Positions 1 through 56,841 of a DNA stretch of 56,841 nucleotides are shown piece by piece. The notes under the pieces are model-generated. The model did no database searches. It was not told the DNA's origin and saw only the letters and a list, made by a program, of their open reading frames with translations. The DNA comes from Pseudomonadota bacterium. Its GTDB lineage: Bacteria; Pseudomonadota; Alphaproteobacteria; Rhizobiales; Beijerinckiaceae. Location of the stretch: NCBI GenBank assembly GCA_021813805.1, contig JAKAJL010000022.1, forward strand, positions 1 to 56,841. The letters are read 5' to 3'. Position numbers and translations under genes: made by a program. The stretch's first letter is position 1. Every line of letters begins with the position of its first letter.

Positions 1-1084
1 CGGCTATCGAAGGCTTGGGCTTCGGCGCCGAAGGCAAGAAGGGCGCGGGCGCGGCGGGCGCGGGCGCCGCGACGGGCGCGGCGTCTTTCGTCGCAACCGC
101 CGCGCCTGCGGCCGCGTCCGTCGTCACGTTCTCGGCCTTGGGCGGCGCTGTCGAGGTCCGCCCGGCGGAGGGAGCCGCCGCCTCCGGCGCGGCCGGCGGC
201 AGCCAGCTTTTCAGTTCGACGACATGGACGGTCGTCGGCGCGGCCGGGGTTTCGATCGCGATTGCGGGCGCCTCGGGCCCCCCACCGCGCGCGGCGACGT
301 CCAGTGTTGGGGCTGCGCGCGTCGGCGCCCGCGTTCCTGAACGCGCGGCCGGTGCGTCGATCCTGGCCAGAGGTCGGGCGCCGCTGGCCGGCGGCGCCGT
401 CGCGAAGCCGAGGGCGTTCGCCGATTGCGCCATCGCCGCCACGAGCGTCGTGTCCAGGATGGGGGGCGACGGCGCATTGGCGGCGGGCGCCTTGTCCACC
501 GCGTGATTGTCCTCCTCGGGCGCGGCGGCGGCCCGTGGCGAATGCGGGATCGTGCGGGCCGCCGGGGTTTTCTGCGCCGCATTGTCGCCTCGCGTCGTTT
601 GCGCGGCGGCTGGCGCGAGCCCGGCGCCGGTCGCGGTTGAATCGGCGGCGCCCGGCGCCCCTTTCGCGGCGGCGGAAAGATCGAGCAGCCGGCGCGCCAG
701 ATCGTCCGCTTTCGCCGCCGAGACGCCCTTCACGCCGCCGGCCACGCGCGCCGAAAAGGCCGGGGCGGCGCCGTCCCGCGGCGAAGCGGACTCCGTCGCG
801 CCGGAAAGATCGAGCAGGCTCCGAAGGCGATTTTTCCCGTCCCCCAGGAGCGCGGGCGCCGCAGCGTCCGTCGGCGGCGAAGCCGCTCCATCGGCCGCCT
901 CCTGGCCGGCGCCGGCCGCGGAGAAATTGACGCCCGGCTGCGTCGCGTCGCGCGCGCTTTCGGCGAGCGTCGCGTCGAAATTCGGCGTCGCGCCGTCATC
1001 GGAGACGGGATCGCGTCCCGACCTCGGGGCAGTCGAGGCGCCGCCGGCGGCCAGGTTGCGCGTGATCAGGCCTAGGGCGCTCAT
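1..1084 (-). CDS. fliK: Flagellar hook-length control protein FliK, N-terminal part (cut by window edge)
   Basis: The frame is open from an ATG at 1084 to position 1, so about 361 codons are visible and the C-terminal part lies outside the window. The visible protein is rich in Ala, Pro, Gly and Ser with no membrane segment, as expected for the secreted, disordered N-terminal ruler part of FliK. The diagnostic C-terminal Flg_hook domain is not in view, so the name rests mainly on position: the start overlaps the motC stop (ATGA), as in rhizobial motB-motC-fliK (motD) operons. A short LLDLS motif occurs twice, 43 residues apart. FliK is exported and triggers the substrate switch from hook to filament proteins through FlhB. 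Confidence 0.75.
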   Translation of the reverse strand, partial: MSALGLITRNLAAGGASTAPRSGRDPVSDDGATPNFDATLAESARDATQPGVNFSAAGAGQEAADGAASPPTDAAAPALLGDGKNRLRSLLDLSGATESASPRDGAAPAFSARVAGGVKGVSAAKADDLARRLLDLSAAAKGAPGAADSTATGAGLAPAAAQTTRGDNAAQKTPAARTIPHSPRAAAAPEEDNHAVDKAPAANAPSPPILDTTLVAAMAQSANALGFATAPPASGARPLARIDAPAARSGTRAPTRAAPTLDVAARGGGPEAPAIAIETPAAPTTVHVVELKSWLPPAAPEAAAPSAGRTSTAPPKAENVTTDAAAGAAVATKDAAPVAAPAPAAPAPFLPSAPKPKPSIA

Positions 1085-2607
1085 TTCCCTCGCCGCTCCA
1101 TGCTTTTCCGCGAGGCGTCGATCGCCGCGTCCGCATCGCGCAGGCTCGCTTCGGCGCGGGCCAATTCGCCCCCGGGCAGATCGCCGGCGCCGGGCGGAGC
1201 CGTGGCGAAATTGCGTTCCGGCGCGCGCGTGATGCGCGCCGCGACGACCACGACCGCGTCATAGAGCGGCTGATCGGCGCGCGGCAGTTTCGCCCGGTCG
1301 AGCCCGCTCAGCAGGTCGCCATAGGGCGCGGCCCTCACCCGGGCGACATTGGCGGCCGCGCGATAGAGGAGCGCGCGCTGCCGCTCGACGCTGTCCGGAG
1401 CGGCGAGCGCGAGCGCGCGGCGCGCGGCGAAATCGGCGAAAGCCGAATTGCCCGCCGCGGCCGCCGTTTGCGCCATGGCGAGATAAAAGACCCTCCGCCG
1501 TTCGACGCCGAGGCTGTCCATGAATTCGTCAAGTCGAGTCCACTGCTCGACCGTGATCTGGGCGCTGACCCGCTCGACATCGACCAGAAACTGGCGCAGG
1601 AAATTTTCGGCATAGGGCGAACGGCGGAACCGCGACCAATATTGCCGCGCCAGTTCGGCGAATTTGTCGAATTGCGCGGTCTCGCTGACCAGACTCACCT
1701 CGCGGCGCAGCGCCGCCTCCTCGACGAGGCCGCCCGGGGCCAGCAGCCGCGCGATGTCGAGCGCGCCGATCGCTTTAGCGCGATCGTATTTCAGCAGGAG
1801 AATCGCCTGCACGAAGGCGAGCTGCGCGCCCAGCGCCGCGTCGAGCCTGCGGGGGTCTATGTCGAGCAAGGCGTCGCGTTCGGCGCAATCGATTCCCTCA
1901 AGATAGGCGACCGCCCCCTTGGCGAGCGGCGCTTCGGCGGAAGCCAGGGTGTTCTCGCGCAGAAGACGCCGGCCAACGACGGAACTGCCCCCGCTCAGCA
2001 GATAAAGCACGAGGGCGTGCGCATTGCGCTCGTCGGCCCAGATCTCCGCCGGCAGCTCGACGAAGCGCCTGGAGATGGCGACGACCAGCCGGGGCATGTC
2101 GTGCAAGGCCGCGACGTCGCCTTCGGCCACGCGGTTCTGGACATCCTGCAATCGCCGCACCAGCCGTTCCGCCTCGCCCGGCGGCGGGGGCGGGGCGGAC
2201 AGGGCGGCGACGGCCTGCGTCCGGGCCGTTCCCATTGCGCCCGGCGCCTTTTGCGCGACAGCCGCGGGCGCCGCGGCCGTCTTTTCCGCGCTGTGTGGCG
2301 TCGCGGGCGCGGCCGCGACGATCACGGGTGGCGCGATGGCTGACGCATCGGGTTTCGCCTGCGCCGCGACAGCCGCCGGCGGGCGCAATTTTGGCCAGAC
2401 CGCGAACCAACCCAGCGCGCCGAACGCGCCCATGCCCAACAATCCGCCACCGATCACCAGATGCGCCGGTTTGAAACGCGCCCTCGGCAGCGCGAATTTC
2501 AGCCGCGGACGAGGCGTGTTAAATTTAAGGGGGGGCCATTTCGGCCAGGAGAATTTCTTTGCGGATTCTTTGGCGGATTCTTTGGCGAATTTCATGGCGG
2601 ATTTCAT
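1081..2607 (-). CDS. motC: Motility protein MotC
   Basis: MotC is a periplasmic motility protein of rhizobia that binds the MotB periplasmic part and is needed for torque. The ATG at 2607 overlaps the motB stop (ATGA) and gives 508 residues; the frame stays open further upstream, inside motB, but that part reads as motB shadow. The N terminus is Lys-rich and built of near-identical four-residue units (MKSA, MKFA, KESA, KESA). A hydrophobic segment follows at about residues 50-72 (begins HLVIGGGLLGMG), then an Ala/Pro-rich linker and a helical domain. An in-frame ATG at 2595 in the next repeat unit is an alternative start. The fliK start overlaps its stop. The call rests on operon position and architecture. 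Confidence 0.85.
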   Translation of the reverse strand: MKSAMKFAKESAKESAKKFSWPKWPPLKFNTPRPRLKFALPRARFKPAHLVIGGGLLGMGAFGALGWFAVWPKLRPPAAVAAQAKPDASAIAPPVIVAAAPATPHSAEKTAAAPAAVAQKAPGAMGTARTQAVAALSAPPPPPGEAERLVRRLQDVQNRVAEGDVAALHDMPRLVVAISRRFVELPAEIWADERNAHALVLYLLSGGSSVVGRRLLRENTLASAEAPLAKGAVAYLEGIDCAERDALLDIDPRRLDAALGAQLAFVQAILLLKYDRAKAIGALDIARLLAPGGLVEEAALRREVSLVSETAQFDKFAELARQYWSRFRRSPYAENFLRQFLVDVERVSAQITVEQWTRLDEFMDSLGVERRRVFYLAMAQTAAAAGNSAFADFAARRALALAAPDSVERQRALLYRAAANVARVRAAPYGDLLSGLDRAKLPRADQPLYDAVVVVAARITRAPERNFATAPPGAGDLPGGELARAEASLRDADAAIDASRKSMERRGK

Positions 2608-3803
2608 GGTGAAGGCTTGCGCAGGAGTATCTCGACGCGGCGGTTTTCGGCCGCGTCGGGATGTTGCGGATCTTTCAGCTTGCGGTCGGCATAGCCTTCG
2701 ATCCGCTCGACGCGCGATTCCGGCAGGCCGCCGCGCGCCAGCATGTAAAAGGCCATCTGCGCGCGCGACGCCGACAGCCGCCAATTGTCGGACGAGCCGT
2801 TGCGGTAACGCCGCGCGTCGGTATAGCCGCGCAGCACGATATTGCCCGGCTGGTCCTTGAGTGTCGCCGCGATGCGCTCCATCAGATGAACGAGCTTCGG
2901 ATCGGGCGAGGACGAGCCGATTTCGAACATGCCGAAATTCTCCTTGTCGGTCAGGCTGATCAGCAGCCCCTCGTCGGTCGCGCTGACCTCGACCTGAGGG
3001 CCATTGGCGCCGGCCACGACCTTTTCCTCCCGGGCGATCTCCGCCCTGAGGGAGGAGGCGCGCGCCGCCTCGGCGGCCTTGGCGTCGGCGATTTTGGCTT
3101 CGGCCGTTTTCGTTTCGGACGCTGTCTCCCCGGTCGCTTTGGCTTGCGGCGTCGCCGGCGCGCTCTCGGCGGAGGGCGGTGGCGCCGATGGGCCGGACGC
3201 GGGCGCCGGCGGACGCTCGGTCGGCTTCTGGGGTCCTTGGGCCTGGTCGGGGCCGCCGGTCGCGGCGTCTTCGGTTTCGGCGCCGGCGGAGCGGAACGGA
3301 TCGTTGAAGCCGTCGAGCGAGCCTTGATCGCCAGCGGCAGCTCCGGTCATGCCCTCGCGCGGCGCCGACGCCTTGCCGGCGATCTGGTCGAGCGCCGCGT
3401 AGGGATTCTTGAACAGGGTCTCGTCGTTCATCGGGACTTTGGCGTCGGGGTCCCTGGTTGAGTCCTTGCCGCGCATTTCCTCCTTGCCGGGGTCGGGGGC
3501 GTCGGCGGGCGACTTGTCAAGCTGGCCATCGTTCGTTCCGGGCTTGGCCTCCTTGTCCTGCTGAACCTTGATGCCCTTCTTGGCCTTGGCGAAGTCCTCC
3601 ATCTTCACCGGATTGAAATAGCGCGCGATGATCGTCTGCGAATCCTTGTTGGTCGAGTTCAGGATCCACAGCACCAGGAAGAAGGCCATCATCGCCGTGA
3701 CGAAATCGGCATAGGCGATCTTCCATGCGCCGCCGTGGTGTCCGTCCTCGCCCTCGACCCGCCGCCGGACAATGATGACTTCCTGCGCGGACTCGTCACT
3801 CAT
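2604..3803 (-). CDS. motB: Flagellar motor stator protein MotB
   Basis: MotB is the peptidoglycan-anchored stator subunit that forms the proton channel with MotA. The 399-residue protein has one N-terminal membrane helix at about residues 31-49 (YADFVTAMMAFFLVLWIL) containing the proton-binding Asp, D33. A long Pro/Ala/Glu-rich linker follows, and a C-terminal OmpA-like domain starts near residue 270, with the typical LRGYTDARRYRNGSSDNWRLS region. The long linker is usual for rhizobial MotB, where MotC docks. The start overlaps the end of fliH by 8 bases and its stop overlaps motC. motA is not adjacent; it lies at 22733 on the other strand. Confidence 0.96.
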   Translation of the reverse strand: MSDESAQEVIIVRRRVEGEDGHHGGAWKIAYADFVTAMMAFFLVLWILNSTNKDSQTIIARYFNPVKMEDFAKAKKGIKVQQDKEAKPGTNDGQLDKSPADAPDPGKEEMRGKDSTRDPDAKVPMNDETLFKNPYAALDQIAGKASAPREGMTGAAAGDQGSLDGFNDPFRSAGAETEDAATGGPDQAQGPQKPTERPPAPASGPSAPPPSAESAPATPQAKATGETASETKTAEAKIADAKAAEAARASSLRAEIAREEKVVAGANGPQVEVSATDEGLLISLTDKENFGMFEIGSSSPDPKLVHLMERIAATLKDQPGNIVLRGYTDARRYRNGSSDNWRLSASRAQMAFYMLARGGLPESRVERIEGYADRKLKDPQHPDAAENRRVEILLRKPSP

Positions 3804-4497
3804 CGGCGCCGCTCCCCGGAAGTGCGCCCAGCGCCCGCAGCCAAGGTTCGAGCTGCGTCTGGATGACCGTGTCCTCGACGCGCACGCGAATGTCGATCGA
3901 CTCGTCGGGCGTGAAGATCATGCTGGCCTTGCGCGCGGAAAATTTTTCCTTCAGCGCGGCGAGCAGGTCGGGCGGCCCGGAAATCTCGAAGGCCGATTGA
4001 ACGCGCGCCTCGAACAGGGCCTCCAGAGTCCCGACCAAAGCGTCGGTGACGCGCGCGATTTCGCGCTGGACCAGGAAAGGCCGCAGGATATTGGCGACAG
4101 CCTCGGCGCAGTTCCGTTCGAAAGCGTCAAAAGCCGCGCGATGCGCCTGGGCCAGGCGCTCGCCCTCTTCCGCGGCCCATCGCGCCCGCGCCTCTGCGAT
4201 TTCCCCGTCCATTTCCGCGTGCAGCCGGCGCCGCTCGATGTCCAGTTCCTTGCGCGCGGCCTCCCGCCCCTCGTCGAACGCCCGCAGATGCTCGACCTCC
4301 AACCGCCGCGCCGTGTCCGCGCCCGCATCGCCGTCGCTCTTCCCGGCCTGCCGCAGCAGCGGCGACTTTCGTCCCGGCTCTGCTTGCGCGGCGGGATTGG
4401 CGCGCGGCGGCCAGGACCGCGATTCGGCCGGCTTTTCGGGAGGAAGCGGCGCCTGTTGCTTGCGGGCCATATATTCGGCGAATGGAACAGGCTTCAT
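3796..4497 (-). CDS. fliH: Flagellar assembly protein FliH (export ATPase regulator), divergent
   Basis: FliH normally binds and restrains the export ATPase FliI and links it to the C ring. The ATG at 4497 overlaps the fliF stop (ATGA) and gives 233 residues; the longer frame to 4521 would run into fliF. The N-terminal third is Pro/Ala-rich. Residues about 85-150 form a charged coiled coil full of Glu, Arg and Ala, and the C-terminal domain looks like the FliH/YscL stalk family. Conservation in alphaproteobacteria is weak, so the name depends on length, coiled coil and the slot between fliF and motB. Confidence 0.72.
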   Translation of the reverse strand: MKPVPFAEYMARKQQAPLPPEKPAESRSWPPRANPAAQAEPGRKSPLLRQAGKSDGDAGADTARRLEVEHLRAFDEGREAARKELDIERRRLHAEMDGEIAEARARWAAEEGERLAQAHRAAFDAFERNCAEAVANILRPFLVQREIARVTDALVGTLEALFEARVQSAFEISGPPDLLAALKEKFSARKASMIFTPDESIDIRVRVEDTVIQTQLEPWLRALGALPGSGADE

Positions 4498-6137
4498 AGG
4501 CGCTCCCCGTGTCGAATCCATTGTTTGAGAATCGCGGCGGCCTGCGCCTCGTCGAGTTCAATCATCTGCTCCAGCCGCTTTTGCGGCGCGCGGCTGCGTC
4601 TTGGCGTCCAGTCCTCGAGCAGCGGCTGTTCCTGGCGCGGACCGTCGCCGATCATCGCGGCCGCGCCGGACGCCGCGAGGGCGGGCGCCTCGCCCGCGGC
4701 CAGGGCGGGCGCGCCATCCGCAAGCAGCGGCTCGCGCAGGTCAACGAGGGCGCGCGTCGCCGGCCGCAGCCCGAGCCAGACCACCAGAACCGCGACGGTC
4801 ACCATGGCCAGCGCGCTGACGATGCTGCCGAACTGACGCATCAGGGCCTCGGTCAGCGAGATGGGCGGAACCGGCTCAAGCTCCTTGCCGCTATCGATGA
4901 AATCGACCGCCGAAACCTTGATGGCGTCGCCGCGGTCCTTGCGCAGCCCGGAAGCCGAAGCGACCAGTTGCTCGATTTCGCCAACCTGCCTGTCGATCCG
5001 TTCCGGCGTCGCCTTGTCGCCGAGCGTCGCGGCGAGACCCGGCCGGTTGATCAGCACCGCGACCGAGAGATGTTCGATGGAATAGCCGTTCGAGACCGTG
5101 GACATGGTCTTGGAGGAAATCTCGAAATTGGTCAGATCTTCCTTCTTGGTGCTTTCCTCGCTGTTCTGCTTGCCCGAGCCCTGTGACGGATTGGGCTGGG
5201 GCACGTTCTGGCCGACGGTGGTGGGCTGCTGGGTCGAGGAATTCCGGGAGGTCTGCATTTCCTTGTCGCTGCGCACCGAGCGCTCGACCTTGGAATCGGG
5301 ATCGTAGGTCGTTTCGGTCGTTTCCTTCCTGTCGGTGTTCAACCGCGCCGCGACGCTGATCTGGAAGTTGCGGAGCGACAGATAGGGCGCGAGGGTGCGG
5401 CTGACGTTGGCGCGAATTTCGTCGCTGACGCTTTTCTCCAGGGCGAGCATCTTGCCCGGCCCAGAATCCCCGCCGCCCTCGCCAGAGGCCAGCAACTGGC
5501 CATCGACATTGAGCACGGTGACCTGATCGACTTTCATGCCTGGCATGGCTGCGGCGACGAGGTGGCGCACCGCCTGGGCGACGCGCGCGTCGTCGGCGCC
5601 TTCCGTGCGCAGCACGACCGACGCCGACGGCTCCGTCTTCGCGCGGCGGAACGAGCCTTCGTCGGGCATGACGAGGTGAACGCGCGCCGCCTTCACCCCC
5701 TTCATGGTCTGGATGGTGCGCGCCAGCTCGCCTTCGAGAGCGCGCACGCGGGTGACGTTCTGCATGAAAGAGGTCAGGCCGAGCGCGCCGATCTTGTCGA
5801 ACAGTTCATAGCCGGCGCCCGGCGCGCGCGGCAGGCCTTTTTCCGCCAAAAGCATGCGGGCGTGAGCGGTGTCGCCATAGGCGACATAGACGGTCGCGCC
5901 ATCGGCGGAGATGTCGAAATTGACGCCTGCCTCGCGCAAGGCGGCGCCGATGCTCGAAACATCCTCCTTGTCGAGGCCCGAATAAAGAATCTCGTTGGCC
6001 GGACGGCTCAGGTAGAAGCCCGCCGCCCCGACCAGGCCGAAAACCACGACGCCGATCGCGGCGAGCAGCGCGAGACGGCGCAGCCCGAGCGCGAGAAGAC
6101 CGGAGTAAAGGCGTTCAAACTGCACACGAAAGGCCAT
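4494..6137 (-). CDS. fliF: Flagellar MS-ring protein FliF
   Basis: FliF builds the inner-membrane MS ring on which the C ring and export gate assemble. At 547 residues it has the family size. The first membrane helix is at about residues 20-43 and the second at about 437-458 (ALAMVTVAVLVVWLGL); between them lie the YscJ/FliF ring-building domains, with the typical region around LVMPDEGSFRRAKTEPSASV. The C-terminal tail ELDEAQAAAILKQWIR resembles the FliG-binding helix. It is first in a tightly overlapping run fliF-fliH-motB-motC-fliK. Behind it lies a 127-base gap holding the flagellin terminator, so it probably has its own promoter in 6138-6210. Confidence 0.97.
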   Translation of the reverse strand: MAFRVQFERLYSGLLALGLRRLALLAAIGVVVFGLVGAAGFYLSRPANEILYSGLDKEDVSSIGAALREAGVNFDISADGATVYVAYGDTAHARMLLAEKGLPRAPGAGYELFDKIGALGLTSFMQNVTRVRALEGELARTIQTMKGVKAARVHLVMPDEGSFRRAKTEPSASVVLRTEGADDARVAQAVRHLVAAAMPGMKVDQVTVLNVDGQLLASGEGGGDSGPGKMLALEKSVSDEIRANVSRTLAPYLSLRNFQISVAARLNTDRKETTETTYDPDSKVERSVRSDKEMQTSRNSSTQQPTTVGQNVPQPNPSQGSGKQNSEESTKKEDLTNFEISSKTMSTVSNGYSIEHLSVAVLINRPGLAATLGDKATPERIDRQVGEIEQLVASASGLRKDRGDAIKVSAVDFIDSGKELEPVPPISLTEALMRQFGSIVSALAMVTVAVLVVWLGLRPATRALVDLREPLLADGAPALAAGEAPALAASGAAAMIGDGPRQEQPLLEDWTPRRSRAPQKRLEQMIELDEAQAAAILKQWIRHGERL

Positions 6138-6210
6138 ACCGAAATCCGGCGCCGACGTTTGATTTCACGCCGCATCTTCGGAGACCAAACTTGCGTGGAG
6201 GTTTTGACGC

Positions 6211-6240
6211 GAAAAAAGCCGCGCCCGATCGGGCGCGGCT
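6211..6240 (-). terminator. Rho-independent terminator of the flagellin gene
   Basis: On the minus strand a perfect 12+12 palindrome (arm AGCCGCGCCCGA, 6217-6240) starts 24 bases past the flagellin stop and runs into six T residues. The GC-rich stem plus U tract is a textbook intrinsic terminator and separates the abundant flagellin message from the fliF operon. Confidence 0.92.
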
Positions 6241-6264
6241 CCTGAATTGCTTTCGGTTTGGCTG

Positions 6265-7194
6265 TTACTGGAACAGTTTCAGGATCAACTGGCTCGACTG
6301 GTTGGCGATCGACAGCGACTGAACGCCGAGCTGCTGCTGGGTCTGCAGGGCCTGCAAGCGGGTCGAGACCTGGTTCATGTTGGCGTCGACCAGCGAAGCG
6401 ATCCCGTTCGACAGGTTGCTCTGCATGGCGGAGACATAGGTCTGCTGGGACGCGATTTGATTGGTGGCGGCGCCAAGGGTCGCGCCCGCGGTTTCCATCG
6501 AATTGATCGCGGTGTTCAGATCCGTCAGCATATTCTGGAAATCGGTCGTGGTAAGACCCGCTGTGCTGACATCGAGGGTGAGGACAGAAGCGGCTGTATA
6601 GGTGGCGCCGTCCTTTGACAGGATGCCGACATTTGAAGCAGCCGTCGCATTGGCGTCGATCAGGGTGGTGTTGCCGGTGTTGACGGAGATCGTGGTAACG
6701 CCTCCGGCGTTGGTGTAGCCGCCAACGAGGGTCTGCACGCCGCTGTTGGCGAGCGACCCCGGGGTCGTCGAGCCGCTCGTTGAATCGCCCTGCAGCCAGT
6801 TCTGGCCATTGAAAGCAGTCGAGCTGACGATCTGTTTCAACGAAGCCTGCTGGGCTGCAATATCCGCCTGCGTCTTGGCGAGGTCCGTGGTGGGGTTCTC
6901 CGCGGCGACGACGTCGTTCTTGATGAGATTGACGACGGAGATCGCCTGTTCAAGGGCGGACGTGAAGGTCGAAACCATCGACGCGCTGACGTTCAGCGCT
7001 GAAGAGACAGCGCCCAGCGCGCCATTGTCGGAATTCATGGTTTGGGAAATCGACCAGTAGGCCGTGTTGTCTGCGGCGTGCTGGATCGCAAGGCCCGTCG
7101 ACAATTCGCTTTGGGTCTGCGCCAGCGAATTCTGAGTGTTGGTCAGATTCTGCAGGGCGGTGAGGGCGGAGGCGTTGGTCAGCAGATAAGACAT
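6265..7194 (-). CDS. Flagellin
   Basis: This is the filament subunit, exported through the flagellar secretion system. At 309 residues it is a short alphaproteobacterial flagellin. The conserved N-terminal D0/D1 coiled-coil region is clear (SALTALQNLTNTQNSLAQTQ, then STGLAIQHAADNTAYWSIS), as is the C-terminal D0/D1 region (NLSNGIASLVDANMNQVSTR to the end at LILKLFQ). The central part is a small Thr/Gly/Ser-rich variable domain. No Cys is present. It is the only flagellin in the window. Its own leader (7195-7367) and strong terminator suggest a monocistronic message. FlbT and FlaF, regulators of flagellin synthesis, are coded at 35269-36028. Confidence 0.95.
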   Translation of the reverse strand: MSYLLTNASALTALQNLTNTQNSLAQTQSELSTGLAIQHAADNTAYWSISQTMNSDNGALGAVSSALNVSASMVSTFTSALEQAISVVNLIKNDVVAAENPTTDLAKTQADIAAQQASLKQIVSSTAFNGQNWLQGDSTSGSTTPGSLANSGVQTLVGGYTNAGGVTTISVNTGNTTLIDANATAASNVGILSKDGATYTAASVLTLDVSTAGLTTTDFQNMLTDLNTAINSMETAGATLGAATNQIASQQTYVSAMQSNLSNGIASLVDANMNQVSTRLQALQTQQQLGVQSLSIANQSSQLILKLFQ

Positions 7195-7367
7195 GGCTGT
7201 TGGTTCCCGTGGGATGTTTGAACGCTACGAGAGACATCCCGGGCGCGCCGGAACGACAGGAGCGGCCTCATGCCTTTGAGTCGTGACGACTCAACCCGTC
7301 GTGCTTGAGTGCAACCTATGCGAGAAGTCTTTCACAATCTTTAATGGCCAGGACGTTCCGCCGCCTG
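7195..7367 (-). promoter_or_regulatory. Flagellin promoter and leader with two inverted repeats
   Basis: This is the gap between fliP and the flagellin start. Near the start codon, arms GGGATGT (7211-7217) and ACATCCC (7234-7240) can pair in the RNA, ending about 16 bases before the ATG. Further up, TTGAGTCG (7276-7283) and CGACTCAA (7287-7294) form an 8-3-8 inverted repeat that could be an operator or a second stem. No clear -35/-10 pair could be chosen. Leader stems next to the start of flagellin messages are where FlbT acts in Caulobacter; the link here is inference. Confidence 0.5.
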
Positions 7368-8108
7368 TCAGTTGACTGATCGCACCAAGCTGCCGATCAG
7401 CATGTTCCAGCCATCGATCAGCACGAAGAACAAAAGCTTCATCGGCAGGGAAATCAGCGATGGCGGCAGCATCATCATGCCCATCGACATGGTGAGCGTC
7501 GCCACGATCATGTCGATGATGAGAAAGGGCAGCACGATCAGAAAACCCATTTCGAAGCCGCGCCGGAGTTCCGAAATCATGAATGCGGGAATGAGCACGC
7601 GCAGATCGACAGTCGAACGATCCTTGATCTCGAAGGCCCCGCGCGAAAGATCTTCGAAGGTCTTCAAATCCTTCTCCCGCGTCTGCGCCAGCATGAACTG
7701 GCGGAACGGCTCGACGACCTTGGGGAAGGCCTCCTCCTCGCTCAGCTTGTTGTCGATCATCGGCTTGATCCCGTCCTTCCACGACCGGTCGAAGGTCGGC
7801 GCCATCACGAAAAAGGTCATGAACAACGAGAGGCTGATCAGCACCAGATTGGCCGGCGTGCTCTGGAGCCCAAGACCCGAGCGCAGGAAGGACAGGGCGA
7901 TGACGAATCGCGTAAAGCTGGTCACCATCATCAGCAGGCCGGGAGCGAGCGACAGAATGGTAAGCAGCGCCACCAGTTGGACGATGCGGCCCGAGGTCGA
8001 GGCGCCGGCGAGATTATTCAGCGCCGTGGAGAGATCGTTCGCCTCCGCATGCGCCGCGCTCGCTAAAGGAATGAGCGCCAGCGGCGCAAGAAAAAGCCCG
8101 CGCTTCAT
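7368..8108 (-). CDS. fliP: Flagellar export gate protein FliP
   Basis: FliP is a core subunit of the FliPQR export gate in the inner membrane. The 246-residue protein begins with a cleavable-type signal peptide (MKRGLFLAPLALIPLASAAHA), as is usual for FliP. Family blocks are visible: LLTILSLAPGLLMMVTSFTR, then QSTPANLVLISLSLFMTFF, and the C-terminal helices with SMGMMMLPPSLISLPMKLL. Its start overlaps the fliL stop. It is the last gene of the flgB-to-fliP block. fliQ and fliR lie in the third block at 31648-34817, and no fliO was seen. Confidence 0.97.
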   Translation of the reverse strand: MKRGLFLAPLALIPLASAAHAEANDLSTALNNLAGASTSGRIVQLVALLTILSLAPGLLMMVTSFTRFVIALSFLRSGLGLQSTPANLVLISLSLFMTFFVMAPTFDRSWKDGIKPMIDNKLSEEEAFPKVVEPFRQFMLAQTREKDLKTFEDLSRGAFEIKDRSTVDLRVLIPAFMISELRRGFEMGFLIVLPFLIIDMIVATLTMSMGMMMLPPSLISLPMKLLFFVLIDGWNMLIGSLVRSVN

Positions 8109-8632
8109 TGCACCACCAGCGAGCGGATGATCAGTTCTCGCACCTTGCCCTCCGACCTGATCGCCGCCCGATCGTTAAGGTCCTGGCGCAAATGCTCCAG
8201 GCCGGCGACTCCCTGGATCTGGGCGAGGCTTTCGGTGCGCAGGAAAGCGAGGATGTCGCCGGAAATCTCGCTCGCCAGCGCCTCGCCATGGGGCAGGGTC
8301 TTGCCCTCGAACAGCAGGGTCGCCTCCAGACGCAGCCAAACGTCGGAAGGCGAGGCAAGATTGGTGACCACGGGAGGCAAATCCATCGAGCCCATTTCAC
8401 CCATCAACGCCGCCTTGCCGCCGTCGCGGCTCCCGGCCCCGTCGCCGCTCTTGGCGACGGAGCCGCGATCGGGCGGCGGCGCGGTCCCGTTCGCGGACAG
8501 GTAGCCTTGCGCGCCGCCGATGCCGGCCGCGACCAGCGCGGCGGCGGCGAACGCGATGGCGTTCTCCGCCAGGCTCATGCCGCCCATGGCCCTGGGCGCC
8601 GCCTCCGCCTTGCCTGGACTCCTGCCGGCCAT
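8105..8632 (-). CDS. fliL: Flagellar basal-body-associated protein FliL
   Basis: FliL is a single-pass inner-membrane protein that sits around the stator and affects torque. The 175-residue protein has a short cytoplasmic N terminus, one helix at about residues 24-44 (AIAFAAAALVAAGIGGAQGY), a Gly/Asp-rich linker and a periplasmic domain. The C terminus LNDRAAIRSEGKVRELIIRS is the most FliL-like part. It overlaps fliP by 4 bases and lies 15 bases downstream of flgH. Confidence 0.88.
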   Translation of the reverse strand: MAGRSPGKAEAAPRAMGGMSLAENAIAFAAAALVAAGIGGAQGYLSANGTAPPPDRGSVAKSGDGAGSRDGGKAALMGEMGSMDLPPVVTNLASPSDVWLRLEATLLFEGKTLPHGEALASEISGDILAFLRTESLAQIQGVAGLEHLRQDLNDRAAIRSEGKVRELIIRSLVVQ

Positions 8633-8647
8633 CGTCCCGCCTCCAGA

Positions 8648-9382
8648 TCAGAACAGTTTCAGCGCGTCGAAGATCTGCTGGCCCCAGGCGGGCTGCTGAA
8701 CATCGGTGATACGGCCATCGCCGCCATAGGAGATGCGCGCTTCCGCGATCTTTTCATACGAGATCGAATTGTCCTTGTTGATGTCGCGCGGGCGCACGAT
8801 TCCGGCGACGTGAAGCACCCGCTTCTCGAAATTCACCCTCGTTTCCTGCGTGCCGCTGATGATCAGATTGCCGTTGGGCAGAACGCGGGTGACGGTGGCG
8901 CCGACCAGAAGCTGGATCGTCTCGGAACGGTCGATGCTCCCCTGCCCGTTCGAAGTGCTCGATTGGCTCAGATTGCCGCTCGCATTGATCTGGGTGTTCA
9001 TGTTGTATTGGTTCGGAATCCAAGAGAAGCCAAGGGTTTCCTGCGCTGTTTGCGAACGGCCCGAGGTATTGCCGAAGCTCGCCTTGTCGTTGATCCTGAT
9101 GACGACTGTGATCACGTCGCCGACTTTCATCGCGCGCGAATCCGTAAACAGGTTGGCGGCGCCGTCCACGAAGAGCGATTCGCCGGAGGGGTGGCGGGCC
9201 GGGGCCAGCTCATTGATCAACGCGGGATCGGTGTTGGCGACGAAGCCGCTGCCGACCGGCGACATCGGAGGCGCGACGCCCAGCGGCGAGCTCGCATTGA
9301 GGCAGCCCGATAGCGGCGCGGAAAGGACGATGGCGAACAGCCCGGCGCCGAGACGGCGGGCGAGGCAGGAATGACAATTCAC
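8648..9382 (-). CDS. flgH: Flagellar L-ring lipoprotein FlgH
   Basis: FlgH forms the outer-membrane L ring around the rod. A GTG at 9382 overlaps the motE stop (GTGA) and gives 244 residues with an N-terminal lipoprotein signal ending in the lipobox LSGC; the longer frame upstream lies inside motE. Typical FlgH blocks follow: SLFVDGAANLFTDSRAMKVG, DVITVVIRINDKASFGNTSG, and the C terminus with VAGIVRPRDINKDNSISYEK. A start at GTG also explains why no ATG is found near the signal peptide. Confidence 0.95.
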   Translation of the reverse strand: MNCHSCLARRLGAGLFAIVLSAPLSGCLNASSPLGVAPPMSPVGSGFVANTDPALINELAPARHPSGESLFVDGAANLFTDSRAMKVGDVITVVIRINDKASFGNTSGRSQTAQETLGFSWIPNQYNMNTQINASGNLSQSSTSNGQGSIDRSETIQLLVGATVTRVLPNGNLIISGTQETRVNFEKRVLHVAGIVRPRDINKDNSISYEKIAEARISYGGDGRITDVQQPAWGQQIFDALKLF

Positions 9383-9978
9383 GATTTCTTCCCGTCGGAT
9401 TTGGGGACGGCGCCGGTAAGGAGGTCGCTCAGGCGCGCGGCGCGCGCGGCGTCCATTTCCGACATCACCGCGCTGGCGGCGGCCGGCTTCATTTTCAGCA
9501 GCAGCGCCGCGGCGGTGTCGTCGTCCATGTCCTGCAATTGCGCGGAGGCGGCGTCGGGCTTCATCTTGCTGTAGATCGTGACCAGACTGGCGCCGGCCTT
9601 GGCGAGCAGTTCCTCGCGCCTGGAGACCCACTGCCGGATCTCCGCGGTCCTGGCGTCGAGTTCGGCGGTCTTCGCCGCCAGATCGGCTTGCAGGCTCCTG
9701 ATTCGCTGCTCCTGCCACGCCAGCCGCGCGCTGTCGGCGGAGCTCGCGAGGGCGCCGCAATAATTCTCGACGCCCTTCATGCCGGCCGCTGTCAGGGGCT
9801 TGATCGGAGACAAGGCGGTCCGCCGGGCCGGCATGCGACGCAAGCCCGGCGGGGGCGGCCCCGGCAAGGCCAAGGAATCCCTTTTTGCTGGCGTCTCCCC
9901 CTGCTCATTGGCCCAGGCGGGCGCGAGCGCGGCGAGACAGAACAAGAGCAGCGAAAGGGAACCAAAGGGGCGGATCAT
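9379..9978 (-). CDS. motE: MotE-like periplasmic motility protein
   Basis: In Sinorhizobium MotE is a periplasmic chaperone that protects MotC. This 199-residue protein has an N-terminal signal peptide (LSLLLFCLAALAPAWA), a Pro-rich stretch, a coiled coil at about residues 85-125 (LAAKTAELDARTAEIRQWVS) and a C-terminal MgtE_N/FliG-like motif region (IYSKMKPDAASAQLQDMDDD, then AALLLKMKPAAASAVMSEMD). The slot between flgI and flgH is the same as in rhizobia. Its partner gene motC lies at 1081-2607. Confidence 0.85.
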   Translation of the reverse strand: MIRPFGSLSLLLFCLAALAPAWANEQGETPAKRDSLALPGPPPPGLRRMPARRTALSPIKPLTAAGMKGVENYCGALASSADSARLAWQEQRIRSLQADLAAKTAELDARTAEIRQWVSRREELLAKAGASLVTIYSKMKPDAASAQLQDMDDDTAAALLLKMKPAAASAVMSEMDAARAARLSDLLTGAVPKSDGKKS

Positions 9979-10055
9979 CGGCGGGCGTCCTTTGCCGCAC
10001 TCTCCGCCCGCAAGCTTGCGTTAAGCAGGATTCGCCTGCGCCGGCGAAAGATTGC

Positions 10056-10093
10056 GGGCGCGGATGCGTTCACGAGGCAACGCATCCGCGCCC
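10056..10093. other. 15-bp perfect stem in the flgI-motE gap
   Basis: Arms GGGCGCGGATGCGTT (10056-10070) and AACGCATCCGCGCCC (10079-10093) pair perfectly around the 8-base loop CACGAGGC. No U tract follows on either strand, so it is not a standard terminator. It may protect or divide the flgI and motE parts of the minus-strand message, or be a dispersed palindrome. Confidence 0.7.
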
Positions 10094-10132
10094 TGACCGA
10101 CGCGGGGGAGCTTGCCTGCGCCGGTTTTGTCG

Positions 10133-10158
10133 CATCGGACCTTGCGAAGGGTCCGATG
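10133..10158. other. Second hairpin, directly after flgI
   Basis: CATCGGACCTT and its complement with one bulged G (10133-10158) fold around a GCG loop, 3 bases past the flgI stop on the minus strand. No U tract follows. Together with the stem at 10056 it makes a double-hairpin gap of 183 bases inside an otherwise tightly packed gene run. Confidence 0.6.
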
Positions 10159-10161
10159 GCG

Positions 10162-11268
10162 TCATTGGAACACGATATCGGCCTGCAACGCGCCCGCCGC
10201 CTTGATCGCCTGCAGAATCGCGATGATGCCCGGCGGTTTCACTCCGATCCGGTTCAGGCCGCGCACCAGCGCGCGAAGACTGCTTCCGCCGAGCATCGCC
10301 ACCGAGCCGCCGCTTTGCGACGCGTCGATCTCGGTTAGCGGCGTCACCACGGTGCGTCCGCGCGCGAAGGGGCCCGGCTGCGAGACCTGCGGCGTTTCGG
10401 TCACGCGCACGGTAAGCGCGCCCTGCGTGACCGCGACCGGCGTGATCTGGACGTCCTGGCCGATCACCACGGTGCCGGTGCGCGAATCGACCACCACCCG
10501 CGCCGGCGCGTCCGGCTCGACCATCAGCTCGCCGATCTCGGCGATGAAATGGGTCGCGTCGACGGCCGGCGGCCGAGCGATCGCAACCGAGTTGGGGCTT
10601 TGTTCGACCGCCGCGCGCCGGCGATAATGCGACCAGGAATAGGCGTTGATGGCGTCGGCGATGCGAACCGCCGTGGCGAAGTCCGGATTGCGCAATTCGA
10701 AGCTCAGCGGCCCGCCGTCCGCCATGCGGGTCGCGATCTCGCGCTCGACCGTGGCGCCGTTGGAAATGTGTCCGGCCGTCGGCACGCCCTGAGTGAGCGT
10801 CTCCGCCTGGCCCTGCGCGGCGAATCCGGTCACCGAGACGGCGCCCTGCGCCACCGCGTAAACCTGTCCGTCCGCGCCGCTCATCGTCGTCAGCAGCAGC
10901 GTGCCGCCCATCAGCGACGAGGCGTCGCCCATCGACGACACGGTGACGTCAATCCGCGTGCCGCGCGCGGAAAAAGGCGGCAGTTCGGCGGTGACCATCA
11001 CCGCCGCGACATTGCGCGTGCGCAGATTGGCGTTGCGCACGTTCACGCCCATGCGGTCCATCATCGCCTGAAGCGACTGGCCGGTGAAGGGCGTGTTCTG
11101 CAAAGTGTCGCCGGTTCCCTGGAGTCCGACGACGAGGCCATAGCCGACGAGTTGGTTGTCGCGCACCCCCTTGACCGAAGTGATGTCCTTGATCCGCACC
11201 GCGGCTTGCGCAGGAGCGCAGGCCAGCGCGGCGACCAGGCCCAAAGCGCAGGCGCGAAGAAAACGCAT
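10162..11268 (-). CDS. flgI: Flagellar P-ring protein FlgI
   Basis: FlgI makes the periplasmic P ring around the distal rod. The 368-residue protein has a clear signal peptide (MRFLRACALGLVAALACAPA, cut near QA-AV) and the family blocks RIKDITSVKGVRDNQLVGYG, LVVGLQGTGDTLQNTPFTGQ and GVNVRNANLRTRNVAAVMVT. The C terminus is typical (LNRIGVKPPGIIAILQAIKA). It starts one base after flgA ends. The downstream gap to motE carries two hairpins. Confidence 0.97.
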   Translation of the reverse strand: MRFLRACALGLVAALACAPAQAAVRIKDITSVKGVRDNQLVGYGLVVGLQGTGDTLQNTPFTGQSLQAMMDRMGVNVRNANLRTRNVAAVMVTAELPPFSARGTRIDVTVSSMGDASSLMGGTLLLTTMSGADGQVYAVAQGAVSVTGFAAQGQAETLTQGVPTAGHISNGATVEREIATRMADGGPLSFELRNPDFATAVRIADAINAYSWSHYRRRAAVEQSPNSVAIARPPAVDATHFIAEIGELMVEPDAPARVVVDSRTGTVVIGQDVQITPVAVTQGALTVRVTETPQVSQPGPFARGRTVVTPLTEIDASQSGGSVAMLGGSSLRALVRGLNRIGVKPPGIIAILQAIKAAGALQADIVFQ

Positions 11269-11269
11269 G

Positions 11270-11722
11270 TCAGCCGCCCTGGACGCGGATCGAACCGTCC
11301 GGTTGCACGGTTCCGGTCACCACGACGCCGCTTTCGAGATTCCGCGCCTGGACCACCTGCCCCGCGACCCCGTTCTGGAGGGCCTGGGCCTGGGTGACAA
11401 TGCTGAGACCGTCCTGCTGGTAGAAGACCGAGACGAGGGTTCCCATGGTTACCAGCCGCTGCGTCTCCACGGCGGATGCGACGATCGGCCGGCCCGGCAG
11501 CAAGGTGCGCCGGGCGACCTTGCCGATCAGGTCGGCGCGGTCCCAAACCACATCATAGGGCGGCGCAGCATAATCCGTCACGTCGGCCAGCATGGCGTCG
11601 GTAAGCTTGTCGCCGGGATAGATGACCCGCGCCGGGGTGGGGAGCGGGCGCGGACCCGCGCGACCCGCCCCGGCGAACGGGAGCAGCGCGGCGCCGAGGA
11701 GCAGCCGGCGACGCGCGATCAT
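11270..11722 (-). CDS. flgA: Flagellar P-ring assembly chaperone FlgA
   Basis: FlgA is a periplasmic chaperone for FlgI assembly. The 150-residue protein has an N-terminal signal with Arg-rich start ([20 protein letters not shown]), followed by a SAF-type domain with [16 protein letters not shown] and the [12 protein letters not shown] region. The C terminus has [20 protein letters not shown], typical of the ChapFlgA fold. It overlaps flgG by 4 bases and precedes flgI. Confidence 0.92.
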
Positions 11723-12516
11723 GACACCCTCATGTTCGAGATCGTGGAGGCCATGGCGCTGGCGGTCTCGATCACTTTGGAGTTCATTTCGTAGGCGCGC
11801 TGCGCCTCGATCATGTTCGAGATTTCCGAAACCGGATCGACGTTCGAAGCTTCGAGATAGCCCTGATTGATCGCGCCATAGCCCGGGTTTGCCGGCAGTC
11901 CGACAACCGGCTGCCCGGACGCCGCGGTGGGCTGGAACAGATTGCCGCCCATCGCCATGAGGCCCGCCTCGTTGACGAAATTGGCGAGCGTGATCTGGCC
12001 AAGCTGCTGGGGATTGGTCTGGCCGCCGATGGTGGCCTCGACCAGGCCGCTCTGGCTGATCGTGATCGCTGTGGTATTGTTGGGCACGATGATCGTGGGC
12101 TGGATCGGATAGCCGTCGGCGGTGACGATCTGACCGTTGGCGTTGGTGCTGAGGGCTCCGGCGCGCGTATAGAGCGTCGTGCCGTCGGGCATGGTCACCT
12201 GGAGCCAGCCCCGGCCGTTGATGGCGAGATCGAGCTGATTGCCGGTGTTGGTCAGCGAACCCTGGATGTTCAGCGGACGGATCGCGGCGGTGCGCACGCC
12301 GAGGCCGATCTGGGCGCCTTCGGGCACGACCGCGGTCTGCCCGCGCGAGGACACGCCCTGGAGCCGTTCCGCCTGATAGATCAGATCGGTGAATTCCGCG
12401 CGCGAGCGCTTGAACGCCGTGGTGTTGATATTGGCGATATTGTTGGCGATGACTTCCAGATTCTGGGACTGGGCCGCCATGCCCGTCGCGGCTATGTCGA
12501 GCGCTCTCATCGTCAT
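11719..12516 (-). CDS. flgG: Distal rod protein FlgG
   Basis: FlgG forms the distal rod of the flagellar axle and is exported without a signal peptide. The 265-residue protein has the N-terminal axial motif ([20 protein letters not shown], then [18 protein letters not shown]), the central [20 protein letters not shown] block and the C-terminal helix [26 protein letters not shown] sits 10 bases before the ATG at 12516, favouring it over the in-frame ATG at 12510. It overlaps flgA and follows fliE. Confidence 0.97.
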
Positions 12517-12536
12517 CGGCTGATCACTCCCTCAAC

Positions 12537-12848
12537 TCAAATTTGCATCTGACTGACCTGCTGCCATGCGGCGACCGCCTTGTCGCGGATCGCCAGCGTC
12601 GTCTGCAAGGCTTGTTCGGCCGACATCACGCTGTCCGTGACCTCCTGGAAGCCCGCCTTGCCCTCGACGCCATGGATCGAGGCCGCCTCGGCGCCCCTGA
12701 GACTTTGCAGGGCGGCGCCGGCGGCCTGGGTCAGGGCGGCTCCGAAACCCTGTCCGGCGGTCGCGGCGGAAACGGCCGGGGCGCCGGAGGCTGCGCCGGC
12801 CAATGACTGAACAGCGCCGGCGGCGAGGGGAATCAGTGCGGGTATCAT
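12537..12848 (-). CDS. fliE: Flagellar hook-basal body protein FliE
   Basis: FliE joins the MS ring to the proximal rod. The 103-residue protein is the usual size. Its C terminus (VTDSVMSAEQALQTTLAIRD, then KAVAAWQQVSQMQI) matches the FliE family, and the N terminus is low-complexity Ala/Gly. It starts one base after flgC ends and lies 20 bases before flgG. Confidence 0.93.
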   Translation of the reverse strand: MIPALIPLAAGAVQSLAGAASGAPAVSAATAGQGFGAALTQAAGAALQSLRGAEAASIHGVEGKAGFQEVTDSVMSAEQALQTTLAIRDKAVAAWQQVSQMQI

Positions 12849-12849
12849 G

Positions 12850-13269
12850 TCAGCTCCTCATCAGGTCGATCGTGTCGGTAATCATCTTGCGCGTCTGTTT
12901 CACCACCTGCAGATTGGCCTCGTAGGAGCGGTTGGCCTCGCCCATGTCGGCCATTTCGAACAGAAGATTGACATTGGGCAGCTTGACGTCGCCATTGGCG
13001 TCGGCGGCGGGATTGCCCGGCATATGCTGGATGTTGAACGGCGTTTCGTCTTCACCAACGGATTTCACCGCGACCAGATTGTCGCCGCTGGCGCGATCGA
13101 GCGCGTCCTCGAAAGTGATGGTCTTGCGCCGGTAGGGATCGGCGCCGGCATAGGATCCGGTCGATTGCGCATTGGCGATATTTTCCGAGACCACCCGAAG
13201 GCGCGCCGACTGGCTCTCAAGGCCGGAGCTCGCGATGCGCAGCGAGGACGACAGCGGATCGATCGACAT
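12850..13269 (-). CDS. flgC: Proximal rod protein FlgC
   Basis: FlgC is a proximal rod subunit. The ATG at 13269 gives 139 residues starting [20 protein letters not shown]; the open frame upstream of it lies within flgB and carries no family match. The motif [14 protein letters not shown] and the C-terminal helix [20 protein letters not shown] are typical of FlgC. It lies 17 bases downstream of flgB. Confidence 0.96.
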
Positions 13270-13286
13270 GGCCCGATCTCGCACCT

Positions 13287-13667
13287 TTAATTTTTCACCG
13301 CGCTCATCAGCATCTGATGAAACGCGCGGACGATGTTGATGTTGAGGGAATGGGCGGCGCCGACGTCGCCCGCCTTCATCATTTCCTGTTCGAGGTTGAC
13401 GCTGTTGCCGGAATAGACGACGTCCCACGATTCCTGGGGCTTGACCTTCACGCTCTCGCCACCGTCGGAGACGGGCTGGATGTGGCCGGGACTGGTCGCC
13501 GCCAGCGACAATTGCATGTTCGACAGGACCGAGTCGAAAGGCGCGAGATCGCGCGCCTCGTAGCCCGGCGTATTGGCGTTCGCGACATTGGACGCGATCG
13601 TCGCCTCGCGGGCGTCGAGCCAGTTCGCCTGCCGGGAGGCGAGCGCGAACAGCGCCAGCGTCTGCAT
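13287..13667 (-). CDS. flgB: Proximal rod protein FlgB
   Basis: FlgB is a proximal rod subunit and the first of the rod gene run. The 126-residue protein has the axial N-terminal motif ([20 protein letters not shown]) and a C-terminal helix ([16 protein letters not shown]). It follows cheR by a 93-base gap (13668-13760) that could hold a promoter, although nothing decisive is visible there. Confidence 0.95.
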
Positions 13668-13760
13668 GGAAAATCTCCGCCAGAGTTCGACCGGCGCCGA
13701 TAAGCGCGGCTTTCCCTCAGCGCGAGATTGCGCGACGAATCTTGCCCCAGGCTGGCGTTG

Positions 13761-14600
13761 TCAGACGGCGGCTCCTCTCGCGGGCGCCGTCTCGCCAGGC
13801 CCGCGACGGGTGAGAATCACGCGATTTTCGCCGTGTGGCTTGAACTCGCCTGAATAGCCGATGACGCTTTCGGCGGCGCCGAGCACCAGATAGCCGCCCG
13901 GCGCGAGGGCGCGCGTCAGGCGAGCCAGCACGTCGCGCTTCTGCTCAGGCGCGAAATAGATCAGCACGTTGCGGCAGAAGATCACGTCGAACACGCCGAG
14001 GTGGGAAAAATCGCTCATCAGATTCTGCTGACGAAAATCGACGCGCGCCTTGATGTTCTGATTGATCGCCCATTGGTCCTTGCGCTTGGTGAAATAGCGC
14101 ACGAGATGCGACATGGGCACCCCGCGCTGCGCCTCGAAATGGCTGTAGACACCCTCGCGCGCTCGTTTCAGGACGGATTCGGCGATGTCGGTGGCGACGA
14201 TGTCCACGCTCCAGCCGACCAGCCGACGCGCCTCCTCGTCGAGGATCATCGCCAAGGAATAAGGCTCCTGGCCCGTTGAACAGGCGGCTGACCACAGGCG
14301 GATGCGGCGCCTTTGCGCGCGGATCTCGAGAAGCTCGGGCAGGATCGCCTTGCGGAAGCCCTCGAACGGCGCGCGGTCGCGAAAGAAGAAGGTCTCGTTG
14401 ACGGTCATAGCCTCCGTCACCTTCTTCGCCAGCGTGGGATCCGTTTCAAGCCGCGCGACCAGTTCGGGCAGGTTGTTCAGACCGGCCTGCGCGATCACCG
14501 GATTGAGCCGCGCCTCGACAAGATATTGCTTCTCGCGGTCGAGCGAGAGGCCCGAGGATTTCAGCAGAAAATTCTGCAGGGCGGCGAAAGCCTGGGACAT
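13761..14600 (-). CDS. cheR: Chemotaxis protein methyltransferase CheR
   Basis: CheR transfers methyl groups from S-adenosylmethionine to glutamates of chemoreceptors. The 279-residue protein has the helical N-terminal domain, the receptor-binding/AdoMet region VTEAMTVNETFFFRDRAPFE, the AdoMet motif LWSAACSTGQEPYSLAMIL and the VFDVIFCRNVLIYF block. All expected parts are intact. It is the last of the cheA-cheW-cheY-cheR run; its opponent cheB is coded separately at 18938. Confidence 0.97.
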   Translation of the reverse strand: MSQAFAALQNFLLKSSGLSLDREKQYLVEARLNPVIAQAGLNNLPELVARLETDPTLAKKVTEAMTVNETFFFRDRAPFEGFRKAILPELLEIRAQRRRIRLWSAACSTGQEPYSLAMILDEEARRLVGWSVDIVATDIAESVLKRAREGVYSHFEAQRGVPMSHLVRYFTKRKDQWAINQNIKARVDFRQQNLMSDFSHLGVFDVIFCRNVLIYFAPEQKRDVLARLTRALAPGGYLVLGAAESVIGYSGEFKPHGENRVILTRRGPGETAPARGAAV

Positions 14601-14642
14601 GACGCGTTACTCGGCGATCTTGACGGGCGGGCGGCGGCGCGG

Positions 14643-15008
14643 TCAGCAGAGTCCCACTTCCTCGAATTTCGATTTCACGATCTGCTTGTTGAAGGGCTTC
14701 ATGATATATTCGTCGGCCCCGGCCTGCATGGCGCGAGTGATATGTTTCACGTCGCTCTCCGTCGTGCAGAACAGCACTTTCGGCGCCGCGCCATTGGGCA
14801 TCTGGCGCAGGTTGACGAGGAACTCCAGCCCGTCCATCACCGGCATGTTCCAATCGAGCAGGATGGCGTCCGGCATCGCGCTGGCGACGGCGGCGAGCGC
14901 CTTCTGCCCGTCCTCGGCCTCCGAGGCCTTGAAATTCAGCTCTTCGAGGATTTTCTTGGCGATGCGCCGGATCATCGGCGAATCGTCGACAACGAGCACG
15001 TTCTTCAT
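14643..15008 (-). CDS. cheY: Chemotaxis response regulator CheY
   Basis: CheY carries the phosphoryl signal from CheA to the flagellar switch. The 121-residue protein is one receiver domain with the acidic pair D8-D9 (LVVDDSPMIRR), the phosphoacceptor D52 (LLDWNMPVMDG), T82/T83 and the conserved K104 (YIMKPFN). It stands alone, without an output domain. It lies between cheW and cheR, with about 40 bases on each side. The window has one free-standing CheY; alphaproteobacteria often have a second copy elsewhere acting as a phosphate sink. Confidence 0.96.
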   Translation of the reverse strand: MKNVLVVDDSPMIRRIAKKILEELNFKASEAEDGQKALAAVASAMPDAILLDWNMPVMDGLEFLVNLRQMPNGAAPKVLFCTTESDVKHITRAMQAGADEYIMKPFNKQIVKSKFEEVGLC

Positions 15009-15048
15009 AATCCATCTCCATTGTGCAATTCGGTCTGACGGCGACGCT

Positions 15049-15534
15049 TCAGCGGTCCTCGGTGAAGTCGAAGACCGCGTCGATATTGAGCAGGGGCATG
15101 AGTGTTCCCGCGACGCGATGATAGGCGGCGGCGAATTTCGCCCGGCCGCGCGCGATATGCGGCGGCGGCGCGACGGTCGTGTCGGGGGCGAGACTCAGGA
15201 CGTCGCCGATCTCGTCCACCAGCAGCGCGAAGGCCTCGCCGGCGTGCTCGATCCCGATCGCCAAGCTCCCCGGGCCGTCACCTTCGGCCTTCAGGCCGAG
15301 CCGCCGGCGCAAGCTCACCGCCGTGACGATCTTGCCGCGCAGGTTGACGAGACCGACGATGTCGCGCGGCCCGCCCGGCGCGCGGGTGACCGGGCCGATG
15401 CGGAAAATGGTCTGAACCCGGGTCACCGGCAGGCCGAAAACGTCGTCGGCGACCTTGATCGAGAAATAGCCGTCGAGCGCATTGGCCGCGGCGCGGGGCG
15501 CCTCGCTCGACATGCGGGAAGGCTCGAAGCTCAT
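15049..15534 (-). CDS. cheW: Chemotaxis coupling protein CheW
   Basis: CheW couples chemoreceptors to CheA. The 161-residue protein has a single CheW domain beginning near residue 22 (DGYFSIKVADDVFGLPVTRV), with the RDIVGLVNLRGKIVTAVSLR block and the C-terminal ALLVDEIGDVLSL stretch. The ATG at 15534 overlaps the cheA stop (ATGA), which argues for coupled translation and fixed stoichiometry. Confidence 0.95.
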   Translation of the reverse strand: MSFEPSRMSSEAPRAAANALDGYFSIKVADDVFGLPVTRVQTIFRIGPVTRAPGGPRDIVGLVNLRGKIVTAVSLRRRLGLKAEGDGPGSLAIGIEHAGEAFALLVDEIGDVLSLAPDTTVAPPPHIARGRAKFAAAYHRVAGTLMPLLNIDAVFDFTEDR

Positions 15535-18143
15535 GCGGCGACTCCCGAGGCAAAGGCGGCGCCGTCCCGGAAGCCGTCGTCGGCGACGCAGGCGCGGATG
15601 AGGTCCAACAACTGGTTGCGCTGGAATTTCCCAACCGCCGCCGCCATCCCGGCGGCTTGCGCCGCGCGGACGACCTCGCGGCTGGCGAAAGGCGCGAGGG
15701 CGATCATCGGCGCGCGCGCCCCGGCCTCGCGCAGGCGTCTTGCGAGTTCGAAACCGGCGCCGTCGGGCAGATCGACATCGACGAGAATCGCGTCGAAGCG
15801 CGGGTTATGGCCGACTCGCGAGACGGCCTGCGCGCCAGTCTCCGCCTTGACGACCTCGAATCCTGCGGCGGAAAGCGTGGCCGAAAGCATATCGCGGAAG
15901 AAGGCTGCGTCGTCCACCAGCAGCAGGCGGCTCTTGCGCGGGGCGCCGCTCTCGCCGGAGCCCCGCAGCATGTCGATGAAATAGGCAATGTCGAGCAGTT
16001 CGACGACCTTGTCGCCGATACGGGCGGCGCCGACGATTCCTGGCGCGCCGCCGGCGATTTCCACGTCGAGCTTCTCGTCCACGATATCGAGGATGCGGTC
16101 CACGAGCAGGCCGAAGGGCTCGCCGTCGGGCGAGACGACAAAGACGGTGTTGCCGCCCTCCTTCACCATCGCATCCGGCGCGGCGGCGACGATCGGCATC
16201 AGGCGCCCCTGATGCTGGATCAGCATCATGCCGTTGGAATGTTCGATCTTTTCCGACGACACGGTTTCGATCCGCGCGACGTTCGAGAGCGGCAGCACCT
16301 TGTCCACACCGGAGCCGGCGCGGAAATAGATCAGCCGCGTCTTGTCGGCGCCGTCGCGCGCGCGCTCCGCCTCGCTGGCCGCCGTTTCGCGCGCCGGCGT
16401 AAGCCCCAGGGCCTCGCGCAGCCCGTTGGGATCGAGAATCAGCACCACCGAACCGTCGCCGAGAATGGTATGGCCGGAGAAGGCCGCAAGATGCTGCAGC
16501 GAGCCGCCCATCGGCTTGACCACGATTTCCTGCACGTCGGTGACGGCGTCGACAGTGATGCCGAAGGACTGGGCGCCGACGCGCATGATCACGGCGAGCT
16601 GCTCTGGTTCGGCGGCGCGCGCTTCGGGCGGCGCGAGATGGAGAAGTTCGGCGAGGCTGCCGATTGGCAGGACCGCCTCGCGCAATTGAAGGATTTTCGC
16701 GCCCTGAACGAATTCGATACGATGTTCTCCGCCCGTGACGCCGACCGCCTCGACCACCGAATGCTGCGGCAGGGCGAAGCGCTGGCCATGGGCTTCGACG
16801 ATCAGCGCCGGCGCGATGGCGAGGGTCAGCGGGATCTTGAGCGCGAAACGAGTCCCCCGCCCCGGCGTCGAGGACAAGGCGACCGAACCGCCGATCGCCT
16901 GGATGTTCTCGCGCACCACATCCATGCCAACGCCGCGCCCCGAAACATTGGTGACCTTTTCGGCGGTCGAGAAGCCCGGCGCGAAGATGAAGCGGTAGAT
17001 TTCCTCGTCGGTCATCCGTTCGAACTGCTGTTCGGACGCCAGCCCGAGCTTCAGGGCCTTGTCCTTGATCCGCGCCTTGTCGAGGCCGCGCCCGTCGTCG
17101 CTGATCTCGATGGTGATCTGGCCGGCCTCGTGCGAAGCCGCGACCCGCACAGTCCCCGCCGCCGGCTTGCCAAGTCGGACGCGCTCGTCGGGCGGCTCCA
17201 GCCCATGATCGGCGCAATTGCGCACGAGATGGGTGAGCGGATCGCGGATGAGCTCGATCAGCTGGCGATCGAGTTCGGCGCCGCCGCCATCGGTCACCAG
17301 ATTGATCTTCTTGTTCAGATCGGTCGCGAGATCGCGGATCATGCGCGGCAGATTGGCGAACACGCGCTCCACCGGCTGCATGCGCGCGCGCATCACCGCG
17401 TCCTGCAGATCGGAGGTCATGGCCGACAGGCGCTGCAGCGGCGACTTGAGCGCCTCGTCGCTCCTGTGGCGCGTGATCTCCATGAGCTGGTTGCGGGTCA
17501 GCACCAGCTCCGACACGAGCTGCATGATTCGCTCGAGCGTTTTGATATTGATGCGGATCGTCTCGGCGCGCTTGCCCTGCGCCGGCTCGGCGCCGCGCGC
17601 GGCCGCGAGCGCCCCCATGGGCGCCGCGCCCGCTCCGGATTGCGGGGCGGCGGGCGCAGCCGCCGGCGCAGGCTCCGGTTCAAGCTCCATGTCGGCTTCG
17701 GGCGCGCATTCGCTCGTGGACGCGCGTTCGCGGACGCCGGCCAGCGGCGCCTCCTCCTGCGCGCGCCGGCATTCGGCGACCCGCGCTTCGAGCAGCGCGA
17801 CCATGTCGTCGTCGTCGCCCTCGCCTTCGACGCCTTTTTCCTCCAGTTCGGCGAGCAGCGCCTTGACGCCGTCCACCGCGTCGAGAATGGCGGAAACGAC
17901 TTCCGGCGTCGCCTCGGCCCCTTCGCGCAGCGCCCCGATCAGATTTTCCGCGGCGTGGGTCAGCCGCTGGAGCCGGGCAAGCCCAAGAAAGCCGCAGGTG
18001 CCCTTGATCGTATGGACGAGCCGAAAGATGCTGGCGATGAGGCCCGCATCCCCCGGATCCCTCTCGAAGGCCACGATCTGCGCCGACGCCGCCTCGATCT
18101 GCTCGGCCGATTCGGCGAGGAATTCCTTTAGCATTTCATCCAT
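15531..18143 (-). CDS. cheA: Hybrid chemotaxis histidine kinase CheA with C-terminal receiver
   Basis: CheA autophosphorylates in response to receptors and passes phosphate to CheY and CheB. The 870-residue protein has an N-terminal Hpt domain with H44 (FRLVHTIKGTCGFLG), an Ala/Pro/Glu-rich linker of about 80 residues at 115-195 in place of a recognisable P2 domain, a dimerization helix (ERIMQLVSELVLTRNQLMEI), the ATPase domain (NCADHGLEPPDERV; ISDDGRGLD; SGRGVGMDVVRENI), a CheW-like domain at about 450-590, a second CheW-like segment at about 615-745, and a C-terminal receiver. The receiver keeps the VDD pocket and the VDVDLP acceptor, but the usual Thr/Ser position reads ALAPF. It overlaps cheW and the unknown gene upstream. 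Confidence 0.96.
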   Translation of the reverse strand: MDEMLKEFLAESAEQIEAASAQIVAFERDPGDAGLIASIFRLVHTIKGTCGFLGLARLQRLTHAAENLIGALREGAEATPEVVSAILDAVDGVKALLAELEEKGVEGEGDDDDMVALLEARVAECRRAQEEAPLAGVRERASTSECAPEADMELEPEPAPAAAPAAPQSGAGAAPMGALAAARGAEPAQGKRAETIRINIKTLERIMQLVSELVLTRNQLMEITRHRSDEALKSPLQRLSAMTSDLQDAVMRARMQPVERVFANLPRMIRDLATDLNKKINLVTDGGGAELDRQLIELIRDPLTHLVRNCADHGLEPPDERVRLGKPAAGTVRVAASHEAGQITIEISDDGRGLDKARIKDKALKLGLASEQQFERMTDEEIYRFIFAPGFSTAEKVTNVSGRGVGMDVVRENIQAIGGSVALSSTPGRGTRFALKIPLTLAIAPALIVEAHGQRFALPQHSVVEAVGVTGGEHRIEFVQGAKILQLREAVLPIGSLAELLHLAPPEARAAEPEQLAVIMRVGAQSFGITVDAVTDVQEIVVKPMGGSLQHLAAFSGHTILGDGSVVLILDPNGLREALGLTPARETAASEAERARDGADKTRLIYFRAGSGVDKVLPLSNVARIETVSSEKIEHSNGMMLIQHQGRLMPIVAAAPDAMVKEGGNTVFVVSPDGEPFGLLVDRILDIVDEKLDVEIAGGAPGIVGAARIGDKVVELLDIAYFIDMLRGSGESGAPRKSRLLLVDDAAFFRDMLSATLSAAGFEVVKAETGAQAVSRVGHNPRFDAILVDVDLPDGAGFELARRLREAGARAPMIALAPFASREVVRAAQAAGMAAAVGKFQRNQLLDLIRACVADDGFRDGAAFASGVAA

Positions 18144-18681
18144 GGCTCGGCTTCCGCTGTTTTTTCGATGGCGTCTTCGTTCCTTCGGAACGTTTTGTGG
18201 GATGCGCGCCGATCGGCCCCTCGTTGATCAGCCGCGCGACATAGGCGAGCCCCGCGCGCATCGCCTCCGCCGTCGCCTCGCAAGGCTCCGCGATCGATTC
18301 GGGGAAGTTGGGGCCGTTCATCTCCTGAACAACCCTGGATTGCGCCAGAAGCGCAATGTCGTTCAGGCGGTTGAGCAGGGATTCGAAACGCGCGCGCAAG
18401 GTGGGGTCGACCTTCTCGTAGCGGCGCGCCGCCTCCCGCGCCCCGGGCAAAGGCGAATGCTGGAAATATTCGCGATAGCCGCGCGGTCGCCAGGCCAAAA
18501 CCTCGTCGGTCATTTCCGGCATGCTCGGCAGAAATTCCAGCACGAGAATCATCTCGTTGAATACATTTAGATAATCATTCGCAAGCCCCGTAGCCGGGCT
18601 CACCAGTCCGAAGCCCGGTTCGGCGCCGTGACGGTCCGAATCGGCAAGCTGCGATTGAAGCGGCGCCTCTCGGTTTGGCAT
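18136..18681 (-). CDS. Conserved-type unknown protein at the head of the che run
   Basis: This is a 181-residue soluble protein overlapping the start of cheA by 8 bases, so it is probably translated with it. I do not recognise the family. It has no membrane segment or signal peptide. The middle is helical (LNVFNEMILVLEFLPSMPEM; YEKVDPTLRARFESLLNRLN) and the C terminus is basic (GTKTPSKKQRKPSHG). A GTG at 18693 in the same frame is an alternative start. Position suggests a chemotaxis or motility accessory role; nothing in the sequence shows what it does. Confidence 0.8.
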   Translation of the reverse strand: MPNREAPLQSQLADSDRHGAEPGFGLVSPATGLANDYLNVFNEMILVLEFLPSMPEMTDEVLAWRPRGYREYFQHSPLPGAREAARRYEKVDPTLRARFESLLNRLNDIALLAQSRVVQEMNGPNFPESIAEPCEATAEAMRAGLAYVARLINEGPIGAHPTKRSEGTKTPSKKQRKPSHG

Positions 18682-18937
18682 CGCCGACAACACCCGTTTT
18701 AGTTGTATTTATTCGTTATTGCTCGCCACACGATAAAAAATAGTTACCGTCCGCGTTCGGCCTGCGCGCTTTGTCGGGCGAAGCGCCTTTCGTCAATCTG
18801 CAATTTCCGGTTGTGGTTTCTTAACGAACCGCGCCCATCATGCGCGAGCCGGCGGCTCCGGCCTCGGCCCGAAACACCAAGCCGCGACCGACCCCGCGCG
18901 CAGGCGGGCGCAGTTCGCACAGGAGCCGGATTTCCTA
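18682..18937. promoter_or_regulatory. Divergent promoter region between the cheA run and cheB
   Basis: These 256 bases separate genes read in opposite directions and must hold the start signals of both. The part at about 18697-18750 is clearly AT-richer than its surroundings (for example CGATAAAAAATAGTTACC), as expected of a promoter. An AGGAG lies 12 bases before the cheB ATG. I see no convincing operator. Confidence 0.5.
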
Positions 18938-19972
18938 ATGCTGACCCGAAAGCCCGCGACATCCGTCATTCGCGTTCTCGTCGTCGACGATTCGAGCTTC
19001 ATGCGCGGCGCGATCACGCGCCACATCCAGCGCGACGCACGCTTTCTGGTCGTCGGCGCCGCGGCCAATGGCCGCGAGGCCGTCGCCAAGACGAAGGAGT
19101 TGCGCCCCGACGTCGTCACCATGGATGTCGAAATGCCGGAGATGAACGGCATCGAGGCCTTGCGCCAGATTCTCGCGCAGACCTCGACCCCTGTCGTCAT
19201 GCTGAGCGCGCAGACCGAGGCCGGCGCCAAGACGACGATCCAGGCGCTGCAATATGGCGCCATGGACTTCATCCCCAAGAAGGCCGGCTTCGAACAGCTG
19301 CATGAAAAACTGGCCGCCGTCGCCGGAGCCGCCCGCGCGCGACTGTCGCCGATCGCGGCGCCGCGCGGCCAGGCCGTCGCGGCGAAGCCGCGCCTCGGGC
19401 CCTTGAGGCCGCGCGTCGTGGTGATCGGCAGCAGCACCGGCGGCCCGAGCGCGCTGAGGCAGGTGCTCGAACGCCTGCCGTCGCCGTTTCCCGCGCCGAT
19501 CGTCGTCGCCCAGCACATGCCGGCGCAGTTCACCTCGGCCATGGCGAAATGGCTGGCCGATCATTGCCCGCTGAAGATCGTCGAGGCCGCCGACGACATG
19601 GCTCTCGCGCCGGGCTGCGTCTATATCGGGCCGGGCGGCATGCAGTTCCGCGTCGTCAACGGCCGCGTGAAAATCTCCGCCGACCAGGGCGAGAGCCTCT
19701 ACAAGCCGAGCGTGGACGTGCTGGCCCTCAGCGTCGCCATATCTTGCGGCGGCAATGCGCTGGCGATCATGCTGACCGGCATGGGCAATGACGGCGCCAA
19801 GGGCTTCCTGAAGCTCAAGGAGGCGGGAGCCTATGTGATCGCGCAGGACCAGGCGTCCTCGGCGGTCTGGGGCATGCCCCGCGCCGTCGCCGAAGCCGGC
19901 GCCGCCGACGAGATTCTCGCCCTTGGCGAAATCGGAAAAAGGGTCGGCGTTCTGCTCGGCCTCGCCACTTGA
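18938..19972 (+). CDS. cheB: Chemotaxis response regulator protein-glutamate methylesterase CheB
   Basis: CheB removes methyl groups from chemoreceptors and is activated by CheA phosphorylation. The 344-residue protein has a receiver domain with phosphoacceptor D63 (TMDVEMPEMNG), a short linker, and the methylesterase domain with the catalytic triad S166 (GSSTGGPSAL), H193 (AQHMPAQF) and D285 (LTGMGNDGAKG). All key residues are present. It is read away from the cheA run and stands alone, 24 bases before a convergent gene. Confidence 0.97.
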   Translation: MLTRKPATSVIRVLVVDDSSFMRGAITRHIQRDARFLVVGAAANGREAVAKTKELRPDVVTMDVEMPEMNGIEALRQILAQTSTPVVMLSAQTEAGAKTTIQALQYGAMDFIPKKAGFEQLHEKLAAVAGAARARLSPIAAPRGQAVAAKPRLGPLRPRVVVIGSSTGGPSALRQVLERLPSPFPAPIVVAQHMPAQFTSAMAKWLADHCPLKIVEAADDMALAPGCVYIGPGGMQFRVVNGRVKISADQGESLYKPSVDVLALSVAISCGGNALAIMLTGMGNDGAKGFLKLKEAGAYVIAQDQASSAVWGMPRAVAEAGAADEILALGEIGKRVGVLLGLAT

Positions 19973-19996
19973 TTTGGCTCGCGGGATTTGCCGGGA

Positions 19997-20491
19997 TCAC
20001 GGCGTCGCCGACCCCCCTCCGGGGATCAGCGGCGCGACCTGCGCGAGCGAGCGCCGGCTGGCGACCACGACCCAGTAATCGCCCATCCGCCGGATGGCGA
20101 TGATCCGTCCGATTTCCGGCGCCTCGTCGCCGACCCGGACCCGACGAAAGCCGTTCTCCGATTCGAGCAGGGCGTTGTCGTCGTTCAATTCGACGACTCG
20201 GACATTCCGACGTTCCGGCGGGACTCGCGCCTCGGGGCGCGTCGACACGGCGCCCACCGGAGTCATGTCGATGGAAATGGCGCGCTTCGGACCGCGCGAC
20301 CGGCCCTCGGCGGCGGCCGCGCGCACAGCCGCCTCGACCGCCTTAACGCGATTGGGCTGGGCGAAAATCGCGAAATCCTGCATGGCGTAGATGCGCGGCC
20401 CGCCATCCTGATGCGTGAACATGAAGACCGCGAACCACAGGGAGCCTGCCGCGCAGGCGAGGCCGACCGCCTTCAAAGCGAGATCGCTCAT
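19997..20491 (-). CDS. Small anchored protein of unknown function after fliI
   Basis: This 164-residue protein starts with one hydrophobic helix (ALKAVGLACAAGSLWFAVFM) and has a probable periplasmic domain. The segment VVELNDDNALLESENGFRRV and then RVGDEAPEIGRIIAIRRMGD looks beta-rich. Its ATG overlaps the fliI stop, so the two are likely translated together. I do not recognise a family. The flgF-fliI-unknown order suggests a flagellar accessory protein, but no motif shows it. Confidence 0.8.
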   Translation of the reverse strand: MSDLALKAVGLACAAGSLWFAVFMFTHQDGGPRIYAMQDFAIFAQPNRVKAVEAAVRAAAAEGRSRGPKRAISIDMTPVGAVSTRPEARVPPERRNVRVVELNDDNALLESENGFRRVRVGDEAPEIGRIIAIRRMGDYWVVVASRRSLAQVAPLIPGGGSATP

Positions 20492-21840
20492 GCTTTCTTC
20501 CCCTGCTCAGCGTTCCTGTCGCCCTGCAGGGCGTCCGCCAGTTCGCGAAAGGCGTCCACGCTCGGCGGGTCCTCGATCGACTGGCTCATGCCGTCATAGA
20601 TTTTCGGCGCGAAGGCCACGGCCTGGTCCATCAGCGGGTCGGCGCCGGCGTGATAGCCGCCCATCAGCCGCAGATCACGCGTGGATTCGTAGCGCGCGAT
20701 CATGCCGCGCAACTTCATCACCAAAGCCCGCTGCTCCTTGGTCCAGACGTGATGCGCGAGGCGCGATACCGAGGAGAGAACATTGACCGCCGGATAGCGC
20801 CCCTGATCGGCGATGGCGCGGTCGAGCACGATATGGCCGTCGAGGGCGCCGCGCACATTGTCGGCGACCGGATCGTTGTGATCGTCGCCATCCACCAGCA
20901 CCGAGAACACGCCGGTAATCGAGCCTCCGCCGCTCTCGCCCGGTCCGGCGCGCTCCAGCAGCTTGGGCAGTTCGGAAAAGACGCTCGGCGCATAGCCTCG
21001 CGCCACCGCCGGCTCGCCGGTAGCCAGCGCCACATCGCGCGCTGCATGGGCGAAACGTGTGATCGAATCGACGATCAGCAGCACCGATTCGCCCTGGTCG
21101 CGCAGATATTCCGCCACGCTCATCGCGGTCTTCGGGGCGAGGCGGCGCATCATCGCGCTCTCGTCGCCGGTCGCGACCACCGTGATGGCGAGCTTCCGGT
21201 TTTCGCCCAGGGCGTCGTCGAGAAATTCCCGCACCTCGCGCCCGCGCTCGCCGACGAGCGCGATCACCACGCTGTCGAAGCCGGACGAGCCCGCCAGCAT
21301 GGCGAGCAAAGTCGATTTGCCGACGCCGGAGCCGGCGAACACGCCGATGCGCTGGCCGGCGCAGATCGGGGTGAAGAAGTCGACCACGCGTATGCCGCTC
21401 TTCACCGGGCGGCGCACGCGCTCGCGCTTCATCGCGGCCGGCGGCTCGGCGTCAATGGGCACGGAGCGCGGTCCTTCGAGCAGCGGCCCGAGCCCGTCGA
21501 CGGGACGGCCGAGCGCGTTGATCACCCGCCCCTTCCAGGAGCGGTGCGGCTTGAGCCGCATCGGCCGGGAACGAAAGGCGAGATGGCCAACCCCAGCCTG
21601 CACCCGCGCGTCAAAGCTCTTGACCGTCACGGCGGCGGAATCGATCCGCACGACCTCGCCCGGCGCCCCGCGCTCGTCGCCATCGACGCGGACCACGTCG
21701 CCGAGCTTGAGCAGCCGCGACAGGCCGGCGACGCGGAAAGCCGACGGCCCGACCTCGGTGATGACGCCGCCCACGCGCACCGGATCAATCCGCAGCTCCG
21801 CCTCCTGAACCTCGCGCAGCAATTGCTCCAGCGCCTGCAT
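20488..21840 (-). CDS. fliI: Flagellar export ATPase FliI
   Basis: FliI is the cytoplasmic ATPase of the flagellar export apparatus. The 450-residue protein has the F1-beta-like fold with the Walker A loop GVFAGSGVGKSTLLAML, the VIALVGERGREVREFLDDAL block and the Walker B region SVLLIVDSITRFAHAARDVA. Length and motifs are complete. It lies 15 bases after flgF. Its regulator fliH is coded far away at 3796-4497. Confidence 0.97.
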   Translation of the reverse strand: MQALEQLLREVQEAELRIDPVRVGGVITEVGPSAFRVAGLSRLLKLGDVVRVDGDERGAPGEVVRIDSAAVTVKSFDARVQAGVGHLAFRSRPMRLKPHRSWKGRVINALGRPVDGLGPLLEGPRSVPIDAEPPAAMKRERVRRPVKSGIRVVDFFTPICAGQRIGVFAGSGVGKSTLLAMLAGSSGFDSVVIALVGERGREVREFLDDALGENRKLAITVVATGDESAMMRRLAPKTAMSVAEYLRDQGESVLLIVDSITRFAHAARDVALATGEPAVARGYAPSVFSELPKLLERAGPGESGGGSITGVFSVLVDGDDHNDPVADNVRGALDGHIVLDRAIADQGRYPAVNVLSSVSRLAHHVWTKEQRALVMKLRGMIARYESTRDLRLMGGYHAGADPLMDQAVAFAPKIYDGMSQSIEDPPSVDAFRELADALQGDRNAEQGKKA

Positions 21841-21855
21841 GTCCAGCTCCTGCCG

Positions 21856-22581
21856 TTACGACGTCGCGCCGAGCGTCTTGATCGCGTCCAGGAACGAGCC
21901 TTCGGTGGACTGCGTCGCATTGGACGAGGCGTCGAAGGCGCGCGACACTTCGATCATGCGCGTCATCTCCAGCACCGGATTGACGTTCGAGCCCTCGGCC
22001 ACACCCTGCGCCACGCCATAGTTGGAGAGGTCCAGCACGGGGGCCGCCGGAATGTCAGGTTTGACCGAGGAATTGTCGTAACGGGTCAGCCGCGCGGCGG
22101 GATCGATCGAAAACAGGCCGACGGCGGCGATCTGCGCGCCGTTCTGGGTGATCATGCCGTCCTGGGAAACGGTCGGCGTCCCGGCGCCCGGATCGAGCAT
22201 GATCGGCGCGCCGCCGGCGTCGAGGATCGGATAATCATTGACGCTGCGCAAGGTCCCGCTGTCGTCCATGTGCAGGCGGCCGTCGCGCGTATAGACGACG
22301 CCGCCCGGGACCTGGAGCCCGAACCAGGCGTCGCCCTGCGCCGCGATGTCGAGCGGATCGCCAGTTTGACTCAGGGCTCCCGGCTGGCGCGAAATATAGC
22401 TTGCGCCCGCGCTCGCGAAGGCGGTGGGCTCTTGCCCCGCCGGCGACAACAGCGACGAAAACGTCACTTCCTCGGCGCGGAATCCGCCGGTGTTCACATT
22501 GGCGATATTGTTGGCGATCGTGTCGAGACGCTTCTGCAAGGCGATCTGACCCGACAGCGCGACATAAAGGCTCGATTGCAT
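21856..22581 (-). CDS. flgF: Flagellar basal-body rod protein FlgF
   Basis: FlgF is a proximal rod subunit. The start is set at the ATG at 22581, giving MQSSLYVALSGQIALQKRLD, the usual start of alphaproteobacterial FlgF, and 241 residues. An ATG at 22593 (MDLAMQSS) is possible; the frame further upstream looks non-coding. The axial motif TIANNIANVNTGGFRAEEV and the C-terminal helix EMTRMIEVSRAFDASSNATQ are clear. It heads the flgF-fliI-unknown run, divergent from motA. Confidence 0.95.
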   Translation of the reverse strand: MQSSLYVALSGQIALQKRLDTIANNIANVNTGGFRAEEVTFSSLLSPAGQEPTAFASAGASYISRQPGALSQTGDPLDIAAQGDAWFGLQVPGGVVYTRDGRLHMDDSGTLRSVNDYPILDAGGAPIMLDPGAGTPTVSQDGMITQNGAQIAAVGLFSIDPAARLTRYDNSSVKPDIPAAPVLDLSNYGVAQGVAEGSNVNPVLEMTRMIEVSRAFDASSNATQSTEGSFLDAIKTLGATS

Positions 22582-22732
22582 CGCTAAATCCATAAACCGG
22601 GCGCGTAAGAATGAGCGCGCCGGCGCCATCACACCGTCTCGCGCTTGCCTCAGGCTTGCCTTGCGGGGTTCAGCCTCGCGCAAGCCCGAACCCTCCTAAT
22701 GCGCGGAAAGCAAATCCGAGCGGAGCGCGGTC
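22582..22732. promoter_or_regulatory. Divergent promoter region between flgF and motA
   Basis: These 151 bases must drive both the flgF-fliI and the motA-to-flhB runs. An inverted repeat GGCTTGC (22653-22659) / GCAAGCC (22680-22686) lies centrally and could be an operator. No promoter hexamers stand out. Confidence 0.4.
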
Positions 22733-23605
22733 TTGAATTTCGTCATCGGCCTCGTCATTTCCTTCGGCTGCATGCTCGGCGGCTATGCGGCTTTGGGCGG
22801 CCACCTCCACACTTTGCTCCAGCCCTTCGAATTCATGATCCTCGGCGGCGCGGCGCTCGGCATTTTCGTCGTCGCCAATCCCGTGCCGGTGATCAAGGAC
22901 ACCGGCGCGGCGATGGCCGAGGCGATCGCCGGCAAGGCGCCGAAGCAGAAAGACTTTCTCGACATGCTGTCGCTGCTTCATTCGCTGATGCGCGAAATGC
23001 GCGGCAGGTCGCGCGGCGAAGTCGAGGGGCATATCGACAATCCGTCCGAATCCGAAGTCTTCCGCGCCCATCCCAAGGTTCTCGCCAACAAGCTGCTGCT
23101 CGGGTTTGTCTGCGATTACGCCCGCCTCATCATCATCGGCTCAGCGCGACCCTATGAGATCGAGGCGCTGATGGACGAGGAAATCCAGACCATCAGCTAT
23201 GACAAGCTGAAGCCCTATCACGCCCTGACGACGGTGGCCGACGGATTTCCCGCGCTCGGCATCGTCGCGGCGGTGCTTGGCGTCATCCACGCCATGGGCG
23301 CGCTCGACCAGGGTCCGGAAGTGCTCGGCGGCCTGATCGGCGCGGCGCTGGTCGGCACATTTTCCGGCATTTTCGCATCTTACGGCATCATCGCCCCGGT
23401 CGCGCAGCTGATCAAGGCCACCCGCACCAAGCAGTTGCGCCTGTTCGTGCTGATCAAGCAGACCCTGCTCGCTTATATGAACGGCGCGATGCCCCAGATC
23501 GCGGTGGAGTTCGGCCGCAAGACCATCCCCGCCAAGGAGCGCCCCTCCATCGACGAGGTCGAGAACGAAACCACCTCCGGCGGCGCCGAACGGCTGGCGG
23601 CCTGA
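22733..23605 (+). CDS. motA: Flagellar motor stator protein MotA
   Basis: MotA is the ring-forming stator subunit that pushes on FliG. The 290-residue protein starts at a TTG ([20 protein letters not shown]); no in-frame ATG lies between the preceding stop and this point. It has four membrane helices: about residues 2-20, 33-48, 170-188 and 200-222. The loop between the second and third is large, and the block [20 protein letters not shown] contains the conserved Pro. It is followed after three bases by fliM. Its partner motB is coded at 2604-3803. Confidence 0.95.
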
Positions 23606-23608
23606 CCC

Positions 23609-24562
23609 ATGGACGCCAAGACCGAGTCCCCGTCGCAGGGCGCGGCCGAAAGGCTGCTCGACAATCCGGGCCTGAGCGTCGAGCGTCTGCCGATGCTTGC
23701 CATGATTTTCGACCGGCTGGCCGCCGCCTGCGCCGAAGGCTTGCGGCCTTTTTCGCCAGCGATCGTGACCTGTTTCGTCAATTCGATCGCGACCGACCAC
23801 GTGTGGGACGCGCTCGACGCCTATGACGGCAGCATCGCCGCCATTCTCTATTCGCCGGAGCTCGACGCGCGCATCCTCGTCGGACTCGACCGGCGCTGCA
23901 TGTTTTCGCTGATGGAGGTTCTGCTCGGCGGCGACACCAAGGAGCCGCCCCACGAGGACGACCGCAATTTCTCCACCCTCGAAACCCGGGTCGCGCAGAC
24001 GGTGTTCGAGATCGCGGCCGAGGCGCTGCATTCCGCCTTCGGGCCGATCATCGCCACGAAATTCCGTCTGGAGCGCGTCGAGACGCGCATGGACTTCACG
24101 GTCATGGGCCGCCGCAACGTGCTTGGCGTGATCGCAAAGATCCTCATCCAGGCCATGGACATCGGCGGCCAGATGTTCGTCGTGATCCCCCAGCCCGCGC
24201 TTACCCCGATCCGCCAGCAATTGTCGCGCGACCTTTCCAGCGACGGTTCGGCGAGCGACCCGCGCTGGCAAAAAATGATGCGCGCCGGAATCGAAAAGGC
24301 GGAAGTCGCCGCTTTCGCTATTCTCGACGAGGCCAGTCTGACGCTCGGCGATGTCTCCGGCTGGCGCGTCGGCGACCTCCTGCCCTTGAAGGCCGCCGCC
24401 GACACCAAGATCCGACTCGATTGCAAGGGCCAGTCGCTGTTCTGGTGCGAACTTGGCCAGGCCAAGGGCCATTACACGCTGAAAATGGCCGACCGCGTCG
24501 ACAATGAGGAAATGCCGCTCGCGCAATTCCTCGAACTGGCCGGCGCGAGCGAACGAAGCTGA
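23609..24562 (+). CDS. fliM: Flagellar motor switch protein FliM
   Basis: FliM is the C-ring subunit that binds CheY-P and sets rotation direction or speed. The 317-residue protein has the CheC-like middle domain and a C-terminal SpoA (FliN-like) domain starting near residue 235 (AAFAILDEASLTLGDVSGWR, then VGDLLPLKA). I do not see the classic N-terminal CheY-binding motif LSQxEID; the N terminus reads MDAKTESPSQGAAERLLDN. It sits between motA and fliN, as in rhizobia. Confidence 0.93.
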   Translation: MDAKTESPSQGAAERLLDNPGLSVERLPMLAMIFDRLAAACAEGLRPFSPAIVTCFVNSIATDHVWDALDAYDGSIAAILYSPELDARILVGLDRRCMFSLMEVLLGGDTKEPPHEDDRNFSTLETRVAQTVFEIAAEALHSAFGPIIATKFRLERVETRMDFTVMGRRNVLGVIAKILIQAMDIGGQMFVVIPQPALTPIRQQLSRDLSSDGSASDPRWQKMMRAGIEKAEVAAFAILDEASLTLGDVSGWRVGDLLPLKAAADTKIRLDCKGQSLFWCELGQAKGHYTLKMADRVDNEEMPLAQFLELAGASERS

Positions 24563-24585
24563 CTTCCTGCTCCACGAGGGACGAC

Positions 24586-24927
24586 ATGGCTGAAGCCGAA
24601 GACATGCAGCAAACGGCGGCCCCGCCGGCGGAGATTGGCGAAGACGGGCCGGACGTAGCCTCGCGCAAGCATGACGCCATCCTGCGCATTCCGGTGACCG
24701 TTCAGGTGGTGCTGGGCTCGGCAAGAATGCCGGTCGCGCATCTGATGAAGCTCGGACGCGGCGCCGTGGTGGCGCTCGACCAGCGCGTCGGCGAGCCGGT
24801 CAATGTCGTCGTCAATGGCCGCATCGTCGCGCGCGGCGAAGTCGTGGTGGTGGACGAGGACAATTCGCGCTTCGGCGTCTCGCTGACCGAGATCGTGGGC
24901 TCCGCCGATGCCGACGCCTTCGTCTGA
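24586..24927 (+). CDS. fliN: Flagellar motor switch protein FliN
   Basis: FliN forms the base of the C ring and helps dock the export ATPase complex. The 113-residue protein is a short acidic N terminus plus one SpoA domain (ILRIPVTVQVVLGSARMPVA; VNGRIVARGEVVVVDEDNSR; FGVSLTEIV). It overlaps fliG by 20 bases, which suggests coupled translation of these switch proteins. Confidence 0.95.
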   Translation: MAEAEDMQQTAAPPAEIGEDGPDVASRKHDAILRIPVTVQVVLGSARMPVAHLMKLGRGAVVALDQRVGEPVNVVVNGRIVARGEVVVVDEDNSRFGVSLTEIVGSADADAFV

Positions 24928-25975
24928 GGAGACCACCCACCCCGGCGGCGGTTTCGCCGGACGCGGCCACGTCATGGCGCGGCCGCTGTTCGGCGCCGAA
25001 AAAGTCGCCGCGCTGCTCCTCGCCCTCGACAAGCCGATCGCCGGGCGCCTGCTGAAGCGCCTGGACTCGCTCGAACTGCGGCAGGTGACCCGCGCGGCTT
25101 CCGAACTCGGCGCGGTCAATCCCGCCACCGTCGAACGCCTGATCGCTGATTTCGAGGAGCAATTCTCCTCCGGCGCCGAACTGGTCGGCTCCGCGGGCGA
25201 GGCGGAAAATCTTCTGGCCGGCGCGCTGCCGCCGGAGGAAGCCTCCGAAATCCTGTCCGACGTGCTCGGCAATTCCAACAAGGCGATGTGGGATCGGCTC
25301 TCGGCCGCGCCCGAGGGCGCTCTTGCCTCCTATCTGGCGAAAGAGCACCCCCAGACCTTCGCCTTTGTGCTCTCCAAACTCTCCGCCGGAACGGCGGCGA
25401 AGATCATGGCCCAGACGCCGCGCGACCTGCGCAACGGGCTGATGCGGCGCATGCTGTCGCCGCGCCCGGTGATGGATCCGATGATGCGCCTGCTCGAACG
25501 CACGCTGCACGAGGATCTGCTGTTGAATGTCGCGCGCAACACCGGCGCCGACACCCATTCCAAGATCGCCGACATCATCAATAAAATGGAGCGCGAGCAG
25601 ATCGAGGACGTGTTGCAATCGCTGGCCGAGGACCGCCCCAAGGACGCCGAGACTCTGCGCGGCCTGCTCTTCACTTTCGAAGACATCGCCAAGCTGTCCG
25701 ACCGGGCGCGCACCGCCGTCCTCGACAAGGTTCCCGCCGACCGGGTCATCCTCGCGCTCAAGGGCGCCGATTCCGCTTTCCGCGAACTGATCCTGTCCTC
25801 GATGGGGGCCCGCGCCCGCCGCATGGTGGAGAACGAACTCAACACCGGCGGCCCGGCCCAGCAGCGCGACGTGATGAAGGCGCGGCGCGCGATCGCCGAC
25901 ATGGTGCTCGACATGGCCGAGCGCAACGAGATCGAAATCCACGGCTCCGGCGAGTCGGACGCCATGTTCGAATGA
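24908..25975 (+). CDS. fliG: Flagellar motor switch protein FliG
   Basis: FliG is the rotor protein that meets MotA. The 355-residue protein has the N-terminal FliF-binding domain, the middle domain with the EHPQ motif (YLAKEHPQTFAFVLSKL) and the C-terminal torque domain with the charged helix region GADSAFRELILSSMGARARR. The ATG at 24908 lies inside fliN; an in-frame ATG at 24974 (MARPLFGAEK) is an alternative start and would remove the poorly conserved first 22 residues. Confidence 0.95.
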   Translation: MPTPSSEETTHPGGGFAGRGHVMARPLFGAEKVAALLLALDKPIAGRLLKRLDSLELRQVTRAASELGAVNPATVERLIADFEEQFSSGAELVGSAGEAENLLAGALPPEEASEILSDVLGNSNKAMWDRLSAAPEGALASYLAKEHPQTFAFVLSKLSAGTAAKIMAQTPRDLRNGLMRRMLSPRPVMDPMMRLLERTLHEDLLLNVARNTGADTHSKIADIINKMEREQIEDVLQSLAEDRPKDAETLRGLLFTFEDIAKLSDRARTAVLDKVPADRVILALKGADSAFRELILSSMGARARRMVENELNTGGPAQQRDVMKARRAIADMVLDMAERNEIEIHGSGESDAMFE

Positions 25976-25982
25976 TCCGGCG

Positions 25983-27068
25983 ATGAGCGACGCGCCCGAC
26001 CGGGAAAGCCAGACCGAGGAAGCAACCGAAAAGAAAGTCCACGACTCTCTGGAACGCGGCGAGACGCCTTTTTCGCGCGAGGCGTCTCTTTTCGCCAGTC
26101 TTCTGGCCTCCCTGATCTTCTTCTCCTTCTTCCTGCGCGACGGCGTCGCGCGGCTGATCGCCGCCTTGCAGGGCCTGATCGATCACAGCGGACAGTTCCG
26201 TCTCGGCGAGGGGCGCAACGCCGCCCTGCTGCTCGACGCGGCGGCGCGCGCCTCGGGCGCCTTCGCCGCGCCGGCGCTGGTCCTGCTGACGGCGGCCGGC
26301 GTCATCGCCTCTATCGCCCAGAACCCGCCGCGCATGGTCGCGGACCGCATTTCGCCGAAATGGGAGCGGGTCTCGCCGCGCGCCGGCTGGCGGCGGATCT
26401 TCAGCCTGCGCGGCGCGACGGAATTCGGCAAGAGCCTGCTGAAGCTCGTGGTCGTCGGACTCGTCGTCGCCTTCCTTGTCAGGGGTGAAATCGCCGGCGC
26501 CTTCCGCGCGATCTTCTCCGACCCGGCCCGCCTCGCCGACCATCTGCTCGATGTCGCGCGCGGCCTGTTCGCCAGCGTCGCGGCGGCCGCCGGCGCGCTG
26601 GCCGCCGCTGACCTCGTCTGGTCGCGGATTCACTGGCGCCGCGATCTGCGCATGACCCGGCAGGAGGTCAAGGAGGAGCAGAGGCAGCTGCTGGGCGACC
26701 CGATGGTCAAGGCGCGCCTGCGCTCGGTCGCGCTCGACCGCTCGCGCAAGCGCATGATGGCCTCCGTGCCGACCGCGACCGTGGTGGTCGCCAACCCGAC
26801 CCATTACGCCATCGCCATGCGCTATGTGCGCGAGGAGGGCGGCGCGCCGAAAGTCGTGGCCAAGGGCCAGGACCTGATCGCGCTGAAGATTCGCGAAATC
26901 GCCGAGGCCCACGCCATTCCGGTGATTGAGGACAAGGCTCTGGCAAGGTCGATGTACGACCGTGTCGAGATCGACATGATGATCCCGCCGGAATTCTACC
27001 GGGCGATCGCGGAAATCATCCATTTCCTCAATATGCGCGGCGCCGCCCGCCAGAACCCGAGAAGGTGA
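25983..27068 (+). CDS. flhB: Flagellar export switch protein FlhB
   Basis: FlhB is the export-gate protein whose self-cleavage allows the change from rod/hook to filament substrates. The 361-residue protein opens with the typical ESQTEEATEKKVHDSLERG, has four membrane helices, and carries the autocleavage site N271-P272-T-H274 (VVANPTHYAIAMRYV). The cytoplasmic tail is complete. It lies 7 bases after fliG and overlaps the next gene. FliK (1-1084) is its measuring partner. Confidence 0.97.
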   Translation: MSDAPDRESQTEEATEKKVHDSLERGETPFSREASLFASLLASLIFFSFFLRDGVARLIAALQGLIDHSGQFRLGEGRNAALLLDAAARASGAFAAPALVLLTAAGVIASIAQNPPRMVADRISPKWERVSPRAGWRRIFSLRGATEFGKSLLKLVVVGLVVAFLVRGEIAGAFRAIFSDPARLADHLLDVARGLFASVAAAAGALAAADLVWSRIHWRRDLRMTRQEVKEEQRQLLGDPMVKARLRSVALDRSRKRMMASVPTATVVVANPTHYAIAMRYVREEGGAPKVVAKGQDLIALKIREIAEAHAIPVIEDKALARSMYDRVEIDMMIPPEFYRAIAEIIHFLNMRGAARQNPRR

Positions 27069-27508
27069 ACGACATGCCCGCCGCCGCAACCGCCTTCGCC
27101 TGCGAGCGCGTCCTCGCCGAAAACATCGCCGATGTCGCGACCGAATTGCGCATGATCGACGTCGTCGATCTGGTCGGCTTCATTCGCGGCGAAAGCGTCG
27201 CCACCCTCGAGGATCTGATCAATTCGGCCTCGGAGCTCTATTTCAAACATGGCGCGCTGCGCTACGCCTTGACAGCCAATATCGACCTCATGTGGGAGAC
27301 GCCGCCCTCGGTCTCGCTCAATATGGAGTTTTGCTGGAGTGGCGTGACCGCCTTCTTCGCCCTGCGACTCGATTCGACTTGCGCCGGCGTAGATCTTCAG
27401 CACATTCATTTCGACGTCGCGGCGGATGGCGCGCGCCCCGGCGAGCGCCTCGCCGAGGCCATGGCCGCCGCCCGCGTCGCCCCGCCCCGCCCCGGCCCGC
27501 CGCGCTGA
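27065..27508 (+). CDS. Unknown protein after flhB
   Basis: This 147-residue soluble protein starts at a GTG overlapping the flhB stop (GTGA); an ATG at 27074 is also possible. I do not recognise a family. Visible features are an acidic helical N-terminal half (ENIADVATELRMIDVVDLVG; SVATLEDLINSASELYFKHG), a region LRYALTANIDLMWETPPSVS, and a low-complexity Pro/Arg tail. Coupling to flhB and the end-of-operon position suggest a motility role; none is shown. Confidence 0.8.
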   Translation: MNDMPAAATAFACERVLAENIADVATELRMIDVVDLVGFIRGESVATLEDLINSASELYFKHGALRYALTANIDLMWETPPSVSLNMEFCWSGVTAFFALRLDSTCAGVDLQHIHFDVAADGARPGERLAEAMAAARVAPPRPGPPR

Positions 27509-27516
27509 GGCGAAAA

Positions 27517-27599
27517 GCGGCCGCCCGTCCCGCCTGAAGCTCTGACGCTCGCCATCCTCCCCCACATGGGGAAGTTACATTTTCCGACGGAGCGGCCGC
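27517..27599. terminator. Possible bidirectional terminator between converging genes
   Basis: Imperfect inverted arms GCGGCCGCCCGTC (27517-27529) and GACGGAGCGGCCGC (27586-27599) flank a 56-base stretch that itself contains a small CCCC/GGGG stem (27560-27571). It fills the gap between the plus-strand flhB run and the minus-strand chemoreceptor gene. No long U tract is present, so the terminator reading is tentative. Confidence 0.35.
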
Positions 27600-27608
27600 G
27601 GGAAGGAA

Positions 27609-29723
27609 TCAGTCGATCCTGGCGCCGAGGCGCAGCCCGCCCCAATGCCTGCCATTGACGACGATGGGCGCGGAAATGTCCTTGATCAGGACGACCCGCC
27701 CGCCGCCGAGATCGCGCGGATAAGTCTGGCTCAGAACCGGACTGGTGTTGCGCGCCGCCATCAGGCCGGTCGTGTCGTCGAAAATCCTGCGGTTGCGCGA
27801 ATTGGCGTTGTTCCAGACCGGATCGTTCCCCTGCGGCGCGGAATATTTCCTGTTGTGGACGGGCAGATAGCCGTTGCGGTCCACCGCCGCCGAAAAGACC
27901 ACCGCCGGATCGAGGTCGAGGATCGGCTCCTGGATCGCCGGCAGATGGCGCTCCAGAAAATCGAGCGCCTGATTGCGATATTGCTGCGGATCGGTTCCGG
28001 GCAGGGGAAGATAATTGCGGTCGAACAGGGCCGTCTCGGCGATTTCGCCGCTGGCCACGGCGCGCTCGAACAATTCGGCGATCATGCCGGCGCGCTCGAC
28101 CGCAATGGCGCGTAAGGACTCCTCCTTGGCGAGAAGGCGCTGCATCAGGGCGCTCAGCGCCGCCTCCGTCTGCGCGGGAATCTTGATGAACTGGATTCGG
28201 TGGCCATGATCGGAAGGCGGCGCGACGCGGGCGCGCAGGGAGCCGAGTCCATTCAACTCCGCCTCGACGATCGATCCCTGTTCGAGCGATTCAGGCAGGC
28301 CGGCGACCAGCGCGCCCCCCGCCGAAATTTCGATGATCTCGCCGCCGAGGCGCCGCCCGTCCACGACGATCTCGAGCGCCACGCGCGCGGGAGATCTCGG
28401 ATGTTTGCGCCGATCGACATCGACGAAATTCTTCACAGCAATGAGCAGGCGGGTGGAAAGCCGATCGAACAGAACGCCGACCTGTCGGGACTGGTTGGAG
28501 ACTTTGCCCGCCGCGGCGTCCGCATCGCCCACAGCGCGGGTGAACACGTTGACGCTGTCGCCGAGCCGCGACGCCCCCTCCGCCGCGGCGTGAGCGCTTT
28601 GTCCGATTTCCTCGACCGCCGAGATCTGCTGGCTCGAACTCTGGGCGACGGCGGAAGCGATCTGGCTGATTTGCCCGATCAGATCGCGCATGTCCTTCAT
28701 CGCGCCGGTCGCGGATTTCATCGCCGATTCGATTTCGGCGATCTGGCCCGAAATCTCCCGGGTCGCCGCATTGGTGCGCTGGGAAAGCTGCTTCACCTCA
28801 TTGGCGACCACCGCGAATCCCCGGCCGTTTTCCCCGGCGCGCGCGGCCTCGATGGTGGCGTTCAGCGCCAGCAAGCTGGTCTGGTTGGAAATGCCGGCGA
28901 TCAGCCCGACGATCTCGCTCACCCGCGCGGCGGAGGCCGAGAGCGCGGCAAAACGGCGCTCCGCCTCGTCCGCGCGCGCGACCGCGTCGCCCACCAGCGC
29001 ATTGGTTTGACTGGCCTGACGCCCGACTTCCTGACTGGACGCCTGCAATTCCTCGACCGCCGCGGCAACCGCCGTCATGGATTGCGACGTCGTCTCCACG
29101 CCATCCTGAACCAGCGCGACCCCGCCGCGCAATTCTGTCAGCAGCTTCTCCAGACCGTTGACGATCGAGCGCAGATCCTCGGATTGGGCGTTCGCGACCT
29201 CGTTCGAGGACTCCAGCTCCGCTTCGACCGCCTCTTTCAGTTCGAGCGCCTCGGCTTCGCGGGCCGTCCGCGTCACGCCGGCGAAAAAGGCGCCGAGATT
29301 GGCGGCCATATCTGTAAAGACCGATATTGTCAGGGCTTCGGCCAATTCCCGCTCCCGGGCGTGGCCGGCGAGGATCACCCGAAGAAAATTCCGGACGAAA
29401 TAGCTGTAGGCGCCAAGATACAGTTCGGGCGAGAGCCTGACCCGCACATGGGTTTCTCCGATGCGCGCCGCCCGATCCCTGATCTCTTCGCCGGGCGGAT
29501 GGGCGAGCAGGAACCGCCAATGTTCGAGATTGGCGTCGCGGACCCGTTTCGCCGTGGCCGGATCGCGCAGCAGCGCCGCCTTCACGGGATCAGCGCCGTG
29601 TTCGGCATAGAAGGCGTCGAAGATTTCCTCGATCCGCGGCGCGACCGCCGCGCTCAGCGCAGCATAGACGCCGGCTCCGCCCATCTCGCGCGCCCGCGCC
29701 CGCTTCAAAGGATTCAATCCCAT
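27609..29723 (-). CDS. Soluble globin-coupled chemoreceptor with PilZ and C-terminal Cache-like domain
   Basis: This is a 704-residue methyl-accepting chemotaxis protein with no membrane helix. Residues 15-150 look like a protoglobin sensor ([35 protein letters not shown]), with H92 as the likely heme ligand. Residues 165-435 are the signalling coiled coil with the receptor tip ([20 protein letters not shown], then [20 protein letters not shown]). Residues 437-515 fit a PilZ domain ([11 protein letters not shown] and EISAGGALV), a cyclic-di-GMP binding fold. Residues 545-704 resemble the C-terminal Cache/PAS-like module of other soluble receptors ([33 protein letters not shown]). The ATG at 29723 follows a GCGGAA; the longer frame upstream looks non-coding. 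Likely input: oxygen or redox plus cyclic-di-GMP. Confidence 0.9.
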
Positions 29724-29837
29724 GTTTCCGCACCATCGGCTGAAGGCGCGAGGCCCTGAATCGGGCGAGCGCCGGTTGATCGAAGAGCCATTGTCGCGGC
29801 GGCGGCTTGCTCGGACCTTGCCCTTTGCCACTCGTCG

Positions 29838-30290
29838 CTATTGCGGCATCTGGTCCTTCGGCATGTACGAGAAGTCCTGCACCAGGACGTCCTTGATCAG
29901 GCCCTTGCCGAGCTTCTCGTTCACCACGGTGCGAATCTGGCTGGTGAGCGCGTTGATGTCATATTTGTCGAGATGGCGAAAATCGACGCTCGGATCGCCG
30001 TAAATCGTGCGGAACGCGTCATCGAGCACGAAGGCCTCGGGATTGACGTTGAGCTTTTCCGCCTGCTTCACGTCGATTCCATAAAGGAACTGGACGATGA
30101 CATAGCCGAGCAGCGCGCCATCGGCGATCACCGGCACGTTGATGACTCGCGACTTGCGATATTGGTAACTGTGTTCGGCGCCCTCTTGATGCGCCGGCGC
30201 CGCATGGGCGAACCGCCATTGCCCCGCCTCGAAGCTCGACAGCGCGGCGATCGCGCTCGCCCACAGGGCCAGAATGAGCAATTTGACCAT
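29838..30290 (-). CDS. Secreted or anchored protein, possibly FliL-like
   Basis: This 150-residue protein has an N-terminal hydrophobic segment (LLILALWASAIAALSSF) and a probable periplasmic domain. The C-terminal part (INALTSQIRTVVNEKLGKGL, then IKDVLVQDFSYMP) resembles the end of FliL-type domains, where a helix is followed by a short strand. The similarity is by eye and weak. It lies 10 bases after flgN and 114 bases before the chemoreceptor. A true fliL is present at 8105, so this would be a second, diverged member. Confidence 0.75.
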   Translation of the reverse strand: MVKLLILALWASAIAALSSFEAGQWRFAHAAPAHQEGAEHSYQYRKSRVINVPVIADGALLGYVIVQFLYGIDVKQAEKLNVNPEAFVLDDAFRTIYGDPSVDFRHLDKYDINALTSQIRTVVNEKLGKGLIKDVLVQDFSYMPKDQMPQ

Positions 30291-30299
30291 TGTCCCCGC

Positions 30300-30683
30300 T
30301 CAGCCGCGCCACGGCGCGCCGCCACGGCCGTAGGTTCCGTCCGACTCCGCCTCCTGCATCGTCCGCGACAGCAAGGCTGCGATGGCGTCCACGGCCTTCA
30401 GATGATGCGCCAGCATGGCCTGGTTGTCGTCGAGCTTCGCAGCCAGCCTCTTGACCCGCGTCCGGTCCGCCGCGGCGAGATCCGCGGCGTCGAAAAAGCG
30501 CAGGATGCGATTGATTTCGAGCAGGCCCTGATGCTTGCGATGATTGAAATCGCTGAGGTCGACGATGCGGTTTTCCCGCAGGATCGCGGTCTCCTGGTCG
30601 ATCGCCGCCTCCATGCGGTCGAGGGCGTCATAGAGCGCGGCGGCGTTGGCGCAAGCGCGCTCGGAACTGCGGGACGTTTTCAT
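30300..30683 (-). CDS. flgN: FlgN-like flagellar chaperone
   Basis: FlgN protects the junction proteins FlgK and FlgL before export. The 127-residue protein is all-helical and charged, with a long N-terminal helix (ALYDALDRMEAAIDQETAIL) and an HLKAVDAIAALLSRTMQEAE C-terminal helix, typical of the family. Conservation is low, so length, helicity and the slot next to flgJ carry the call. flgK and flgL are in the same block. Confidence 0.7.
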   Translation of the reverse strand: MKTSRSSERACANAAALYDALDRMEAAIDQETAILRENRIVDLSDFNHRKHQGLLEINRILRFFDAADLAAADRTRVKRLAAKLDDNQAMLAHHLKAVDAIAALLSRTMQEAESDGTYGRGGAPWRG

Positions 30684-30737
30684 CGGGCCTCGCCAAATTT
30701 GAGTCGGCCGGGGGTTTCCGGCCGGTTGGGGCGCGCG

Positions 30738-31196
30738 TCAGGCGCCGGCCAATCCGTGTTTCTTCGACTGCAACAGGTTCTGGTGGGTGGCGAAAAGCCG
30801 CTCGCCAATCTTGAGAGCGCCCGATTTCGCGATCTGCTCGGCGATCTTTTCCGAGAGCATCGACTTCCAGACGTCGCCGGCGACGCCGGCGCCATAGACG
30901 TCGCTCGCCTGTTTCGGCAGCATCTCGTCGATCATGCTTTTCAGGAGCATGCTTTCGAGCCCGACTTCCGCCTTGCGCGCGGGACTGAGCTTTTCGTTGA
31001 GCGCGGCGACCGGGTTCTTGTAAGAGACGCCGCACGGCATCGGAACGGAGGCCGGCAGGCGGTCGAGCGCGGCGGCGAAATCGCCCGAAATGTCGCCCGA
31101 CGCGGCGGCGAGCGTTCTCGTCGTCGCCGCCGCCTTTTGCGGATCGGCGGCGCGCGCCACATCGAGAATGAGGTCCGAAGCCGGAGAAATCGTCAA
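30738..31196 (-). CDS. flgJ: Rod-binding protein FlgJ (N-terminal type, no muramidase domain)
   Basis: FlgJ caps the growing rod. The 152-residue protein has the rod-binding segment KAEVGLESMLLKSMIDEMLP, followed by YGAGVAGDVWKSMLSEKIAE, matching the Rod-binding family. The C-terminal peptidoglycan hydrolase domain of enterobacterial FlgJ is absent, as is common in alphaproteobacteria, so another enzyme must open the wall. It lies 41 bases after the FliJ-like gene. Confidence 0.85.
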   Translation of the reverse strand: MTISPASDLILDVARAADPQKAAATTRTLAAASGDISGDFAAALDRLPASVPMPCGVSYKNPVAALNEKLSPARKAEVGLESMLLKSMIDEMLPKQASDVYGAGVAGDVWKSMLSEKIAEQIAKSGALKIGERLFATHQNLLQSKKHGLAGA

Positions 31197-31237
31197 CTGC
31201 CGCTCCCGTAGTCAAGGACCAGATTAAACATCCTGGC

Positions 31238-31648
31238 TTACGGCAGGCTTGTCGGCGGGGTGGCTTGCTGGATTGCAGCGAGGCTTTCGCCAAGATCGAG
31301 CAACCGGCGCTTTTCCTCGTCGCGCTCGACTTTGTCCGCCTCCTCCCTCACCAGCTTTTCGAGGGCGCGGCGCTGCGCGTTGCGCTGGACGACTCTCTCA
31401 CGCTGCGAGACGGCCCGCGCCTCCAGCGCCGCGGCGCCGCGTTCAACCGACGCGACCCGACGGCAGGCGAGTTTGAGCAGAAGCGGGTCCTTCTCGGCCG
31501 CGCCGCCGAGAAAGCCCAGCAGGGCGCGACGCTCTTTCGCGGCTTCGTGCTTCTGCCGCTCGATCGCGGCGAGCCGCGCCTCCTCAAGCTCGCGCATTTT
31601 CGTTTTCACCGCGAGCAGCCGCTCCAGGGCTTTCTTTCTCTCATGCAT
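31238..31648 (-). CDS. FliJ-like coiled-coil protein
   Basis: This 136-residue protein is almost entirely a charged coiled coil (KKALERLLAVKTKMRELEEA; RLAAIERQKHEAAKERRALL; LVREEADKVERDEEKRRLLD). The ATG at 31648 shares one base with the fliR stop (TGATG), which sets the start; the longer open frame upstream lies within fliR. Size and coiled coil fit FliJ, the export-complex stalk, but I see no specific motif. No other fliJ candidate is in the window. Confidence 0.75.
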   Translation of the reverse strand: MHERKKALERLLAVKTKMRELEEARLAAIERQKHEAAKERRALLGFLGGAAEKDPLLLKLACRRVASVERGAAALEARAVSQRERVVQRNAQRRALEKLVREEADKVERDEEKRRLLDLGESLAAIQQATPPTSLP

Positions 31649-32400
31649 CAATTGCCTCGCAACGCCCAGTCGCCGAACGCCGACATGAAGGCCGTCACCA
31701 TCGCGCCGGAAACGAAGTAGAACAGGATCAATCCGCCCGCGATGACAAAGGGGCCGGAAATGAAATAGACCGGGATTTGCGGCGTCAGCCGGTTGACGAG
31801 GCCGATCGCGAGATTGACCACCACCGCATAGACGATGAAGGGACTGGAAATACGCAAGCCCACGATGAAGGCGGCCGAGAGGTCGCCGGCGACCGTGTGC
31901 AGCGCCGCTTCGGGCCTCAGGAGGAAGCCGACCGGCATGACCGCATAGGAGGCGACGAGCCCACGAATCAGCTCCCAATGCAGACCGGAGACGAAGATCA
32001 GCACGGTCGCGGCGGTGGTGATCAGCGTCGCGACGGGCGGCAGCGGCTCGCTCTCGTCGATTGGCGCGCCGAGCGCGTTGCTCATGCCGATCTGCATCGA
32101 AGCCGCCATCATCATGGTTTCGAGCGCGAGAAAATAAAGACGCCCGAGCAGGCCGATCATGGCGCCCAGAAACAATTCGGAAAAGATGTCGCCCACGAGC
32201 GCGCCGAAATCGGAAAAGGCGATTTTTTGCCGCGCCGCCAGCGCCGGGGCCAGCGAGAGGGTCAAGGCAAGGGCGACGAACAGCCGCGCCCGCGCGGGAA
32301 CGCGCGCGCTCGAAAATCCCGGCGCCAGCATCAGGCTTCCACCGATGCGGCAGAACAGAACCAGGAAAGTGGCGGCGAGATCGCCGGCATGAAAATTCAA
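31648..32400 (-). CDS. fliR: Flagellar export gate protein FliR
   Basis: FliR is a core subunit of the FliPQR export gate. The 250-residue protein is strongly hydrophobic with about six membrane segments. Family blocks include [40 protein letters not shown] and [20 protein letters not shown]. The ATG overlaps the flhA stop (ATGA). Confidence 0.95.
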
Positions 32401-34484
32401 GAGATCGTTCCCAACGACTTGAACTCGACTCCGCGCGCCAGTTCGAGATGCGACAGCACCGGCAGGGTGGCGAACAGGCGCTCGACGATCATCCGGACAT
32501 AAGGACGGGTTTCGGGCGTGGCGACGATCACGAATTGCTCGCCCGCGTCCATCAGCTTGCGGATCGCCGGCGACGCCTCCTCGCCGAATTCCTCGACGAG
32601 GCGCGGGTCGATGTCGAATTCGGCCACGTCGCCCTTGGCGTCGCGTTTGAGCGCCTGATGGAACACCATGTCCCAGCGGTTGCCGAGCCGCAGGATTTTC
32701 AGCACCCCGCCCTGCGCGAGATCGCCGCAGATCTGCTGGGCCATGCGCAGGCGGACATGTTCGGCGATCTGTTCGGCGCGCCGCGCATGGGGCGCGATCT
32801 CGGCGATGGCTTCGAGAATGAGGTGCAGGTTGCGAATCGAGATGCGCTCGGCGAGCAGCAGTTTCAGCACCGCCTGCAAGCCGGAATAGGAGATCAGCGA
32901 CGGGCTGATCTCGTCGAGCAGCCGCTTGTATTCCGGCCCGAGCCGCTCGAACAAACTGCGCATGTCCTTGTAGGACAGAAGCTGCGCGAGATTATTGCGC
33001 AGGACTTCGGAGAGATGCGTCAGCAGAACCGACATATTGTCGATCGGGTTGAAGCCGGCGCGCCGGGCCTCGGCGACATAGACCTCGGAAATGCTGTAGG
33101 CCTTCATCCCGAACGCCGGTTCGCGCGTCTCCTCGCCCGGAAGGTCGGGCCTTTTGCCGTCGCCGCTGATGACGAGATAGTCGCCGATCCGCACCTCCTG
33201 GCGGGCGACGATCGCGCCGTGAATCCTGATCTCGTATGATTTCGGCGGCGCGGACAGGTTGTCCGACACTTTGATCTCGGGCACCACGAAGCCATATTGC
33301 GTGGCGAATTTTTTGCGCATCCGCGCGACGCGAGTGGAGAGTTCGCTCTGCGACGCCAGCAGCCGCGCGGCGAGCTGCTTGCCTAGAACCAGCTCGATTT
33401 CATGGGTGCGCAGGGATTCCTTGACCGAATTCTTCGCCTCGGCGCGGACCTGCTCCTCGCGGGCGAGCTCGGCCGCCTCGCTGGCCGCCTGCTTTTCGGC
33501 GAGCTTGCGCGGAATGGCGTAGCCGAGGAAAGCCAGCACGCCGCTGAGACTCGCGAAAGGGAGAAAGGGCAGCATCGGCACCAGGCCGAGGATGAACAGC
33601 AGGGCGCTGGCGACGAAGAGCGCGCGCGGGCGCCCGCCAAGCTGGTCGAACACCGCCTTTTCCGCCGAGCCGCGCGTCCCGCCCTTCGAGACCAGCAGGC
33701 CGGCGGCGAGCGAGACGATGAGCGCAGGAATCTGCGACACCAGTCCGTCGCCCACCGACAATTTGGTGAAGACGTCCGCGGCCGCCGCTATGTCCAGGCC
33801 GTGGCGGCTGACGCCGATGACGATCCCGCCGAAGACGTTGACCGCGAGGATGATCAGGCCGGCGATGGCGTCGCCGCGCACGAATTTCGACGCGCCGTCC
33901 ATCGAGCCGAAAAAGGAGCTTTCCTCCTCCAGTTCCCGGCGGCGGCGCTGCGCTTCCTTTTCATTGATCAGGCCGGCGGAAAGGTCGGCGTCGATCGCCA
34001 TCTGCTTGCCGGGAATGGCGTCGAGGGTGAAGCGGGCGCCGACTTCCGCGATACGGGTCGCGCCCTTGGTGATGACCAGGAAATTTACGGTGATCAATAT
34101 GATGAACACCACAAGGCCGATGACGAAGTCGCCGTCCATCACCAGGCGGGCGAAGCCGCCGATGATATAGCCCGCCGCCGTCACCCCTTGCGCGCCATGG
34201 GCCAGGATGAGGCGCGTCGTGGCGATTTCGAGCGCAAGGCGCAGCATCGTGGCGACGAGCAGAATCGTGGGGAAGGCGGAGAATTCGAGCGGCTTTTCGA
34301 TCCACAGCGCGACCATCAGGATCAGCACCGAAAAAGCGATCGAGAAAGCAAGGCCGAAGTCGATCAATATCGCCGGAATAGGCAGGAAGAAAATGCAGAG
34401 AATCGCGATAATGCCCAGGGCGAAGAACACATCCCGCCGGCTTTTTCCGCTTGCGGCGCCTTGGGTTAAAATCGCGTCGGTCAT
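32397..34484 (-). CDS. flhA: Flagellar export protein FlhA
   Basis: FlhA is the export-gate component that uses the proton gradient and docks substrate chaperones. The 695-residue protein is full length: an N-terminal region of about eight membrane helices, with the conserved FHIPEP-type cytoplasmic loop ([60 protein letters not shown]), then a soluble C-terminal domain from about residue 330. It overlaps fliR and lies 66 bases after fliQ. Confidence 0.97.
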
Positions 34485-34550
34485 AAGGTCAGGCCAATCC
34501 GTCGTTTCGCTCAGATTGGCGGCGCAAGCTTGCGTCAGCCTGCCGGCGCG

Positions 34551-34817
34551 TCAGAAACCTTTTTCGACGCGCCCATAAACCTGTTCGGCGAAATTGTGGA
34601 TCTGGGCGCCCATAAAGGCCCCGGTCAGCGCCAGGGCGAGAAACACGGCGACGATCTTGGGGACGAAAGTCAGCGTCGCTTCCTGGATCTGCGTCAGCGC
34701 CTGGAACAGGGCGATGATGATTCCCACCGCCATGGCCGCCGCCACCGGGGGGCCGCAGGCGACCATGATGGTCCGGATCGCGGCGTGAAGCAGGTCGAGG
34801 GCGTCGGCCTCGTTCAT
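34551..34817 (-). CDS. fliQ: Flagellar export gate protein FliQ
   Basis: FliQ is the small export-gate subunit. The 88-residue protein has two membrane hairpin helices (IMVACGPPVAAAMAVGIIIA; LTFVPKIVAVFLALALTGAF) with the LFQALTQIQEATL loop between them, all typical of the family and of the expected size. It is followed by flhA and preceded by flgD. Confidence 0.95.
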   Translation of the reverse strand: MNEADALDLLHAAIRTIMVACGPPVAAAMAVGIIIALFQALTQIQEATLTFVPKIVAVFLALALTGAFMGAQIHNFAEQVYGRVEKGF

Positions 34818-34850
34818 GGTCTCAATCTTTGGCCGGTCGGGTGAACGCGA

Positions 34851-35255
34851 TCAGGAAATGGTGACACCCGGACCGAGCGCGAGGGTGGCGCCATTGCTCA
34901 AATTCGCGGTCACGCCGCTCGCTGTGACCGAGACCGAGGAAATGGTCCCGCTGACCGAGCCGTCCGACGAGGTCGCCGTCTTGCCGATGGCGGCCTCGGC
35001 TTGGGAAATGTAGGAATTGTTGAGCAGCGAGGTCAGCGTCGCATTGGTCTGGACCTGCTGCTCGACCGCAGAGAACGAGGCGAGCTGCGACACCTGCTGG
35101 GTCGGGTCCAGCGGGTTCGTCGGATCCTGGTTATGCAGCTCGGTGATCAGCAGTTGCAGGAATTCGTTGTAGTTGATCGTGGCCGATTGGGCCGCGGAGG
35201 TCGCCGAACTGATCGTCGCGGCCGGAGTGGTGGAGGTCACGGAAGACACGGTCAT
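34851..35255 (-). CDS. flgD: Hook cap protein FlgD, short form
   Basis: FlgD caps the growing hook. The 134-residue protein has the conserved core NYNEFLQLLITELHNQDPTN, then PLDPTQQVSQLASFSAVEQQ. It lacks the C-terminal FlgD tudor/Ig-like part present in the roughly 230-residue enterobacterial protein; short forms are usual in rhizobia. It sits 13 bases after flbT. Confidence 0.94.
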   Translation of the reverse strand: MTVSSVTSTTPAATISSATSAAQSATINYNEFLQLLITELHNQDPTNPLDPTQQVSQLASFSAVEQQVQTNATLTSLLNNSYISQAEAAIGKTATSSDGSVSGTISSVSVTASGVTANLSNGATLALGPGVTIS

Positions 35256-35268
35256 GGATCGATCCTTT

Positions 35269-35673
35269 TCATGCGGCCGCCGGCGTCCTCGGCTTGTCCG
35301 AGAGCAGGCTGGCTTCGAGAGGGTAAAGCGAGCGGATCGCCTTGAGGGCCTCGAAGGCGCGGCCCGCTTCCGCGAGCGCCGCCACGCCGCTCAGACCGTC
35401 CGCCACCGCGCCCGGCCCGAAAGCCTCGCTGGTGTCGGCCAGCATGGCGCGGAACACCTTGCGCGCCATCGGCGCGCCCTCGCGTTCCATCAGTTCCGTC
35501 TGCAGGACGAAATAGAGCTGCCGCAGGGGCGTGCTGGCCTCTTCCGGCTGGATCACATGCGCTTCGAGCAGGAAGGTCGCGTCGTTGAGCAATTCGATCG
35601 TCGCCTTGCGCTCGACCCTGATGACCGCGCCATTGATATAGAGTTTCTCGCCCGCGCGCAGTTTGAGCAGCAT
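35269..35673 (-). CDS. flbT: Flagellin synthesis repressor FlbT
   Basis: In Caulobacter FlbT binds the leader of flagellin mRNA and lowers its stability until the hook is complete; other species use it as an activator. The 134-residue protein has the family start LLKLRAGEKLYINGAVIRVE, then RKATIELLNDATFLLEAHVI and the REGAPMARKVFRAMLADTSE block. It is paired with flaF, 7 bases away. A candidate target is the leader stem before the flagellin gene (7211-7240). Confidence 0.93.
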   Translation of the reverse strand: MLLKLRAGEKLYINGAVIRVERKATIELLNDATFLLEAHVIQPEEASTPLRQLYFVLQTELMEREGAPMARKVFRAMLADTSEAFGPGAVADGLSGVAALAEAGRAFEALKAIRSLYPLEASLLSDKPRTPAAA

Positions 35674-35680
35674 GGGCGCC

Positions 35681-36028
35681 TCACGCCAAGCCGTCGCGAA
35701 TGATCGCGTTGACTTCGATGAGATCGGCGAAACTGTCCTTCGCGCCGCCCCGCAGACGCTCGATTTCCTTCAGCATCCACAAGCCGATGGAAACGAGCTG
35801 CGCGCGCAGGTCGCGCGGCAGATCGTTGCTGTCGCCGCTCAGATCCTCGATGAAGATCGTCCACAATTTGCGCAGGAAGGTGAGCGCTTCCTGCGCCGCG
35901 CGCGATCGTGCGCCGGATTTTTCCGCCGTTTCGAGCATCTCGATACAGCGCGACAGCGCATCGCGCTCGCGCGCGCGCATGTCCTGGGGCGAATCGTCGA
36001 CGACTTCGGCATAGGAGAACTGATACAT
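35681..36028 (-). CDS. flaF: Flagellin biosynthesis regulator FlaF
   Basis: FlaF acts with FlbT in flagellin production and is reported to bind flagellin in Caulobacter. The 115-residue protein shows the family pattern: SPQDMRARERDALSRCIEML, FLRKLWTIFIEDLSGDSNDL and LVSIGLWMLKEIERLRGG. It lies between flgL and flbT. Confidence 0.92.
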   Translation of the reverse strand: MYQFSYAEVVDDSPQDMRARERDALSRCIEMLETAEKSGARSRAAQEALTFLRKLWTIFIEDLSGDSNDLPRDLRAQLVSIGLWMLKEIERLRGGAKDSFADLIEVNAIIRDGLA

Positions 36029-36051
36029 CAGGCAGGCCCGCGATTTTCAGG

Positions 36052-37110
36052 TTAGAGAAAGTTGACGAGGCTGAGTTTCTGGATTTGCGCAGTGAGCGAA
36101 TAGGCCGTCTGCAGCTGCGTCGAGAGGCTGCTCACCTGGGTCGCGACCTGGTAGGCGTTGACCGACTCGATATTGTCGATCTGCGTCGTGAGCACATTCT
36201 TTTGGAGCGTGATCGCGCTGTCCGCCTCGGTGACCTGATTCTGCATCGCGCCCACCGTCGCGCTGACCGCGATCAGGCCGTTGCTGGCGCCGTTCATCAA
36301 CGATTGCGCCGTGGACATCAGGCTGGAATAAGCGCCGGCGGAGAGGTTCAGCCCGCCGAAGGCGCTGACCATGGTCAGCGCCTGCGCCATGTCCTGAAAC
36401 GCGGAATTATTCGCGCTGACCGAGGTTTCGATCGTTTGATCGGGACCGATCCGGCTGGTCGCGACGGTATCGCTGGCGGCCGACCACGACGAGGTCCAAC
36501 CGGTCCCGCTGAACAGGGCGGCGAACTGATTGGACAGGAAGCCTTGCATCTGCGCCCCGGTGATCGAACTCACGCTCGGAGAGGTCGCGGGGAAGCCGAA
36601 GAAACTCTGGAACGCCGCGTTCACCGCGTTCTGCGCCGCGCTCGGCGGGGTCTGCGCGTAAGGCGCGATCGGGGCGGCGCCGCTATTGATTCCGGCGAAA
36701 ACATAAGCGCCGCCGACCTCCGCGTTCATTTGCGCGGCGAAGCTCTGCAAGGCGCCGGAGGCCTGCTGCTGAAGCCCGATCGCGCCGGTGCTTCCGGGCG
36801 TTCCCGACTGGCCCTCGATGAAGGCGGCCAACAGGGTCGAAGCCGCGCCTTGCAGGCTGGTTAGCGCGTTGGCGGCGGCGCCGAGCTGGCTCGTCGCCAC
36901 GGCGTTGGAGGCGGAGATCGAGGTCAGGTCGGCCATCTGCTGATGCAGGGTGACGTCCTGCCCCGAATCGGCGCCGAGCGTCAGGCCGATGTCGGCGAGC
37001 TGGCCGGTCGAATTTTCCTGTTCCAGCGTCGTGAGCCGCGACTGGATCTGCGAAACATTGTTTCTAAGGATCGACGACATTGTCGCCGTGGACACCGCGT
37101 CGAGGCTCAT
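36052..37110 (-). CDS. flgL: Hook-filament junction protein FlgL
   Basis: FlgL is the second hook-filament junction protein. The 352-residue protein has flagellin-like ends: an N-terminal coiled coil (LRNNVSQIQSRLTTLEQENS) and a C-terminal one (KNVLTTQIDNIESVNAYQVA, then TQVSSLSTQLQTAYSLTAQI). It starts one base after flgK ends. An in-frame ATG at 37080 (MSSILRNNV) is an alternative start. Confidence 0.92.
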   Translation of the reverse strand: MSLDAVSTATMSSILRNNVSQIQSRLTTLEQENSTGQLADIGLTLGADSGQDVTLHQQMADLTSISASNAVATSQLGAAANALTSLQGAASTLLAAFIEGQSGTPGSTGAIGLQQQASGALQSFAAQMNAEVGGAYVFAGINSGAAPIAPYAQTPPSAAQNAVNAAFQSFFGFPATSPSVSSITGAQMQGFLSNQFAALFSGTGWTSSWSAASDTVATSRIGPDQTIETSVSANNSAFQDMAQALTMVSAFGGLNLSAGAYSSLMSTAQSLMNGASNGLIAVSATVGAMQNQVTEADSAITLQKNVLTTQIDNIESVNAYQVATQVSSLSTQLQTAYSLTAQIQKLSLVNFL

Positions 37111-37111
37111 G

Positions 37112-38596
37112 TCACGCCACCGCCTGCAAGAGGGCGCCGAACATCGTGTTGATCGTCGAGATCAATTTGGCCGACGCCTGGTAGGAGTTTTCGAGGCTGA
37201 GCATCTGCGACATCTGGTTGTCGATATTGACGCCGGTCGCATTGGACAAAGCCTGCGACGCTTGGGCCTGCAAGGTCGAATGATAGGTCGCCTGATTGCT
37301 CGCGGATTGATATTGCCCATCGAGCCAGCTCGCCGAATTGGCCATGTAATCGGTCAGGCTGGTCGAGGTCGTGAGGCCGCCGGCGGAGGGAAAATTCGTC
37401 GTCGCGCTTAAGGCGGCGATATCGTTCTGGATGGCGGTCGAAAAGCCCGCGGCGCCGGTTGTGTTCTGGACATAGGCCGCGCCATTGATCCCGCCGTCGC
37501 GGATCAGGTTGAGCGAGCCGCCCTGCGCCGGATCGACCGCGCTCGACACTTCGATTTCGCCCGCCAGTCCAGGTATGAGCGACGCCCCGGGAACCGAGGT
37601 CGCGCCGGGATAAGTGAACAGGCCGGGGGCTTTCGCGCCGGAGGTCGTATTGGTCTCCGCGAAGGCGTTGACCAGGCCGCCGGCGATCGAGTCGAGCTGG
37701 GCCTGGTATTGCGGGGCGATGTTGTCGCGCAGATTGGCGAGGCCCGCCAGCGCGCCGGACTGGATCGGCATGACGGCGTTCGGCCCGGTCACCGGCGCGC
37801 CGTCGACATAGACCGCCGCCCCCGCCGTCGCAGCCGAATAAGCCGGCGTCGGCGTCATGGTCACGCTGCGCGCCGTCACGTCGAACAGGGTCGCGCCGCT
37901 GTCCGTATAGATCGACATCGACCCGTTCGAGCCCGTTGTCGTGGTGACGCCGACCTGCTGTGACAGATTTTGCAGGATCGTGTTGCGCTGGTCGAGCAGA
38001 TCGGAAATATCGGCGCCCATCGCCGTCCCCTTGACGATCGAAGTGTTGACGGCCTGGAACTGGGCGAGCAGCGAATTGATCGAGGCGACGGCGTCGACCA
38101 TGCCCTGGTCCGCCGTTTCGCGCACGCTCGACACGGTCGCGCTCGCGGAATTGAGACCGCGGCTTAGATTTTGCGCCGCCGTGAGCACGTTCGCCGCGGC
38201 CGCCGAACTGCCGGGCGAAGACGAAAAGGCCTGAAGCGCGGAATCCAGATTCTGCAGCAGCGTGGATGGCGACTGGGCCGCCGTGGTCGTGCTGCCGGTG
38301 GCGGTGGCGTCGCCGACCGTCTGCTGCAATTGGGTCACGCCGTTGGAAAGGGCCTGCGCCGAAGCGTTGGCCGATGTGCTCGACAGCATGGAGTTGAACA
38401 AGGCCGCATCGGCCAGATCCCTGATCGAAGCGATGGTCGCGGCGCCATTCGATCCGGTGACGAGATTGGCGACCTTGGTCGAGACATAGCCGGTCGAATT
38501 CTGCGCATTGGAAATATTGCGCGAAACGATCGAGGTCAGCCCCGCATTGGTCGCGAGCGAACTCGTGGCGACATCCCAGGCGTTCGAGAGGCCCAA
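37112..38596 (-). CDS. flgK: Hook-filament junction protein FlgK (TTG start)
   Basis: FlgK joins the hook to the filament. The start is a TTG at 38596, which yields the usual FlgK opening (M)GLSNAWDVATSSLATN and 494 residues. A strong TTGGAGG sits 9 bases before it. The in-frame ATG at 38617 is unlikely, because it lies in a palindromic repeat and before that ribosome binding site. Family blocks include SIVSRNISNAQNSTGYVSTK, the DLLDQRNTILQNLSQQVGVT motif and the C-terminal MLSLENSYQASAKLISTINT. Confidence 0.93.
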   Translation of the reverse strand: MGLSNAWDVATSSLATNAGLTSIVSRNISNAQNSTGYVSTKVANLVTGSNGAATIASIRDLADAALFNSMLSSTSANASAQALSNGVTQLQQTVGDATATGSTTTAAQSPSTLLQNLDSALQAFSSSPGSSAAAANVLTAAQNLSRGLNSASATVSSVRETADQGMVDAVASINSLLAQFQAVNTSIVKGTAMGADISDLLDQRNTILQNLSQQVGVTTTTGSNGSMSIYTDSGATLFDVTARSVTMTPTPAYSAATAGAAVYVDGAPVTGPNAVMPIQSGALAGLANLRDNIAPQYQAQLDSIAGGLVNAFAETNTTSGAKAPGLFTYPGATSVPGASLIPGLAGEIEVSSAVDPAQGGSLNLIRDGGINGAAYVQNTTGAAGFSTAIQNDIAALSATTNFPSAGGLTTSTSLTDYMANSASWLDGQYQSASNQATYHSTLQAQASQALSNATGVNIDNQMSQMLSLENSYQASAKLISTINTMFGALLQAVA

Positions 38597-38613
38597 TTTG
38601 ACGATCCTCCAAG

Positions 38614-38655
38614 GCATAATCCCAAAAAGTCGCAGACTTTTGGAAAAGATTATGC
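38614..38655. repeat. Dispersed-type palindromic element upstream of flgK
   Basis: Outer arms GCATAATC (38614-38621) and GATTATGC (38648-38655) enclose near-complementary inner arms CCAAAAAGTC and GACTTTTGG around GCA. The layout resembles the palindromic intergenic repeats common in Rhizobiales, in which GCATGATC-type ends flank an AAAAGTC core; that is from memory. It lies in the 133-base flgE-flgK gap and may also end or divide the flgE message. Confidence 0.6.
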
Positions 38656-38729
38656 GTTAACAAACAAAATGTTAGGCCGAACTCCCCGATTCAGCGCGAA
38701 CGGATTTCGCTCTAAGTGACAGTCCGATT

Positions 38730-39992
38730 TTACGCGAGATTGAGATTGACCAGGGTGCTCATCAGGTCCGCGCCCGCCTTGAACATCTGCGAATTGGCCT
38801 GATAGTCGCGCTGGGCGACGATCATGTTGGTCAGCTCCGTGGCGATATCGACGGTCGATTCCTCAAGCTCGCTCGACTGGATCGTTCCAAGTTGGCCCGT
38901 GCCCGCCGCGCCGACCGAGGCCTGCCCGGAAAGAATGTTCGGCGAATAGACATTGCCGCTCTGCGCTTCAAGATTGTCGGGGCTGGGCACGCTGGCGAGC
39001 GGGATCTTGTAGGCCGAGACGCTCGAGCCATTGGTGAGGCTATAGGACAGCGCGCCGTCGGACGCGATGGTCACCGAACTGACCGACGCGGCGGCGTTGC
39101 CATTCGCCTGCGAGGTCGAAACCGCGAAACTTCCCGCGAGCTGCGTCATGCCCGAAAGACTTAAACTCATGTTGGCGCCGCCCGGCACGGGAATGGAAAG
39201 GCTGTTGGCGCTGGTCGAGCTGAGATAGCCATTGCTGGAGCTGAAATTGAGCGTGGTCGTCGCGAGCGGCCCCGAGCTGTAAGGGAAGCCGCCCGAAGAA
39301 CTGGCCGCGCCATGGTCGAAGGCGGAAACCTCCCAGGTTCCCGAACTGGTCTGGGCGAAATAAAGGTCGATCGTATGTGGCGCGCCGAGGTTGTCGTACA
39401 TGACCATCGACGTCTTCTCGTCGAAGGTCGAGGTCGCGCTGTTGGCCGACGGCAGGTTCGCCGACGAGACGATCGAATCGGTTGCGGGCAGGTTGGCGGT
39501 CAGGGTTCCGCTCGACGTCGGGCTGGCGGATAAGGTCGAGGAATTGACATTGACGATCTGCATGCCTGAAAGTGAGTTCGAGGCCATGGTCGGGGGACCA
39601 TTGGCGAGGCTGTACCCCATGAGATAATAGCCCGCGGCATTGACGAGATTGCCATTCTTGTCCGGCACGAACGAGCCGGCGCGGGTCAGGAACTCCTGGC
39701 CTGCGGCGTTGGAGACGACGAAGAAGCCGTTGCCGCTGATGGCGAGATCGGTCGGCGAGGTCGTGCTGGTCAGCGTGCCCTGCTGGGCGATGTCCAGTTG
39801 CGTGCTGGCCATCACGCCGCCGGCGGAGGTCTGGCCGACCGCCGCCTGATCGACCAGGGTGGTAAATTCGGTATTGGCCTCCTTGTAGCCGACGGTGCTG
39901 GAGTTCGAAATGTTCTGGCCGATATTGGTCAGATAATTCGATTGCGCCTGCATGCCTGTCACACTGGCGTTCATGGCGTCATAAAGACCCAT
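38730..39992 (-). CDS. flgE: Flagellar hook protein FlgE
   Basis: FlgE is the hook subunit. The ATG at 39992 (MGLYDAMNASVTGMQAQSNY) follows GGAGAAGC and gives 420 residues; the open frame upstream is not protein-like. The axial motif LTNIGQNISNSSTVGYKEAN, the DLAISGNGFFVVSNAAGQEF block, and the C-terminal ELTNMIVAQRDYQANSQMFK are typical. The middle domain is Ser/Thr-rich. It is the first gene of the third flagellar block and probably has its own promoter in 39993-40163. Confidence 0.96.
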   Translation of the reverse strand: MGLYDAMNASVTGMQAQSNYLTNIGQNISNSSTVGYKEANTEFTTLVDQAAVGQTSAGGVMASTQLDIAQQGTLTSTTSPTDLAISGNGFFVVSNAAGQEFLTRAGSFVPDKNGNLVNAAGYYLMGYSLANGPPTMASNSLSGMQIVNVNSSTLSASPTSSGTLTANLPATDSIVSSANLPSANSATSTFDEKTSMVMYDNLGAPHTIDLYFAQTSSGTWEVSAFDHGAASSSGGFPYSSGPLATTTLNFSSSNGYLSSTSANSLSIPVPGGANMSLSLSGMTQLAGSFAVSTSQANGNAAASVSSVTIASDGALSYSLTNGSSVSAYKIPLASVPSPDNLEAQSGNVYSPNILSGQASVGAAGTGQLGTIQSSELEESTVDIATELTNMIVAQRDYQANSQMFKAGADLMSTLVNLNLA

Positions 39993-40163
39993 TGCGCTTC
40001 TCCGGGATCGTTCATGCGTCAAAATCCGCGCGCTGCCTTGCGCGAAGCTGGCGCCGGAGGTTAACGCCCCGCTCATAATTCTACTTTAGGTTGCAATTGG
40101 TCACGGGCGCCTTATTCGGCGGCGTCCCCTGCCTCGCTCGGCGTCCAAGGAGGAGAAAACAGA
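39993..40163. promoter_or_regulatory. Divergent promoter region between flgE and the diguanylate cyclase gene
   Basis: These 171 bases must serve both directions. The stretch around 40070-40100 (CATAATTCTACTTTAGG) is AT-richer than its surroundings. A strong AAGGAGGA lies 10 bases before the cyclase ATG and GGAGAA before flgE. No operator could be defined. Confidence 0.45.
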
Positions 40164-41177
40164 ATGCGCGTCGTGCTCCTGGCGTCGCTGAACAGATCCG
40201 GAGAAGCGATCGGCGCGCTTCTCGAAGCGCGCGGCCACGAGGTTATTCGTTTCTGCGAGGCGAAGCGCGCGCTGAGACAGCTTGAGGTCGACGGGACCGC
40301 CAGCGCCTTCATCGTGCTCGACTCCGGCAATAGCGAACGAGCGATCGAAACCTGCTGGGACGCGCGCCTGCTCGCGACTTTCGAGCGCCCGATCTATATC
40401 GGGCTGGTGGCGCGGCCAATGCCCTCGCAAGCGATCGTCGAGGCGCTCGACTGCGGCGTCGACGACGTCCTCCAGATGCCCTTGTCCTCCGACGAGCTTT
40501 ACGCGCGCTTGCGTTCGGCTGAGCGGATGAACCAGATGCAGTTGCAACTGGTGCGGATGGCGACACGCGACGCTCTGACCGGCCTGCTCAACCGCTCCGC
40601 ATTTTTCAACGGCGCCGAGAAGATCTGCCGCGCGGCCGACGCGCCCTCCGCCGCAATCATGGCGGACATCGATCATTTCAAGGCGGTCAACGACAGATAT
40701 GGCCATGCCGTCGGCGACAAGGCCCTGAAAGCCGTGGCCGCCTGTCTCGGCGGGCGCGCGGAAATCGTCGCTCGCCTCGGCGGCGAGGAATTCGTCCTCC
40801 TCCTGCCGGCAAGCGGCGCCGAAGAGGGGCGCCGCGTCGCGGAGGGGATTCGCGCCGCGGTCGCCGCGCATGAAATCGACCTGGACGGCGCGCCCCTGCG
40901 GGTGACATGCAGCTTCGGCGTCGCCGTCGCCGAGCCGGGGGCGACGATCGACGAGGTCCTGCGCCGCGCCGACGCCGCGCTCTACGCCGCCAAGCGGGAC
41001 GGTCGCGATCGTGTCGCGGTTTACCGTGCGGAAATGTCCCTTCCCGATTCTCTCCCCGCCAGCGTCATCCGCCGCGCCGGCGACCGAACCGAGGGCCCGC
41101 GGCGTCAAGCCGCCGGCGGACAGTTCTTGCATGCGGCGTTCAACTGGCCTTGCCCGGGCGCAAGCGAATCATTTTGA
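40164..41177 (+). CDS. Diguanylate cyclase with pseudo-receiver domain
   Basis: The GGDEF domain makes cyclic-di-GMP from two GTP. In this 337-residue protein the active-site loop GGEEF is at residues 206-210 (IVARLGGEEFVLLLP), with IMADIDHFKAVNDRYGHAVG before it. The product-inhibition site RxxD is absent; the matching positions read GRAE, so feedback control by that route is unlikely. The first 115 residues have a receiver-like fold, but the acidic pocket is missing (VVLLASLNRSGE) and the Lys position is Met (M105 in DDVLQMPLSS), so phosphorylation is doubtful despite D53. It is divergent from flgE and overlaps the end of a convergent gene by 38 bases. Confidence 0.93.
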   Translation: MRVVLLASLNRSGEAIGALLEARGHEVIRFCEAKRALRQLEVDGTASAFIVLDSGNSERAIETCWDARLLATFERPIYIGLVARPMPSQAIVEALDCGVDDVLQMPLSSDELYARLRSAERMNQMQLQLVRMATRDALTGLLNRSAFFNGAEKICRAADAPSAAIMADIDHFKAVNDRYGHAVGDKALKAVAACLGGRAEIVARLGGEEFVLLLPASGAEEGRRVAEGIRAAVAAHEIDLDGAPLRVTCSFGVAVAEPGATIDEVLRRADAALYAAKRDGRDRVAVYRAEMSLPDSLPASVIRRAGDRTEGPRRQAAGGQFLHAAFNWPCPGASESF

Positions 41178-41784
41178 GGTCGTCGCCGCGGATGAAGGTC
41201 TCGTCGATCACCTCCAGACCCGCCGCGTCGAAATGGTTCTCGGTCGTCGGCGTGTAGGTCGCAGCGAATGTCCCTTGCAGCCACGCCGACATCAGTCGTT
41301 GGCGGGCGCGCGCCAGCGGACGCGGCGACAGGCGGTAATCGACGATCCTAATTTCGCCGTCGGGCTTGCACACCCGCCGCAGTTCGGACAAAGCCGCCGC
41401 CTGTTCGTGATCCTCGATACAGGCGAAGACGAAAGTAGCGACAATGGCGTCGAACCTGTGGTCGGGCCAGTCGAGCCGGGTGAGGTCGCAGCGACGCAAT
41501 TCGACCAGAAGTCCGAGATTTTCCGCCCGCGCCCGCGCCCGCGCCAGCATGGCGGCGCTGGCGTCGCAGCCGGAAACCTTGACGCCGTCGGGAAAGGCGA
41601 CAAAATTGCGCCCTGTTCCGCAACCGGCGTCGAGGATCTCGCCGCCGAGGCCCTCGAAGATGCGGCGCCTCAGGCCGCGCTTCCAAACGATCTCATAGGG
41701 CGCGTCGAGAACGTCGTAAATTGCGGCAATGCGTTCATAGGTCTGGCGGGCGTTCAGGCTTCCAGCTTGTATAGTCTGGGACAT
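41140..41784 (-). CDS. Class I SAM-dependent methyltransferase
   Basis: This 214-residue protein has the AdoMet-binding motif I ILDAGCGTGRNFVAFPDGVK, the acidic VSGCDASAAML turn, and motif III-like PDGEIRIVDYRLSPRPLARA. The N terminus (QTYERIAAIYDVLDAPYEIV) is like UbiE/phosphatidylethanolamine-type methyltransferases, so a lipid or quinone substrate is possible, but nothing fixes it. Its 3' end overlaps that of the diguanylate cyclase gene by 38 bases on the opposite strand. It is divergent from the acyl-CoA ligase. Confidence 0.85.
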   Translation of the reverse strand: MSQTIQAGSLNARQTYERIAAIYDVLDAPYEIVWKRGLRRRIFEGLGGEILDAGCGTGRNFVAFPDGVKVSGCDASAAMLARARARAENLGLLVELRRCDLTRLDWPDHRFDAIVATFVFACIEDHEQAAALSELRRVCKPDGEIRIVDYRLSPRPLARARQRLMSAWLQGTFAATYTPTTENHFDAAGLEVIDETFIRGDDLKMIRLRPGKAS

Positions 41785-41867
41785 TGGCGCTTCCTGCGTC
41801 GTCGAGGGACCGCGCCTGCCTATGGAAATCCGGTGACAGGACGATGAAGCTCTGATTTTTTCACGCC

Positions 41868-43358
41868 ATGACCTTCAATCTCGCCCGCGCTTGCCTCACC
41901 GACAATGCCCGCCGCCGCGCGGAGAAGACGGCCATGATCCTCACCGACGGAGCGGTCGAGACGCGGCTGACCTACCAGGAATTTGACCTCGCCGTGCGCC
42001 GCCTTGCCGCCGGCCTGTCGTCGCTCGGTCTTTCGCCCAGCGCGCGGGTCATGATCCGCCGCAGCAACGACTTGTCCTACGTCCTGAGCTTTTTCGCGCT
42101 GATCGCCGCCGGGCTGGTCGCTCTGCCCTCCTCCGCGCTGCTCACGCAGGAGGAAGCCGATTTCCTCGCCGCCGATTCGGGCGCGGAGGCCGCGATCTGC
42201 TCCGGCGGCCTGACCGTCCACGGGACCCAGCTCATCGATGACGCCGAGCTCGGCCGCCTCGCGGCCTTTCCGCCGCGCGCCTTTGCCGACACGGCGTCGG
42301 ACGATCCCGCCTTTTTGATCTACACGTCGGGAACCTCCGACCGGCCGAAGGGCGTGCTGCACGCCCAGCGCGTGTGTCTCGGCCGGGCGCCGATGCTCGA
42401 CCATTGGCTCGGCCTGCGCGACTCAGACATCATGCTGCATGCGGGCGCGATCAACTGGACCTTCACGCTCGGCGTCGGCCTGATGGACCCTTTCGCAAGG
42501 GGCGCCAGCGCCGTGCTGTATAATGGGCTCGCCGACGCGAGCGTCTGGCCGCGGCTCATCGCGCGACATGGCGCGACGATTTTCGCCGCCGTGCCCGGCG
42601 TCTATCGCCAGATGCTGCGCGAGCCGTCCTGCACGGCGGAGAATCTGGCGAGCCTGCGGCATGGCGTCGCGGCGGGCGAGGCGCTGGCGCCCGCCCTTCT
42701 CGCGCGATGGCGGGAAAGGACGGGCAAGCCGCTCTATGAGGCGCTCGGGATGAGCGAGATTTCGACCTATATTTCGAGCGGCCCGACGATCCCGACCCGC
42801 CCCGGCTCGCCCGGCAAGCCCCAGCCGGGCCGGCGCGTCGCCATCCTGCCGATCCAGGGCGGCGAGGAGCCGCTCGCCGCAGGCCAGAGCGGGCTGATCG
42901 CCGTTCATCGATCCGATCCCGGCCTGATGCTCTCCTACTGGCGCCGGCCGGAGGCCGAGCGCGAGGTTTTTCGCGGCGAATGGTTCACGGGCGGCGATGT
43001 CGCGGAATTCGACGCCGACGGCTATGTCTGGCTGCACGGCCGCGCCGACGATCTGATGAACGCTTCGGGCTATCGCGTCTCGCCGGCCGAGGTCGAAGCC
43101 ATTCTGAGCCATGCGCCGGGCGTGGCCGATGTCGCGGTCGCCGAGCGCAAGGTCCGCGAGGATGTCTCCGTCATCTGCGCCTATGTCGTCCCGGCGCCGG
43201 GCGCGGCGCAAGACGAGGCCGCGCTCCAGCGCCATTGCGCCGAACATCTCGCCGCGTACAAGACCCCGAAAAGATATGTTTTTATCGCCGAATTGCCGCG
43301 CACGAAAAACGGCAAGATCGCCCGACGGCTCCTGCCCGAGGTGTGGACTCCGGCCTAG
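41868..43358 (+). CDS. AMP-forming acyl-CoA synthetase/ligase
   Basis: This enzyme activates a carboxylic acid with ATP and joins it to CoA. The 496-residue protein has the AMP-binding motif LIYTSGTSDRPKGVLHAQRV, the YEALGMSEIS motif and the C-terminal GRADDLMNASGYRVSPAEVE and PRTKNGKIARRLL, with the catalytic Lys. It is close to benzoate/short-chain acyl ligases in layout, but the acid is unknown. It is followed 40 bases later by the permease gene; a shared function is not evident. Confidence 0.9.
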   Translation: MTFNLARACLTDNARRRAEKTAMILTDGAVETRLTYQEFDLAVRRLAAGLSSLGLSPSARVMIRRSNDLSYVLSFFALIAAGLVALPSSALLTQEEADFLAADSGAEAAICSGGLTVHGTQLIDDAELGRLAAFPPRAFADTASDDPAFLIYTSGTSDRPKGVLHAQRVCLGRAPMLDHWLGLRDSDIMLHAGAINWTFTLGVGLMDPFARGASAVLYNGLADASVWPRLIARHGATIFAAVPGVYRQMLREPSCTAENLASLRHGVAAGEALAPALLARWRERTGKPLYEALGMSEISTYISSGPTIPTRPGSPGKPQPGRRVAILPIQGGEEPLAAGQSGLIAVHRSDPGLMLSYWRRPEAEREVFRGEWFTGGDVAEFDADGYVWLHGRADDLMNASGYRVSPAEVEAILSHAPGVADVAVAERKVREDVSVICAYVVPAPGAAQDEAALQRHCAEHLAAYKTPKRYVFIAELPRTKNGKIARRLLPEVWTPA

Positions 43359-43398
43359 CCTTTCGCTTTGGCCCGCATCCGTGGCATAGTCCGGCGCG

Positions 43399-46370
<2,972 letters not shown>

Positions 46371-46465
46371 CGGGGTTTTGGGGCCCAAGGCCCTCCGCGC
46401 GCGCGCTCATCCTCTGGGCCGGATCGCTCCTGACGCCGTTGGGGCCAGAAGGTCAACAACGCCAT

Positions 46466-48094
46466 TCAGGAGCCCATCGCGAGAGCGATGATGCGGATCA
46501 GCACCATGCCGCCGGCGACCATCAGATAGAGGCGCAGAACGCCCATCCAGACGCGGCTCGTCAGGGAGAGACGCGCTGGCGGCAATTGCGAAAGCGCCGG
46601 CATACGCCAAGTCTCGGGGGGCGCCCCATCGGCGCGTTTCGTCTCTGGCCGCCGTCGAAACGCCCCGGAGAAAAGCGCCGCCACAAGGCCCAGCGCCGCG
46701 CCCCCGGCGAGGATAGACATGATCGCTGTCTCATCGGTCCGTTCGGGAAACAGAACAGAAGCGGTCAGGATCACCGACAGGATAACGAGCGCCGCGATCA
46801 CCGCGCCGGTGAACAGGTTCATGGCCCGCGTGTTGACCCAAGGGCCGAGCACGGCTTTGTCATTGCACAGCAGGAGCAGGAACACCGTCGCGCTCGGCAG
46901 CAGTACGCCCGCGAGCGTCTGCACCGCATTGGTCAGCAGGCCGAGGGGCGCGCCGGGCGTCACCACCAGCCCGGCCGACACGACGATCAACCCGGCGTAC
47001 ACAGCATAGAAGCCTTTGGCGTCGCTGACCTTGCGATGCAGCGAATGCCGGATCGAAAACACGTCGCCAATCGCGTAGGCGGTCGATAGCGACACCGCCG
47101 CCGCCCCGATCAGGCTGGCGTCGATCAACGCGATGGCGAACAGAACGCCCGCGATACGGCCGGAATGCGCTTCCAATCCTCTCGCCACCGCTCCGGCGTC
47201 GGTGAAACCGCCGAAGCCGGCCGTTCCGGCGAAGGCCGCCGCTGTGAAAGCCATCATGGCGACCGCCCCGATCACGACGAGCACGATGCCGAGCCACAGG
47301 TCGGCGCGCTCGTAGCGGATGAACCGGGGCGTGATGCGCTTGTCGATGACGTAGCTCTGCTGGAAGAACAACTGCCACGGCGCGACCGTGGTGCCGACGA
47401 TTGCGATGACCAGCAGCATGATTTCGGACAGCTTGCCGTCAGGCATGCGCGGAACCATGAAATCTCGCGCGATCTGGCCGATCGGAGGATGGACCATCAG
47501 GAAAATCGGCACGAGGACGAGGCTGCCGGCGACGAGCGCCAGCGCGAAGCGCTCGAATCGGCGGAAGTCGCCAGTGCCGACTGCGGCCATGATGGCGACG
47601 GCCGACAGAATCACGCCGACATCCCTGGGCACGCCGAGGTAATCGAGTCCCAGCGCGATCCCGATGAATTCCGTGACGATCGTCAATGCGTTCAGCAGGA
47701 ACAGATCAACGACGCTGAATGCGCCCCAGAAGCGGCCAAATCGCTCGAATATCAGTCGGGCGTGGCCGACGCCCGTCACCGCGCCGAGCCGCAGCACCAT
47801 CTCCTGATTCACATAGAGCACCGGCACAAGCAGCAACAGGGTCCACAAAAGTCCCGTGCCGTAGTTCTGGCCGGCTTGTGTGTAGGTGCCGAACGCGCCG
47901 GCGTCATTGTCGCCGACCATGACGATCAGGCCGGGCCCGATGATCGCGAGCAGGGTGTGAAGCCGATGTTTCCAATCGGCGCGTGGACCGGTGTCATGAT
48001 GGAGTATGGTGCCGAGCGCGCCCCGGATATGGCCGATATGGGCCTCGTCGAGAACCGCGCCGACCGCCTCATCGGCCTTCGTCGGAAAGGTCAT
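46466..48094 (-). CDS. NRAMP-family metal ion transporter with atypical metal-site motifs
   Basis: This 542-residue membrane protein has the NRAMP/SLC11 layout of about 11-12 helices. A long N-terminal cytoplasmic segment of about 45 residues precedes helix 1. The usual DPGN motif of helix 1 reads D62-N-D-A-G (IVMVGDNDAGAFGTYTQAG), and the usual MPHN of helix 6 reads A238-P-W-Q (VGTTVAPWQLFFQQSYV). The metal-binding Met is therefore missing and classic Mn/Fe selectivity is unlikely. NRAMP-related Mg transporters are known to differ from classic NRAMP in this helix 1 and 6 site; whether this is one is inference. An AAGGAG lies 8 bases before the ATG. Confidence 0.88.
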   Translation of the reverse strand: MTFPTKADEAVGAVLDEAHIGHIRGALGTILHHDTGPRADWKHRLHTLLAIIGPGLIVMVGDNDAGAFGTYTQAGQNYGTGLLWTLLLLVPVLYVNQEMVLRLGAVTGVGHARLIFERFGRFWGAFSVVDLFLLNALTIVTEFIGIALGLDYLGVPRDVGVILSAVAIMAAVGTGDFRRFERFALALVAGSLVLVPIFLMVHPPIGQIARDFMVPRMPDGKLSEIMLLVIAIVGTTVAPWQLFFQQSYVIDKRITPRFIRYERADLWLGIVLVVIGAVAMMAFTAAAFAGTAGFGGFTDAGAVARGLEAHSGRIAGVLFAIALIDASLIGAAAVSLSTAYAIGDVFSIRHSLHRKVSDAKGFYAVYAGLIVVSAGLVVTPGAPLGLLTNAVQTLAGVLLPSATVFLLLLCNDKAVLGPWVNTRAMNLFTGAVIAALVILSVILTASVLFPERTDETAIMSILAGGAALGLVAALFSGAFRRRPETKRADGAPPETWRMPALSQLPPARLSLTSRVWMGVLRLYLMVAGGMVLIRIIALAMGS

Positions 48095-48135
48095 GGTTCG
48101 CTCCTTCCGCAGACGCGGCGGCGAACCGGAGGCGC

Positions 48136-48258
48136 TCAGTAAGCCGCCTGTATTCGACCTGTCGCGGACGCGGGATTTGTTGCGGTTCGGAATTTGGTTT
48201 CGGTGACGCCAGCCGCCCGGATGATCGGGCCGGCCGGCCTACTTGGGCCGTCGTTCAT
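48136..48258 (-). CDS. Possible 40-residue ORF between the small gene and the transporter
   Basis: An ATG at 48258, twelve bases past the stop of the 66-residue gene, opens 40 codons ending 41 bases before the transporter start. The peptide begins MNDGPSRPAGPIIRAAG and has no membrane segment. The upstream GAAAGAG is a weak ribosome site and codon choice is unremarkable, so it may be chance. Confidence 0.25.
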   Translation of the reverse strand: MNDGPSRPAGPIIRAAGVTETKFRTATNPASATGRIQAAY

Positions 48259-48270
48259 GGTGACGCTCTT

Positions 48271-48471
48271 TCAGGCGGCAAGACACGAGGGAGGATGGTC
48301 GCAGGCCGCGAGCGCGGCGCTGTCGTCGGAGACGGGGGGCCGCCAACGGCACACGAGGCGGCCGGTGGCCTGATCGCGCGTCCAGACGCAAATCAGTTTG
48401 GGCGACCGCCTGGCGGCGGGCAGGGTGTGGGCGCGACGAAAGGTCGAGCGGAAAAATACAAGCTTGCTCAT
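48271..48471 (-). CDS. Small 66-residue protein upstream of the NRAMP-family gene
   Basis: A perfect AGGAGG (48478-48483) lies 6 bases before the ATG, which supports real translation. The protein is basic in its first half (MSKLVFFRSTFRRAHTLP), then has the core LICVWTRDQATGRLVCRWRP and a Cys-containing tail (LAACDHPPSCLAA), four Cys in all. I recall similar small basic W/C-containing proteins in alphaproteobacteria but no function. It is read toward the transporter gene and follows a chain of leader hairpins. It could be a metal-binding or regulatory peptide. Confidence 0.7.
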   Translation of the reverse strand: MSKLVFFRSTFRRAHTLPAARRSPKLICVWTRDQATGRLVCRWRPPVSDDSAALAACDHPPSCLAA

Positions 48472-48711
48472 GGCTCACCTCCTCGGTTCGCAACCGGGGG
48501 TGAGCAGGAAAAAGGCTACGCCGTGGCGAAACCTTCCGCGCGACCCCCGAGGTCGCGACCGTCAGCTATGTCGATCGACGCCATCACGGCGGCTATCGCC
48601 GCACTCCGGACGCCGGAGTTGCTACTGCCCATGTCTCTTTCAAGCGAGAGGAAATACCGGCGCATGCGACGCCGATGGCCAAGCCCTGATCCTTTCTCGC
48701 CGCTATGTCAA
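48472..48711 (-). promoter_or_regulatory. Hairpin-rich leader before the small gene and transporter
   Basis: On the minus strand four stems stand in a row: 48603-48619 (ACTCCGG/CCGGAGT, 3-base loop), 48589-48602 (GCGGC/GCCGC), 48539-48557 (CGCGACC/GGTCGCG, 5-base loop) and 48484-48496 (CGGTT/AACCG, 3-base loop). The last directly abuts the AGGAGG of the small gene. A TTGACA (48706-48711) could be a -35 box, although no good -10 follows. The layout suggests a structured, possibly ion-responsive 5' leader; no known riboswitch consensus was recognised. Confidence 0.45.
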
Positions 48712-48743
48712 CCGGAAAATCGTTAACGAATCGGCCTTGCCTT

Positions 48744-48762
48744 TATACTCATGCTGAGTATA
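48744..48762. promoter_or_regulatory. NadQ-type operator, distal site
   Basis: Perfect inverted repeat TATACTCA-TGC-TGAGTATA (8-3-8), 100 bases before the nadA ATG. It has the same pattern as the second site at 48826. In Rhizobiales, NAD synthesis genes are controlled by NadQ, and I recall a motif of this TATRCTCA-N3-TGAGYATA form; NadQ itself is not in the window. Confidence 0.7.
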
Positions 48763-48825
48763 TGTAGGATGTGTGAAAGGGAGCCGGAGTGGGTGTGCGT
48801 CTCTTCGGCTTTTTCTTTGTTCTGG

Positions 48826-48846
48826 TTATGCTCAAAATGAGCATAA
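48826..48846. promoter_or_regulatory. NadQ-type operator, proximal site
   Basis: Perfect 9-3-9 inverted repeat with arms TTATGCTCA and TGAGCATAA around AAA, ending 15 bases before the nadA ATG. A repressor bound here would block transcription or its start. The pair of matching palindromes 83 bases apart (centre to centre) strengthens the operator reading. Confidence 0.75.
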
Positions 48847-48861
48847 TATCGGGTGGGCGTC

Positions 48862-49941
48862 ATGCAGTGTGTCGTGCCTTCACAACTTCCCGCGGCGGCC
48901 CCGGTCGGGCCAAGCCCCGCCTCGCTGCGTCATGGCGTTGTCCCGACGCCCAATCTGGCCTGGACGCCGGAAGTCGCCCGGGAGACCGCGCATCTCTACG
49001 AAAAGGTCAAATCGGTCATCCCGCCGATCGAATGGCCGTTCCACGCGCCCTATGTGAAGGCGATCAACGACCTGAAAAAGCAGCGCAACGCCGTTATCCT
49101 GGCGCATAATTACCAGACGCCGGAAATCTACAATTGCGTCGCCGATGTGGTCGGGGACTCGCTCCAGCTCGCCCGCATCGCCAGCCAGTCCGACGCCGAC
49201 GTCATCATCCAGGGCGGCGTCCATTTCATGGCCGAGACCTCGAAAATCCTCAGCCCGGACAAGACCGTGCTGATTCCGGACGCCCAGGCCGGCTGTTCGC
49301 TCGCCTCTTCTGTCACCGGCGCCGACATCCGCGCCCTGCGCCGGCAATATCCGGGCGTTCCGATCGTCGCCTATGTCAACACCTCGGCCGAGGTGAAGGC
49401 GGAGGTGGACATCTGCTGCACCTCCGCCAATGCGCTGAAAGTGGTGGAATGCCTCGGCGCTGACCGGGTGATCATGGTCCCCGACCGCTTTCTCGCCGCC
49501 AATGTCGCGCACCAGACCAAAGTCAAGATCATCGCCTGGCATGGCGCCTGCGAGGTGCACGAGCGTTTCACGCCTCAGGAATTGCTGCGCTATCGCGACG
49601 ACGATCCGTCGATCAAGCTGATCGCTCATCCCGAATGCCCACCGGAAGTGGTGGAAGTCTGCGATTTTTCCGGCTCGACCGCGGCGATGATCGATTATGT
49701 CAAGACGCGCCAGCCGAGCCGGGTGCTGCTGGTCACCGAATGTTCGATGGCCGACAATGTCGCGGCGGAAAATCCGGGCGTGAATTTCGTGCGCCCATGC
49801 AATCTTTGCCCACATATGAAGCGCATCACTTTGCCGAAAATCCTCGACAGCCTCGTCCATATGCGCGAGGAGGTCGTCGTCGATCCCGCGCTCGCCGCCC
49901 GCGCCCGCCGTTCGGTCGAGCGCATGATCGCATTGAAGTGA
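48862..49941 (+). CDS. nadA: Quinolinate synthase NadA
   Basis: NadA condenses iminoaspartate with dihydroxyacetone phosphate to quinolinate, using a [4Fe-4S] cluster. The ATG at 48862 gives 359 residues; a GTG at 48853 is also in frame. Family blocks: [40 protein letters not shown] and [20 protein letters not shown]. Cluster Cys candidates are in [12 protein letters not shown], the CC of [10 protein letters not shown], and [12 protein letters not shown]. It is followed by nadB 45 bases later. Confidence 0.96.
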
Positions 49942-49986
49942 GGGACCGCCCCTGACCGAATCAAGCGGCAAGAGGGCGTCCGAGCC

Positions 49987-51540
49987 ATGGCGAAACCCGA
50001 AATCCTCATCGTCGGCGGCGGATTGGCTGGCCTATTCTGCGCGCTGAAACTCGCGCCTTTGCCGGTCGCCGTGCTCGCCGCCGCGCCGCTCGGCGAAGGC
50101 TCGTCCTCCGCCTGGGCGCAGGGCGGCGTGGCGGCGGCGATCGCCGAGGGCGACAGCCCGGAGCTTCATGCCAAAGACACGGTCGTCGCCGGCGCCGGCA
50201 TTGTCGATGAAGGCGTCGCCCTCGCCGTCGCGCGCGAGGCGGGAGCGCGAGTCGAGGACCTGCTGCGCTTCGGCGCGCCCTTCGACCGCGACGGCAAAGG
50301 ACGTCTGGCTCCCTCGCGCGAAGCCGCCCATTCGGCGCGCCGCATCGTGCGGGTCAAGGGCGACGGCGCCGGCGCGGCGATCATGCAGGCGCTGATCGCC
50401 GAAGTCCGGCGCGCGCCCTCGATAAAAATCCACGAAAATTTTGTCGCCGAGGATCTGATCGTCCGATCCGGACGCGCCGCCGGCGTTTACGCCCGCGACG
50501 CCTCGGGCGCCCTCCAGGCTTTCCCGGCCCGCGCGATCGTTCTCGCCAGCGGCGGGATCGGAGGGCTTTACGCCGTCACCACCAATCCGCCCGAGGCGAC
50601 CGGCGCGCCGCTCGCTTTCGCCGCGCGCGCCGGGGCCCGCGTCGCCGACGCCGAATTCGTGCAATTCCACCCGACCGCCATCGACATCGGCCGTGACCCG
50701 GCGCCCCTCGCCACCGAAGCCCTGCGCGGCGAAGGCGCGATCCTAATCGACGCAGACGGGCGCCGTTTCATGCCCGACCTCCACAAGGACGCTGAGCTTG
50801 CTCCGCGCGACGTGGTGGCGCGCGGCGTTTTCGCCGAAATCGCCGCCGGGCGCGGCGCCTTTCTCGACGCGACAAAAGCCGTCGGCGCCGTTTTCGCGGA
50901 AAAATTTCCCAATGTCGCCGCCGCCTGCCTTTCGGCGGGGATCGACCCGGCGCGCCAGCCGATCCCGGTCGCTCCGGCCGAGCATTACCACATGGGCGGG
51001 CTGTGGACCGACCGCAATGGCCGCACCTCGCTGCCCGGCCTTTGGGCGGCTGGCGAGGTCGCCTCGACCGGCCTGCACGGGGCGAACCGCCTCGCCTCCA
51101 ATTCCCTGCTCGAAGCCGTGGTTTACGGCGACCGCGTCGCCCGCGACATCGCCGCCGCGCTTCCTGGCCTGCCTACGTCAGAGCCGGCGCCCGTCCCGAA
51201 CCGGCCGGCGCGCCACGATCCCCAAGCCGCCGCCGAACTGCGGCGGATCATGTCCCGCCATGTCGGCGTGCTGCGCGACGCGGCGGGCTTGCGCGCCGCC
51301 CTTCGCGCCTTGACCCGCCTGCGCGACCGCGCGCTCAAAACAGACTCGATCGACCTGCGCAACCGCGCCGAGGCCGCTTTGCTGATCGCGGCCGGCGCCT
51401 TTTTGCGCCGCGAAAGCCGGGGCGGACATTTCCGCACGGATTTTCCGGCTTCCGACCCGGCGCTGGCGCACCGCTCCTTCATCACCCTCGACGAGGCCCT
51501 GCGCGTCGCGCGCGGCGTCGTCGCCCCGGAAGCCGCATGA
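49987..51540 (+). CDS. nadB: L-aspartate oxidase NadB
   Basis: NadB oxidises L-aspartate to iminoaspartate, the first step of de novo NAD synthesis. The 517-residue flavoprotein has the FAD-binding start [17 protein letters not shown], the [20 protein letters not shown] block, the catalytic-region [10 protein letters not shown] motif and the C-terminal helical domain ([20 protein letters not shown]). It overlaps nadC by 4 bases (ATGA), so NadB and NadC are probably coupled. Confidence 0.96.
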
Positions 51541-52394
51541 ACCTCCCCGAACTCAGCCCTCATCTGGTCGAAGCCGCCGTGCGCGCCGCCCTCGCCGAAG
51601 ATCTCGGCCGCGCCGGCGACGTCACCTCGCAGGCGACCATTCCCGCCTCTGCCCAGGCAAAGGCGGTGATCGCCGCGCGCAAAAAGCCGGGCGTGCTCGC
51701 CGGCCTCGATCTGGCGCGCAAGGCTTTCGAACTGGCGGATCCGGCGTTGATTTTCGAACCGGTCGCGCGCGACGGCGAGTCTTTCGCGCCCGGCGCCGTT
51801 CTTGCCCGAATCGAAGGGCCGGCGCGGGGCATTCTCGCCGGCGAGCGCGTGGCGCTGAATTTTCTCGGCCGGATGTGCGGGGTGGCCACCCTGACCTCGC
51901 ATTACGCCCAGGCCGTCGCCCACACCACGGCGCGAGTCTGCTGCACCCGCAAGACGACGCCGGGCCTGCGCGCCTTCGAAAAATATGCGGTGCGCTGCGG
52001 CGGCGGCGTCAACCATCGCTTCGGCCTCGACGACGCCGTGCTGATCAAGGACAACCATATCGCCGTCGCCGGCGGAATCATCCCCGCTCTGCGCGCGGCG
52101 AAAGCCTTTGCCGGCCATCTGGTCAAGATCGAGATCGAGGTCGATACGCTCGAGCAGTTGCGAGACGTTCTCGCCGAAGGCGCCGACGCCGTGCTGCTTG
52201 ACAACATGAGCCCCGCGCAATTGCGCGAGGCGGTGGCGATGATCGGCGGCCGGATGATCGCCGAGGCGTCCGGGGGAATTCACCTCGGCGGCCTGAAGGA
52301 CGTCGCCGAGACCGGCGTGGACCTGATTTCGTCGGGCGCGCTCACCCATTCCGCCCCAGTGCTGGACCTTGGCCTGGATATCGAAATCCGTTGA
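51537..52394 (+). CDS. nadC: Nicotinate-nucleotide pyrophosphorylase NadC
   Basis: NadC converts quinolinate and PRPP to nicotinate mononucleotide, completing the branch that NadA and NadB begin. The ATG at 51537 overlaps the nadB stop and gives 285 residues; the longer open frame upstream is within nadB. Typical blocks: [60 protein letters not shown] and the C-terminal [20 protein letters not shown]. All active-site stretches appear intact. Confidence 0.97.
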
Positions 52395-52489
52395 CCCGTC
52401 CTTGCTCTCCGGGCGTAAAAAGGCCATCTTCTTCGCGTCCCTCGTGCAAGATCGCGCGACTCGCGGCGCGTCAGCGAAAGTCCGGCTTC

Positions 52490-54274
52490 GTGAATCTCAA
52501 ATTGGTTTCCGTGCGCAAGAGCGCCCTTCGCGGCCTCGTCCTTTCCCTCGCTCTGCTGCCGCTCGCCGGCCACGCGCGCGAGACGGACGCTGTTTCCGAG
52601 CCTTTCGAGGTCGGCGACAGCCCGTCCGGCAATTACCTTTCCGCGCGCGTCGCCGAAGCCGAACATGACACTTTCGCGGCCTCGACTTTTTTCCGCGAGG
52701 CTCTGCGCGCCGACCCACGCAATCCCGAACTGATCCAGGGCGCCTTTGTCGCGACCCTCGCCAATGGCGACATGGACGCCGCGGCGGCGCTGGCGCGGGC
52801 CATCATGCAGCGCGACCCGCACAATGCGTCCGCCCGTCTCACCCTGACCGTGCATGATTTCCGGAACAGGAACTATGCCTCGGCGCGGGCGCTGCTTGGT
52901 GCGAGCGGAGTCGGCAAGGGCGATCTCACCACCATCCTGCTCACCGCCTGGAGCTACGTCGGCTCCGGCGACGTAAAAAAGGCGATCGCCACGATCGATT
53001 CCATGAGCGATCCCACCTTTGCCGTGTTCCGCGACTTCCATGCCGGGCTGATGCTCGATGTCGCGGGCAGGGCCGAGGAGGCGGGGGCGCGGCTCAAGGC
53101 GGCCTATGACACCGACCAGTCCACCTTGCGTCTGGTCGACGCCTATGGCCGCAATCTGGCGCGCCGGGGCAAGATCGACGAAGCGAAAAAGGTTTTTCGC
53201 GACTTCAGCAAGCTTCAGCCGCACAATCCGATCATCGGGGCGGCGCTCGCCGATCTCGCGGCGGGCCGCAGGCTCGAACCGATGGTCAAGGACGCCCGCG
53301 GCGGCGCGGCGGAAGTCCTTTACGGCCTCGGCGCCTATGGCTTGGGCGCGGCCGGCGGCCGCCCCGGCGACGCGATCGCAGCGATCGTGTTCCTGCGCCT
53401 TGCCCTCGAACTCAGCCCCCAGAACGCCCTGGCGCTCGACACGCTCGGCGAGGCTTATGGCAAGCTGAAGCAATATGATTCGGCGATCGAAATCTACGAT
53501 CAGGTTCCCAAATCGAGCCCGCTGCGGGTCACGAGCGAGATTCGCATCGCCCTGATTTACGCCGCCATGGGCAAGGCGGAGGAATCGCTCAAGCGGTTGC
53601 GCGCCATCGTCAAGGACCATCCCGACAATGTGGACGCGGTTTCGGCGCTCGCCGACGTATTGCGCTCCGAGAAAAAGTTCAAGGACTCGGCCGACGCCTA
53701 TACCCGCGTTCTGGCGCTGACCGCGCCCGACGACAAGAGCCGCTGGGCGATCTATTATTTCCGCGGCGTCGATTACGAGCGCGCGAAGGAATGGAGCAAG
53801 GCCGAGCCCGACCTTAAAGAGGCGCTCAAACTCTACCCTGAGCAGCCGATGGTGCTGAACTATCTCGGCTATTCCTGGGTCGACCAGGGCATCCATCTCG
53901 ACGAGGCCTTCAAGATGCTGCGCCGCGCGGTCGAACTGGAGCCGGAGGACGGCTATATCGTCGATTCGCTCGGCTGGGCCTATTACAAGCTCGGCCGTTA
54001 CGACGAGGCGGTGAAATATCTGGAGCGCGCCGTCGATCTCAAGCCGGGAGATCCGACGATCAACGACCATCTCGGCGACGCTTATTGGCGCGTCGGCCGC
54101 AAGCTCGACGCCGGGTTCCAGTGGAACCACGCGCGCGACCTCAAGCCGGACCCCGAGGATCTGCCGAAGATCCTGAGCAAGATCGAGAACGGCCTGCCCG
54201 ACGCCCCACGGCAGACCGAAAGCCACGCGCCCGCGACGGGAACGCCCGCGCGCGCCAACGGCCAGGGCGGCTGA
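52490..54274 (+). CDS. TPR-repeat protein with N-terminal export signal
   Basis: This protein of about 594 residues has an N-terminal hydrophobic signal (LRGLVLSLALLPLAGHA) and many tetratricopeptide repeats, for example LDTLGEAYGKLKQYDSAIEI and VDSLGWAYYKLGRYDEAVKY. The likely start is the GTG at 52490; a TTG at 52391 just inside nadC gives a longer, poorly signal-like N terminus. Such proteins usually act as periplasmic or outer-membrane scaffolds; the partner is unknown. It follows nadC with no promoter visible, so it may share its message. Confidence 0.85.
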   Translation: MNLKLVSVRKSALRGLVLSLALLPLAGHARETDAVSEPFEVGDSPSGNYLSARVAEAEHDTFAASTFFREALRADPRNPELIQGAFVATLANGDMDAAAALARAIMQRDPHNASARLTLTVHDFRNRNYASARALLGASGVGKGDLTTILLTAWSYVGSGDVKKAIATIDSMSDPTFAVFRDFHAGLMLDVAGRAEEAGARLKAAYDTDQSTLRLVDAYGRNLARRGKIDEAKKVFRDFSKLQPHNPIIGAALADLAAGRRLEPMVKDARGGAAEVLYGLGAYGLGAAGGRPGDAIAAIVFLRLALELSPQNALALDTLGEAYGKLKQYDSAIEIYDQVPKSSPLRVTSEIRIALIYAAMGKAEESLKRLRAIVKDHPDNVDAVSALADVLRSEKKFKDSADAYTRVLALTAPDDKSRWAIYYFRGVDYERAKEWSKAEPDLKEALKLYPEQPMVLNYLGYSWVDQGIHLDEAFKMLRRAVELEPEDGYIVDSLGWAYYKLGRYDEAVKYLERAVDLKPGDPTINDHLGDAYWRVGRKLDAGFQWNHARDLKPDPEDLPKILSKIENGLPDAPRQTESHAPATGTPARANGQGG

Positions 54275-54307
54275 GCGCGCCATTGACGCCCCCAATCGGA
54301 ACCGGCG

Positions 54308-54748
54308 TCACTCGCCCTGCCGCAAGGCGGCTATGAGCGCAGTGTCGAAATAGCGCGTCCATTCGACGATCATGAAATCCACCCACCGGAGGCGGTCGAC
54401 GCCTTCGAGTTCCACGACCGCGCCGGTGCCGCGGTTTTTCACCGTCATGCGCCAGGACATATAGGACATGCGCGGCATGTCGACGACAAGATCGTCGATC
54501 TGGAAACGGACCATCTCGAAATCGATGTCGAAGGCCCGCCAGGCCTCGCGAATTTCGTCCTTTCCTATGCGGACGCCGGCAGCGGGAATCAGATCGCGCG
54601 ACCCGATCAGCCGATAGGTGGCGTTGTCGGCGAAAAAGAACAGCCCGGGCTCGTTGTCGCCCCTGGCGCGCCGCCCGTAAATGTCGCGGGCGATGGCAAG
54701 ATATTGCTCGCGCGTCAGACCTTCCAGAACGGATTTGGCGTCGTTCAT
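54308..54748 (-). CDS. NTF2/SnoaL-like protein
   Basis: This 146-residue soluble protein has the look of the NTF2-like fold: an N-terminal helix (LTREQYLAIARDIYGRRARG) followed by alternating strands (GLFFFADNATYRLIGSRDLI; VRIGKDEIREAWRAFDIDFE; MSWRMTVKNRGTGAVVELEG). The family includes small isomerases and binding proteins, so the function is open. The ATG at 54748 is preferred; a TTG at 54769 is possible. It converges on the TPR gene with 33 bases between. Confidence 0.75.
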   Translation of the reverse strand: MNDAKSVLEGLTREQYLAIARDIYGRRARGDNEPGLFFFADNATYRLIGSRDLIPAAGVRIGKDEIREAWRAFDIDFEMVRFQIDDLVVDMPRMSYMSWRMTVKNRGTGAVVELEGVDRLRWVDFMIVEWTRYFDTALIAALRQGE

Positions 54749-55085
54749 ATTTTCGATTTCGTAAGACAATCGATCGGGAGGAAATGCTTTCGCGAGGTTC
54801 CCCTGTGCCCCTTGCGGCAGCCGCTGAGGCGCCCCCGCCGATCATCGGCTGGGCCACAGGCGCCGCCGGCCGCTTCGCGTCACCCGACCCCAACCCCGGC
54901 GTGACGCGGAACCCCGAATGAGCCGAGCATACGCATCGGCTAAATTTTTTTTAATTAAATTTTTTTTTTGTTTCTCGGTTGCGCGCCCCCGCGCCGCCGG
55001 CTCGGCCATGGATCGGCGACCGAATTCGAAGGCAAGTTGAAAGGCGCCCCGCCCTCGCCTAAACAGGCGGCGAAAGAGGCCCTTC
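54749..55085. promoter_or_regulatory. Gap before purD with a terminator-like hairpin and T tracts
   Basis: Between the NTF2-like gene (minus) and purD (plus) lie 337 bases. A stem AGCCGA (54921-54926)/TCGGCT (54936-54941) is followed by runs of eight T (54945-54952) and ten T (54960-54969). On the plus strand this resembles an intrinsic terminator, but no plus-strand gene ends nearby. The AT island could equally be promoter DNA for purD. An AAGAGG lies 7 bases before the purD ATG. Confidence 0.4.
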
Positions 55086-56351
55086 ATGAATGTTCTCCTT
55101 ATTGGCTCCGGCGGGCGCGAACATGCGCTTGCCCTCGCGCTCGCCAAAAGCCCGCTGCTGGACCGCCTGTTCGTCGCTCCCGGCAACCCCGGCACGGCGC
55201 AGGTCGCGCACAATGTCGCGCTGGACGCGAACGATTTCGCGGGCGTCATCGCCTTCTGCCGGGCGGAGGCGATCGGTCTCGTGGTCGTCGGCCCCGAACA
55301 GCCTCTGGTCGAAGGGCTGGTCGATGCGCTGGAAGCAGCGGGACTCAGGGCGTTCGGGCCGAGCAAGGCGGCGGCGCGGCTGGAAGGCTCCAAGGGCTTC
55401 ACCAAAGATCTCTGCGCGAAATACGACATCCCGACCGGCGCCTATGAACGTTTTGTTGACCGGGAAAAGGCGCTGGCCTATGTGCGCGAAAAAGGGGCTC
55501 CAATCGTGGTCAAGGCCGACGGTCTTGCCGCCGGCAAGGGCGTGGTCGTCGCCATGACGCTCGAACAGGCCGAGCAGGCGGTCGATGCGCTGTTTTCCGG
55601 GGCCTTCGGCGCGGCGGGCGCCGAAGCGGTGATCGAGGAATGGCTCGACGGCGAGGAAGCCTCGTTCTTCGCGCTGTGTGACGGCGAGAAGGCCGTCGCC
55701 TTCGCCTCCGCCCAGGACCATAAGCGCGTCGGCGACGGCGACCAGGGGCCGAACACCGGCGGCATGGGCGCTTTTTCGCCCGCCCCCATCATGACCCCCG
55801 AGATCAGCGCGCGAGTGATGCGCGAGATCGTGGAGCCGACCGTCGCGGCGATGAAGGCCGAGGGCTGTCCGTTCAGCGGAGTCCTGTTCGCCGGTCTGAT
55901 GATCGGCAAGGACGGCCCCAAACTCATCGAATACAACACGCGCTTCGGCGACCCCGAATGCCAGGTCATGATGGCGCGTCTCGAGGATGACCTGCTCGGA
56001 CTGCTGCTCGCCTGCGCCGAACGCCGCCTGCCGGAACAAGTCCGCCTGTCGGCGAAAACCGCCCTGACCGTGGTTCTCGCGGCGCGCGGCTATCCCGGAA
56101 CGCCGCTCAAGGGGGGACGGATCGAGGCCATCGACGAGGCGGAAAAAATCCCCGGCGTCACCGTCATCCACGCCGGCACGAAAATCGAGGGCGGCCAGCT
56201 CGTCGCCAATGGCGGCCGCGTGCTCAATGTCGTCGCCCTCGCCGGCAGCGTCGCCGAAGCCCAGGCCCTCGCCTATCGCGGGGTTGACGCCATCCGTTTC
56301 CCCGACGGCTTCTGCCGGCGCGACATCGGGTGGCGGGCGATCGGGCGCTGA
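55086..56351 (+). CDS. purD: Phosphoribosylamine-glycine ligase PurD
   Basis: PurD adds glycine to phosphoribosylamine, the second step of purine synthesis. The 421-residue ATP-grasp enzyme has the start [20 protein letters not shown], the [18 protein letters not shown] block, the ATP-grasp loop [20 protein letters not shown] and the metal-binding [20 protein letters not shown]. It is full length with an intact C-terminal domain. Confidence 0.97.
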
Positions 56352-56748
56352 CGCGCGCTCGACTCATCCGCCCGAACCGGAGAGGCGGAATGAGACGCCC
56401 CGTGTTTCGAAAATTCTCCGTCGCGCCGCCTTAGGCGCTGCCAAGGCTCCGGTTGCAGGATTTTTTTGCCTTGAAAGCGTCGCAAAGGCGCGAATGCTAT
56501 CGACAAACTGAATAATTGAATATACGAATATATCTGATCAAAAACGATCCGCCAGCCAACCATGCGGCGGAAGGGGAGGCGATTGCGCTCGGCTGAAAGA
56601 GCATCGGCGGAATAGACGGCGCATCTGGGAATTCAACGCTGGTCGGGCCGAGGCCGGCAAGCGCCGTGGTCGTTTGCTTGCGCGCGTCGTTCAGGCGGCG
56701 GCGGCGTGGCCGATGTCTACGACGAGGACAAATGTTTGGGAGGTTGAG
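56352..56748. other. Gap after purD, with a possible terminator and an AT-rich promoter-like stretch
   Basis: These 397 bases hold no supportable gene. A weak GCGCC/GGCGC stem near 56426-56440 is followed by a run of seven T at 56460-56466, possibly the purD terminator. The stretch 56505-56545, with the direct repeat GAATATAC-GAATATAT, is AT-rich and may be the promoter of the gene at 56749. Confidence 0.35.
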
Positions 56749-56841
56749 ATGGCGGCTTTATTTAGTGACGACTGGATGGTTGATTTTGGGAATGCGTGGA
56801 ATGACGATCCTGATCTTGGGGACGCTTTGGCGAAGATTGGG
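56749..56841 (+). CDS. Start of a gene cut by the window edge, possibly an SCP2-like protein
   Basis: An ATG 5 bases after GGGAGG opens 31 codons to the window end. The peptide starts MAALFSDDWMVDFGNAWND and continues with DPDLGDALAKIG. The opening is reminiscent of sterol-carrier-protein-2 domain proteins, from memory and with little sequence to judge. Codons here use many T-ending forms (GAT, CTT, TTT), unlike the GC-ending codons elsewhere in the window. Confidence 0.6.
   Translation, partial: MAALFSDDWMVDFGNAWNDDPDLGDALAKIG

Follow-up and report, generated by a model that had tools for sequence, protein, structure and literature searches.

Soluble MCPs that carry an N-terminal protoglobin with a proximal histidine are represented by HemAT of Bacillus subtilis and Atu1027 of Agrobacterium, and the chemoreceptor analyzed here shares these features with both. 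In Atu1027, the His100Ala replacement abolishes the globin function, according to the accessible part of the report (PMC10851874); unlike in our receptor, no PilZ or Cache-fold module is described after the signaling domain of HemAT or Atu1027 in the available portions of their sources. Another Agrobacterium protein, Atu0514 (MCP514), is a protoglobin MCP of the cytoplasm; three conserved residues are missing from its globin, in which it resembles the histidine-less relatives described below (PMC10851874, in part); however, its 514 aa are reported in the available excerpt as protoglobin-HAMP-signal only (PMC8466855), unlike the four-module receptor. C-terminal PilZ domains like that of our receptor are found in the aerotaxis receptors Aer and Tlp1 of Azospirillum brasilense, where PilZ tunes aerotaxis (excerpts of PMC13401364; PMC6406031), whereas Aer carries a PAS domain of the FAD type and is anchored in the membrane, and no globin or further C-terminal module is described for either receptor in these excerpts. 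In Magnetospirillum gryphiswaldense, the deleted set of aerotaxis-related MCPs includes two protoglobin MCPs, several members of the set carry extra modules such as PilZ, and a Magnetospirillum protoglobin MCP may itself have PilZ, as far as the accessible text of the report extends (PMC12442639). Soluble alphaproteobacterial receptors also include TlpT and TlpC of Rhodobacter sphaeroides (PMC3964821, PMC6829392, both in part).

The C-terminal module of our receptor has a predicted fold in common with the extracytoplasmic Cache-type sensors YycG/WalK, CitA, DctB and Tlp3. The sensor domains of these proteins sit outside the membrane and before the output domain, whereas the module described here is apparently cytoplasmic and C-terminal, and no sequence link to any of the four was found. 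In the accessible text of the openly licensed PMC literature, we found no receptor combining globin, PilZ and C-terminal Cache. Work on oxygen, the second messenger of the motile/sessile state and internal metabolism usually treats each as the input of a different receptor. In the present case, one soluble polypeptide of a three-receptor genome is predicted to receive all three inputs, so that their integration could be dissected by point mutations, and same-locus orthologues without the heme ligand offer ready-made natural controls.

The receptor gene and its signaling domain

The receptor gene is located in the window, by which we mean the whole stretch of 56,841 nucleotides that was analyzed.

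27609..29723, minus strand: receptor gene, 704 aa (ATG at 29723, stop codon at 27611-27609)
28419..29246, minus strand: MCP signaling coiled coil, residues 160-435, tip at about 292-300 (Pfam PF00015, PDB MCP matches)

The original prediction had described this gene, from its letters, as a cytoplasmic chemoreceptor joining a globin, a PilZ domain and a Cache-like C terminus. The observation was confirmed and the proposed architecture is supported. The Pfam search placed Protoglobin, MCPsignal and PilZ each above the curated cut-off. An alternative in-frame GTG at 29831 would extend the product to 740 aa; the N terminus of the 704-aa form is kept in a relative with 72% identity (L033, MAG contig JAJXYV010000264.1). 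Plus-strand ORFs overlap the same stretch; one in 27645-29759 was rejected as the gene, since the minus-strand frame, which the family and relative searches covered, has both curated family matches and full-length relatives. The highest 19-residue Kyte-Doolittle mean in the receptor is 1.46, which indicates no membrane helix, as had been proposed, and the sequence thus points to a soluble, cytoplasmic protein.

The predicted signaling coiled coil was borne out by a MCPsignal match at residues 250-399 (E 4.7e-28). In the AF2 model, pLDDT is low at the junction (431-440) and along the greater part of the coil, so that the placement of the domains relative to one another is not predicted. An MCP is a dimeric hairpin coil that contacts CheA and CheW at its tip and has both chain ends at the opposite end. 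Thus, the earlier description of C-terminal sensors placed after the signaling tip is true in sequence but not in space: MCP anatomy suggests that globin, PilZ and Cache should be neighbors at the end opposite the tip.

Chemotaxis pathway and cyclic-di-GMP context

The window also encodes the following chemotaxis proteins:

13761..14600, minus strand: CheR methyltransferase
14643..15008, minus strand: single-domain response regulator (CheY-like)
15049..15534, minus strand: CheW
15531..18143, minus strand: CheA with Hpt, dimerization and ATPase domains, two CheW-like stretches and a C-terminal receiver
19418..19942, plus strand: CheB methylesterase domain (Pfam match only)

The genome encodes three MCPs, namely the four-module receptor and two proteins with 4HB-HAMP and Cache-HAMP architectures, which usually span the membrane; a search of the genome with the receptor's globin gave no second match. 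As one of three, the receptor is at most a candidate for the main receptor of the pathway, the role tentatively suggested in the original prediction. In this genome, the search for CheW-like domains led to no proteins other than the window's CheA and CheW, and it recovered no CheA besides the product of 15531..18143. The two features of a chemotaxis-pathway MCP, a signaling domain and a partner kinase in the genome, are both present. The flagellar gene names used here (FlhB, FlhA, FliM and others) are ones that we assign from the look of the sequences, and the Pfam matches to FlgN and Rod-binding are below cut-off.

Cyclic-di-GMP (c-di-GMP) signaling is likely in this genome, given its thirteen GGDEF and eight PilZ matches. 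A GGDEF domain match also lies within the window at 40560-41012 on the plus strand, as a possible local source of c-di-GMP.

Distribution of the four-module architecture

In a sample of the order (397 genomes), the window genome and at least eight others match the receptor across all four modules, and of the other strong matches listed, most begin at a later residue and lack the globin. Full-length matches occur in 7 of the 11 genomes of the genus, counting that of the window, and three of the seven have two. At least three more proteins from the class sample (Alphaproteobacteria, 385 genomes) were verified by a custom globin profile (L117, L118 and L120), two of which, L117 and L120, were confirmed with Pfam as well; another class match, in genome G951, covers residues 62-702. 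The whole-protein searches of order, class and phylum scored two candidates per genome and their counts are therefore lower bounds. Other N-terminal arrangements also occur: L123 has PAS and a four-helix bundle ahead of the shared core, and L124 has a sub-threshold HAMP in front and no Pfam PilZ. We rejected a one-off fusion or assembly artefact as the origin of the architecture, since 21 proteins share it and five genomes of the genus, including the window's, have it at one and the same locus.

Across the 11 genomes of the genus, receptor repertoires differ about tenfold, with 2-4 versus 19-31 matches at E 1e-20.

Globin sensor domain and loss of the heme ligand

29274..29675, minus strand: Protoglobin sensor domain, residues 17-150 (Pfam PF11563, phmmer match to HemAT, AF2, Foldseek)
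29448..29450, minus strand: His92, candidate proximal heme ligand (opposite a HemAT histidine in a conserved block, phmmer)
29607..29609, minus strand: Tyr39, candidate distal-pocket residue (shared by 12 of the 21 four-module proteins)

The N terminus, proposed as protoglobin-like with H92 as candidate ligand, matches Pfam Protoglobin at residues 22-131 (E 1.8e-12; score 48 bits, cut-off 25) and aligns over residues 12-132 with B. subtilis HemAT (phmmer, E 8.9e-7), with H92 opposite a HemAT histidine. A globin fold is predicted around H92: AF2 pLDDT is 89-96 across residues 21-150 (means per block of 10), and Foldseek gave target-normalized TM-scores of 0.75-0.78 with the AfGcHK globin and 0.63-0.71 with HemAT. 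The receptor has the N-terminal protoglobin, the MCP signaling domain and the proximal histidine (H92) of globin-coupled MCPs of the HemAT type; we infer from the modeled domain that it would bind heme and O2, with Tyr39 presumably in the distal pocket.

An alternative is that the globin is largely structural, serving dimerization and coupling like the non-heme globin of RsbR, and that c-di-GMP and a Cache ligand are the real inputs. In its favor, residue 92 is His in only 11 of the 21 four-module proteins (Gln in seven, Lys, Tyr and Asn in one each), and a tree of 18 of them, built without the globin and carrying a long-branch warning from the tool, requires at least three changes of the His state, a number that holds if the count is restricted to well-supported branches. 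The replacement is seen even at the same flhB/flhA locus within one genus, where L108, L109, L110 and L115 share the gene order of the window: His is present in the window protein, L108 and L109 (genomes G000, G482 and G561) versus Gln in L110 and L115 (genomes G537 and G456), a contrast that is one split on the tree and thus suggestive. Two further Gln relatives, L111 and L113, have no flhB/flhA neighbors in the stretch examined. The four Gln proteins have diverged from the window protein unevenly, with identities of 0.31-0.36 in the globin, 0.46-0.54 in PilZ, 0.63-0.64 in the coil and 0.73-0.75 in the Cache module. However, the window protein has both H92 and Y39, and its two His orthologues keep globin identities of 0.64 and 0.74. 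Moreover, the receptor's globin has no second match in the three His genomes (3, 4 and 3 receptor matches), whereas the four Gln genomes (31, 27, 29 and 19 receptor matches) have 13 globin matches, seven of them four-module proteins and six other globin MCPs that all keep the histidine. Heme sensing thus looks to be kept somewhere in each of these genomes, and we regard a largely structural globin as rather unlikely. Having few receptors is not enough for a genome to carry the four-module receptor, as four genomes of the genus with 2-3 receptor matches have no relative of it. The uncommon three-input integrator originally proposed fits the window protein; it is not unique, as there are 21 such proteins, and, with 10 of them lacking the heme ligand, the three-input reading does not extend to the whole family.

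Second chemosensory gene sets were observed in genomes G504, G422 and G537, where a four-module receptor adjoins a plain globin MCP. These paralogues (L112, L114 and L116) neighbor, on the same strand, the plain globin MCP and CheA-, CheW-, CheR- and CheY-like genes, and their residue 92 is His in L114, Tyr in L112 and Asn in L116.

PilZ domain

28143..28415, minus strand: PilZ domain, residues 437-527 (Pfam PF07238; fold of c-di-GMP-bound PilZ structures)
28395..28409, minus strand: RxxxR loop, R439-KHP-R443, at the junction of the C-terminal arm of the coil and PilZ (21 of 21 four-module proteins)
28314..28331, minus strand: second PilZ motif, E465-I-S467-A-G-G470, with Glu in place of Asp/Asn

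Residues 437-527 match Pfam PilZ (E 5e-7; score 30.4 bits, cut-off 22.5), and AF2 pLDDT is 84-96 across residues 441-530 (means per block of 10). The 438-515 segment, which had been expected to fold as PilZ, is predicted to do so, with a target-normalized TM-score of 0.78 to c-di-GMP-bound PA0012, and the PilZ matches found by Foldseek are largely c-di-GMP-bound domains. Neither of the outcomes that the original prediction had named as refuting it, a lack of globin fold around H92 or a 438-515 segment of another fold, was obtained. Compared by phmmer with PDB sequences, the PilZ domain alone gave three weak matches, none of them a PilZ chain by name. The last coil helix of the AF2 model (359-439) ends at R439, the first Arg of the RxxxR loop, although pLDDT is only 57 in block 431-440.

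The consensus of the second PilZ motif is [DN]xSxxG. At 438-470, where PilZ-type motifs had been foreseen, the RxxxR loop of a PilZ c-di-GMP receptor (R439, R443) and the S467 and G470 of the second motif are present, but the first position of the latter is Glu, and for this reason c-di-GMP binding by the modeled domain is likely but not certain. One may then ask whether PilZ is a mere structural connector of the coil and the Cache module that does not bind c-di-GMP. E465 is shared by 13 of the 21 four-module proteins (Asp in seven, Asn in one), and G470 is kept in 17 and replaced by Ser in four, namely the Gln92 group of L110, L111, L113 and L115; L110, the one member of the group that was scanned, has no PilZ from Pfam at E 0.001, so that PilZ may be weakening in this group too. 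By comparison, among 37 relatives with PilZ and Cache matches but without a globin match, RxxxR is present in 31, D465 in 33, S467 in 32 and G470 in 36. Against a connector stand the RxxxR loop and S467, which are present in all 21 four-module proteins, the G470 of the window protein and the c-di-GMP-bound state of most structural matches; we find this alternative improbable.

C-terminal Cache-fold module

28050..28175, minus strand: helix 517-558 linking PilZ and the C-terminal module (AF2 secondary structure)
27612..28118, minus strand: predicted Cache-fold module, residues 536-704 (fold; without Pfam or NCBIfam family)

The "Cache/PAS-like" C terminus of the original prediction is borne out by the predicted fold but not by sequence. 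AF2 modeled the C-terminal 169 aa alone with a mean pLDDT of 92.6 (dipping to 76-78 at positions 91-110) as a Cache/PDC fold with the long N-terminal helix of the Cache superfamily; the best Foldseek match had E 1.9e-4 with a query-normalized TM-score of 0.45 and an rmsd of 8.6, and PAS domains were also among the matches. Residues 540-704 gave nothing above the Pfam curated cut-off, and the module has no sequence relative in the PDB and no Pfam or NCBIfam family. Of 64 members of the module set (A3), one matched sCache_3_2 weakly (E 0.016), and a hhalign comparison with the Cache domain of another receptor of the same genome, as a single-sequence template, gave no link.

Six residues of the module (H623, W637, R643, D650, Q666 and R698) do not vary among 58 of 58 proteins; in set A3, the first four are invariant and the last two nearly so. 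Identity to the window protein peaks in this module for 15 of the 17 other four-module proteins, and in L108 and L109 it is tied with the coil. Binding of a small-molecule ligand in a putative shared pocket would be compatible with this pattern. Cache families are principally extracellular, except Diacid_rec and YkuI_C, in the accessible part of PMC4822843, which makes a widespread cytoplasmic C-terminal Cache-fold module unusual; the extracytoplasmic location, typical of Cache though not strictly defining, does not apply to a receptor with no indicated membrane helix. At E 1e-20, the module is present in at least 86 of 398 sampled Pseudomonadota genomes (up to nine candidates scored per genome), so that many receptors would gain an annotation once the module has a name and its ligand is identified. 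We also detected it in 15 plasmid records, eight times in an annotated gene, each an MCP, and seven times with no listed gene. No paper on a cytosolic or C-terminal Cache domain in a chemoreceptor was found in the accessible text of the openly licensed PMC literature. An alternative that we consider improbable, that the module is a localization or scaffold domain using the Cache fold, agrees with its tie to receptors and its cytoplasmic location and sits poorly with six identical charged, aromatic or polar positions that look like a shared pocket and with identity peaking in the module in most relatives.

Proposed mechanism

The domains, predicted folds, motifs, gene context and conservation observed here are consistent with a soluble chemoreceptor that has several inputs, signals into the CheA pathway of the same window and integrates gas, c-di-GMP and a Cache ligand, a mechanism that we hold to be somewhat probable. 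O2 or another diatomic gas on heme at His92 would shift the N-terminal arm, whereas c-di-GMP on the RxxxR loop, which starts where the C-terminal arm ends, would shift that arm. A small molecule of the cell interior, bound by the Cache-fold pocket, would act via helix 517-558 on PilZ and the C-terminal arm, and the three shifts would sum into one CheA activity, with a sign and logic that, like the geometry of the end complex and the action of c-di-GMP at the end of the C-terminal arm, we infer. Oxygen would thereby guide the movement of the cell, while the motile/sessile state and a metabolite would adjust the set point.

Several results count against this integrator. Glu465 occupies the canonical [DN] position, with Glu in 13 of 21 four-module proteins versus Asp in 33 of 37 globin-less relatives; Ser470 and the missing Pfam PilZ of L110 weaken it slightly further and marginally strengthen the connector alternative. 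The absence of the proximal histidine from 10 of 21 proteins also argues against it, as do the missing sequence link to a Cache family with the modest Foldseek overlap, the low pLDDT in the coil and 431-440, and the failure of PilZ alone to find a PilZ chain in the PDB. Across the family, conservation is highest in the coil, the RxxxR loop and the Cache core, and of the inputs it is the globin that has been inactivated most frequently. Tentatively, then, the MCP-PilZ-Cache core might be an undescribed receptor class with shared metabolite and c-di-GMP inputs and interchangeable N-terminal sensors (globin, PAS with a four-helix bundle, or none recognized), in which the globin decays as repertoires grow. 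In genomes with small repertoires, the globin would make the receptor three-input; in larger ones, dedicated globin receptors would have taken over heme sensing, and the globin of the four-module receptor would have decayed to a heme-free coupler. The loss of G470 in the Gln group makes such a class less probable, and it is doubtful on the whole. We favor the three-input integrator for the window species, built on the core of coil, PilZ and Cache.

Since the Gln92 group also has Ser470, the heme and c-di-GMP inputs may be fading together there. The small genes flanking the receptor (27065-27508, plus strand, and 29838-30290, minus strand) have no Pfam match at E 0.001, and four other genomes of the genus have both of them conserved at this position.
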